DNA of 45,654 nucleotides, taken from contig DVNN01000108.1 of the NCBI GenBank assembly GCA_018714325.1, positions 1-45,654 on the forward strand. Reading direction: 5' to 3'. Shown here piece after piece: positions 1 to 45,654 of the stretch (position 1 is its first letter; each line of letters starts with the position of its first letter). The DNA is from Candidatus Pelethocola excrementipullorum (GTDB taxonomy: Bacteria; Bacillota; Clostridia; Lachnospirales; Lachnospiraceae). The translations under genes and the position numbers were made by a program. The notes below the pieces were generated by a model. That model was not told where the DNA came from and did no database searches. It was given only the letters and a program-made list of their open reading frames with translations.

Positions 1-56
1 ATGAGCTGATGGATTCTGAGGAATTCGAAGAACTTGCCAAAGGTGAGAATAACTAA
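1..56 (+). CDS. C-terminal end of a truncated CDS (...ELMDSEEFEELAKGENN*)
   Basis: Open frame from the window start to TAA at 54-56, followed by a long hairpin; too short to identify. Confidence 0.5.
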   Translation, partial: ELMDSEEFEELAKGENN

Positions 57-70
57 GCCTTATTGAGACA

Positions 71-168
71 AATATAAAAGACCGTGAACTATGGAAAGAT
101 TAGGAATGTTATAGTTAATCTAATGATTAACACATTCCTTGTTTCCATAAATCACGGTCTTTTATATT
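71..168. repeat. 98-bp long imperfect hairpin with perfect 17-bp terminal inverted repeats
   Basis: AATATAAAAGACCGTGA (71-87) is the reverse complement of TCACGGTCTTTTATATT (152-168); interior arms TATGGAAA/TTTCCATA, AGGAATGT/ATTCCT and GTTAAT/ATTAAC continue the pairing. Confidence 0.7.
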
Positions 169-213
169 GAGATACGAATTAGACGACCCGATAACTCCTC
201 CACGGATATTTTT

Positions 214-285
214 AAAAAAGCATGCAGATAATGAGGTGACTCCTATCAATTAGAGGGGCTCGTTCATTCTTCTACATGCTTTTTA
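214..285 (-). terminator. Likely terminator of the L,D-transpeptidase gene
   Basis: AAAAAGCATG...CATGCTTTTT inverted repeat just downstream of the minus-strand stop, T-rich on both sides, with an inner stem (CCTCT/AGAGG type). Confidence 0.65.
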
Positions 286-366
286 TAATCTACAATCTTA
301 CAACAACACTTTCTACCACGCGAAAACCATTCTATCCCCTAGATTCACTCCCACCATACAAAATAT

Positions 367-2196
367 TTATTCGCTTGGTGTTTCTGGTTCCTCAGTAGCC
401 GGAGGTTCTGGTGTATCTGGTTGTTCCGGTGTAGTCGGTTGTTCTGGTGAAGTTGGTTGCTCTGGTGTTGTTGGTGCAGTTGGTGGCTCCGGATCCGGTT
501 TTGTCGGAGGTTTCGGTTTCGAAGGTGCAGGTGTATCCGGTGTATCTGTTGCAGCACCTGTAGGTGTCGATGCATCCGAAGAACCACTCTTCTTCGAAGA
601 TGCTCCAACGCTGTATGGCTCAGAATAATAACAGATGATCGGCATATCTTTGTCGATAATCTCATAAATCGCCTTAGCCTTGTTGAACGGCAGGTTAATA
701 CAGCCATGAGAACCACTGTTCTTGTATATACCTGTTCCAAACTGATTTGCGGAACGCCAGGTAGCATCATGCAGTCCAATTCCTCCGTTAAAAGGCATCC
801 AATAAGTTACCGGTGACTCCCATTCATAGGATCCGTCCGCCCTTTTCGGTCCACGTAATACGGATGGTGACTTTTTATAGGTCAAGGTGAAAATTCCCGG
901 AGGTGTCCAACGGTCAGAGGTCATCCTTCCGGATACACAGCCCGTTTCCACGGCCAGTTCCCCATCCTTATAAACCCATACATGCTGACGGCTCAAATCA
1001 ATCTCAACATAGGAATTGCCGAAACCATTGTTCTCATAAGATAATGCCTCATGGTTGAAATTCGGTTTTCTGGCGGTTACGGTGTGATTGGCCAACTCCT
1101 CTGTCAACTGGGCAATTTCTGCCTCCTGATTGATCTCAAAGCCATATTTACCTTTGACATTAATCTCCCCTAAGTTGGTGGCGTTGAATTTAGCGTCCAC
1201 ATCATAAGTATTCACTGCCTGTGCCAAATTGGCCACATATTCTGCGATATGTTGATTCCATGCTTCATCGTCTTTAGAATAGTTTCCAGTCTCATCCACG
1301 CTCAGCCACTCTTTCAGGGTTGTGCCATCCAACACCTGCTCTCCCGAAGGCAACTGATATGTGATACTGCTGGCAGTGAGCTCATTCAGCTGTTCGGCCT
1401 GGGAGTTCAGACTTTCATCCTCTTGTGTGACTCCAGGTCTTATATAGGCGCCCAATTTATCCATGGATACTTTTCGCTCTCCACTGGTCATGGCATCCTT
1501 AATCCCCGTCATCACCTTCTCTTTATCCAGTTTACTTCCGTTCACTTCCGGGGTCACCTGGAACTTGTTATCCACAAACTCAACTTTTGCATCCGCAGGT
1601 TCTTCCATATTGGCTTCCTGCATCTGAGGCATCGCGGAAACAACCTGATCTAATTTTTTCTCATCATAGGTAACACTGGCATCAAAATTGTAATCGTGGT
1701 CTCCCCCGAATACGCCTTTGACCCATAGAAATGGATTCTGATCCTTCTTAAGCTTTTCTACACTGCCGTCAGAAACATAGGCAAAATCTACATTCGTTCC
1801 TTTTATGGTCTCTTTCTGGTCATCCTGGAAATCCAGTTCCAGTTCATACTGCTCCACCTGTTTGCGGATTTCAGTTTCTGCCTGCTGCACGGTAAGTCCA
1901 CTGCAGTCGGTATTATTGATTACTGTTCCCTGATAGAATCGACTGCTATAATAATACGTAAATCCACCATAAACGCCAACCAAAATAACCAGCAGTGCCA
2001 CAACCGCCGAAACTACAGCAATCTTGATCTTCTTGGATTTCTTATTATTACCGTCATAATCGTCGTCATCATATTCTTCATTTCCATCATAATCATCGTC
2101 GCCTCCCCCATCCTCGAAGCTTGGTAACGGCTGACCAATAAAGTTTTCCAACTCTTTCTCTAACTGATCTTCAAAATTATTATCATCAAATCCCAT
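367..2196 (-). CDS. L,D-transpeptidase (YkuD/ErfK family) with N-terminal TM anchor and Pro/Thr/Glu-rich C-terminal tail
   Basis: 609 aa; YkuD catalytic motif HDATWRS...SGSHGCINLP; acidic cytoplasmic N-term, TM segment, long extracellular region. Confidence 0.9.
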   Translation of the reverse strand: MGFDDNNFEDQLEKELENFIGQPLPSFEDGGGDDDYDGNEEYDDDDYDGNNKKSKKIKIAVVSAVVALLVILVGVYGGFTYYYSSRFYQGTVINNTDCSGLTVQQAETEIRKQVEQYELELDFQDDQKETIKGTNVDFAYVSDGSVEKLKKDQNPFLWVKGVFGGDHDYNFDASVTYDEKKLDQVVSAMPQMQEANMEEPADAKVEFVDNKFQVTPEVNGSKLDKEKVMTGIKDAMTSGERKVSMDKLGAYIRPGVTQEDESLNSQAEQLNELTASSITYQLPSGEQVLDGTTLKEWLSVDETGNYSKDDEAWNQHIAEYVANLAQAVNTYDVDAKFNATNLGEINVKGKYGFEINQEAEIAQLTEELANHTVTARKPNFNHEALSYENNGFGNSYVEIDLSRQHVWVYKDGELAVETGCVSGRMTSDRWTPPGIFTLTYKKSPSVLRGPKRADGSYEWESPVTYWMPFNGGIGLHDATWRSANQFGTGIYKNSGSHGCINLPFNKAKAIYEIIDKDMPIICYYSEPYSVGASSKKSGSSDASTPTGAATDTPDTPAPSKPKPPTKPDPEPPTAPTTPEQPTSPEQPTTPEQPDTPEPPATEEPETPSE

Positions 2197-2235
2197 TGAT
2201 TATACTCCTAAATACTATTCGTTTTAACCTCTCTG

Positions 2236-2667
2236 TTACTGAACTCCAGTGCTTCCGATGCCGCCCCTGTCTTCACCTGATAGCTTCCCTTCCTCAAATG
2301 TTAAGGTCGGCTGGTGTTCAAAAATACGGAATTGGCAGATCCGGTCATTTATATGAATTACGGTATCCCTAAGAGCATAAGCCGGCATATACCACCAGTC
2401 TCCTGGACCGCAATAGGATTCGTCTATTACACCATAATGGTTCGTCTGTATAATGCCAAAATTCTTGAAGGTGGAACTCCTTGGAACCACATGTGCTTCA
2501 TAGCCTTTCGGCAGTTTCATGGCCACGCCCAGCGGAATCAGACGGAATTCTCCAGCCTTCATCGTAATCTCCTCCGCTGCCCGCAGGTCTATCCAATCAG
2601 ATTTTCCATCGATATATTTCAAACGTTCCATCTGATCATTCAGATACTGTATCTTAATATTTTTCAT
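2236..2667 (-). CDS. dut: dUTP diphosphatase (trimeric dUTPase-like)
   Basis: 143 aa; motifs [23 protein letters not shown] and C-terminal RGGIGSTG. Confidence 0.85.
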
Positions 2668-2755
2668 ATTTTTCTCCTCTGCGTATAGTTAACATAGGCC
2701 TTCTGTGGCTTTCTGCCATTGGTTTAAATTTCCGAAGCTGCCTATACCCTTCATG

Positions 2756-3244
2756 CTATGCGTAAAGTATGGTTTTGCTTCCATCTCTGGATTTTGGTAC
2801 ATCAATCACCCTTTGATTTCTGCTACCTCTCCACGGCAAGGATACATCACGTTCTTTCTCTATGTACTTACCGTCCACAAGGACATCCAGATAAGGAATC
2901 ACTGGTTCATCCTTGACCTCTTCCCAATTATATCCCGTATAAAGCCAGATATTCTTATTCGGGTATTTTTCTTTAATTTCCTTTGTCAGAGCCAGGATTT
3001 CTTCCCTGTTTGCCAAAAACAGGGGATCTCCTCCGGAATAAGTTATACCCGAGATGTAATCTTTATCAAGTTGGTCAAATATCTCTGCCTTAGCTGCCCT
3101 GTCAAAGAGAACTCCTCCCTTTGGATCCCAGGTAACAGGATTTTGACAACCCTTACAGTTATGAGAACATCCGGAAACCCACAGCACTACACGTAGTCCC
3201 TCACCGTTCAGCATGTCATCCTTCGTTATGTCATGATACCTCAC
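2756..3244 (-). CDS. nrdG: Anaerobic ribonucleoside-triphosphate reductase activating protein
   Basis: 162 aa; radical SAM motif CSHNCKGCQN and GGDPLF; GTG start with upstream GGAGAG. Confidence 0.88.
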   Translation of the reverse strand: MRYHDITKDDMLNGEGLRVVLWVSGCSHNCKGCQNPVTWDPKGGVLFDRAAKAEIFDQLDKDYISGITYSGGDPLFLANREEILALTKEIKEKYPNKNIWLYTGYNWEEVKDEPVIPYLDVLVDGKYIEKERDVSLPWRGSRNQRVIDVPKSRDGSKTILYA

Positions 3245-3287
3245 ATCAATCTCTCCTTAATCAACGGCCCTTTCTAAAACAACCTAT

Positions 3288-3335
3288 ACCGGGACTGAGG
3301 AAAAAGGCTTAAAAACCCTTCAGCCCGGTTTATTT
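3288..3335. terminator. Hairpin between pnp and nrdG
   Basis: ACCGGG/CCCGGT and TGAGG/CCTTCA arms. Confidence 0.45.
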
Positions 3336-3340
3336 AGGCA

Positions 3341-3378
3341 CAAAAGGAGAAGCCAAAATCAACCACCCTGGCTTCCCC
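3341..3378 (-). terminator. Rho-independent terminator after pnp
   Basis: On minus strand: GGGGAAGCCA..TGGCTTCTCCTTTTGT, stem followed by T-rich tract. Confidence 0.65.
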
Positions 3379-3387
3379 ATCTCAATC

Positions 3388-5481
3388 TTACGCTTCTGCC
3401 GGAACATCTTTGATGCTGAAACTGATTCTGCCCATCTTGTCTTTTCCAAGGCATACTACTTTCACAACATCCCCCATGGTAAGCACATCTTCCACTCGGT
3501 TAATACGCTCTTTGGCTATTTTGGATATATGAACCATACCCTCTTTTCCAGGTGCAAATTCCAGGAACGCGCCAAACTCTTTGATGCTTACAACCTTACC
3601 GGTAAAGATCTGTCCCGCTTCAAAATCGGCAGTAATAGTCTTAACATATTCAATCGCCTGATCCATACCTGCCTGATCTGTTCCGCAGATGGATACAGCA
3701 CCATCATCTGTGATGTCAATCTTAACTCCGGTTTCTTCAATGATGGCATTGATTGTTTTACCACGCTGTCCAACAACATCACCAATCTTGGCCGGATCAA
3801 TCTGAATCTGAATAATCTTAGGAGCATAAGCGCCAACTTCCTGACGCGGAACGGCGATGGTCTTCTCCATTACTTCGCTCAAGATATACTCTCTTGCCTC
3901 TTTTGTCTTAGCAATAGCTTCTTCGATAATCGGTCTGGTCAGTCCATGAATTTTGATATCCATCTGGATTGCAGTGATACCATCATGAGTTCCTGCAACC
4001 TTGAAATCCATATCTCCAAAGAAGTCTTCCAACCCCTGGATATCGGTCAATACCAGATAGTCGTCATCTGTATCTCCGGTTACCAGTCCACAGGAAATAC
4101 CTGCAACGGATTTCTTAATCGGCACCCCTGCGGCCATCAAAGACATGGAGGATGCACAGATACTTGCCTGAGAGGTGGAACCATTGGATTCGAAGGTTTC
4201 AGAAACCGTACGAATTGCATATGGGAATTCCTCCGTTGACGGAAGTACCGGAATCAATGCACGTTCTGCCAGCGCACCATGGCCAATCTCACGACGTCCC
4301 GGTCCACGGGAAGGTTTGGTCTCACCTACAGAGTATGACGGGAAATTGTAATGATGCATATAACGTTTGGACTTTTCGAATTCATCCAGGCCATCCAGCT
4401 TCTGTGCCTCAGACAGAGGAGCCAGAGTGGTTATGGTACAGATCTGTGTCTGTCCACGGGTGAACATTGCAGATCCGTGTACTCTCGGAATAAGATCAAT
4501 TTCGGCAGCCAGGTGGCGGATCTGGTTAATATCACGGCCATCGGGACGTTTGTGATCTTTCAGAATCATCTTACGAACCGTCTTCTTCTGATACTGATAT
4601 ACAGCCTCTCCAAGAACATCCAGCCATTCTTCATTTTCCGCAAATGCTTCTTTCAGACGGTCGGTGATCATGCGGATATTTTCTTCTCTCTTCTGCTTCT
4701 CATCTGTAAACACAGCCTCTTCCATCTCAGCCGGAGGTACAATCTCTTTGATTGCGGTAAATAACTCTTCCGGAATCGCACAACTTTCATAGGTATGCTT
4801 TTCTTTTCCACACTCAGCAACGATCTGATCGATGAACTTAATGATTTCCTGATTCGTCTCGTGTGCTTTGAAGATTGCATCTATCATCTGCTGTTCCGGA
4901 AGCTCGTTGGCTCCAGCTTCAATCATGATGACTTTTTCTCTTGTGGAAGCAACGGTCAATGCCAGATCGGATACATCTTTCTGTGCCAGAGTCGGGTTTA
5001 CGATTAACTCTCCATCAATCATACCGATCAGGGTCATGGCACATGGGCCATCAAAAGGAATGTCTGAAATGCTGGTTGCAATGGCTGATCCAAGCATGGC
5101 CACCACCTCAGGATTACACTCGGGATCCACAGACAAAATCATATTGCTGAGGGTCACATCATTTCTGTAATCTTTTGGGAACAGTGGACGCATCGGACGG
5201 TCTATCACACGGGAGGTCAGGACTGCATGCTCACTGGCCTTTCCCTCTCTCTTATTGAATCCACCTGGAATCTTTCCAACAGAGTATAATTTTTCTTCGT
5301 ATTCCACGCTCAGTGGGAAGAAGTCAATTCCTTCTCTTGGTTTATCGGATGCTGTAGCAGTAGATAAGACTACAGTTTCACCATAATGCATAAATGCAGC
5401 ACCGCTTGCCTGTTTCGCAACACGGTCAATTTCAACTGTCAGAGTTCTGCCTGCCAGTTCCATAGAAAAACTTTTGTACAT
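3388..5481 (-). CDS. pnp: Polyribonucleotide nucleotidyltransferase (PNPase)
   Basis: 697 aa full length with two RNase PH domains, KH (IGDVVGQRGKTINAIIEETG) and S1 domain. Confidence 0.97.
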   Translation of the reverse strand: MYKSFSMELAGRTLTVEIDRVAKQASGAAFMHYGETVVLSTATASDKPREGIDFFPLSVEYEEKLYSVGKIPGGFNKREGKASEHAVLTSRVIDRPMRPLFPKDYRNDVTLSNMILSVDPECNPEVVAMLGSAIATSISDIPFDGPCAMTLIGMIDGELIVNPTLAQKDVSDLALTVASTREKVIMIEAGANELPEQQMIDAIFKAHETNQEIIKFIDQIVAECGKEKHTYESCAIPEELFTAIKEIVPPAEMEEAVFTDEKQKREENIRMITDRLKEAFAENEEWLDVLGEAVYQYQKKTVRKMILKDHKRPDGRDINQIRHLAAEIDLIPRVHGSAMFTRGQTQICTITTLAPLSEAQKLDGLDEFEKSKRYMHHYNFPSYSVGETKPSRGPGRREIGHGALAERALIPVLPSTEEFPYAIRTVSETFESNGSTSQASICASSMSLMAAGVPIKKSVAGISCGLVTGDTDDDYLVLTDIQGLEDFFGDMDFKVAGTHDGITAIQMDIKIHGLTRPIIEEAIAKTKEAREYILSEVMEKTIAVPRQEVGAYAPKIIQIQIDPAKIGDVVGQRGKTINAIIEETGVKIDITDDGAVSICGTDQAGMDQAIEYVKTITADFEAGQIFTGKVVSIKEFGAFLEFAPGKEGMVHISKIAKERINRVEDVLTMGDVVKVVCLGKDKMGRISFSIKDVPAEA

Positions 5482-5608
5482 AGGGGTTTCTCCTTTTCAT
5501 TATTTGACGGTCTTTGCCGTAATTGATACACCCTGCAGCGGATGAACTTATATCCTGTTACATGCAGGCTGTTCTATCTAAAGTATCCAGGCATGGCACC
5601 CCGAAACA

Positions 5609-5645
5609 ACTGAAAAACATATCGTGTGCCGGTATGCTTTTCAGT
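5609..5645 (-). promoter_or_regulatory. Stem-loop in the rpsO-pnp intergenic region (candidate pnp leader processing site)
   Basis: ACTGAAAAACATA...TATGCTTTTCAGT arms in the pnp 5' leader. Confidence 0.45.
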
Positions 5646-5701
5646 GGTCTCGGAAGTTATATCTCTGCTCTGGAACTACTTTATCCTAAACATAGCGAAA
5701 C

Positions 5702-5724
5702 AGGGCGGAAAATGTCCGCCCTGA
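5702..5724 (-). terminator. Terminator/attenuator after rpsO
   Basis: Minus strand CAGGGCGGacattttCCGCCCTGTTTCG. Confidence 0.7.
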
Positions 5725-5734
5725 AACAAGCTGA

Positions 5735-6001
5735 TTATTTTCTGATTCCTAATTTTGCAATTAATGCACGGTATCTTTCAATATCAGTCTTCTTCAAATA
5801 GTCAAGCAAACCACGTCTCTGACCAACCATCTTCAAAAGTCCTCTTCTGGAATGATGATCTTTGTGATGTACTTTCAGATGCTCTGTGAGCTCATTGATT
5901 CTCTCTGTCAGAACAGCTACCTGTACTTCTGGTGATCCTGTATCGCCTTCTGTTCTTGCATACTCTTTCATGATTGCTTGTTTCTTTTCTGGTGAAATCA
6001 T
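5735..6001 (-). CDS. rpsO: 30S ribosomal protein S15
   Basis: [43 protein letters not shown]...; start corrected to the ATG at 6001, preceded by AGGAGGAAAGAAA (the track ORF is extended N-terminally). Confidence 0.96.
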
Positions 6002-6196
6002 TTTCTTTCCTCCTAATCTTTTTTTAAACGCCAATGATCAAGAAATGGTCGGAGAGTCCAATCTCTGAATCAAGGCTAATCTCACACCGTTACAGTATAG
6101 CATAGCGGTTATCCATTGTAAACCTTTTTTGCCTTACTTTTACATTTTAAAAATCTTATATTTTTTTAAGAAATTCAGCATATTCCAGGGACTTTA

Positions 6197-6937
6197 CTAG
6201 CCTAAAACATTCACCGCCCAGACGGCATGACTATAGTCCAGGTTCGAAATACAGATACCCTTTTTTGCACTGCTGGCAGCTAAAACTTGTCCACCGCCCA
6301 GGTTAATAACCACATGATATATAGATCCATTTTTAGCATAAAAGATCAGATCTCCGGGCTGTGCGCTATTGATTGAGATCTGGGGACCTGCATAGGCCTG
6401 TGCCGCGGACACCCTTGGCAGCTCCACGCCAAATTCCCGATAAACGCTCTGCACATAACCGGAACAGTCGGCTCCGCTGGTTAGGCTTGTCCCGCCCCAG
6501 ACATAAGAATTCCCAATAAACTGGCTGGCAAAATCAATCAGCTGCTGCCTCACCGGAGATACTTCTTCCGCAACCGGAAGATTTTCAATCCCCACGGTTT
6601 CTATCATATGTTCCGTCTCTTCCGGGGAATACAGGTAATCCGCACTAACATATCCCGATACCTCACCGGAATTCACCAGACACCAGCCATCTTGATAGTC
6701 CTGAATCTCCATCAATCCAAAGGCTGAAATCTTACCGATGATATCAGACTCCACTCCCGGTGCCGAACGGATATTTAATTTTGTACTTACATTTGCTGCT
6801 GCATAATGTTTCTCATTCGTATCAGACTCTGTCTGCGTCAGCAGGCTGCTTCCAACTTCAGCGTGAACGGCTTGTCCCCCGATAAAGAAAAGCATACCGG
6901 CTATTCCTAACGTCAGTACACATTTACTCCGATACAT
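6197..6937 (-). CDS. Secreted SH3b + NlpC/P60 cell-wall hydrolase
   Basis: Signal peptide, SH3b (LNIRSAPGVESDIIGKI), NlpC/P60 catalytic motif GADCSGYVQSVY and GSIYHVVI. Confidence 0.9.
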   Translation of the reverse strand: MYRSKCVLTLGIAGMLFFIGGQAVHAEVGSSLLTQTESDTNEKHYAAANVSTKLNIRSAPGVESDIIGKISAFGLMEIQDYQDGWCLVNSGEVSGYVSADYLYSPEETEHMIETVGIENLPVAEEVSPVRQQLIDFASQFIGNSYVWGGTSLTSGADCSGYVQSVYREFGVELPRVSAAQAYAGPQISINSAQPGDLIFYAKNGSIYHVVINLGGGQVLAASSAKKGICISNLDYSHAVWAVNVLG

Positions 6938-7075
6938 AAAACCCTCCTGTGATATATTGTTTCACAACTTTGTATCATTTCTGTTACAATTGTATTACAT
7001 TTTCAATTATAACAGGAGGGGAAAAATAGTCAAGAACAATCGTTCGACTAATTATTTTCATCTTCGACAGGGGCG

Positions 7076-8098
7076 TTAACGATCCATCTCAAGCTGAATT
7101 CCGGTGCTTTTATGGTTGGCAATAATCCGGTCTATTTCCTTCAGATCGCAGGATGGAAGGTCACCTGGAATAGTATTTTTCACAGAGCTGGTGGCATTCC
7201 CATACTCAAGCGCCTTCTGACAATCATTATGATAGGTAAGAAGACCATAGAGCGCACCAGAAATATAGGCGTCGCCGCTTCCGATACGGTCCACAACCTC
7301 TATATTGCGGTAAGGCTCTTCTTCGTAATAGGTGTCTTCCTTCTTATTATATATAGTAGAACCAAAGGTATGCACCTTGGGGCTATGTACAATTCTTTGG
7401 GTGGATGCCACAATGGAGATTGGGTAGTCCTCTGTAAAGCTCTTCATAATACTTTTAGTATCACCCTCTTTCAGAAAGGTTAAGCGAGCCGTGTCCTCGG
7501 AACAGAAAAACACATCCACATAAGGCAAAATCTGCTCGATGCACTCCTTCGCCTCGGGTCCCGTCCAGAGATTTCCCCGGAAGTTCACATCGAAGGATAT
7601 GATGGTTCCATTTTCTTTAAAGCGTTTCATCATCTCTACCGCAGTTTCCCTAGTTTGCTGTGATAAGGCCAGGGTGATTCCACTGGTATGAAAACAACGT
7701 GTGCTGGCATACATCTCCTCTGGAAGTTCATCGATATCGATCTTACAGAAAGAGGCATGTCTGCGGTCGTAGACCACGCTTGGCTTTCTGGGAAATGCTC
7801 CATCTTCGTAGTAATAGATTCCCAGACGGGCATCAGGGCCTTCATCATAAACCAGATAATCATCGCTGACACCACAGAAACGAACCCTGTTCTTCGCATA
7901 GGTTCCCAGAGCATTATCCGGCAATTTGGAAATAATTCCCGTACGCAAGCCCAAAAGAGAAGCGCCCGACACTACATTGAGCTCGGCTCCTCCCACCTGT
8001 TTCATAAAAGTCTCTCCTCTTACAATTCGCTCATTATTTGGCGGTGACAACCTCAGCAGGATTTCACCAAGTGACAGCAAATCAAAATCTTTCTTCAT
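7076..8098 (-). CDS. PfkB-family sugar kinase, probable 2-dehydro-3-deoxygluconokinase paralog 1
   Basis: MKKDFDLLSLGEILLRLSPPNNERI...; PfkB signature DRIGSGDAYISGAL; start moved to 8098 (GGGAGGGG RBS). Confidence 0.85.
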   Translation of the reverse strand: MKKDFDLLSLGEILLRLSPPNNERIVRGETFMKQVGGAELNVVSGASLLGLRTGIISKLPDNALGTYAKNRVRFCGVSDDYLVYDEGPDARLGIYYYEDGAFPRKPSVVYDRRHASFCKIDIDELPEEMYASTRCFHTSGITLALSQQTRETAVEMMKRFKENGTIISFDVNFRGNLWTGPEAKECIEQILPYVDVFFCSEDTARLTFLKEGDTKSIMKSFTEDYPISIVASTQRIVHSPKVHTFGSTIYNKKEDTYYEEEPYRNIEVVDRIGSGDAYISGALYGLLTYHNDCQKALEYGNATSSVKNTIPGDLPSCDLKEIDRIIANHKSTGIQLEMDR

Positions 8099-8154
8099 GT
8101 TAGCCCCTCCCTGTAATATCATTGGCTGTAAGTAATTTTCATATTTTCTTATTA

Positions 8155-8189
8155 AGAATGGGATGTTGTATCAAACAACATCCCATTCT
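8155..8189. terminator. Perfect 14-bp hairpin between the two sugar kinase genes
   Basis: AGAATGGGATGTTG...CAACATCCCATTCT; weak T tract, so may be an intercistronic stabiliser rather than a terminator. Confidence 0.55.
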
Positions 8190-8239
8190 ATCTAAATGTA
8201 TCCCATGGCAAAATGGTTTTTCATTTAACAATATTTATG

Positions 8240-8333
8240 ATGATACCAGGGTCAAAAGGTCATGCTTTTCATGCTTGCATGAAAAAGCATGAATTTGGGA
8301 CCCGCAAAACATGAGAAAGTAGCCCGAACAGGG
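8240..8333. repeat. Dispersed intergenic repeat, copy 1 (longer)
   Basis: TGATACCAGGGtCAAAAGGTCATGctttTCATGCTtGCATGAAAAAG...AGTAGCCCG; partner copy at 28880-28933. Confidence 0.7.
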
Positions 8334-8440
8334 CGGATTTCGAATGTTTTTAGAATTGCGAGAGCACAAAGTGCGTAGCAATTCGTAGGTATCCTTTTTA
8401 TTCAAATAGATTCAACAGTATATCCTGTCAAATGTAGTGA

Positions 8441-9463
8441 TTATCTCTGTACACGTCCTGATCCGTCTCCGCCTGCAAGCTTGGTTACCTCATCCATGGA
8501 AACCATGTTGAAGTCACCTTCGATGGAGTGCTTCAGGCAAGATGCCGCAACTGCGAATTCGATGGTTGACTGAGAATCATAGCCATTCAGGCTAGAGCAG
8601 ATTAAACCGCCACCGAAGCTGTCACCGCCGCCCACACGGTCAACGATGTGCATTTTATATTTTTTACTGAAGAAGTAATCTGTTCCGTCATATAACATAG
8701 CGGACCAGTTATTATCATTGGCAGAGATTGACTCTCTCAATGTGATTGCAACTTTGGAGAATCCAAAACGGTCAGCCAGCTGTTTTGCAACATCTTTGTA
8801 ACCCTCATGGTTTACAGTACCAGTGGTAACATCTGTGTTGGCAGCCTTGATGCCGAATACATCAGATGCATCTTCTTCATTGGCAATGCAGACATCCACA
8901 TATTTGCAGAGCTCAGCCATTACCTGGCCTGCTTTTTCCTTGGACCACAGTTTGTTTCTGTAGTTCAGGTCACAAGAAATTGTGATTCCAAGCTCTTTTG
9001 CCGCTTTACAAGCCTCCAGACAAATTGCTGCCGCTTCGTCATTTAAAGCTGGGGTAATTCCTGTAAAATGGAACCACTCTGCGCCTTCGAAAATGCTCTT
9101 CCAATCAAAGTCAGCAGATGTAGCGGTTGCAATTGCAGAACCTGCACGGTCATAAACAACCTTGGAAGGTCTCTGCGAAGCACCCTTCTCCAGGAAGTAG
9201 ATTCCTACACGGTCACCACCGCGAACGATCTTGGAAGTATCCACTCCATATCTTCTTAAGGAGTTAACTGCAGCCTGACCAATCTCATGTTTCGGAAGTT
9301 TTGTAACAAATGCTGTATCAATTCCGTAGTTTGCCAGTGAAACTGCAACGTTGGCCTCTCCGCCTCCGTATGTGGCACCGAAAGTATCGGTCTGCACGAA
9401 ACGCAGATATCCTTCCGGAACAAGTCTTAACATAATTTCACCAAAAGTAATTACTCTTGCCAT
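8441..9463 (-). CDS. kdgK: PfkB-family 2-dehydro-3-deoxygluconokinase, paralog 2
   Basis: 340 aa; MARVITFGEIMLRLVPEGYLRFVQTDTFGATYGGGEANVAVSLANYG; DRVGGGDSFGGGL; next to a KDPG aldolase. Confidence 0.88.
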   Translation of the reverse strand: MARVITFGEIMLRLVPEGYLRFVQTDTFGATYGGGEANVAVSLANYGIDTAFVTKLPKHEIGQAAVNSLRRYGVDTSKIVRGGDRVGIYFLEKGASQRPSKVVYDRAGSAIATATSADFDWKSIFEGAEWFHFTGITPALNDEAAAICLEACKAAKELGITISCDLNYRNKLWSKEKAGQVMAELCKYVDVCIANEEDASDVFGIKAANTDVTTGTVNHEGYKDVAKQLADRFGFSKVAITLRESISANDNNWSAMLYDGTDYFFSKKYKMHIVDRVGGGDSFGGGLICSSLNGYDSQSTIEFAVAASCLKHSIEGDFNMVSMDEVTKLAGGDGSGRVQR

Positions 9464-9487
9464 GATTCTATCTCCTCTATCTCTTTC

Positions 9488-10123
9488 TTATCTTATCTCT
9501 TTTACCATCGCTACTGCTTCTTTGGTCAGTTCGGTAATCTTATCGAACTCTCCGGCAGCAATCATATCACCTTTTACCATCCAGCTGCCACCACAGGCAT
9601 AGATCTTATCACAGCTCAGGTAGTCTTTCAGATTCTTAGTGCTTACTCCGCCTGTAGGCATGAATTTAATTCCTACATAAGCTGCAGCCATAGCCTTAAT
9701 TGTGGAAACACCGCCATACTGCTCTGCCGGGAAGAATTTCAGGACTTTCAGTCCGCGTTTTACACCCTGTGCAACTTCTGAGGGAGTTACACAACCTGGC
9801 AGTACCTGGATACCCTTGTCCAGACAGTAGTCCACGATTTCCGGATCAAATCCAGGGCTTACGATAAACTTTGCTCCCGCTGCTACCGCACGGTCAACCT
9901 GATCTGTGGTCAGAACAGTTCCTGCTCCTACCAACATCTCCGGATACTTCTCTGTCATCTTGCGGATGGACTCCTCTGCTGCTGCGGTACGGAAAGTAAC
10001 TTCCGCACATGGAAGCCCTCCATCACAAAGTGCCTTTGCCAACGGCTCAGCATCTTTTACATCATTCAATACAACAACGGGTACAACACCAAATCCTGCA
10101 AGTTGTTCTAAAATTGTGCTCAT
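9488..10123 (-). CDS. kdgA: Bifunctional 4-hydroxy-2-oxoglutarate/2-dehydro-3-deoxy-phosphogluconate (KDPG) aldolase
   Basis: 211 aa; AEVTFRT, VGAGTVLT, KFIVSPGF, VLPGCVTPSE, KFFPAEQYGG, FMPTGGV. Confidence 0.93.
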   Translation of the reverse strand: MSTILEQLAGFGVVPVVVLNDVKDAEPLAKALCDGGLPCAEVTFRTAAAEESIRKMTEKYPEMLVGAGTVLTTDQVDRAVAAGAKFIVSPGFDPEIVDYCLDKGIQVLPGCVTPSEVAQGVKRGLKVLKFFPAEQYGGVSTIKAMAAAYVGIKFMPTGGVSTKNLKDYLSCDKIYACGGSWMVKGDMIAAGEFDKITELTKEAVAMVKEIR

Positions 10124-10220
10124 AATTTCCTCCTATAGTATTAAATTGTCTGATACATCTGAACTTCATATCTTAATCTTACCCAAGATATTGACTTTTA
10201 CTATTCATTTTCACCTGTTC

Positions 10221-10249
10221 CACATTATGAAACACAATTTCACAATGTG
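10221..10249. promoter_or_regulatory. 29-bp interrupted palindrome, candidate IclR/KdgR-type operator
   Basis: CACATT-A-TGAAA-CACAA-TTTCA-C-AATGTG, just downstream of the predicted minus-strand promoter. Confidence 0.6.
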
Positions 10250-10262
10250 ATATCTTACCTAA

Positions 10263-10290
10263 ATTATACTACAGTTCTTAATGTTGTCAA
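10263..10290 (-). promoter_or_regulatory. Sigma-A-type promoter for the kdgA-kdgK operon
   Basis: Minus strand TTGACA-(16 nt)-TATAAT. Confidence 0.7.
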
Positions 10291-10456
10291 GATAAAAATG
10301 ACATTTTTTCTAAAAAGTAGGAATCTGATTGTTCAAGTCATGGAATTCCTAATTTTAAGTTGTCTCTTTCTATGGAAAGTGTTACAATTACGCATAAAGT
10401 CTATTCATACAATCACCCGGTTCACATCTTAATCATCCAAAAAGGCAGGAAATAAT

Positions 10457-11212
10457 ATGGAACAAAAAAACCCAATCCAGGTTGCTGACAGACTGTTTTT
10501 AACACTTGAGACGCTGGCCCAGACAGGTCCGATATCACTGGCAGATCTCAGTCGTCAACTGGAATTAAATAAAAGTACTACACATCGTCTTCTCTGTTCC
10601 CTGATATACATGGGCTATGTAAAACAGGATCCGGAAAACCAGAAGTACGATATGTCATTGAAGCTCTTAACCCTTTCCAACAAGCTGTTAAGCCGGATGG
10701 ACATCCTGGAGCATGTCCGCCCATACCTAAAGGAACTCTCACAGGAAACAGGAGAAACGGTCCACTTCGTCCAGCAGGATGGATTGGATGCCGTGTATAT
10801 CTATAAGGAAGAGTCTTATCAAAACTCCGTCCGCATGGTCTCAAAAGTGGGAAACCGGATTCCCCTCTACTGTTCCGGTGTAGGAAAGGCCATAGCGGCA
10901 GATATGGAAGAATATCAAATTAAATCATTCTGGGATAATAGTAACATACAGAAACTGACCCCCCATACCATCACTGACTTCTCTGCATTTTTACAAAGGA
11001 TTGAAGAAGTCCGGGAAAATGGTTATGCGTTGGATGATGAAGAAAATGAACTAGGTGTCCGGTGTATCGCGGTCAGCATACCCGATTACAGGGGGCGCCC
11101 CAAATATGCGTTCTCCATCTCAGCTCCTGCTGCCCGCATGTCCGATGAGCGGATTCAGGAATTATCCGGCATTGTCCTTAAGGTGAAGGATGAAATACTA
11201 AACACCTTGTAA
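10457..11212 (+). CDS. IclR-family transcriptional regulator (divergent from the KDG/KDPG operon)
   Basis: 251 aa; N-terminal wHTH (LADLSRQLELNKSTTHRLLCSL) and IclR effector domain (IPLYCSGVGKAIAA). Confidence 0.92.
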   Translation: MEQKNPIQVADRLFLTLETLAQTGPISLADLSRQLELNKSTTHRLLCSLIYMGYVKQDPENQKYDMSLKLLTLSNKLLSRMDILEHVRPYLKELSQETGETVHFVQQDGLDAVYIYKEESYQNSVRMVSKVGNRIPLYCSGVGKAIAADMEEYQIKSFWDNSNIQKLTPHTITDFSAFLQRIEEVRENGYALDDEENELGVRCIAVSIPDYRGRPKYAFSISAPAARMSDERIQELSGIVLKVKDEILNTL

Positions 11213-11229
11213 ATAAATACCTTATAATA

Positions 11230-11279
11230 AAAGACGTTGATATTTCAAGATATATTTGAAAATCAACGTCTTCTTTTTT
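11230..11279. terminator. Bidirectional terminator between the convergent iclR and galM genes
   Basis: AAAAGACGTTGAT...ATCAACGTCTTCTTTTTT. Confidence 0.85.
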
Positions 11280-11283
11280 CCAA

Positions 11284-12162
11284 TCAGCGGATAATCCCAA
11301 TACTCCAATTGTTTTCATATGTCTTTCCGGGCTCCAGGGAAACCAGATTCTCCTGGGTCGTCAACTCTTCCACCACATCCTGTCTGGATGGCAGAGAACT
11401 CCAAGGTTCCAGACAAACAAAGGGCGCCTCTTTCCCAGGTGTATGCCAAATCCCAAAATAAGGAAGCTCGGGAAATTCCAGACGGATGGACGATCCCCCT
11501 TTTCGACACTTGAGCTCCACGGATTTCCCAACATTCTTTAGTACAATGGCGTCATCATCAAACATTCCATGATGCAAATCCAGAGATTGACCTTCTCCCA
11601 GTTCAAAGGCCTCTTCCGTTCCATCCACAAAGCAGGCTTCTGAGAATCCAACCCTTACCGGCTCTATTCCATCTTCAAATTCCAGATAATAGTCTGTGAA
11701 TTCTACTCCCTCCTGATTTGGTACCCGAAAGCCCGGATGACCACCGATACCAAAATACATCTGCTTCTCATCCCGGTTCATCACCTCGTAAGCGATACAG
11801 ATCTTACTTTCTTCCAGATGGTACCGGATCCAAAGGGAAAATGTAAATGGATACGATTTCTTCGTCTCATCATCGCTGTCCAGGCGAAAGATTATGTAGT
11901 CCTCTCCCTGATCTTCCACAGTCATTTCTCTTACCTTTACAAATCCATGGATTTCCATATGGTATTTCGTACCCTCGTACGTATAGCTTTTGTCAGTCAT
12001 CCTCCCAATATAAGGAAACAGGTTCGGAGCCTGTCCCTTCCAGAACTTTTCATCCCCCTGCCACAGATACTCCGATCCATCTGCAGCCTTCAGCGAACGT
12101 ATCTGACCTCCTAGCGAATCGATCTCCACTGATATTTTGTCATTACCAATACGGTACTGCAT
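11284..12162 (-). CDS. Aldose 1-epimerase family protein
   Basis: 292 aa; LWQGDEKFWKGQAPNLFPYIGRM, EIHGFVKVREM, GIGGHPGFRVP. Confidence 0.88.
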   Translation of the reverse strand: MQYRIGNDKISVEIDSLGGQIRSLKAADGSEYLWQGDEKFWKGQAPNLFPYIGRMTDKSYTYEGTKYHMEIHGFVKVREMTVEDQGEDYIIFRLDSDDETKKSYPFTFSLWIRYHLEESKICIAYEVMNRDEKQMYFGIGGHPGFRVPNQEGVEFTDYYLEFEDGIEPVRVGFSEACFVDGTEEAFELGEGQSLDLHHGMFDDDAIVLKNVGKSVELKCRKGGSSIRLEFPELPYFGIWHTPGKEAPFVCLEPWSSLPSRQDVVEELTTQENLVSLEPGKTYENNWSIGIIR

Positions 12163-12488
12163 CTTTTATCCCTCCACTATTCCAGATTATCTGGGGGGCA
12201 TATCCCCACACGTTAAAACAATTGGTATCTATCTAAGATAATACCGCTTCCCCTTGGCTATGTCAAAATTTTTTTACGCCCTTTTCCTTTATATATAACA
12301 GTTACAATTTGCATATTATTGGCACAATCTATGACTGCTACTTGCTTTTTTTCTTCTAATTTGGTACAGTGTTTTTGGAAATATTTTTTATTAAATAATA
12401 CATATAGAAAATAATTTTTATAACTTTAGCGCAGGGGATCGACAAACAATCGAATTCGGTGCCAAAGGGGAAGCGAAAGGTGAATGAT

Positions 12489-13217
12489 ATGCTTAGAATT
12501 TTAAAAGGAAACGACTATGGTGACATGAGCCGTATTGCTGCAAATGTGATTTTTGCTCAGATTACGCTGAAACCGGACTCTGTTCTGGGACTGGCAACAG
12601 GCTCCACTCCTATCGGAGCATACGAACAACTGATTAAGTATTATGAAGAAGGGAATCTGGATTTCTCTCATGTAACCTCTGTAAACTTAGACGAATACCG
12701 CGGTTTGGATGATACCAGTGACCAAAGCTATCGCTATTTCATGAATAAGTATTTATTTGATCATGTCAATATTAATCTGGAAAAAACCAATGTTCCAGAC
12801 GGTAAGGAGTCCGATGCTGCTAGGGAATGTCTCCGTTACGATAATCTGATTGAGAATCTGGGCGGAATTGATCTTCAACTTCTGGGGCTTGGAAACAATG
12901 GGCATATTGGTTTCAATGAACCCGGCCAGGTATTTGAAAAAGGAACCCACTGTGTGGATCTGGCAGAAAGCACCATAGAGGCCAACTCCCGCTTCTTCAA
13001 CAGCATTGACGAAGTTCCCACTCAGGCTTATACCATGGGCATCGGAAATATTATGTCCGCCGATAAAATCCTGATTGTTGTGAGCGGCGAAGGAAAAGCC
13101 GATATTGTGAAAGAGGCATTCTTCGGACCAATCACCCCACAGGTTCCCGCTTCTATCCTTCAGCTACATAAAGATGTAACTCTGGTAGGCGACGAAGCCG
13201 CCTTGTCTAAAATTTAA
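12489..13217 (+). CDS. nagB: Glucosamine-6-phosphate deaminase
   Basis: LGLATGSTPIGAYEQLI, SVNLDEYRGL, LGLGNNGHIGFNEPG; start taken at MLRILKGNDYG. Confidence 0.95.
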   Translation: MLRILKGNDYGDMSRIAANVIFAQITLKPDSVLGLATGSTPIGAYEQLIKYYEEGNLDFSHVTSVNLDEYRGLDDTSDQSYRYFMNKYLFDHVNINLEKTNVPDGKESDAARECLRYDNLIENLGGIDLQLLGLGNNGHIGFNEPGQVFEKGTHCVDLAESTIEANSRFFNSIDEVPTQAYTMGIGNIMSADKILIVVSGEGKADIVKEAFFGPITPQVPASILQLHKDVTLVGDEAALSKI

Positions 13218-13232
13218 TTAAGAAGAAGATAC

Positions 13233-13309
13233 AGCACCTGCTTTATAGAATGGATATCACTTGCTAAAGAAGAAGATTGCCATCCATGTTCTATAAAGAG
13301 GTGCTTTTT
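13233..13309 (+). terminator. Long-stem terminator after nagB
   Basis: AGCACCtgCTTTATAGAAtGGAT...ATCCATgTTCTATAAAGagGTGCTTTTT. Confidence 0.8.
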
Positions 13310-13457
13310 GTTTCAACCTCAAACAGATCGTCTGAAAATCACTCTCAAAACAATAGAATTCTGTAATATTATAAACCAGCCAACGATAAAGTAAGATATT
13401 AGGGAGAATGTCCCCAATTTCTTTACTATAAAAATACTTTAATTATAAAAGTAGTTC

Positions 13458-13486
13458 TTGCGTTACATAATAATTAGTTGTATAAT
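13458..13486 (+). promoter_or_regulatory. Promoter for the ABC efflux operon
   Basis: TTGCGT-17 nt-TATAAT upstream of the AAGGAGGTGA RBS. Confidence 0.6.
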
Positions 13487-13520
13487 TGTACTAATTTATT
13501 AATACAAGGAGGTGAGTAAT

Positions 13521-14222
13521 ATGCCCTCATTGATTCGTATGGAGAATATTTATAAGGTATATAACCCTGGAGAGAATGAAGTTCGAGCGCTGGATGGTGT
13601 AGATCTGGATATTCAGGAAGGGGAGTTTGTTGCAATTATCGGACATTCCGGATCAGGGAAATCGACCTTGATGAATATGATCGGATGTTTGGATGAACCA
13701 ACGACCGGTACATATTATTTACATGGAAAAAATGTTCTAGGTATGTCAGACAATGAGTTATCAGAAGTACGTAATGAAGAAATTGGGTTTATCTTTCAGG
13801 GATTTAACCTGATTCCCAATCTGGATGCTATTGGAAATGTGGAACTGCCTTTGATTTATCGTGGCCTAGAGAGAAAGGAGCGCAAGGAATTGTCCAAGCA
13901 TGCTCTGCATCTGGTGGGATTGTCCTCCCGTCTGGATCACAAACCCTCAGAGATGTCAGGCGGTCAACAGCAGCGTGTGGCCGTAGCCCGCGCTATCGCT
14001 GCAGAACCCCCTGTAATACTGGCCGATGAGCCTACGGGTAACCTGGATTCCCATTCTACCAAAGAGATTATGAGTATTTTGAAACGCCTTCATGCGGCTG
14101 GTAAAACAGTAATTATTATCACCCATGATACCGATATTGCGGAACAGGCACATCGCGTCATTGCTATCAAGGATGGCAAAATCATCAAGGATACAAAAAA
14201 CACAGGAGGAACACCATCATGA
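13521..14222 (+). CDS. MacB/LolD-type ABC transporter ATP-binding protein
   Basis: Walker A GHSGSGKST, signature MSGGQQQRVAVARA, Walker B VILADEPTGNLD; ATG at 13521 with AAGGAGGTGA RBS. Confidence 0.95.
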   Translation: MPSLIRMENIYKVYNPGENEVRALDGVDLDIQEGEFVAIIGHSGSGKSTLMNMIGCLDEPTTGTYYLHGKNVLGMSDNELSEVRNEEIGFIFQGFNLIPNLDAIGNVELPLIYRGLERKERKELSKHALHLVGLSSRLDHKPSEMSGGQQQRVAVARAIAAEPPVILADEPTGNLDSHSTKEIMSILKRLHAAGKTVIIITHDTDIAEQAHRVIAIKDGKIIKDTKNTGGTPS

Positions 14223-15955
14223 AAAACCCCAAAAATGAGGCACCGGAATTATCGGAAGATATTCTGCCCACCGATACAGAGCCTTATGAACCCCCAACAA
14301 CTCCGTCCTCGACGCCACCGGCAAAAAAGAAGAAAAAGCTCCCCGGCTGGGTAATTCTTCCTATTATCGGCGTGCTGGCACTGATTGGCGTTTTAATGTC
14401 CATGTTATTCAAACCAGCTAAGACGGCCACAGCACTCACCGTGGTCTCCACACAAAAGGGAGATGTCGCAGAGGAATATACAACTTCGGGAAACGTGGAA
14501 AGCGAACTGACCAAAACCTTCTACTCTCCTGTGAATGCTAACGTGGATACCTTTAATGCCGTAGTGGGACAGTCAGTAAAAGAGGGGGACTTACTCGTTT
14601 CCTTTGACACCAGTGATCTGGAGAAAAACAACCAACAGTCACAGCTGAATCTGGATGCTGCTAAAGCAGGCAATCAAAGCACCATCGAGCAGGCTGATCA
14701 AAGCGCTTCCATCGCTGCTCAGACTCAGGCTAATATGGATCAGCAGATTGCCAACACCAGACAAAAGGTACGTGACAAACAGGCTGAGGTTAATCAGTTG
14801 ATTGATGAGGCAAATCAGGAAGAGGATAGTACTTCTAATGCGTACACGAATTATGAAAGCCAAAGAAAACAAATGCAGGATTCTGTCAATACCTTAAAGA
14901 GTAAATGTGATACTGCGAAAAATGATTTAGATACTAATTCTATTAAGCAGAATGACTTAGATGCTACATTAAGAACAGAACAGACAAAATTAGACACTTT
15001 CCCTTCTGACGGTTCAGAAAACGAAAAAAAAGAAATCATTGACAATATAACAAAGTTACATACTGATATCGCAGAAGCAAAAAATGAGAGAATCTCATTT
15101 CAATCAACTTATGATAAAAACGTAAGCGATTATAATGATGCTTTAAATGATTTATCTAGTTTTACATTTACAGGAACACCTGGTACAGCCACCCAAAAGC
15201 TTGCCACTGCCCAGGCAGAGCTTTCTTCCTTGCAGTCTGCTCTGGAGCAGCAGGAAGCCAGCTCCTCTTCTTCTCCTACTGCCAAGATAACAGATGGTCA
15301 GTACAAGAGCATGGGTATTCAAGAGGATCTGGCCGAACTTGCCAAACTGTCAGCCGAAGAGCTGGTGGAATTAGGAAAAAAAGGAATTCATGCCGACTTC
15401 AACGGTGTTATCTCCAATGTACAGTCCGCGGAAGGAACTGCGGCCATGCAGGGTGCTGCATTATTCACCCTGGTGAGCAATTCCGATGTCAGTGTCAAGT
15501 TGGAGGTTCCCTCCGGTGACTTCGATAAGTTGAAAATCGGAAACAAGGCTAACATTAAAATCGGCGAATACACTTATAAAGGAACTTTGACCTCCATCGA
15601 CAAGATCGCTACCACAAACCTAAAAGGTAATCCGGTCATCGGTGCAAAGGTACATATCGACAATCCGGACGCGAACATCTACATCGGTGTTACCGCAAAG
15701 GTCACCTTGTCCGTAGCAGAATCCAAGAATGTACTCTGTCTCTCCAACGAGGTTGTAAATACAGGAACCGACGGAGACTTCGTATATGTAATCCGTGATG
15801 GCGAAGTAAAGAAACAGGTGGTAGAACTTGGAATCGCATCCAACAGCACGGTAGAGATTAAAAGCGGGCTGAAAGAGGGTGACGAGGTCATCACAGATGT
15901 AACCAGCACTCTGGAAGAAGGCATGAAAGCCATCGGCGTAGCCTCAGCAAACTAA
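14219..15955 (+). CDS. HlyD/RND-type adaptor (membrane fusion) subunit of the MacB-like transporter
   Basis: 578 aa; TM near N-term, TTSGNVESELTKTFYSPVNANV...VKEGDLLVSFD, long coiled coil, barrel-sandwich/beta-barrel C-term; overlaps the upstream gene by ATGA. Confidence 0.9.
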   Translation: MKNPKNEAPELSEDILPTDTEPYEPPTTPSSTPPAKKKKKLPGWVILPIIGVLALIGVLMSMLFKPAKTATALTVVSTQKGDVAEEYTTSGNVESELTKTFYSPVNANVDTFNAVVGQSVKEGDLLVSFDTSDLEKNNQQSQLNLDAAKAGNQSTIEQADQSASIAAQTQANMDQQIANTRQKVRDKQAEVNQLIDEANQEEDSTSNAYTNYESQRKQMQDSVNTLKSKCDTAKNDLDTNSIKQNDLDATLRTEQTKLDTFPSDGSENEKKEIIDNITKLHTDIAEAKNERISFQSTYDKNVSDYNDALNDLSSFTFTGTPGTATQKLATAQAELSSLQSALEQQEASSSSSPTAKITDGQYKSMGIQEDLAELAKLSAEELVELGKKGIHADFNGVISNVQSAEGTAAMQGAALFTLVSNSDVSVKLEVPSGDFDKLKIGNKANIKIGEYTYKGTLTSIDKIATTNLKGNPVIGAKVHIDNPDANIYIGVTAKVTLSVAESKNVLCLSNEVVNTGTDGDFVYVIRDGEVKKQVVELGIASNSTVEIKSGLKEGDEVITDVTSTLEEGMKAIGVASAN

Positions 15956-15970
15956 CGAAAGGATATTGAT

Positions 15971-17209
15971 ATGGGACAATTTTGGGAATATGTAAAAATG
16001 GCTTTGTACAATATCCGTTCCAATAAAGGCCGCTCCTTTCTTACCATGTTGGGTATCATCATCGGCATCTCATCCGTAATCACCATCGTTTCCATCGGAA
16101 GCGGTTTGAAATCGGATGTGATGTCCAACAGCGAAGTCAAAACCGCAGATGTCATTGTTAACAGCAACGAGGTTAACTACACTTCCATCATCACCCCGGA
16201 AGACATCGCTGCGGTTCAGGCCAAGCTGGGAGACCTCTCTCCCGGCGTGGTGGCCCAGGCTCAGACTTACGGCTCAGTCACCACCCGGAAGGGTTCATTT
16301 GACGCTTATGTCACACTGACTTTTCCTGCCGCTGTCAATGACCCCAACCAGAAGAAAGTGGTACGCGGTTCCTTCTGGGATGAAGATAACCTGCAGAACG
16401 GAGATCCGGTCTGCGTCCTGGACAGAGCCAGTGCCTTATACTTATTTGGAACGGATGATATCATCGGCATGGATATGGATATTTCTGTAGAAAACACCTT
16501 ACAGACCGTTCGAATCACAGGAGTCCGGGACTCGGATCCTGAAACCATGGCTGCCAATGAACAGGCCATGAGCATGTTCGGCATGCAGATGCCAATCTAT
16601 CTGGAAATGCCTTACACCGCCGCAGAGCTTTGGGGTAACCCTGTAGAAAACTTCGCAGGAATCACCACTTATCTGAACTCCAGCGAGGACAGTAATGCGG
16701 TTGTAAAAGCAGCGATACAAACGCTCTCCTCCCGCCATACCGGCGAAGGAGACAATCTGTTCATCAAGCAGAATCTTATGGAACAGCTCACCGAAACCAT
16801 GGGCACCATCTTGGATGCAATCACCGCTTTTATCGCATTCGTAGCAGGCATTTCCCTGCTGGTAGGCGGAATTGGAGTCATGAATATCATGCTGGTATCC
16901 GTAACCGAGCGAACCCGGGAAATCGGTATTCGAAAAGCACTAGGGGCCAAGACCTCATCCATCATAGCCCAGTTTCTATGTGAATCCGCCATCATCTCAG
17001 GAATCGGCGGAATCATCGGAATCATCCTGGGCGCCGGAATCGCTTCACTGGTCTCCGCCCTAAATATTGGTGGCTTGTCCGCCCAGCTTTCGCTAGGCGC
17101 CATCATACTGACCACCTGCTTTTCCTGCGGCGTAGGAATCATCTTCGGCATCTATCCGGCCCGAAAGGCCGCCCATATGCGCCCGATTGAAGCCCTTCGC
17201 CAGCTATAA
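15971..17209 (+). CDS. MacB-like FtsX-family ABC permease
   Basis: 412 aa; NIRSNKGRSFLTMLGIIIGISSVITIVSIG, MacB periplasmic domain, FtsX domain (SVTERTREIGIRKALGAK). Confidence 0.95.
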   Translation: MGQFWEYVKMALYNIRSNKGRSFLTMLGIIIGISSVITIVSIGSGLKSDVMSNSEVKTADVIVNSNEVNYTSIITPEDIAAVQAKLGDLSPGVVAQAQTYGSVTTRKGSFDAYVTLTFPAAVNDPNQKKVVRGSFWDEDNLQNGDPVCVLDRASALYLFGTDDIIGMDMDISVENTLQTVRITGVRDSDPETMAANEQAMSMFGMQMPIYLEMPYTAAELWGNPVENFAGITTYLNSSEDSNAVVKAAIQTLSSRHTGEGDNLFIKQNLMEQLTETMGTILDAITAFIAFVAGISLLVGGIGVMNIMLVSVTERTREIGIRKALGAKTSSIIAQFLCESAIISGIGGIIGIILGAGIASLVSALNIGGLSAQLSLGAIILTTCFSCGVGIIFGIYPARKAAHMRPIEALRQL

Positions 17210-17264
17210 CACTACGGTAACATAAAATTTATAATATTAATTTAAAAATGAGGAGGAAACTATT

Positions 17265-17669
17265 ATGTTCAAACCAAAATCTTTACTGAAAGTTGTATCA
17301 ATCTTACTAATCATCTTTGGAGCCCTGGGACTACTCATATCAGTACTCGGTGTATTCGGTGCTTCATTCATCAACAACACTACCGATCCGGCCATAACCC
17401 AGAATATGAAAGACGCTATAACCGATGCTTATACACCACTTACAATAGCCCTTAGTCTAGGCGGGGGAATCTTCTGCATCCTTAGCGGAATCTTTGGATT
17501 GATTGGAAAAAGCTTTAAAGCCGCATTAATCGTAATGGTACTATACATCGTAATCGAAATTGTAAATATAGCAATGGCCATCCCTGTTTCAGGCTTCAGT
17601 ATTATAAACCTCATTACTTTTATCCTTCCGATACTATACTTATGGGGACTATACCAGTCAAAAGAATAA
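17265..17669 (+). CDS. Small membrane protein, four predicted TM segments, unknown function
   Basis: 134 aa; hydrophobic segments; AGGAGGAAACTATT RBS; co-directional with the MacB operon. Confidence 0.8.
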   Translation: MFKPKSLLKVVSILLIIFGALGLLISVLGVFGASFINNTTDPAITQNMKDAITDAYTPLTIALSLGGGIFCILSGIFGLIGKSFKAALIVMVLYIVIEIVNIAMAIPVSGFSIINLITFILPILYLWGLYQSKE

Positions 17670-17749
17670 ACACAAACAAAATATTTAATTTTGAAACAAC
17701 TTAAACACCATGAAAGACAAAGATTGTTAAAACTTAAAACACTAAATAC

Positions 17750-17803
17750 AATCCCCATAGGAAAAACTACTAATCACTACCAGTTATCCTATGGGGATTT
17801 CTT
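17750..17803 (+). terminator. Terminator of the ABC efflux operon
   Basis: AATCCCCATAGGA...TCCTATGGGGATTTCTTT. Confidence 0.8.
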
Positions 17804-17909
17804 TATAACTAAACAGGCTCACGGAAAATCTAGATATACTGCAAATCGAACTATCCTATATGACCCATGTTAGCATTTTCAGTTAATTTACAATGAAGAA
17901 ATATAAGCA

Positions 17910-17992
17910 GAAAACGTTGCAGCATCTCGGCAAGGGTTTCTATTACCGGACACTGGGGACAGTTTCGCCCTTTGGAAGTACTAAGATGAGAT
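17910..17992. repeat. Decayed half-copy of the 283-bp palindromic element
   Basis: GAAAACGTtGCaGCatCtCGG...ACACTGGGGaCaGTTTCGCCCTTtGGAAGTACTA resembles the reverse complement of 18250-18333. Confidence 0.65.
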
Positions 17993-18050
17993 ATCCCCCC
18001 CTTTCATACATTGAATAAAATTGAGGAAATACTGAAGAATATGAAAACCA

Positions 18051-18333
18051 GAAAACGTCGCGGCAGCCCGGCAGGGGCTTCAGCTGCTGGACACAGGGGC
18101 ATTTGCAGCCCTTGCCGGAAGTACTTAGGCGAAAATGGCACGGTACTTACGGATGGATTTGGAATTACCAATTCCAAATCCAAGATGCACCGAGTGTCAA
18201 AACCATCAGGTTTTGGCACGAATTGCATCGGTTCCGTAAATACCGCGCCATTTTCACCATAGTACTTCCCAAGGGCGAAACCGCCCCAGTGTTCAGCAGC
18301 TGAAGCACCCTACCGGGCTGCCGCGACGTTTTC
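18051..18333. repeat. 283-bp nested palindromic element/structured RNA candidate with 21-bp perfect terminal inverted repeats
   Basis: GAAAACGTCGCGGCAGCCCGG (18051-18071) vs CCGGGCTGCCGCGACGTTTTC (18313-18333); further stems 18077-18100/18283-18306, 18117-18125/18261-18269, 18131-18139/18247-18255, 18147-18153/18233-18239; apical hairpins 18154-18182 and 18184-18229. Confidence 0.85.
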
Positions 18334-18350
18334 GTCCGTCTTAAATCAGT

Positions 18351-19451
18351 TTATTCAAACTCCCCCTTCACCGCCTCCAGAGCGGCCACGATCACCTTAT
18401 CCATGTCATAATATTTGTAATTCCCCAGCCTTCCCCCAAAGATCACATGCTTCTCCTTCGCCGCCAACTCCTGATACTTGGCAACTAAAGCATTATTTCT
18501 CTCATCATTGACCGGATAATAAGGCTCCATCCCAACCTTCCATTCGGATGAATACTCCCTGGAAATCACGGTCTTGGGCTGTTTGCCGAATTCAAAATGC
18601 TTATGCTCAATGATTCTGGTGTAAGGTACGTCACGCTCCGTATAATTCACCACGGCATTTCCCTGGTAATTATCACAATCCAGCACCTCATTCTCGAACC
18701 GTACGGAACGATACTCCAAGGCTCCCAGCTGATAATCGAAGTAGGCATCCAGCATTCCAGTGAATACAATTTTATCCGCGATATCAGGATGTGTCTTCTT
18801 AAAATCTGCGAAATCCGTACTGGTGAGCACTTCTATCCCCTCCAGCATCTTTTCCACAATCTTGGTATAACCACCCATAGGTATCCCCTGAAACCGGTCA
18901 TTAAAGTAATTATTGTCATAGGTAAAGCGGAAAGGCAGCCGCTTGATGATAAAGGCCGGAAGTTCCTTACAATCCCTTCCCCACTGCTTCTCAGTGTAAC
19001 CCTTGATCAGCTTTTCGTAGACATCCCTGCCGGCCAAAGACAGGGCCTGCTCTTCCAGATTCTTCGGTTCCGTAATCGAAAGCTCCGCGATCTGCTTCTC
19101 GATGATTTCTTTTGCCTGCTGTGGGGTTCTGATATTCCACATCTTGCTGAAGGTATTCATGTTAAAAGGAAGATTATAAAGTTCATCTTTATAGACTGCA
19201 ATCGGTGAATTGATATAATGATTGAATTCGACAAACTGATTGACATAGTCCCAGATTTGCTTGTCCGATGTATGGAATATATGGGCACCATACTTATGAA
19301 CATTAATTCCTTCCACATCCTCAGTATAGATGTTACCGGCTATATGGTCCCTCTTATCGATTACAAGAACCGTTTTCCCCCGCTTTTTAGCCTCGTAAGC
19401 AAACACGGATCCGAATAATCCAGCACCCACGATAAGATAATCATATCTCAT
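18351..19451 (-). CDS. glf: UDP-galactopyranose mutase
   Basis: MRYDYLIVGAGLFGSVFAYEAKKRGKTVLVIDKRDHIAGNIYTEDVEGINVHKYGAHIFHTSD; start set at 19451 with AAAGGAG RBS. Confidence 0.96.
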   Translation of the reverse strand: MRYDYLIVGAGLFGSVFAYEAKKRGKTVLVIDKRDHIAGNIYTEDVEGINVHKYGAHIFHTSDKQIWDYVNQFVEFNHYINSPIAVYKDELYNLPFNMNTFSKMWNIRTPQQAKEIIEKQIAELSITEPKNLEEQALSLAGRDVYEKLIKGYTEKQWGRDCKELPAFIIKRLPFRFTYDNNYFNDRFQGIPMGGYTKIVEKMLEGIEVLTSTDFADFKKTHPDIADKIVFTGMLDAYFDYQLGALEYRSVRFENEVLDCDNYQGNAVVNYTERDVPYTRIIEHKHFEFGKQPKTVISREYSSEWKVGMEPYYPVNDERNNALVAKYQELAAKEKHVIFGGRLGNYKYYDMDKVIVAALEAVKGEFE

Positions 19452-19631
19452 GATAATTCTCCTTTGACATTTTTCATTTATATTTCGTGCCATCCACAAA
19501 AATCAGATTCACAACTTATTATAACAGAACTTTACCTTAAAGCAAACAGAACTGCGCCATATAAAACAGAGGATATTTCCGAATAACAACCTTGAAAAAC
19601 CATACAACTCATGCAAAAGACAAAAGGGTTC

Positions 19632-19660
19632 TTGAATGTAAAGTTTTACTGTGTTAAAAT
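19632..19660 (+). promoter_or_regulatory. Promoter of the TrpR/YerC-like gene
   Basis: TTGAAT-17 nt-TAAAAT. Confidence 0.5.
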
Positions 19661-19709
19661 ACATATAGTAACTACAATACAAATAAAACCTTTAGGGGGT
19701 ACCGACCAG

Positions 19710-20009
19710 ATGAGCAAGACGATTCATACGGAAGCGGTAGACCATCTCTTTGAGGCCATTTTGTGCCTGAAAAGCAAAGAGGAATGCTATACCTTTTTCC
19801 AAGATGTCTGTACAATCAACGAGTTATTATCTCTTTCCCAGCGCTTCGAGGTGGCAAAGATGCTGCGTGAGAAGAAGACCTATCTGGAGATTTCCGATAA
19901 GACCGGGGCATCTACTGCGACCATCAGCCGCGTTAACCGCTCCCTTACTTATGGAAATGACGGATATGAGATGGTGTTTAACCGTCTGGCTGAAGATTCC
20001 AAACCATGA
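19710..20009 (+). CDS. YerC/YecD family TrpR-like transcriptional regulator
   Basis: MSKTIHTEAVDHLFEAILCLKSKEECYTFFQDVCTINELLSLSQRFEVAKML...TGASTATISRVNRSL; start corrected to 19710. Confidence 0.9.
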   Translation: MSKTIHTEAVDHLFEAILCLKSKEECYTFFQDVCTINELLSLSQRFEVAKMLREKKTYLEISDKTGASTATISRVNRSLTYGNDGYEMVFNRLAEDSKP

Positions 20010-20050
20010 TAATGCATGGTTGACATGATCGTACATGAAATGACGAAAAC

Positions 20051-20099
20051 AAAAGAGACTACAGGATCAGTAATACTGACAAACTGTAGTCTCTTTTTT
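20051..20099. terminator. Bidirectional terminator between the convergent yerC-like and DUF1836 genes
   Basis: AAAAGAGACTACAG...CTGTAGTCTCTTTTTT. Confidence 0.85.
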
Positions 20100-20129
20100 A
20101 TCCTCATAATGGCTTCCATCTTTTCCAAC

Positions 20130-20750
20130 TTACTTCTCTTTCCCCTTATCGCCCTTCTCCTCCTCTTTGCCCAGACTGTCAATCATCTTTTCAATCATCT
20201 GTTTTTTCACATATACATCAAAACTGAGCATACAAATAAAGGAAAACGTCCGGAGGAATTCTCTGTCTTCTTCAGGTGCGTCCTGAAAGGTCTCTTCAGA
20301 ACGGTGGAAACGCTGGATTACATCTTGCTTCATCGCCTCGATCTGTTCCTTCTCCAGGCTGAATACCTCATCGTATATGTGCGCCAAATTGAAATCCCCA
20401 TCTGAATTAAAATACTTGTCCGTAATGGGTTTCAGCAGCGCCTGAATATCGGAGATGGACAGGATACTCTTAAAATAATAAATAAATATCAGCGTGAGCA
20501 TATGCTGCTGAGAATATTTTTTCTTTACCGGAGGGGGCAGCAAGTCATTCTTCGCATAATTGTTTATCATGGTCTTGGTCAGAATCTTATCTTCCGGATA
20601 ACGCTTGGAATGATACAATTGAGCATCCATAAACGTGGTGACCTGATCCATATATAAATCTATATTGGGCACTTCATCGGGTTTGATATAATCAATCCTC
20701 GCTATACTTTCCAAAATACTATTCAGCATGTCTTTCGTGTCAATCGTCAT
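20130..20750 (-). CDS. DUF1836 domain-containing protein
   Basis: 206 aa; TKTMINNYAKNDLLPPPVKKKYSQQHMLTLIFIYYFKSILSISDIQALLKPI. Confidence 0.85.
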   Translation of the reverse strand: MTIDTKDMLNSILESIARIDYIKPDEVPNIDLYMDQVTTFMDAQLYHSKRYPEDKILTKTMINNYAKNDLLPPPVKKKYSQQHMLTLIFIYYFKSILSISDIQALLKPITDKYFNSDGDFNLAHIYDEVFSLEKEQIEAMKQDVIQRFHRSEETFQDAPEEDREFLRTFSFICMLSFDVYVKKQMIEKMIDSLGKEEEKGDKGKEK

Positions 20751-20835
20751 ATCTATACCTCTCTTGAGAACTGCTATACTTAGAGTATATAGTTTTCATT
20801 ACTAGATGTAAAGGTTTTTTTGCAATTTTCTGATT

Positions 20836-20864
20836 TTGACGGTGGGATTCTTTTATGATATAAT
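20836..20864 (+). promoter_or_regulatory. Consensus-like promoter immediately abutting the radical SAM start codon
   Basis: TTGACG-17 nt-TATAAT; last T of the -10 is 6 nt before the ATG at 20871. Confidence 0.7.
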
Positions 20865-20870
20865 TGACAT

Positions 20871-21803
20871 ATGAATGTAATGAAAGATTGGCTTGATAAG
20901 CCATATTACTCACTGAATGCCTATCTGCATCAGCGATTTAGTGAAAAGTTATATAAAGTTTCCCTGGATGGCGGAATGACCTGCCCTAACCGGGACGGCA
21001 CACTGGGAAACAGAGGATGCATCTTTTGCAGCGCTGGAGGCTCTGGAGACTTTGCAGGTGACCGCAATCTCTCCATCACGGATCAGATTGAAGAGCAAAT
21101 AAATACCATACGTTCCAAACGTTCGGTGGAACATTTTATTGCATACTTTCAAGCCTATACTAATACTTATGCACCTTTATCCCATCTGCGCAGTATCTAC
21201 ATGGAGGCCGCCGGACATCCGGCAATTTCGGCCATCTCCATCGGTACAAGGCCTGATTGTCTAGGTCCCGAAGTACTGGAACTTCTTTCAGAGTTGAATC
21301 GTATCAAACCCGTATGGATAGAACTGGGACTCCAGACCATCCATGATGAGACCGCACACTATATCCGCAGAGGCTATGATCTCCCCTGCTTTATACAGGC
21401 TGTCTCCAATTTGCAGGCACTGGATATTGATATCATTGTCCATCTGATCCTGGGACTTCCCGGGGAAACAGAGCAAGATATACTGGAATCCATTAAATAT
21501 ATGAATACTCTGCCGGTTACCGGCATAAAATTACAATTGCTCCATGTGTTGGAGGATACAGATCTGGCCGATGAATATCGTCTGGGAAAGTTCCAAGCAT
21601 TAACACAGCAGCAATACGTGAACCTGGTCATTACATGCTTAGAACATCTTCGTCCTGACATCGTAATCCACCGACTAACTGGTGATGGTCCCAAGAACAT
21701 GTTGATAGCACCCACATGGAGCAGCGCTAAACGCCGAGTGCTCAATGATCTCCACCATCAGATGTCCATCCGCGGCATCCGTCAGGGAGACAAATATCGT
21801 TAG
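20871..21803 (+). CDS. TIGR01212-family (YhcC-like) radical SAM protein
   Basis: 310 aa; KVSLDGGMTCPNRDGTLGNRGCIFCSAGGSGDF and GLQTIHDETAHYIRRGY. Confidence 0.92.
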   Translation: MNVMKDWLDKPYYSLNAYLHQRFSEKLYKVSLDGGMTCPNRDGTLGNRGCIFCSAGGSGDFAGDRNLSITDQIEEQINTIRSKRSVEHFIAYFQAYTNTYAPLSHLRSIYMEAAGHPAISAISIGTRPDCLGPEVLELLSELNRIKPVWIELGLQTIHDETAHYIRRGYDLPCFIQAVSNLQALDIDIIVHLILGLPGETEQDILESIKYMNTLPVTGIKLQLLHVLEDTDLADEYRLGKFQALTQQQYVNLVITCLEHLRPDIVIHRLTGDGPKNMLIAPTWSSAKRRVLNDLHHQMSIRGIRQGDKYR

Positions 21804-21817
21804 AAAAGGAGTGTTAT

Positions 21818-22336
21818 ATGATTGAATCATCCTTAACCCTATACAAATTAATCATTCTTTACATGTTGAATAAAGTTTCCTTTCCACTGACCAATGCTCA
21901 GATTTCAGAATTCGTTCTGGATGCCGGTTATACCAACTACTTCCACCTTCAGCAGGCAATCAGTGAACTGAGCGATTCTAACCTGGTGACAACGGAAACC
22001 ATACGTAATACAACCTACTATAATATGACGGAAGATGGTCAGGAAACCCTTGATTTCTTCGGAAAAGAAATCTCCGAGGATATCCGCAATGAAATTGACT
22101 CCTATCTGAAAACCAATGCTTATGAGATGCGCAATGAAGCCTCTACCGTGGCCGATTATTATAAGACAACCTCCCAGGAGTATGAGGTTCGCTGTCAGGT
22201 CAAAGAACGAACGGGTAAACTCATCGAATTGACCCTGACCGTCCCCACCGAGGACGCGGCTAAAGCCATCTGCTACCAGTGGCCGGAAAAGAGTCAGGAA
22301 ATCTATGCCTATTTGATGAAAGTATTATTAAAGTGA
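21818..22336 (+). CDS. DUF4364 family protein
   Basis: 172 aa; LYKLIILYMLNKVSFPLTNAQISEFVLDAGYTNYFHLQQAISEL, winged-helix-like. Confidence 0.85.
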   Translation: MIESSLTLYKLIILYMLNKVSFPLTNAQISEFVLDAGYTNYFHLQQAISELSDSNLVTTETIRNTTYYNMTEDGQETLDFFGKEISEDIRNEIDSYLKTNAYEMRNEASTVADYYKTTSQEYEVRCQVKERTGKLIELTLTVPTEDAAKAICYQWPEKSQEIYAYLMKVLLK

Positions 22337-22342
22337 CAAAGC

Positions 22343-22390
22343 AAATGCTGCCATGCTAATTGATCATTCTCTTAGCATGGCAGCATTTTA
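22343..22390. terminator. Bidirectional terminator between DUF4364 and rarA
   Basis: AAATGCTGCCATGCTAA...TTAGCATGGCAGCATTTTAA. Confidence 0.8.
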
Positions 22391-23704
22391 ATCCTCCTTT
22401 AGCCAGGACAGATGCTCGCGAATCTTACGCTCATACCCCAGTTCTGTTGGCCGGTAGAACACCGTTCCTTCTATCTCGGACGGCAGATACTGCTGCTCCA
22501 CATAGTGCTTGGGAAAATCATGAGCATACTGATATCCGATTCCATGCCCCAGCTTTGCGGATCCTTTATAATGGGAATCCTGGAGATGAGGCGGTACCGT
22601 AGTCTTCTGATTCTTCACCGATTCCATGGCCGCAAACACGGCATTACATGCGGCATTGCTCTTAGGTGCACTGGCTACATAAGTCACCGCCTGGGATAAG
22701 ATGATCGCCGCCTCAGGCATCCCTATCCTCTCGGCTGCAAGAGAGGCAGAAACAGCCACATTCAAAGCCTGTGGATCCGCATTTCCCACATCTTCTGACG
22801 CACAGATCATAATTCTGCGGGCGATGAACTTAATATCCTCCCCGGCATACAACATCTTGGCCAGATAATAGACGGCCGCATCCGGATCCGATCCGCGCAT
22901 ACTCTTGATAAATGCCGAGATCGTATCATAATGCTGGTCTCCGCCCTTATCATACCGCACTACACGCTTCTGAATGCATTCTGAGGCAATATCCAGTGTG
23001 ATGTGTGTCTTACCATCCATATCAGGTTTTGTGGTCAGCACGCCCAATTCTATGGCATTCAACGCCGATCTGGCATCTCCTCCGGAGATATCGGCCAGGA
23101 ATTCCTTGGCATCCTCATCCAACACCACATCAAAGCTGCCCAGTCCCTTATTCTGATCCGTCACCGCCCGCTCCAGCAGTTTCTTGATATCCTCCTTCTC
23201 CAGAGCCTTTAACTCAAAGATGATGGATCTGGAGATCAGAGCGCTGTTCACCTCGAAATATGGATTTTCTGTGGTTGCACCGATCAGAACGATGGTGCCA
23301 TCCTCCACGAACGGGAGCAGATAATCCTGCTGCCCTTTATTGAAGCGATGAATCTCGTCCACAAACAATATGGTTTTCTTTCCATACATCCCCAGACGGT
23401 TCTTCGCCTCCTTTATCACCTCTTCCATATCCTTTTTTCCCGACGTCGTGGCGTTCAGCTGGGTGAATTCGGCACTTGTGGTATTGGCGATTACCTTTGC
23501 CAGGGTGGTTTTGCCCGTGCCAGGCGGCCCATAGAATATGATAGAACTGATCTTATCCGCCTTAATGGCACGGTACAACAGCTTATCCTCACCTATGATA
23601 TGCTCCTGCCCTACGACCTCCTCCAGCGTTGTGGGACGCATCCTGGATGCCAGAGGGGATTCGCTTTCCTTCTTCTTTTCCGACATGTAATCAAATAAAT
23701 CCAT
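22388..23704 (-). CDS. rarA: Replication-associated recombination protein A (RarA/MgsA AAA+ ATPase)
   Basis: MDLFDYMSEKK...LASRMRPTTLEEVVGQEHI, Walker A GPPGTGKTTLAK, DEIHRFNKGQQD; start corrected to 23704. Confidence 0.95.
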   Translation of the reverse strand: MDLFDYMSEKKKESESPLASRMRPTTLEEVVGQEHIIGEDKLLYRAIKADKISSIIFYGPPGTGKTTLAKVIANTTSAEFTQLNATTSGKKDMEEVIKEAKNRLGMYGKKTILFVDEIHRFNKGQQDYLLPFVEDGTIVLIGATTENPYFEVNSALISRSIIFELKALEKEDIKKLLERAVTDQNKGLGSFDVVLDEDAKEFLADISGGDARSALNAIELGVLTTKPDMDGKTHITLDIASECIQKRVVRYDKGGDQHYDTISAFIKSMRGSDPDAAVYYLAKMLYAGEDIKFIARRIMICASEDVGNADPQALNVAVSASLAAERIGMPEAAIILSQAVTYVASAPKSNAACNAVFAAMESVKNQKTTVPPHLQDSHYKGSAKLGHGIGYQYAHDFPKHYVEQQYLPSEIEGTVFYRPTELGYERKIREHLSWLKED

Positions 23705-23730
23705 TGTATCTCTCAACTTTCTTCTGTTGC

Positions 23731-23782
23731 CATAGCCTTCTGGGACAGACCTTGAATGCTCAAGCTGTCCCAATGGCCTATG
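23731..23782 (-). terminator. Hairpin/terminator between the polysaccharide deacetylase gene and rarA
   Basis: CATAGCC..TGGGACAG..CTGTCCCA..GGCCTATG. Confidence 0.5.
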
Positions 23783-23801
23783 GTCCTGCCGATTGTATTC
23801 T

Positions 23802-24479
23802 TCATTCCACAATCATCTCGTCTACGGTCACCAGTTCATACCCTTCGTCCTTTAGCTGATCCACAATCTGCAGGGCGGATTCCACCGATGTTTTAAAACA
23901 ATCGTGCATCAGTATGATATCTCCATCATCCACATTCTTCATCACCTCTTTGACAATGCTAGGGGTATTCTGGGTATACCAGTCTTTGGAATCGATGGTC
24001 CAAAGCACGGGAATCATGGTCACGTTGTAATCCAGCCCTTTTTTCCAAGCCCCGAAGGGAGGACGGATATAGGCGGTATAAACTCCCGTAATTTCGTATA
24101 TGGCATTGCTTGTGGATATCACCTCTTGTTTAGCCTGTTCATCGGACAGCTTTGTGAGCTGCACGTGATGAAAGGTATGATTGCCGATCAAATGGCCGTC
24201 AACCTGCATCTGCCGGATTGTCTTCTCTCTGCCTTCGATACACTGCCCCTGCAGGAAAAATGTGGCCTTAACTCCCCGATCTCTCAGACCGTCCAACAGG
24301 CTCATGGTATAGTCGCTGGGACCGTCATCAAAGGTCAGGGCCACCCGGGGGCTTTCTTTGGCGGTAGCCCCGGAAGTCTGCTGTGTAGAATCTCTGTTTT
24401 TGGGCAATGCATTGGCAATAAGTAATGCCGCTAAAATCAAACACTCAATTAGAAAAAACAGGCGAAACCGTCGCCACAT
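23802..24479 (-). CDS. Polysaccharide deacetylase (carbohydrate esterase 4, NodB domain)
   Basis: VALTFDDGPSDYT, GHLIGNHTFHHVQL, RPPFGAWKKG, ILMHDC. Confidence 0.92.
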   Translation of the reverse strand: MWRRFRLFFLIECLILAALLIANALPKNRDSTQQTSGATAKESPRVALTFDDGPSDYTMSLLDGLRDRGVKATFFLQGQCIEGREKTIRQMQVDGHLIGNHTFHHVQLTKLSDEQAKQEVISTSNAIYEITGVYTAYIRPPFGAWKKGLDYNVTMIPVLWTIDSKDWYTQNTPSIVKEVMKNVDDGDIILMHDCFKTSVESALQIVDQLKDEGYELVTVDEMIVE

Positions 24480-24504
24480 ATAAATGACCTTTTTTATTAA
24501 TCTA

Positions 24505-26898
24505 TTATGACTTGTTCACTTTTATCACATAAGTCAAGCCAGAACTTTGATCTGAATCTTCATTTTGGTACACCAACTCGCCTAAATCTTGCAATACACC
24601 TTCGTTAAGCTTTGGAAACTTCTCTCGTTCATACTTGCCCACATAGATATAGCTGACATCATACTTCTCCAGAAGGCTCATCACCTGCTGAGCATCCTGA
24701 GAGGTGTAGATTGACTCGATATCAGCCACGCGCATGTTCAGGTCATCCGTATCCCCCCGCCACAGCCATTCATGAACATACCACCCTAACACGGTAGGAA
24801 GGCCTGTCATGGCGGAAACCCTTGCATAATCACTGTAGCTGTCACCATTGGCCTCCAATACCACCGGATTGCCCTCCACGTGCTCATTCAGCCAGCGGAT
24901 GGCAGATGCATCTTCGGGGAAAGCAACTTCCAGATAACGGGTGGCATCCTGACAGCGGTATTCCGCCGGATTCCACACGGTGCCAAACCAGGAATAAACA
25001 GCATTTCCAAAATAACCAAATGTGGACAGCAGGGCAATCAGCCCCAGGCCACCCAATACTTTTGACAGCTTCCTGCCCTTCCAGGACAAGAGACGCAAGA
25101 TGATATAGCTCATGGCGACTGCGAACATGATGAAGCCCTGATAGGTCAGCTTAAACATGGTATTAGAACGTGCATAACCGTCCTCATAGATATCCCGTAC
25201 ATAAACAACTTCGGGAATCAGAACCAGACCAAGGGCACACATTCCGATGATAAACACAAAGATATCCGAACTGTTGACCCACTGGAAAATATCAGCCAGG
25301 ACTCGTCGCTTTGGTTCCCTCTGCTCCGAATCAAGAGGTATTTGCTGAGAAACAACAACAGATGTCCCGCCGGTTTCTTCACCGCTTTCTTCTGCGCTTT
25401 CCTCAGTGCTGCTTTCCGGGTTAGTAGTTTGCACCTCCTCCCCAGAAGGTAGAACCTCTGATTTCCTATACTTTCTGTACTCCAACAACAGGAACATAAT
25501 AAAAATCAACAACAGCCCTGCCGGCAATCCCCAAAGGACCAGCCACTGCCGAATCATCGTATGATTCTCGGCGATTCCCACACCTGAGACCATGTTCTCA
25601 AAGGTCAGTGTAAATGGAAGTGCTACGACCATTCCAATCGCAAATACCTCCGTCGCTTGAATCACAATCGACAAAAGAACCGGTTTCCACCTGCATCGGA
25701 AGCGATACAGATTGATATAAATACAGCAAATAACAATTACCGTAAAGTAAATCACGAAATCCCAATAATTTGTAAACTGGAAGATGCCTATAAAAAATCC
25801 GCCCATCACCACATGAGGATCCAGGATACACCGCTTCCAATTCCAGGTGGTCTCATCTCCCCCTTCCTTCCGGATTTTCAGAATCCAGGACAACATCAGG
25901 CCAATGACCACTATGACGAACATGGTATTGACCACATGGGCATGAAGATCCCCCAGCACAAAGGAATAACTTGGAAATTCATGAATGCATTTATCATTTG
26001 TTTCGGGATAATATCCGATATAACGGGTGGAATTGGGAAACCAGTAATCAATCCCGCTTTTCCAGCCAAGGGCTTTCCCTATCACGCCATAGATCAGATA
26101 ATGCAGATTCCCTGCAAACACCACGGCCCCTCCTGCCAGCAGGCCACCCAGAGAAGCGGTGACGCCCTTTACTCTCGGGCTTTTTATGGCATTCATCCCC
26201 TTCACCAGCTGGTACACGATGGAAAATGACATACCGGCCAGCAGTCCGGCTACCAGCGTCCGCATCAGATTGTAGGTATCGGCCACCTCACTCCAACTCA
26301 GCTTGGTTAAGAAAACCGCATAGTATTGGCCGCCGTAATAGTAATTCATATCCTTCAGACTATACCAGATATCCGGAGCCGGCAGGGTGTCACTGCGCAT
26401 CATGGCGGCCATGAAACCATAATCCATGAACTTCTCGGTGCCATGAGCCTCCGGATGAAAACCTGCCAGATAGGTCCAAAGAAAAAACACGGCTAAGAAT
26501 ACCAACTCTTCACCCAGCACCAGATCCAGATTCAACTCCAGTCTCCGCCGCTTGCCTCGTGCCGCCAAAAAGCCTTCTAATCCCCAGCATAATACCAGAC
26601 ATACGATGACCGTCACCAGGCAGGTCACTGCCGTGAACTTTAAGATTCCCGCACAAACTAAGGCCCAGACTACAAACCCGCTGACTGCCATTCCAATGGC
26701 TTTTGAAAACAACCAGCCTTTATCCTCAAATCCAGCAAATAAGCGGCTGGTCAGAGGCAAAAAACCGAGCCCCAAGGCCAGAATCATCAGCCACCACTTC
26801 AGAAACACCACATTGTCATCCCGGATGAGAGGCAAGGTGCTCAGCACGATGCCGATAATTCCCAAAAGATAAATAAGCCCCTTTTTTCCTATTCTCAT
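24505..26898 (-). CDS. DUF2298 (Chlor_Arch_YYY) multi-pass membrane protein, putative glycosyltransferase-like
   Basis: About 797 aa; GTEKFMDYGFMAAMMRSDTLPAPDIWYSLKDMNYYYGGQY, FVLGDLHAHVVNT, NDKCIHEFPSYSF; many TM segments. Confidence 0.85.
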   Translation of the reverse strand: MRIGKKGLIYLLGIIGIVLSTLPLIRDDNVVFLKWWLMILALGLGFLPLTSRLFAGFEDKGWLFSKAIGMAVSGFVVWALVCAGILKFTAVTCLVTVIVCLVLCWGLEGFLAARGKRRRLELNLDLVLGEELVFLAVFFLWTYLAGFHPEAHGTEKFMDYGFMAAMMRSDTLPAPDIWYSLKDMNYYYGGQYYAVFLTKLSWSEVADTYNLMRTLVAGLLAGMSFSIVYQLVKGMNAIKSPRVKGVTASLGGLLAGGAVVFAGNLHYLIYGVIGKALGWKSGIDYWFPNSTRYIGYYPETNDKCIHEFPSYSFVLGDLHAHVVNTMFVIVVIGLMLSWILKIRKEGGDETTWNWKRCILDPHVVMGGFFIGIFQFTNYWDFVIYFTVIVICCIYINLYRFRCRWKPVLLSIVIQATEVFAIGMVVALPFTLTFENMVSGVGIAENHTMIRQWLVLWGLPAGLLLIFIMFLLLEYRKYRKSEVLPSGEEVQTTNPESSTEESAEESGEETGGTSVVVSQQIPLDSEQREPKRRVLADIFQWVNSSDIFVFIIGMCALGLVLIPEVVYVRDIYEDGYARSNTMFKLTYQGFIMFAVAMSYIILRLLSWKGRKLSKVLGGLGLIALLSTFGYFGNAVYSWFGTVWNPAEYRCQDATRYLEVAFPEDASAIRWLNEHVEGNPVVLEANGDSYSDYARVSAMTGLPTVLGWYVHEWLWRGDTDDLNMRVADIESIYTSQDAQQVMSLLEKYDVSYIYVGKYEREKFPKLNEGVLQDLGELVYQNEDSDQSSGLTYVIKVNKS

Positions 26899-27100
26899 AT
26901 CCCACTCTCCAATCATTAATCACACTGTCCATTCTATAATAATTTGAGGAAGTATGCAACCTTGTGAATCTAAACATTATATTGAAGTTAAGACTAAAAC
27001 ACCGTATAATAACGATAATTAAACTTCATAAGTTTGAAGATATTATACAAGACTTTTAGACTTTATCACATTAAAATAAGTGTGGTAAGGAGGATCTGAC

Positions 27101-27946
27101 ATGAAAAAAGAAATAAGGACCGTATGCTACGACGAGGAACTACGGTTGGAGGCATACCGCCTCAAGGGTATTGTCCAGCCATTTCCCAATCACTTCCACG
27201 AACACTATGTCATTGGCTTTATGGAAAGCGGACAACGTTACCTATCCTGCCGGAACAAAGAATACAAGATAACAAAAGGGGATATTCTGCTTTTTCATCC
27301 CGGGGATAACCATGCCTGTGCCCAATGTGGCGAGGAACCCATGGACTACCGGGGTTTTAACATCCCGGAATTGACCATGTTGGATCTTGCAGAAGCTGCC
27401 ACAGGAATCAGGGGGCTTCCCAGATTTTCACAAACCTTAATACAGGATCAGGAATTGGCCTGCTATCTGGCTCCCCTTCATCAGATGGTGATGCATGGGT
27501 CTATGGAATTCGAAAAGGAAGAATATCTTCTGCTTCTCATCTCATCCTTGATTAATAAATATGGACAACCTTTTGACTATCCCCTGGCGGAATGCAGTGA
27601 GGAAATCGAAAAGGCCTGTAATTATATCAGACAACACTATACGGATCACATCTGCCTGGACCAGATCTGCAGCCATGCCGGTCTCAGCAAATCCAGTTTG
27701 TTGCGTGCCTTTACAAAATCCAAGGGAATCACCCCCTATCGTTATCTGGAGACCATTCGGATCAATGAAGCGAAAAAGCTGCTGGAGCAAGGCATAACCC
27801 CTGTGGAGGCAGCCATGAGGACCGGTTTTTCTGATCAAAGCCATTTCACCAATTTCTTCAGCACATTTATCGGACTGTCTCCTGGTGTCTACCGTGAGAT
27901 TTTTCAGAAAAAAGAACTACAAGAGAAGGGAAAGAACTTAAGATGA
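27101..27946 (+). CDS. AraC-family transcriptional regulator with cupin-type N-terminal domain
   Basis: 281 aa; FPNHFHEHYVIGFMESGQRYLSC, C-terminal HTH (LDQICSHAGLSKSSLLRAFTKSKGITPYRYLETIRINEAKKLL). Confidence 0.93.
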   Translation: MKKEIRTVCYDEELRLEAYRLKGIVQPFPNHFHEHYVIGFMESGQRYLSCRNKEYKITKGDILLFHPGDNHACAQCGEEPMDYRGFNIPELTMLDLAEAATGIRGLPRFSQTLIQDQELACYLAPLHQMVMHGSMEFEKEEYLLLLISSLINKYGQPFDYPLAECSEEIEKACNYIRQHYTDHICLDQICSHAGLSKSSLLRAFTKSKGITPYRYLETIRINEAKKLLEQGITPVEAAMRTGFSDQSHFTNFFSTFIGLSPGVYREIFQKKELQEKGKNLR

Positions 27947-28875
27947 ACAAGAAAAACTCACTGGGACATCTATATGCATTTATCACAGTTTTAATCTGGG
28001 GCACCACCTTCATTTCCACCAAGGTCTTACTGACCGGCTTTGAACCTGTGGAAATCCTGTTTTTCCGATTTGTAATCGGCTTTTTGGCATTGATCGTTGT
28101 ATTACCCCATCCTCTAAAGATCACCGATAAAAAGCAGGAAATCACCTTTATACTGGCTGGAATATGCGGGGTATCACTCTATTACCTGGCGGAGAATATC
28201 GCCCTCACCTACACCTTAGCTTCCAATGTGGGGGTAATCATATCAATCGCTCCTTTCTTCACCGCAATCTTATCCCATCTGGTTTTAAAGGGTGAGGAAA
28301 AGCTACGGATGAATTTTTTCATCGGGTTTCTTGTTGCCATGGCAGGCATCTGCCTGATCAGCTTCAATGGAGCAAAATTACAAATCAATCCTATGGGTGA
28401 CTTACTGGCCGTGCTGGCAGCATTACTTTGGGCCTGCTATTCCGTCTTAACCAAGAAGATCAGCGGCTATGGATACAACACCATCCAGACCACCCGCCGC
28501 ATCTTCCTTTATGGGATTATCTTTATGATTCCTGCGCTTTTTTTCTTCGATTTCAAATTAGAACTGGGACGTTTTGCGAACCCTGTCTATTTATTTAATA
28601 TCCTTTTCCTGGGATTCTGCGCGTCGGCACTTTGCTTTGTCACGTGGAACTTTGCGGTTAAAATCTTAGGGGCCGTCAAGACCAGCATCTATATTTACAT
28701 GGTTCCAGTGGTTACCGTCATAACCTCAGTTCTCGTACTTCATGAAAAGATCACCGGGCTGGCCATGCTTGGAACACTTTTGATACTAATTGGATTAATT
28801 CTTTCGGAAACTAAGCTGAGCTTTAAAAAGACAACTTCTGACATCCCCGTGAATCCGGAAACCCCAGAAACATAA
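27943..28875 (+). CDS. EamA/DMT superfamily transporter
   Basis: 310 aa; 10-TM pattern, IWGTTFISTKVLL; ATGA overlap with the AraC gene. Confidence 0.92.
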   Translation: MNKKNSLGHLYAFITVLIWGTTFISTKVLLTGFEPVEILFFRFVIGFLALIVVLPHPLKITDKKQEITFILAGICGVSLYYLAENIALTYTLASNVGVIISIAPFFTAILSHLVLKGEEKLRMNFFIGFLVAMAGICLISFNGAKLQINPMGDLLAVLAALLWACYSVLTKKISGYGYNTIQTTRRIFLYGIIFMIPALFFFDFKLELGRFANPVYLFNILFLGFCASALCFVTWNFAVKILGAVKTSIYIYMVPVVTVITSVLVLHEKITGLAMLGTLLILIGLILSETKLSFKKTTSDIPVNPETPET

Positions 28876-28879
28876 AAAA

Positions 28880-28933
28880 TGATACCAGGGACAAAAGGTC
28901 ATGTTTCTCATGCTGGCATGAAAAAGTAGCCCG
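28880..28933. repeat. Dispersed intergenic repeat, copy 2 (internally deleted)
   Basis: TGATACCAGGGaCAAAAGGTCATGtttcTCATGCTgGCATGAAAAAG-TAGCCCG vs copy at 8240-8333. Confidence 0.7.
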
Positions 28934-28942
28934 TGCGCATAT

Positions 28943-28984
28943 AAAAAACGATTAACACCAGTTACGATGTTAATCGTTTTTTAT
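28943..28984. terminator. Bidirectional terminator between the convergent DMT exporter and MerR genes
   Basis: AAAAAACGATTAACA...TGTTAATCGTTTTTT. Confidence 0.88.
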
Positions 28985-29725
28985 ATATTCTTTTTGTATC
29001 CGAAAGAGCCGTGTCAGTATTTCCCGGGCATTGGTTTCGGCATGATTCAAGGACGTGAGCAGACTGTCACAGGCCGTTATCATATCCTCACTGGATTGAG
29101 CATTATCTATGGCGTCCCGGATATCAGCCTGAGGATCAGAGGACAGCACGGATAACATTCGCAAGATGGAAGCCAGTGAATAGTTGGCACATCTCAGTGA
29201 CTTTATGATAACCAGAAGTCTGAGGTCTTCTTCCGTGTATACCCGATAACCATTCTTTTTTCTCTTGACCGTAAGAAGCCCGTTTAATTCCCAGTTTCTC
29301 AAGGTATCTATGGTTACATGGAGGTAATCAGCCATTTCCTTTCTTGTCAGGCATAGTTCATGTTCAATCACATCTTTGCCCGATATCATTTGATCCACGA
29401 TCCGAATGGCCTCTTCCGCGTTTTCCCTCTCTTCTTGAATCCTGTTTAGGTAGTCGTGTGTCCGTTCTATGGCCTTCTCAAACTCACATCTGGCCGCTTC
29501 TTTAATGATTTCTACCGCCTGCTTTCTCAAACCATTTTGTAAGACCTCAACCTGAAGGGCAAGACGGCCAATCTGGAATTGTTCCATATGGAGGTCGGTA
29601 AAGATCCTGTATCCATTTGCCTTCCTTTCAGGTTTCGTGATGAGATTCATGTCTTCATACAGACGTACCGTATTCGCGTGTATTCCTAATTTCCTGGCAA
29701 TCTCAGAAGTCGTATAAGTCATCAT
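28970..29725 (-). CDS. MerR-family regulator with two MerR-like HTH domains
   Basis: 251 aa; HTH1 YTTSEIARKLGIHANTVRLYEDMNLITKPERKANGYRIF and HTH2 LTRKEMADYLHVTIDTLRNWELNGLLTVKRKKNGYRVYTEEDL. Confidence 0.88.
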   Translation of the reverse strand: MMTYTTSEIARKLGIHANTVRLYEDMNLITKPERKANGYRIFTDLHMEQFQIGRLALQVEVLQNGLRKQAVEIIKEAARCEFEKAIERTHDYLNRIQEERENAEEAIRIVDQMISGKDVIEHELCLTRKEMADYLHVTIDTLRNWELNGLLTVKRKKNGYRVYTEEDLRLLVIIKSLRCANYSLASILRMLSVLSSDPQADIRDAIDNAQSSEDMITACDSLLTSLNHAETNAREILTRLFRIQKEYIKND

Positions 29726-29787
29726 GTTACCTCCGTTCTAATACCATCATACCACAGAATAAAAGTCTGGTGTTATAGTGGAGGGTT

Positions 29788-30819
29788 CTATTTTCCATCC
29801 AAATTCCCAATCTGGCTATATACATTGACTGCATCCAGGATGTTGAACTGCCTTGTCTGGTGAGTGCCGCCGGCACCCGCGGTGACGAGAATATATTCTT
29901 TATTATTCACCAGAGCCAGACTTGCCAGACATAAACCAGCCTCCTGGGTATAACCTGTCTTCCCACCCAGGATCTCTCCATTGGTAACTCGGGAATCTTC
30001 CAGGTTCTTAAACATGGTGCTCTGAAATGTAATTCCCTGGGGATTCTGATTCGTAGGCTGGGTACTATGGCTTGTGCTGGTAAAAACAGTGCGGAACTCC
30101 TCATTCTTCAGCGCATACCTAAGAAGTATGGACATATCTTCTACGGTAGTATAGTGGTCCTCATCATGGAGACCTGTAGAATTACAGAAATGAGTATTTC
30201 TCATACCCAATTCTTTTGCCTTCTCATTCATCAAATCCACGAAAGCGCTTTCCGAGCCGGCGATATAATCGGAAAATCCCAGACAGCATTCCGCACCCGA
30301 GGGCAGAAGGACTCCGTATAACAAATCTTCAAACCTGACCTCCTCTCCTGGCTGGAAGCCTGCCATGGAAGCATTTTGAGCATATAAGTCAGGAAAAATA
30401 TCGGAGGGCAAAGTCATGGTTTGATTCATATCCGGAGTATGCTCAATTGCCAGAATTGCGGTCATGATTTTCGTAAGAGAGGCTGGATAGACACGATCTT
30501 GACTATTCTTCTCTCCAATAGCAATACCGGAAGTAAGTTCCGACAACATCGCATCCTTACTGGTCAGATTCTGTAGATCCAAAGAACCATCCGAAAGCTT
30601 TTCCGCTTCCGGGATACTGGAATCTATATTAGCCAGCGAAGTAATCAGATTATCTTCCCTGTCTTCAGGTTTAGTTTTTTCTTTAAGCGCCAATACAGAT
30701 AAAAAACATACAGAAAGAACGAAAACAGCAAGATAAAGTTTGACCAGATTACGGCGACGTCTCCTGCGCTTTGAGATACCCTTTCTGTCTTTTTGTTTCA
30801 GATTCATAAGATATTGCAC
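29788..30819 (-). CDS. Serine D-alanyl-D-alanine carboxypeptidase (peptidase S11/PBP5-like, membrane anchored)
   Basis: 343 aa; SLTK (SxxK), SGA at the SxN position, GGKTGYT (KTG); N-terminal TM. Confidence 0.92.
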   Translation of the reverse strand: MQYLMNLKQKDRKGISKRRRRRRNLVKLYLAVFVLSVCFLSVLALKEKTKPEDREDNLITSLANIDSSIPEAEKLSDGSLDLQNLTSKDAMLSELTSGIAIGEKNSQDRVYPASLTKIMTAILAIEHTPDMNQTMTLPSDIFPDLYAQNASMAGFQPGEEVRFEDLLYGVLLPSGAECCLGFSDYIAGSESAFVDLMNEKAKELGMRNTHFCNSTGLHDEDHYTTVEDMSILLRYALKNEEFRTVFTSTSHSTQPTNQNPQGITFQSTMFKNLEDSRVTNGEILGGKTGYTQEAGLCLASLALVNNKEYILVTAGAGGTHQTRQFNILDAVNVYSQIGNLDGK

Positions 30820-30971
30820 CTGCTTTCCTATTCTAGTTTACCAGAGGTGAACGCCTCGCTTCTAAAGCATCCCCCTCGTTCAGTATCTATTGTACTAGAT
30901 ATTGAAAGTCCATATTATAATATACGATTACCATTATCCTAAGAACTGATTAAGAACCAATTAATATTTTC

Positions 30972-32102
30972 TTATATGGGCAACGTAATGGTGAATGTCG
31001 TAACTTCGGCTTCACTGCTGGCCGAGATCTGTCCGCCGTGCAGATTGACTATTTCCCTTGCAATAGCCAGACCGAGTCCGGCTCCTCCTGTTCCCGCATT
31101 CCGGGATTCATCCAGCCGGAAAAACTTCTCGAAGATTGCATCCAGCCGTTGTCTGGGGATAGTCTTTCCCTTGTTACGAAAAGAAATGCAGACATTTTCA
31201 CCGGTATTCTCTGCACTCACTTCTATTTTCGTATCAGGATAACTGTAAGAAATGGCATTCTTTAAGATATTGTTGAAAACCCTTGCCAGCTTTTCCGAAT
31301 CTCCGTATATCTTCAGATCTTCATCGGCATGAAGTTCTACCGTATTCCCGTGTGCCTTAATTATGGGATAAAACTCATCGGACATCTGTACCAGCATATA
31401 AGAAAGATCAATACTTTCTTTTTCCAATATAATCTGCTGAAGATTATACCGGGTAATCTCAAAAAACTCATTGATAAGTTTCTCAAGACGATTGGCCTTG
31501 TCCAAAGCAATGTGTACATATTTTGTCCTTTGATCCGAAGGCATATCTGCCGCTTCATCAAGAAGGCTTAAATATCCGATTACAGAGGTAAGAGGCGTTT
31601 TCAGGTCATGAGCCAGATAAGTGATCAGATCATTCTTTCTGTTGGCTTCCTCCTTTAATATCAGCTCATGGTGCTGCATCGTAGATTTGATCTGAACCAT
31701 CTGAGTTGCAATCTCCGCATATTCATTGGTGAATATGTCTGTTGGCTCATTATTCTGATTCATAAAGGTTTGAATCATACTACTGGTTCTGGAAATTGAT
31801 TTATGAACCTTCTTCCTTGCATGATAATAAGAAACTATAAATATTGATGAAAGCCAGATAATTATCAAAATACAAAGAGTCCATAAAAGCAAATCCTTCA
31901 GTTTTAACCAGTTCAGTTCCGTCACAAGTGCTTCACTTCCATATACGTTTCTAGAGTAAGTAATTATATAATTATCGGTGAACCAATTTACAAAAGCGCC
32001 GTTCCATATTTTATCAAAAAGATAATACAAGAGCAGGCAGAAGATGATTCCGACGATAAATGAGATTGCAATTTTAGTTGTTGTTTGAATCTTAGCTTTC
32101 AA
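30972..32102 (-). CDS. Sensor histidine kinase (VanS-like)
   Basis: Two TM segments, HAMP-like linker, H-box FITYLAHDLKTPLTSVIGYL (as DLITYLAHDLKTPLTS), N/G boxes; likely TTG start at 32102 overlapping the response-regulator stop. Confidence 0.9.
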   Translation of the reverse strand: MKAKIQTTTKIAISFIVGIIFCLLLYYLFDKIWNGAFVNWFTDNYIITYSRNVYGSEALVTELNWLKLKDLLLWTLCILIIIWLSSIFIVSYYHARKKVHKSISRTSSMIQTFMNQNNEPTDIFTNEYAEIATQMVQIKSTMQHHELILKEEANRKNDLITYLAHDLKTPLTSVIGYLSLLDEAADMPSDQRTKYVHIALDKANRLEKLINEFFEITRYNLQQIILEKESIDLSYMLVQMSDEFYPIIKAHGNTVELHADEDLKIYGDSEKLARVFNNILKNAISYSYPDTKIEVSAENTGENVCISFRNKGKTIPRQRLDAIFEKFFRLDESRNAGTGGAGLGLAIAREIVNLHGGQISASSEAEVTTFTITLPI

Positions 32103-32787
32103 TTTTATAACCACACCCCCAGACTGTCTTAATATACTGAGGGCTCTCGAAGGAGTCCCCCATCTTTTCCCGGAGATGGCGGATGTGGACGGTGATGGTA
32201 TTGTTGTTTTTGTTATAATATTCCTCTCCCCAAACCCCATGAAATAGCTCTTCCGAACTGACAACCCTTCCTTTCTTCTGGCACAGAATACGAAGAATGG
32301 AAAATTCAGTGGGTGTCAACAGAAGCGTTTTCTCATTCAAGGTACATTCATGGGTGTTTATATTTAACACCAGACCTGAAAAGGCAATGATTCCCTCCTC
32401 ACTTTCCCCTCCCTTATTATAACGTTTGTACCTTCTCATCTGCGCTTTTACGCGGGCAACCAGTTCCAGTGGCTGGAAGGGCTTTGTGACATAATCATCG
32501 GCTCCCAGCGTCAACCCTGTGATCTTATCTATTTCTTCTCCCTTGGCCGTCAGCATGATTACCGGATACGTATGCTTTTCCCTGATCTTCTGACAGATTT
32601 GAAACCCACTCATATCTGGAAGCATCACATCCAGAACAGCCATATCCAGCGATTCCCGGTCGATGCACTCCAGGGCCTCAGTGGCCGTATAATATTTATA
32701 AACCGTATAATTCTCATTCTCCAGATATAAGGCGACGAGATCGGCAATTTCATGTTCATCATCAACTATTAATATTTTTTCGTTCAT
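32092..32787 (-). CDS. OmpR-family response regulator (VanR-like)
   Basis: 231 aa; receiver (DDEHEIADLVALYLENENYTV, LDVMLPDMSGF, ADDYVTKPF), winged-helix C-term. Confidence 0.93.
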   Translation of the reverse strand: MNEKILIVDDEHEIADLVALYLENENYTVYKYYTATEALECIDRESLDMAVLDVMLPDMSGFQICQKIREKHTYPVIMLTAKGEEIDKITGLTLGADDYVTKPFQPLELVARVKAQMRRYKRYNKGGESEEGIIAFSGLVLNINTHECTLNEKTLLLTPTEFSILRILCQKKGRVVSSEELFHGVWGEEYYNKNNNTITVHIRHLREKMGDSFESPQYIKTVWGCGYKIES

Positions 32788-32910
32788 ATCATACTCCCCT
32801 TATTGATTAATTTTAATCTATTATCATAAAAATTGCTTTAGTATTTTATTGATAAATGATTAAGATTTTCCTAAGATTAGTCCTTTTGAAACAGTTTCTC
32901 TCCAAATCAA

Positions 32911-32945
32911 ATAAAGTATGCGAGCAACTTACTCACATACTTTAT
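32911..32945 (-). terminator. Terminator of the methyltransferase gene
   Basis: ATAAAGTATGcGAGcaacttaCTCaCATACTTTAT. Confidence 0.6.
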
Positions 32946-32960
32946 CCTTGTGGTTACCTG

Positions 32961-33608
32961 TCATTCACTTTTTATTGCTACAATACCTGCACAGTGAGAT
33001 ACCTTCTTGTATATCATGTTACTCATCGGGAGAGATTGGTTTAACTCATCAAATACCAGGTATCTTTCATCGGTATCCCATCTCACCCTATTCTCTTCTT
33101 GACAAACCATTAACTCTTCTCTGGTTTTGAAGGCCACATCGCCAATCAATATGACTCCGCCCTTCTCCAGACAGTTTAATAATTGGGTAATAAATGAAAC
33201 TTTCTCCCGATCCGTCAGATGATGGATGGCATAGGTGGTGATAATGAAATCAAACCGTATCTTTTCCAACTCCCTGGGCAGACCTTTGACAAAATCAGAA
33301 CAAACCAGTTTTGCTTCCGGCATCTTCTCTCCGGCAATCTCAATCATCTTCTCAGAAAAATCCACTCCATAGATCTCGTGCCCATCGTCATAAAGCCTTT
33401 TCGTCAACACACCCGTTCCGAATCCAACATCCAGAACCCGGGCCCGCTCTTTGCTATGTACAGCCTGATATATCCCTTCCAGAACCTCATCATAACCGGC
33501 GAAAGGATATTCTCCTTCCGCCTTACACTCGTCCACGGTTCTGTCATAGTCATCAGCCCATAGATCAAATTCTTTACTATTTAGCATCCTGCAATTTCTC
33601 TCTTTCAT
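32961..33608 (-). CDS. Class I SAM-dependent methyltransferase
   Basis: 215 aa; VLDVGFGTGVLTKRLYDDGHEIYGVDFSEKMIEIA. Confidence 0.9.
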   Translation of the reverse strand: MKERNCRMLNSKEFDLWADDYDRTVDECKAEGEYPFAGYDEVLEGIYQAVHSKERARVLDVGFGTGVLTKRLYDDGHEIYGVDFSEKMIEIAGEKMPEAKLVCSDFVKGLPRELEKIRFDFIITTYAIHHLTDREKVSFITQLLNCLEKGGVILIGDVAFKTREELMVCQEENRVRWDTDERYLVFDELNQSLPMSNMIYKKVSHCAGIVAIKSE

Positions 33609-33646
33609 ATTATGGCCTGGCTGATATATGTGGCGAATCAGCCATT

Positions 33647-33729
33647 GGAAAAAGGGCTGACAAACTGAAGGAAAACCCTACACACTTAAAGTATGTTGAA
33701 GTTTTTCCTGCATCTTGCAGCCCTTTTCC
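33647..33729 (-). terminator. Two-tier hairpin after the cytidylate-kinase-like gene
   Basis: GGAAAAAGGGCTG...CAGCCCTTTTCC outer stem and AGGAAAAC...GTTTTTCCT inner stem. Confidence 0.6.
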
Positions 33730-33734
33730 TGATA

Positions 33735-34358
33735 TTACAGATCGAACCGATTGTTCCGGTAAGATAAAATTTCTTTTTTACACTTCTCAAATCCCAGCTT
33801 TCCGCTGTCGATACACAGGTCATAATGTCTGGCATCCCACCAATCCTGACCGGTGTAATACTTATAGTATTCACCACGGTACTTGTCGGTCTTATTGATG
33901 AATTTATCCATCTCCCGGATGCTCATACTGTTGCGCTCCATGGCTCTTGCCAGGCAAAATTCTCTGTCGGCATGAACGAATACACTCATCACGTTAGGAT
34001 AGTTCCTAAGGACGAAGTCCGCACAGCGGCCTACGATTACACATGATTCTGTCTCAGCCAGTTTCTTAATAATCTTGGCCTGATAATTAAACAGGTTCCT
34101 GGTGGAGACGAAATCGTCGGAATCCGGTGGAATGAGTTCCCCTTCATACACACTTTTGGATATTCTGAATAGTGTAGTACCCTTTAGTTTTTCATCGGCT
34201 TCCACAAACAACTTTTCATTGATTCCGCTGTCCTCAGATGCCAAACGCAGGATATCCCTGTTGTAAAACGGAATCCCCAATTCATCCGCAACCATCTGTC
34301 CGATGGTCTTACCACCACTTCCATACTGTCTCGCAATGGTAATTACGATGTTATCCAT
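33735..34358 (-). CDS. Cytidylate kinase-like family protein
   Basis: MDNIVITIARQYGSGGKTIGQMVADELGIPFYNRDILRLASEDSG; AGGAGG RBS. Confidence 0.88.
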   Translation of the reverse strand: MDNIVITIARQYGSGGKTIGQMVADELGIPFYNRDILRLASEDSGINEKLFVEADEKLKGTTLFRISKSVYEGELIPPDSDDFVSTRNLFNYQAKIIKKLAETESCVIVGRCADFVLRNYPNVMSVFVHADREFCLARAMERNSMSIREMDKFINKTDKYRGEYYKYYTGQDWWDARHYDLCIDSGKLGFEKCKKEILSYRNNRFDL

Positions 34359-34397
34359 AGCTTCAACCTCCTTTTTCTCCAATCAAGCCTGAGTGGT

Positions 34398-35108
34398 TTA
34401 CTCGCCTAAATATGCCTTCTTAATTGAGTCGTCGTTCATCAGCACTTCTGCATCACCGGACAGAACAATGTTCCCCGTCTCCAATACATATGCGCGGTTG
34501 GCGATGGATAATGCCTTCTTGGCATTCTGTTCCACCAAAAGTACGGTGGTTCCGCCGGCGCTTACCTCTTCTATAATGTTAAAGATCTCATTGACAAAGA
34601 TCGGTGAGAGTCCCATCGAGGGCTCATCCATTACAATCATCTTGGGACGAGACATCAGTGCTCGTCCCATGGCCAACATCTGCTGTTCTCCTCCCGACAA
34701 TGTTCCTGCCCGCTGGTTTTTACGCTCTTCCAACCTTGGAAAACGCTTATATACATTGGACAGACTTTCTGCGATTTCATTTTTATCTTTACGGGTATAG
34801 GCACCCATCTTCAGATTCTCATACACGCTTAGCTGGGAGAACACACGCCTTCCTTCGGGTACATGGGCAATTCCCATCTCCACAATCTTATGGGCCGGCA
34901 TCTTTGTGATATCATGGCCTTCAAATTCGATGGAACCCTGCTCCGCCTGCAACAGACCTGTCAAGGAATGGAGCGTGGTGGTCTTTCCTGCGCCATTGGC
35001 ACCGATCAGAGCGATAACCTCTCCTTGGTTTACCTCGAAGGATATCCCTTTCAGTGCCTGAATCACGCCATAGTATACTTGTAAATCTTTTACTTCTAAC
35101 ATTGCCAT
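34398..35108 (-). CDS. livF: Branched-chain amino acid ABC transporter ATP-binding protein
   Basis: 236 aa; GANGAGKTTTLHSLTGLL, LSGGEQQMLAMGRALM, VMDEPSMGLSPI. Confidence 0.95.
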   Translation of the reverse strand: MAMLEVKDLQVYYGVIQALKGISFEVNQGEVIALIGANGAGKTTTLHSLTGLLQAEQGSIEFEGHDITKMPAHKIVEMGIAHVPEGRRVFSQLSVYENLKMGAYTRKDKNEIAESLSNVYKRFPRLEERKNQRAGTLSGGEQQMLAMGRALMSRPKMIVMDEPSMGLSPIFVNEIFNIIEEVSAGGTTVLLVEQNAKKALSIANRAYVLETGNIVLSGDAEVLMNDDSIKKAYLGE

Positions 35109-35120
35109 TTCGCGTTCCTC

Positions 35121-35879
35121 CTATTCGCCCAGATAAGCAGTGATAACTGCAGGGTCATTCAAAACAAATGCCGTCTTGCCCTGAGTGAGCACCTGGCCGA
35201 AGTTGAGCACGGTCAGTTCCTCACAGATTCCGCCTACCAGTTTCATATCATGTTCGATTAAGAGAATCGTCATGTCAAAATGATCCCTTACGAAGCGTAT
35301 GGTATCCATCAGCTCCTGGGTCTCATTTGGGTTCATACCAGCTGCCGGCTCATCCAGCAGTAACAACTTAGGCTCGGTGGCCAAAGCTCTTGCAATCTCC
35401 AGCTTCCGCTGTTTACCATATGGCAGATTACTTGCCAGGTAATTCACTTCCTTATCCAGGTCGAATACCTTCAGAATCTCCATGGCACGTTCGTCCATCT
35501 CCTTCTCCAACTTATAATACTTGGGAAGGCGCAAGATGCCTGTGACAGTGGAGTATTTATAATGGTTATGCAGTCCTGCCTTAACATTATCCAGCACGGT
35601 CATATCCTTGAACAGACGAATATTCTGGAAGGTTCTGGCCACGCCCGACTTATTGATCTCTATGGTGCTGCGGCCGGTGATATCCTTGCCATCCAGTTTG
35701 ACAATTCCTTCATTAGGCTTATAAACGCCAGTCAGCAGGTTAAACACGGTGGTCTTTCCCGCGCCGTTGGGGCCTATCAGGCCATAGAGCTGGCCCTTAT
35801 TAATCTTCAGGTTAAAATTATCCACAGCTTGAAGGCCGCCAAAAGCGATGGATAGATTACTTACTTCTAACATTGCCAT
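35121..35879 (-). CDS. livG: Branched-chain amino acid ABC transporter ATP-binding protein
   Basis: 252 aa; GPNGAGKTTVFNLLTGVYKP, ARTFQNIRLF, LLDEPAAGMNP. Confidence 0.95.
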   Translation of the reverse strand: MAMLEVSNLSIAFGGLQAVDNFNLKINKGQLYGLIGPNGAGKTTVFNLLTGVYKPNEGIVKLDGKDITGRSTIEINKSGVARTFQNIRLFKDMTVLDNVKAGLHNHYKYSTVTGILRLPKYYKLEKEMDERAMEILKVFDLDKEVNYLASNLPYGKQRKLEIARALATEPKLLLLDEPAAGMNPNETQELMDTIRFVRDHFDMTILLIEHDMKLVGGICEELTVLNFGQVLTQGKTAFVLNDPAVITAYLGE

Positions 35880-35882
35880 AAT

Positions 35883-36959
35883 TTAAGCTGCCTCCTTCTT
35901 ATCGGTTTTCTGTTTCTTTCCCTTAAATTTGGCTTTCACCCGCTCTCTCCAGTTGATGGCAGAAGGTGCCCAGTTAAAGAGCATCATCGCGATCAACACG
36001 ATTGCATAGATCAGCATACGGTAATCAGACAGACCGCGGAGCATCTCCGGAAGCGCTGTCAGTATTACAGCTGCGATGATGGAGCCCCGGATGCTTCCAA
36101 TTCCGCCCAGAACCACGAATACCAGAATCAGGATTGAAGTATTATAATCAAACTTCTTCACGGTCAGGGTGGATAGATTGTGGGCATAGAGCACACCCGC
36201 CACACCAGCAAGGGCGGCCGAGATTGAAAATGCCATCAATTTATACTTTGTAATATTAATTCCCACAGATTCCGCAGCAATTCGGTTGTCACGGATGGAC
36301 ATGATCGCACGTCCGCTTCTGGAATGAATCAGATTCAACACGATAAACAAGGTGATCAGTATCAGTATCACCCCTATTGTAAAAGTGGAATCCTTAGGAG
36401 TCCCTGTAATACCAAGGGCACCGTTGATGATTACCGTACCATCAGCCTCCATATTCAGGCTGGCAGCATCGCTGACAGAAAAATGAAGTCCATTGCTGTC
36501 CATGCCGATATATAGTACATTCATCAGATTCTTGATAATTTCACCGAAGGCCAGAGTAACGATAGCCAGGTAATCACCGCGCAGTCTCAACACGGGGATT
36601 CCAATCACAATACCGAAGATTCCGGCCACGAGCGCTCCTACCAAAATTGCCAGGATAAAGCGAACCATTCCCGGCATCCCCTCTCCCACAGCTTTGGAGA
36701 AAAATGCACTGGCATAGGCTCCTACACACATGAATCCCGCATGACCCAGGCTCAGCTCACCGGAGATACCTACCACAAGATTCAAGGATATCGCGGCGAT
36801 TGCATAGACACAAAGCGGCACCAACAGTCCCTGCAAAAGGCTGGAAATATTGCCGGAAGTCACCAGGATCTGCATGATGATAAAGGCCACGACCACAATC
36901 CCATATGTTATCAGATTATTTTTAGTTATTTTGTTCATCTTCATTAAGTTCTTCTTCAT
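35883..36959 (-). CDS. livM: Branched-chain amino acid ABC transporter permease
   Basis: MKKNLMKMNKITKNN...; ISGELSLGHAGFMCVGAYASAFF; VVLGGIGSIRGSIIAA. Confidence 0.95.
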   Translation of the reverse strand: MKKNLMKMNKITKNNLITYGIVVVAFIIMQILVTSGNISSLLQGLLVPLCVYAIAAISLNLVVGISGELSLGHAGFMCVGAYASAFFSKAVGEGMPGMVRFILAILVGALVAGIFGIVIGIPVLRLRGDYLAIVTLAFGEIIKNLMNVLYIGMDSNGLHFSVSDAASLNMEADGTVIINGALGITGTPKDSTFTIGVILILITLFIVLNLIHSRSGRAIMSIRDNRIAAESVGINITKYKLMAFSISAALAGVAGVLYAHNLSTLTVKKFDYNTSILILVFVVLGGIGSIRGSIIAAVILTALPEMLRGLSDYRMLIYAIVLIAMMLFNWAPSAINWRERVKAKFKGKKQKTDKKEAA

Positions 36960-36969
36960 ACCGCCCACC

Positions 36970-37854
36970 TTATACTTTCTCTTGAATGTTCTTTCCGAAC
37001 AGACCAGTTGGTTTTACGAGCAGCACGACAATAAGAACGGCAAATACAATTGCATCCGCCACCTGAGAAGATATGTAGGCTTTTCCCATGATTTCGATGA
37101 TTCCTAAAAGAATTCCGCCTACCATGGCTCCCGGGATGGATCCGATTCCACCGAATACAGCCGCTACGAACGCCTTGATACCCGGCATAGCTCCGGTATA
37201 AGGAGTTAAGGTAGGATAAGCAGAACAAAGCAGTACACCTGCGATAGCCGCCAGGGCAGAGCCTATTGCAAAAGTAAGTGAGATGGTACCATTTACGTTG
37301 ATACCCATCAGCTGAGCAGCCCCACGGTCTTCAGAAACCGCCTGCATGGCCTGGCCAGGTTTTGTCTTATTAACAAATAAGGTAAGTCCAAGCATAATGA
37401 TGATACAGGCAAATATAGTAACAATTGTTGTGCCTGTGATTATCAGCTTTCCTCCCGCCAAAGTCAGGGCTGGAATGTTGACGATGTTTGTAAAGGACTT
37501 AGCGCTCGCCCCGAATACCAGCAGGGCAATATTCTGCAGCAGATAGCTGACACCAATTGCGGTAATCAGTACCGCCAGCGGAGAAGCCGCATTACGCAGC
37601 GGTTTATACGCGATTTTCTCGATGGTCATACCGAGGATTGTACATGCTGCCATGGAAATCAGGACAGCGAGCAGGGGATTCACTCCAGCTCCGGTCATCA
37701 TCGTAAGCACCACATATGCGCCGATCATGATAACGTCTCCATGAGCAAAGTTCAACATCTTTGCTATACCATACACCATTGTGTATCCAAGAGCGATGAT
37801 CGCATATACACTGCCCAGACTTATACCATTAATCAGATAAGATATAAAACTCAT
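36970..37854 (-). CDS. livH: Branched-chain amino acid ABC transporter permease
   Basis: 294 aa; NGISLGSVYAIIALGYTMVYGIAKMLNFAHGDVIMIGAY; FGGIGSIPGAMVGG. Confidence 0.95.
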   Translation of the reverse strand: MSFISYLINGISLGSVYAIIALGYTMVYGIAKMLNFAHGDVIMIGAYVVLTMMTGAGVNPLLAVLISMAACTILGMTIEKIAYKPLRNAASPLAVLITAIGVSYLLQNIALLVFGASAKSFTNIVNIPALTLAGGKLIITGTTIVTIFACIIIMLGLTLFVNKTKPGQAMQAVSEDRGAAQLMGINVNGTISLTFAIGSALAAIAGVLLCSAYPTLTPYTGAMPGIKAFVAAVFGGIGSIPGAMVGGILLGIIEIMGKAYISSQVADAIVFAVLIVVLLVKPTGLFGKNIQEKV

Positions 37855-37987
37855 AGTGCACCTCTTAAAATATTTTTTTCATTTGCCTATTATAGCATAG
37901 AATTTATTGTTTTAGCAACAAATATGGAAATACTTCGACCGTTTCCTCGGATTTCCTCTTGAAAATAAGAAAAGGACAAATCCCATC

Positions 37988-38033
37988 CTGTTTGGGGGCA
38001 GTGATTGTTATATACAATCGCCGTCCCCAACAG
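37988..38033 (-). promoter_or_regulatory. GC-rich intercistronic stem-loop between livJ and livH
   Basis: CTGTTTGGGGGCAGTGATTGT...ACAATCGCCGTCCCCAACAG. Confidence 0.65.
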
Positions 38034-38084
38034 AACAAGATATGTCCCCAAACCTTCGGTACATCACTGAACCGAAATGATTAA

Positions 38085-39275
38085 TTACATGGCGGTATAA
38101 GCACCATTCTGGATTACAACTGCCTTAGGCTCTTTGCTCGGCTCACCATCTTCTGTCCAGCTGATGGTTCCTGTCACGCCATTCAGTGTGATCTCTGTCA
38201 TGGAAACCTTCAGAGCATCACAGATATCTGATGCGTTCATGTCAGCTGTAATTCCTGCCTTTTCAGCAGCATCTTTGATTGCATAGATGCCATCATATGC
38301 ATCGGCCGCAAACTGAATCGGTGTTTCATTATTGTATGCTTCCGCATATGCTTTTACAAAGTGCTGGGTAGCTTCATCCTCAGCATCGGCTGCAAATGGT
38401 GTCAGGAGCATTACGCCCTCAGCCAAAGTGGTATCAAAGTTTTCAACACCCAGGATTCCATCCAGTCCATCACATCCAAAGAACTGAGTATCAAATCCGA
38501 TATCGGCTGCCTGTTTCAGGATCAATGCTGTCTCCTGATAATAAATTGGAAGGAATACCAGCTCAGCGCCGCCGTCTTTGGCTTTCTGGAGCTGTACCTT
38601 AAAGTCTGCCTTACTGTCGGCTGTAAAAGCCTCAGATGCTACGATTTCCAGTCCCTGATTAGCTGCTTCTGCCGCAAAGCTCTCATAGATACCGGATGAA
38701 TATGGATCGGAGCTGTCATAGATAGCAGCTACCTTGGTTGCCAGCTTGTTCTGTCCGATGTACTCAGCAGATTTCGTACCCTGAGCCGGATCGGAGAAAC
38801 AAACACGGAATGCGTTTGGAGTGGAAATACACTCCAATGCTGTTCCGGATGGACTTAGCAGGAACATATTGTCATTGGACGCTTCTGCATTAACTGCGAT
38901 ACAAGGCGCACTTGTTACTGTGCCCAGCAGCATCTGCATGCCCCAGTCTTTCAGCGTATTATATGCATTGACGGATTTTTCAGCATCATGTTCATCATCT
39001 TCGAATTTGAACTCGATTGGAGTACCATTAATTCCGCCGGCTGCGTTGATTTCTTCCACTGCCAGCTTTGCACCTTTCTCTACAGCATCTCCGTAGGCTG
39101 CTGCAGCACCGGTTACAGGACCGATACCACCAATCTTATACACGGTTCCATCCGCCGCACTGGAAGCTGAACTTCCAGTTGATGTATCATTATTTTTACT
39201 TCCGCATCCAGCGAGGCTGGCCGCCGCTAAAGTTGCGGTAAGCGCAAGACCCACAAACTTTTTCATATTCTTCAT
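38085..39275 (-). CDS. livJ: Branched-chain amino acid ABC transporter substrate-binding lipoprotein
   Basis: 396 aa; lipobox LAGC; YKIGGIGPVTGAAAAYGDAVEKGAKLAVEEINAAGGING. Confidence 0.95.
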   Translation of the reverse strand: MKNMKKFVGLALTATLAAASLAGCGSKNNDTSTGSSASSAADGTVYKIGGIGPVTGAAAAYGDAVEKGAKLAVEEINAAGGINGTPIEFKFEDDEHDAEKSVNAYNTLKDWGMQMLLGTVTSAPCIAVNAEASNDNMFLLSPSGTALECISTPNAFRVCFSDPAQGTKSAEYIGQNKLATKVAAIYDSSDPYSSGIYESFAAEAANQGLEIVASEAFTADSKADFKVQLQKAKDGGAELVFLPIYYQETALILKQAADIGFDTQFFGCDGLDGILGVENFDTTLAEGVMLLTPFAADAEDEATQHFVKAYAEAYNNETPIQFAADAYDGIYAIKDAAEKAGITADMNASDICDALKVSMTEITLNGVTGTISWTEDGEPSKEPKAVVIQNGAYTAM

Positions 39276-39358
39276 TTTCTCTCCTCCTGTTAATTACCTC
39301 AATATTTCATATATTGCATTATATTACCCTTAAAATCTTCGTTTGTCAATGAGAAATG

Positions 39359-41959
39359 CTAGAATTTCCATTTTATTTCACTACCGTTTGCGGTCTTATG
39401 AACCAAAAGCTGCCGGTCAATGTTTTCTTTCATCTCCGGAACGTGGGAGATGATTCCAATCAGCCTGGAATCCCCGGCCAATTCCTGCAGCACCTGGATT
39501 GCGCGGCTTCTCGTCTCGTCATCCAGGGAGCCGAATCCTTCATCGATAAACATGGTATCGATGGAAACAGATCCGGCCGATGCCGAAATAACGTCGGAAA
39601 GCCCCAATGCCATGGCGAGTGCCGCCATAAATGATTCCCCACCGGAAAGTGTCTTAACGTCCCTCGACTTTCCGGTGGCCAGTGTATACACATTCAGATC
39701 CAGCCCGGCTGAGCCTTTCAAGGAGGAATCTCCGATACTCCGGCATTGCAGTTTCATCTGATTATTACTCATGGAGAGAAGTCTTTGATTGGCTGCTGCC
39801 AAAATCTTCTGAAAATACTGCCTTTGGACATAAGTCTCAAAATCAATCCCGGCCTTTCCCTTCAGCTTACCCGAAGCCGTCCGGTACAGGTTGTCGGCCA
39901 ACAGAAACTCTTTTTGTAGTCTTCCGGCCTGTCTCATCTCCTTTTGAAGCCTCTCTTCTGCCTTTCGGTTCTGAGTACAGATGGAGGAGATTCGGTTCTT
40001 TTCTTCCAACAGGTACTGTCTGGCTTCCATTTCTCTTTGAAGGCTTTCCTTCACTTCAGAAGTATCCACCAGCTCCAGACCTTCCGTATGCTTCTGCAGT
40101 GTTTCCAACTCCGTGACCGTACGGTTCCACCGGATCTGATAATCCTCGATTCGTCTCTGAAGCTTTCGGCATGCTTCGGGACTTTGATAAGCCTTACGAT
40201 ACTCCTCTTCCCCGGAAAATCCAGATGATGACAATGCTGCCTCATAGAGACTCTTCATCTCCTGAACCTCGGCACGTTGGCCATCCAGCTGTTCCAGGTT
40301 TGCGGTCAGCGCAGCCCTTCCATTCTTTCGTTGGCTTTCAGCCCATTGGGCCCGCTCTTTCAGGCTCTGGATATCCTGTTGGCATTTCTTTTCCCAGTTC
40401 CGGCGTTCATTCTCAGACAGTACGAGATTCGCTTCCGCCGAATCAGCTCCAACTTCCTCTGATTCCTCAGGGAAATCACTCTTAAATTGCTGTAGCAGCA
40501 GTTCCAGCCTGCTCTTCACTCCAGCCGCGGCCGCCGACTTCTTCTCCGCAGCTTTAGAAGCTTGTCCGCCTTCACGCTGGGCTTCCTTTACCTGAGCCTC
40601 CGTCACCGGATAATCCGGCAATGGAGCCGGATTCGGATGCTCCAAAGCCCCACATACAGGACAAGGGATTCCCTTAACCAGATGATCCCTTGCCAGAATC
40701 CCGGCCTGTTCTTTCAGGAATAACTCCTGTAGCTGCCTGGCATTCTCCTGTTTATGGGATAGCTCATCCAGTGCTTCCTTCAAATCTTGCTGATGCTTAA
40801 GCAGATCTCTTTGTTCCAGAGCGATTTTCTCCCTGGCAAACTGAAGACGGCGGCTCCCATAGAGCCTTTCTGCCTCAATCTGGACCTCCCTGCTGCGCTC
40901 CAACTCTTCTTCCAGCTGTTTCGAGCGTTCTTCCAGCCTTTTTTGCCGGGTAACAGCCCTTTTATAGCCTTCTTCCTGCTCCCAGACCTGGTCTGCACGC
41001 AATGCTGCAGCCAATGCTTTCCTACGCTCTTCCTGAAGGTTCTGCTCTTCTTTCAGCTCACCGATTCTCTGTTCCGCGTCTGCTCTCTCCCTCAGGCTCT
41101 TATTTGCCGCTTCCAGCCGTCCAAGCTTCCCATTCTCTTCCAGCACTTTCGCTTCCCTCTCATCCAGCTTTTGCTGAACCTCGGCCAGCTTCTGTTCCTG
41201 TTCCTCCAGGATCTGAGAGAGAAGGGGTAAAATCTGATCCAGCGACATATCTTTTCTGCTTTTCAGGCCACTCCAATCTTCATACAAGGTCTCATCGGCC
41301 GTGCATCCAACGGTTTCCACCAGAACGGTGACTCGTTCATTTAAGGAGGACAATTCCCCCCTTAATCCGGCGGTCTGGCGTCCGAGTTCCTCCTCCACTC
41401 TCCAGTAGAGGCTCGTATGGAAGATATTGGAGAAAATCTTCTTCCTGTCATCGGTACTGGCATGAAGTAGTTTCAGGAACTCTCCCTGAGCAATCATGGC
41501 GATCTGGGTAAATTGATCCCGATCCAAGCCGATGATTTCCTGGATTTTCCCATTGGTCTCGTTCATTCTGCCCCGGAATACCGTTCCATCCGGCAAAGTC
41601 AGCTCCACGGAGGGGCTTTCTCTGGTCAATTGGTTTCCATCCTTACCCTTCCGCTTCTTTTCCCGCTCATACTCCGGATTTCTGCGAATGGTATATTCCT
41701 CCTCGCGGTACTGAAAGGTGTATTCCACATAGGTTTCATCCGATGGCGTGGCATATTGGCTGCGCATCATCTTCCCATCCCTTTTACCGCCGCTGGTGGT
41801 ACCATAGAGGGCAAAGGTGATTCCATCAAAAACCGTGGTCTTCCCCGCACCGGTATCTCCGGTAATCAGAAAGATCCCATTCTTCACCGCTTTAAAGTCA
41901 ATCTCCACCCGCCCCGCATAGGAACCAAAGGCAGACAGTATCAGCTTTACTGGCTTCAT
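39359..41959 (-). CDS. sbcC: Exonuclease subunit SbcC
   Basis: 866 aa; MKPVKLILSAFGSYAGRVEIDF, GDTGAGKTTVFDGI, zinc hook CPVCG, TLSGGESFMAALAMALGLSDV. Confidence 0.95.
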   Translation of the reverse strand: MKPVKLILSAFGSYAGRVEIDFKAVKNGIFLITGDTGAGKTTVFDGITFALYGTTSGGKRDGKMMRSQYATPSDETYVEYTFQYREEEYTIRRNPEYEREKKRKGKDGNQLTRESPSVELTLPDGTVFRGRMNETNGKIQEIIGLDRDQFTQIAMIAQGEFLKLLHASTDDRKKIFSNIFHTSLYWRVEEELGRQTAGLRGELSSLNERVTVLVETVGCTADETLYEDWSGLKSRKDMSLDQILPLLSQILEEQEQKLAEVQQKLDEREAKVLEENGKLGRLEAANKSLRERADAEQRIGELKEEQNLQEERRKALAAALRADQVWEQEEGYKRAVTRQKRLEERSKQLEEELERSREVQIEAERLYGSRRLQFAREKIALEQRDLLKHQQDLKEALDELSHKQENARQLQELFLKEQAGILARDHLVKGIPCPVCGALEHPNPAPLPDYPVTEAQVKEAQREGGQASKAAEKKSAAAAGVKSRLELLLQQFKSDFPEESEEVGADSAEANLVLSENERRNWEKKCQQDIQSLKERAQWAESQRKNGRAALTANLEQLDGQRAEVQEMKSLYEAALSSSGFSGEEEYRKAYQSPEACRKLQRRIEDYQIRWNRTVTELETLQKHTEGLELVDTSEVKESLQREMEARQYLLEEKNRISSICTQNRKAEERLQKEMRQAGRLQKEFLLADNLYRTASGKLKGKAGIDFETYVQRQYFQKILAAANQRLLSMSNNQMKLQCRSIGDSSLKGSAGLDLNVYTLATGKSRDVKTLSGGESFMAALAMALGLSDVISASAGSVSIDTMFIDEGFGSLDDETRSRAIQVLQELAGDSRLIGIISHVPEMKENIDRQLLVHKTANGSEIKWKF

Positions 41960-43122
41960 CTGGATTCACCTCCTGCCCGCTCAATCACCCGCATCATCAG
42001 CCGTTCCTCCTCTTCACTTAAAGAAACGCCCTGCATCTGCTCATAAAATTCGGCAAATGATTCCATCGGAGATTGTATTTTCACTTCTTCTGTAAGTCTT
42101 TCTATCTCATGACGAGTTCTTGTATTATCCACACTCCATTCCAAGAGATTGGGATATACATTCTGAAGCGCCGCTTTCGGTTCATAAAGCTCTTCCTCAT
42201 CCGTCAAAGTAATACTTATGTAATCCTCACAGACTGCCCGCCCACCCTCATTCCCCAGTGCCAATACTTCCTCCAAATTCCCCTTGATACTCCGCACATC
42301 CCGCAGTGGCTTCAGCGGGATCTGACCGATATCCGTCTTCCCCTTTTCCCGAATCTCCACCACCGTGATCGCCTTCTTCTGGTGTTCTTCAGATACGGAA
42401 TACTTCAGCGGCGAACCGCAGTAACGGCAGGTTTCTCTGCCAATCTTCTGAGGCGCATGCAGATGTCCCAACGCCACATATTCAAACAACTCTCCCAGGA
42501 TTCTGATATCCATGCTGTCCTGTCCGCCGACTCTATAGGTTTCGGATTCACTTTCCGCAGGACGCTCTCCCCCATTCACAAAAAACTGATGGGCAACCAG
42601 CAGATTCCTCTCCTCCTGTCGAATCCCTCCATCTTCCAGCAGACAACCAAAAGCCTCTTCATAACTATGTATCTCCCGATCGGGATAAATCTCTCTTACA
42701 TAGGAAGGTTTCACAAAGGGAACCAGGTAGATATTCACCTTCCCGTACTCGTCCTCCACTTCCCTTCTGATAATCTCAGGCCGGGATGCATTGGGGGCCA
42801 TCCCAGCAACATGAATGCCCTGCCTGGACAGAATCCTGCTGGCAAAATCCAGTCTTCTGTCACTGTCATGGTTCCCGCTGATCAAAAAGACTTCCAGATC
42901 CTGAATACGGGAAAGACTGGTCAAAAAACCATCCAGCAGCTCCACCGCATCCGTGGAGGGTATGGACTTATCATAGATATCACCTGCAATCAACAGGGCA
43001 TGTGGTTTTTCCTCGTCAATCCTTTCCAAAATCTGATTCAGTATAAATCGCTGATCTTCTATCAGACTGTAGCCATGGAGCTGCTTTCCAATATGTAGAT
43101 CCGATATATGAAAAAACTTCAT
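41956..43122 (-). CDS. sbcD: Exonuclease subunit SbcD
   Basis: 388 aa; MKFFHISDLHIGKQLHGYSLIEDQRFIL; SGNHDS; overlaps sbcC by 4 nt. Confidence 0.95.
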   Translation of the reverse strand: MKFFHISDLHIGKQLHGYSLIEDQRFILNQILERIDEEKPHALLIAGDIYDKSIPSTDAVELLDGFLTSLSRIQDLEVFLISGNHDSDRRLDFASRILSRQGIHVAGMAPNASRPEIIRREVEDEYGKVNIYLVPFVKPSYVREIYPDREIHSYEEAFGCLLEDGGIRQEERNLLVAHQFFVNGGERPAESESETYRVGGQDSMDIRILGELFEYVALGHLHAPQKIGRETCRYCGSPLKYSVSEEHQKKAITVVEIREKGKTDIGQIPLKPLRDVRSIKGNLEEVLALGNEGGRAVCEDYISITLTDEEELYEPKAALQNVYPNLLEWSVDNTRTRHEIERLTEEVKIQSPMESFAEFYEQMQGVSLSEEEERLMMRVIERAGGESR

Positions 43123-43184
43123 TCTTCCTCCTTTCCTCTAATCCATCTTTCGTAACTTCACAGTTTTACTCCTAATACAAGGAA

Positions 43185-43208
43185 AACAGCGCAACCTCCT
43201 CGCGCTGT
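43185..43208 (-). terminator. Hairpin terminator after the DUF1284 gene
   Basis: Minus strand ACAGCGCgaggaggttGCGCTGTTTTCC. Confidence 0.6.
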
Positions 43209-43243
43209 CCCCCTTTCTCCTGGTAAATACCAATATTCATAGA

Positions 43244-43636
43244 CTATTTTTTTCTACAGGACAGAATCCCGTTGCAGAAATCATACCATTTACAACCATG
43301 GCAGATCTTGGCAAAGGTTTCTCCATCCAGAATATGTTCCTGTACCTTCTGTTGAAATTCTTTCCAGAGTATGGTAGTGCCCTCCTCCAGACCACAGGCC
43401 TTCAAGACCGCCAGATCCTGCTTGACCACCGCTTCACTGGTATCGCACCGCCCCTTACAATGGGGACACTTTGCACAGAGTACATCTTCTTCTACTTTCA
43501 ACAGGATCTCCTGATCCGGAATCTCTTTTAAACCGGCCGTTACCTGTTTCATATTTTGTGTAAATGCTTCATCGTATCCCCGACCTACAAAATTGGCGAT
43601 ACACAGGCCGTGATGGGGCCGAAACTGCAGCATCAC
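43244..43636 (-). CDS. DUF1284 domain-containing protein
   Basis: 130 aa; LQFRPHHGLCIANFVGRGYDEAFTQNM; multiple Cys (CAKCPHCKGRC, CHGCKWYDFC). Confidence 0.88.
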   Translation of the reverse strand: MMLQFRPHHGLCIANFVGRGYDEAFTQNMKQVTAGLKEIPDQEILLKVEEDVLCAKCPHCKGRCDTSEAVVKQDLAVLKACGLEEGTTILWKEFQQKVQEHILDGETFAKICHGCKWYDFCNGILSCRKK

Positions 43637-44583
43637 AGGGCTCTCCGGTGATGATTCTCTTCCTTCCAGAGATACTCCGGATATAGGCCTTCTTCCTTCA
43701 TCTTCCGTATACTATCCACAACCAGTGGCTTATCTTCTTTATAGGTTACCCCGTACCAACGATCCTTGGAGATTCTCACCTGAACATCAGCCTTTTCCTC
43801 CTCCAGCAGCTCATTGACCACCGTAGGAAGGAAGTATTCTGATTTCAAGGGATTGTGTTCTATATTGTCATCCAAAAATCTTGTGAATCGGTTTTGTAAT
43901 TCATCCAAAAAGCTGTCAGTAAATCCCCAAAGATTCATGGAAACCGTCCCCTCCACAGAGATATCCTGCCAGGTCATGCCGTCATCCTCTGTATATACCG
44001 CTCCATCTCCACGCTTTTCGATATGGGTATGTTCACAGATATTCATAAGATACCCCTGATCATCAATCTGACAGACTCCCCGGGATACATGCCCATTCTC
44101 CGTCAGGGTATTACCCAGACGATACCCCACCATGGCATAATGATATTTCTCATCATCCTGATGGCAGAGCAGATAATCATAGATCAGAGAAAATGCATGT
44201 TTTCCATAATAGTCATCCGCATTGATCACGGCAAAAGGTGCCTCATTCAGCACGTAGATACAACTTAACACCGCATGCCCTGTGCCCCAGGGCTTCATCC
44301 TTCCTTCCGGCACCGTATAGCCTTCCGGAAGGTCAGACAGTTCTTGATATACATAATGCACTTTGACAAATTCACTTAGCCGGTCACCAATCGCCGCCCG
44401 GAAATCCGCTTCATGCTCACGCTTGATGATGAAAATCACCTCTTGAAATCCCGCCTCCACAGCATCATAGATAGAAAAATCCATGATGATATGGCCTTGT
44501 TCATCCACCGGATCAATCTGCTTCAGTCCGCCGTAACGGCTTCCCATGCCAGCTGCCATAATTACTAAAACCGGTCGTTTCAT
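43633..44583 (-). CDS. Sugar nucleotidyltransferase-like protein (NTP_transferase fold)
   Basis: 316 aa; VLVIMAAGMGSRYGGLKQIDPVDEQGHIIMDFSIYDA; NADDYYGK. Confidence 0.9.
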   Translation of the reverse strand: MKRPVLVIMAAGMGSRYGGLKQIDPVDEQGHIIMDFSIYDAVEAGFQEVIFIIKREHEADFRAAIGDRLSEFVKVHYVYQELSDLPEGYTVPEGRMKPWGTGHAVLSCIYVLNEAPFAVINADDYYGKHAFSLIYDYLLCHQDDEKYHYAMVGYRLGNTLTENGHVSRGVCQIDDQGYLMNICEHTHIEKRGDGAVYTEDDGMTWQDISVEGTVSMNLWGFTDSFLDELQNRFTRFLDDNIEHNPLKSEYFLPTVVNELLEEEKADVQVRISKDRWYGVTYKEDKPLVVDSIRKMKEEGLYPEYLWKEENHHRRAL

Positions 44584-44587
44584 ACTT

Positions 44588-45654
44588 CTAGTTATCCTCC
44601 TCAGTCATGGTGTAGACCTGACGTTTTCTGGCCATTTCATCACTTGCCAGATATTCATCATATGTGGTAATCTTATCGATCAATGCACCGCCCGGCACGA
44701 TTTCCATAATACGATTAGCCGTGGTTTCCACAAACTGATGATCATGGGACGCGAACAGAATCACGCCCGAGAACTTAATCAACCCGTTGTTCAAAGCGGT
44801 GATGGATTCCATATCCAGATGGTTGGTAGGCTCATCCAGAAGCAGCACATTGGCCCCAGAAATCATCATCTTGGACAGGAGACAACGTACCTTCTCTCCT
44901 CCTGAGAGAATACGCACACGCTTAACACCGTCCTCTCCGGCAAAAAGCATACGGCCCAGGAATCCACGTACATAGGTAACATCTTTGTTTTCGGAATACT
45001 GGGTCAGCCAGTCAGCGATGGTGAGGTCACTGTCGAAATCAGCTGTGTTATCTTTTGGGAAATAGGTTTGAGAAGTGGTGATTCCCCACTTATAGGTGCC
45101 TTCATCCGGCTCCATCTCACCCATAAGGATCTTGAATAAGGTAGTCTTTGCAAGCTCATTGGCTCCCACCAAAGCAACCTTATCCCCTCTGTTCAGGGTA
45201 AATGATAGATGATCCAGAATCACCTCACCGTCGATTACCTTGGTGAGATTCTCCACCTGAAGTACTTCATTACCAATCTCACGTTCCGGACGGAAGTCAA
45301 TATAAGGATACTTTCTGCTGGAAGGTCTGATATCATCCAGCTGGATTTTCTCCAACGCACGTTTACGGGATGTAGCCTGCTTACTCTTGGAAGCGTTGGC
45401 ACTAAAACGGCTGATGAAATCCTGCAGCTCCTTGATCTTATCTTCTTTCTTCTTGTTGGCCTCTTTCATCTGCTTCACCAGCAGCTGGCTGGACTCATAC
45501 CAGAAATCATAGTTTCCGGCATAGAGCTGAATCTTGCCATAGTCGATATCGGCGGTATGAGTACAGACTTTATTCAGGAAATAACGGTCATGGGATACCA
45601 CGATTACGGTATTCTCAAAGTTGATCAGGAACTCCTCCAGCCATGCGATAGCAT
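44588..45654 (-). CDS. ABC-F family ATP-binding cassette protein (YkpA/YbiT-like), N-terminus beyond window
   Basis: Frame stays open through 45654; VVSHDRYFLNKVCTHTADIDYGKIQLYAGNYDFW linker, second NBD with LSGGEKVRCLLSKMM, LLLDEPTNHLD. Confidence 0.93.
   Translation of the reverse strand, partial: AIAWLEEFLINFENTVIVVSHDRYFLNKVCTHTADIDYGKIQLYAGNYDFWYESSQLLVKQMKEANKKKEDKIKELQDFISRFSANASKSKQATSRKRALEKIQLDDIRPSSRKYPYIDFRPEREIGNEVLQVENLTKVIDGEVILDHLSFTLNRGDKVALVGANELAKTTLFKILMGEMEPDEGTYKWGITTSQTYFPKDNTADFDSDLTIADWLTQYSENKDVTYVRGFLGRMLFAGEDGVKRVRILSGGEKVRCLLSKMMISGANVLLLDEPTNHLDMESITALNNGLIKFSGVILFASHDHQFVETTANRIMEIVPGGALIDKITTYDEYLASDEMARKRQVYTMTEEDN

Follow-up and report, generated by a model that had tools for sequence, protein, structure and literature searches.

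A contig of 45,654 nucleotides from Candidatus Pelethocola excrementipullorum (the window) carries a long nested palindrome beside glf, and the question is what kind of element this is. A preliminary description placed it at 18051–18333 and left two possibilities, a non-autonomous palindromic mobile element (MITE- or REP-like) or a large structured ncRNA. All of the pairings that it listed were recovered when the inverted repeats were checked, and the large, ordered fold that it proposed is beyond chance on both strands. For the 283-nt palindrome, plus-strand RNA has an MFE of −204.1 kcal/mol, where shuffled sequences average −87.1 (z −23.7), and minus-strand RNA one of −212.9 kcal/mol (z −21.8).

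No strand had been assigned; the relatives of the element (see below) fix the conserved reading as minus, with the family model R2 giving 185.8 bits on the minus strand versus 48.8 on the plus strand. The conserved orientation of this copy is thus the minus strand, co-directional with glf. The latter (18351–19499, minus strand in the ORF list; UDP-galactopyranose mutase, a name taken from the preliminary description) has its stop codon directly before the element, which starts 13 nt past it. Fold, R2 score and end motif together delimit the whole three-way-junction palindrome at 18048–18337 (minus strand, as are all of its parts), and it reads 5′-GGAC[G ... C]TGG-3′. The end motifs GGAC (18334–18337; GTCC on the plus strand) and TGG (18048–18050; CCA on the plus strand) come from a count of exact matches in 92 copies; the stem-base motif GGAC[G..C]TG is exact in 22 of the 92, and its reversed control in none (0/92). 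The motif thus moves the ends slightly outwards from the earlier span, to 18337 and 18048.

From the base upwards, the outermost 5′ and 3′ arms (18308–18333 and 18051–18076) form a 26-nt inverted repeat that is 96% complementary. An outer conserved internal loop follows, with GTTTCGCC on its 5′ side (18274–18281; kept in the window, C225 and half copies) and TGCAAAT on its 3′ side (18101–18107; window and C225 copies). The inner loop has CTATG on the 5′ side (18258–18262; CTAAG in most copies; alignment A4, columns 44–49) and CTAAG on the 3′ side (18124–18128; columns 213–217, with A in 96% at column 215). At the apex, hairpin A (18184–18229) combines an unpaired ATTC/TCRG internal loop with a TGAT tetraloop, as defined by an alignment of 60 copies. 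Hairpin B (18154–18182) varies in sequence and keeps its pairing; in the corresponding helix 11, 95.3% of cells are paired and 11/11 pairs covary.

The preliminary description did not include a relic of a second copy, comprising the 5′ half only, at 17905–17989 on the plus strand (BLAST, 77% over 80 nt; direct repeat, 76% over 54 nt). Relic and main copy form a convergent pair. An inverted-repeat search also found a 16-bp inverted repeat at 17750–17799 (plus strand), the likely terminator of the convergent gene at 17265–17669; a consensus scan detected no T-run there, and no intrinsic terminator (short GC-rich hairpin plus T-run) in 17600–18500. Elsewhere in the window, positions 8241–8394 (plus strand) match the Clostridiales-1 sRNA RF01699 with 127.6 bits, the only Rfam gathering match and one that fits the order of the Lachnospiraceae.

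A dispersed family with a common architecture

The element is one of many dispersed copies. BLASTN finds a second full copy in the same genome, on contig C225 directly past the stop codon of serA. Its core is about 73% identical to that of the window copy, both fold as a rod with a three-way junction, and the two already show many compensatory pair differences. A first covariance model was built from these two copies only, and its search of the own genome yielded a third full copy on C36. In all, the genome holds three full and several diverged copies, with seven matches to a rebuilt model; weaker ones, among them those in C132 and C345, seem to be due to chance or to coding sequence. Two diverged copies, on C202 and C372 (L046:1501–1663 and L047:1501–1661), have the rod in common (CTAAG loops, TGCAAAT) and a different apex, a single apical hairpin with CTGAGCG..CGAG. 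This suggests that apex modules are exchangeable.

Of 397 genomes in the window's family, 23 contain matches to the first covariance model; outside the own genome, the best E-values go down to 1e-23. Twelve sampled genomes of that family contain 24 to >120 copies apiece. With the rebuilt model, all 96 scored candidates in G020 match, as do 94–95 in two other genomes; copy numbers are at least 126 in G020 when this genome is scored by itself, 95 in G258, 94 in G219, 62 in G236 and 60 in G031, and 35 and 24 in the carriers G153 and G159. Some 20 of the 126 copies in G020 lie at or near contig ends (e.g. C46:1–144, C64:1–88). Short-read assemblies thus seem to break at the palindromes, and copy counts from drafts are underestimates. 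Near-identical, lineage-specific copies occupy different loci inside one genome. Among 344 genomes of the order, matches were confined to the own genome, a single further member of the family and, weakly, one genome of a different family, and 398 further genomes across the phylum gave no match; in these wider searches only a few candidates were scored per genome, so that weak cases can escape.

BLASTN against 299 genomes of the family missed all of this except for one 28-nt match, and a covariance model was needed. The BLASTN comparison suggested at the outset thus does return further copies in the same genome, and relatives elsewhere were reached by the covariance model. BLASTN matches to phages and plasmids were chance only. 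When viral and genome contigs were scanned for the exact motif, three viral and 18 genome matches came up; all lack the fold and were likewise judged to be chance.

Across the 92 copies examined, every one is built alike: the long stem varies but contains small internal loops that are conserved, and the three-way junction at its apex bears two hairpins, of which one is conserved and the other variable. Predicted folds mostly span 240–480 nt. Hairpin A is recognisable as ATTC ... TGAT ... TCAG in nearly all copies, although their stems share almost no sequence; in the 60-copy alignment used for pairing and covariation, its unpaired columns are 88–100% identical and its stems fully variable. In that alignment, 93.8% of cells pair, both sides have changed in 79/79 pairs, and covariation scores 0.952, compared with 0.201 when shuffled and at most 0.141 when slid, figures that lean towards the model because the alignment was fitted to it. 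The independent folds, the end motif and the orthologue comparisons are free of this dependence. Covariation beyond both controls, as expected of a structured ncRNA, is thus present. No named RNA family had been recognised earlier, and correctly so, as Rfam 15 gives no match above threshold; the E-value matches are mainly plant microRNA precursors, which match any long hairpin.

Variants on the plan occur. In G040 (L133, L134, L135, L136, L068), a further conserved hairpin, of 60 nt, comes after the rod. Most of these units are closed by inverted ends, AATTCAGGTTTG..CAAACCTGAATT, and in most copies the 5′ inverted end lies at or within a few bases of a stop codon. At L155 (G344, past an S1-domain gene), a decayed element stands beside a different hairpin repeat in tandem array, CGCTCGAAAAAGCCTCGCTGACTATTTTTCATGCATC.

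Stop codons and empty sites

Copies sit at gene ends. In 73/92, a long sense frame has its stop codon between −200 and +45 nt from the hairpin's 5′ base, in most cases at ≤30 nt; the distance past the stop codon is mostly 0–60 nt over the copies as a whole. A simple ORF caller assigns 36 copies to tandem-sense, 33 to convergent, 15 to tandem-antisense and 8 to divergent contexts, so that in tandem contexts sense exceeds antisense orientation by 36 to 15 (p = 0.005). The 19 exceptions to the stop-codon rule suggest that some copies are genuinely antisense or 5′ placed. The genes upstream are mostly unrelated, with few recurrences such as glgB. Where two copies lie close together they are convergent in 17/17 cases, which fits convergent genes that each have their own element. 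Some convergent pairs combine the same pair of subfamilies, in one order or the other (L109 and L113 in G357, L152 in G041); these are possibly a composite mobile unit.

Related genomes have empty sites, several of them with a short terminator-like hairpin. The genus mates G001 and G002 have zero copies and G004 has one weak match. In G001, the convergent arrangement at glf is kept with only a short hairpin, as against 681 bp in the window. The serA and C36 loci are also empty in these genus mates, with terminator-like hairpins in their place in G004. Likewise, glgB ends in an ordinary terminator in G041, and in G357 the element is found in that place. At one locus, G344 retains just the outermost stem of the element present in G020, as if a long palindrome had been deleted. 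The flanks of three related copies in G258 show no obvious target-site duplication.

Concerted evolution of the arms

Selection for a folded transcript should leave G-U pairs far in excess of A-C mismatches on the sense strand. This is the case for the acceptor and T stems of tRNAs in the same genomes (33 G-U versus 3 A-C, position-based counts; tRNA counts from ARAGORN brackets were discarded as biased, since mismatches are not bracketed). The excess is absent from the element: its core helices have 61 G-U and 58 A-C on the sense strand, and arms aligned without a wobble bonus have 235 and 219. Moreover, in two orthologous element pairs from G020 and G344, 30 of 378 base pairs have changed on both sides, when 4.9 are expected from the per-site rate.

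The arms thus evolve in concert and symmetrically with respect to strand. Equality of G-U and A-C, together with a sixfold excess of double changes, argues for copying from arm to arm at the level of DNA instead of selection on folded RNA, and points to a DNA-level process as what may maintain arm complementarity. Template-switch repair is a known route to homogenised hairpin arms (PMC8794818). Frequent correction of the arms would also erase wobble pairs, and an additional role of the RNA is therefore compatible with the counts.

Nature and significance of the element

The element is probably a non-autonomous palindromic mobile DNA repeat, in effect a 'giant REP'. Of the two initial possibilities, the MITE- or REP-like one has good support, since the many copies are dispersed, have been amplified in particular lineages, are missing from orthologous sites and lie where REPs lie. 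The structured ncRNA is less likely, as the wobble excess chiefly expected of an RNA is absent, but mostly sense orientation and conserved unpaired bases keep it as an alternative. We infer a trans-acting mobilising enzyme, with the apex as its recognition site, and a function at 3′ ends. The element would insert just past stop codons, replacing a terminator or beside it, with its conserved strand mostly co-directional with the gene. The enzyme would probably recognise a folded single strand or a cruciform apex, by way of the three-way junction and of hairpin A, including the unpaired ATTC/TCAG and TGAT of the latter; complementarity would be the sole need of the arms. One arm may be copied as DNA from the other, by synthesis on a hairpin or by template switching when the element is replicated or transposed, and the transcript from upstream would then have the long hairpin as its 3′ end. 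Against a mobile repeat, neither a transposase nor a clear target-site duplication was found, and the sense bias exceeds what a pure DNA parasite needs. More tentatively, the family may represent a new class of mobile element that cycles through a self-templating DNA hairpin, in which only apex and end motif are constrained in sequence and the arms are rewritten in concert in each cycle, and which spreads to gene 3′ ends, displacing terminators.

The obvious candidate for an enzyme is a RAYT. RAYT-like proteins of about 250–310 aa occur in ~11/17 sampled related carriers versus 1/9 sampled related genomes without an element match, and presence of RAYT/Y1 correlates loosely with copy number. 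Many high-copy genomes have single-copy RAYT-like Y1 genes of about 250 aa that are not adjacent to elements (L186:3680–4453, L188:3395–4138). None of the RAYT-like genes examined has elements at its flanks; those in G020 and G344 each have one copy about 2.6 kb away. Three carriers, G153, G159 and the own genome, with 35, 24 and 7 copies, respectively, have no match to PF01797 (Y1/RAYT), and clustering of neighbouring genes for a resident transposase showed no enriched family. Hence classical REPs or REPINs that are moved by a RAYT (HUH Y1) transposase and are merely very long appear distinctly unlikely: REP-like placement, convergent pairs and the distribution of RAYT-like proteins fit, but these three carriers have no PF01797 match, the genes are not element-flanked, and the repeats measure 260–480 nt instead of 20–40 and have no GTAG tag.

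A functional structured RNA of 3′ UTRs, whose transcribed rod and junction would act by protein binding or in protection or termination of the mRNA and whose covariation would be due entirely to selection on the folded transcript, is rather unlikely. It would account for sense-strand placement right past stop codons, for residues of hairpin A and its tetraloop that are 88–100% conserved while 79/79 pairs covary, and for ordinary terminators being replaced at orthologous sites; it sits badly with equal G-U and A-C in helices and arms, unlike tRNA, with mostly unrelated upstream genes, with a range from 0 to >120 copies between relatives and with antisense orientation in 15/51 tandem-context copies. 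The position after stop codons and the terminators at orthologous sites might also suggest unusually long intrinsic terminators of independent origin that are alike in looks only. That is barely conceivable, as the shared apex alone contradicts it. Not only the apex but also the internal loops and the end motif are conserved over 60 diverged copies, near-identical copies occur at different loci, and the window copy has no T-run. It is very improbable, too, that the mobile unit is a pair (a composite A-to-B unit, like REPINs or BIMEs) of which single copies are relics. The 17/17 convergent close pairs, the G357 pairs of the same two subfamilies in both orientations and the full copy with its opposing relic in the window speak for it; most copies are single, however, and convergent genes with their own elements explain the pairs equally well.

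Among known systems, REPs lie predominantly downstream of coding regions and, in convergent intervals, within 20 bp of both ORF ends (PMC3733652). The element resembles REPs, BIMEs and REPINs (PMC3733652, PMC3116915) as a dispersed palindrome with up to more than 100 copies per genome and species-specific subfamilies, found at gene 3′ ends and in convergent intervals, often as opposed pairs. It differs in length (260–480 nt as against 20–40 nt), in a three-way-junction apex with conserved unpaired bases, in arms that vary freely yet co-vary, and in its ends, GGAC..TGG instead of the GTAG/CGTC tag; the complement of these ends holds GTCC and CCA, reminiscent of CGTC/CCA tags in reversed order. 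REPs typically flank a cognate RAYT; for the element, no such link was found. With MITEs and foldback elements it shares non-autonomous size, terminal inverted repeats, absence of an ORF, amplification within the genome and empty sites in relatives; in its case, however, the inverted repeat takes up almost all of the element, arm sequence differs between copies with complementarity kept, and neither a parent transposon nor a clear target duplication was found. It is therefore classed as a variant of dispersed palindromic repeats, REP-like in its working and MITE-like in its dispersion, which departs from REPs in size, tag and RAYT.

Integron attC sites are likewise variable palindromes set by structure and unpaired bases, directly past stop codons and with lineage-specific variants. 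The element has no cassette arrays, is dispersed behind chromosomal housekeeping genes and is much longer. Analogies to attC, group IIC introns and parvovirus ITRs were set aside, as the enzyme or array is lacking. Large structured bacterial ncRNAs (Rfam 15) are similar in length, elaborate conserved fold and massive covariation, but the element has no Rfam match, no wobble excess and 0 to >120 copies per genome. With template-switch hairpins it has in common compensatory double changes from arm-to-arm copying; those described concern stems of RNA genes (PMC8794818), whereas here whole arms of ≥100 bp in dispersed repeats are involved.

No earlier description of the family was found in Rfam or in the open literature searched, and repeats of such size, abundance and regular build seem not to have been described before. 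Their near-complete 'RNA-like' covariation probably arises at the level of DNA, which is a warning for covariation-based discovery of ncRNAs. The family also allows one to test how a bacterium keeps and spreads palindromes of >250 bp, a kind of DNA that is normally unstable, at gene ends.
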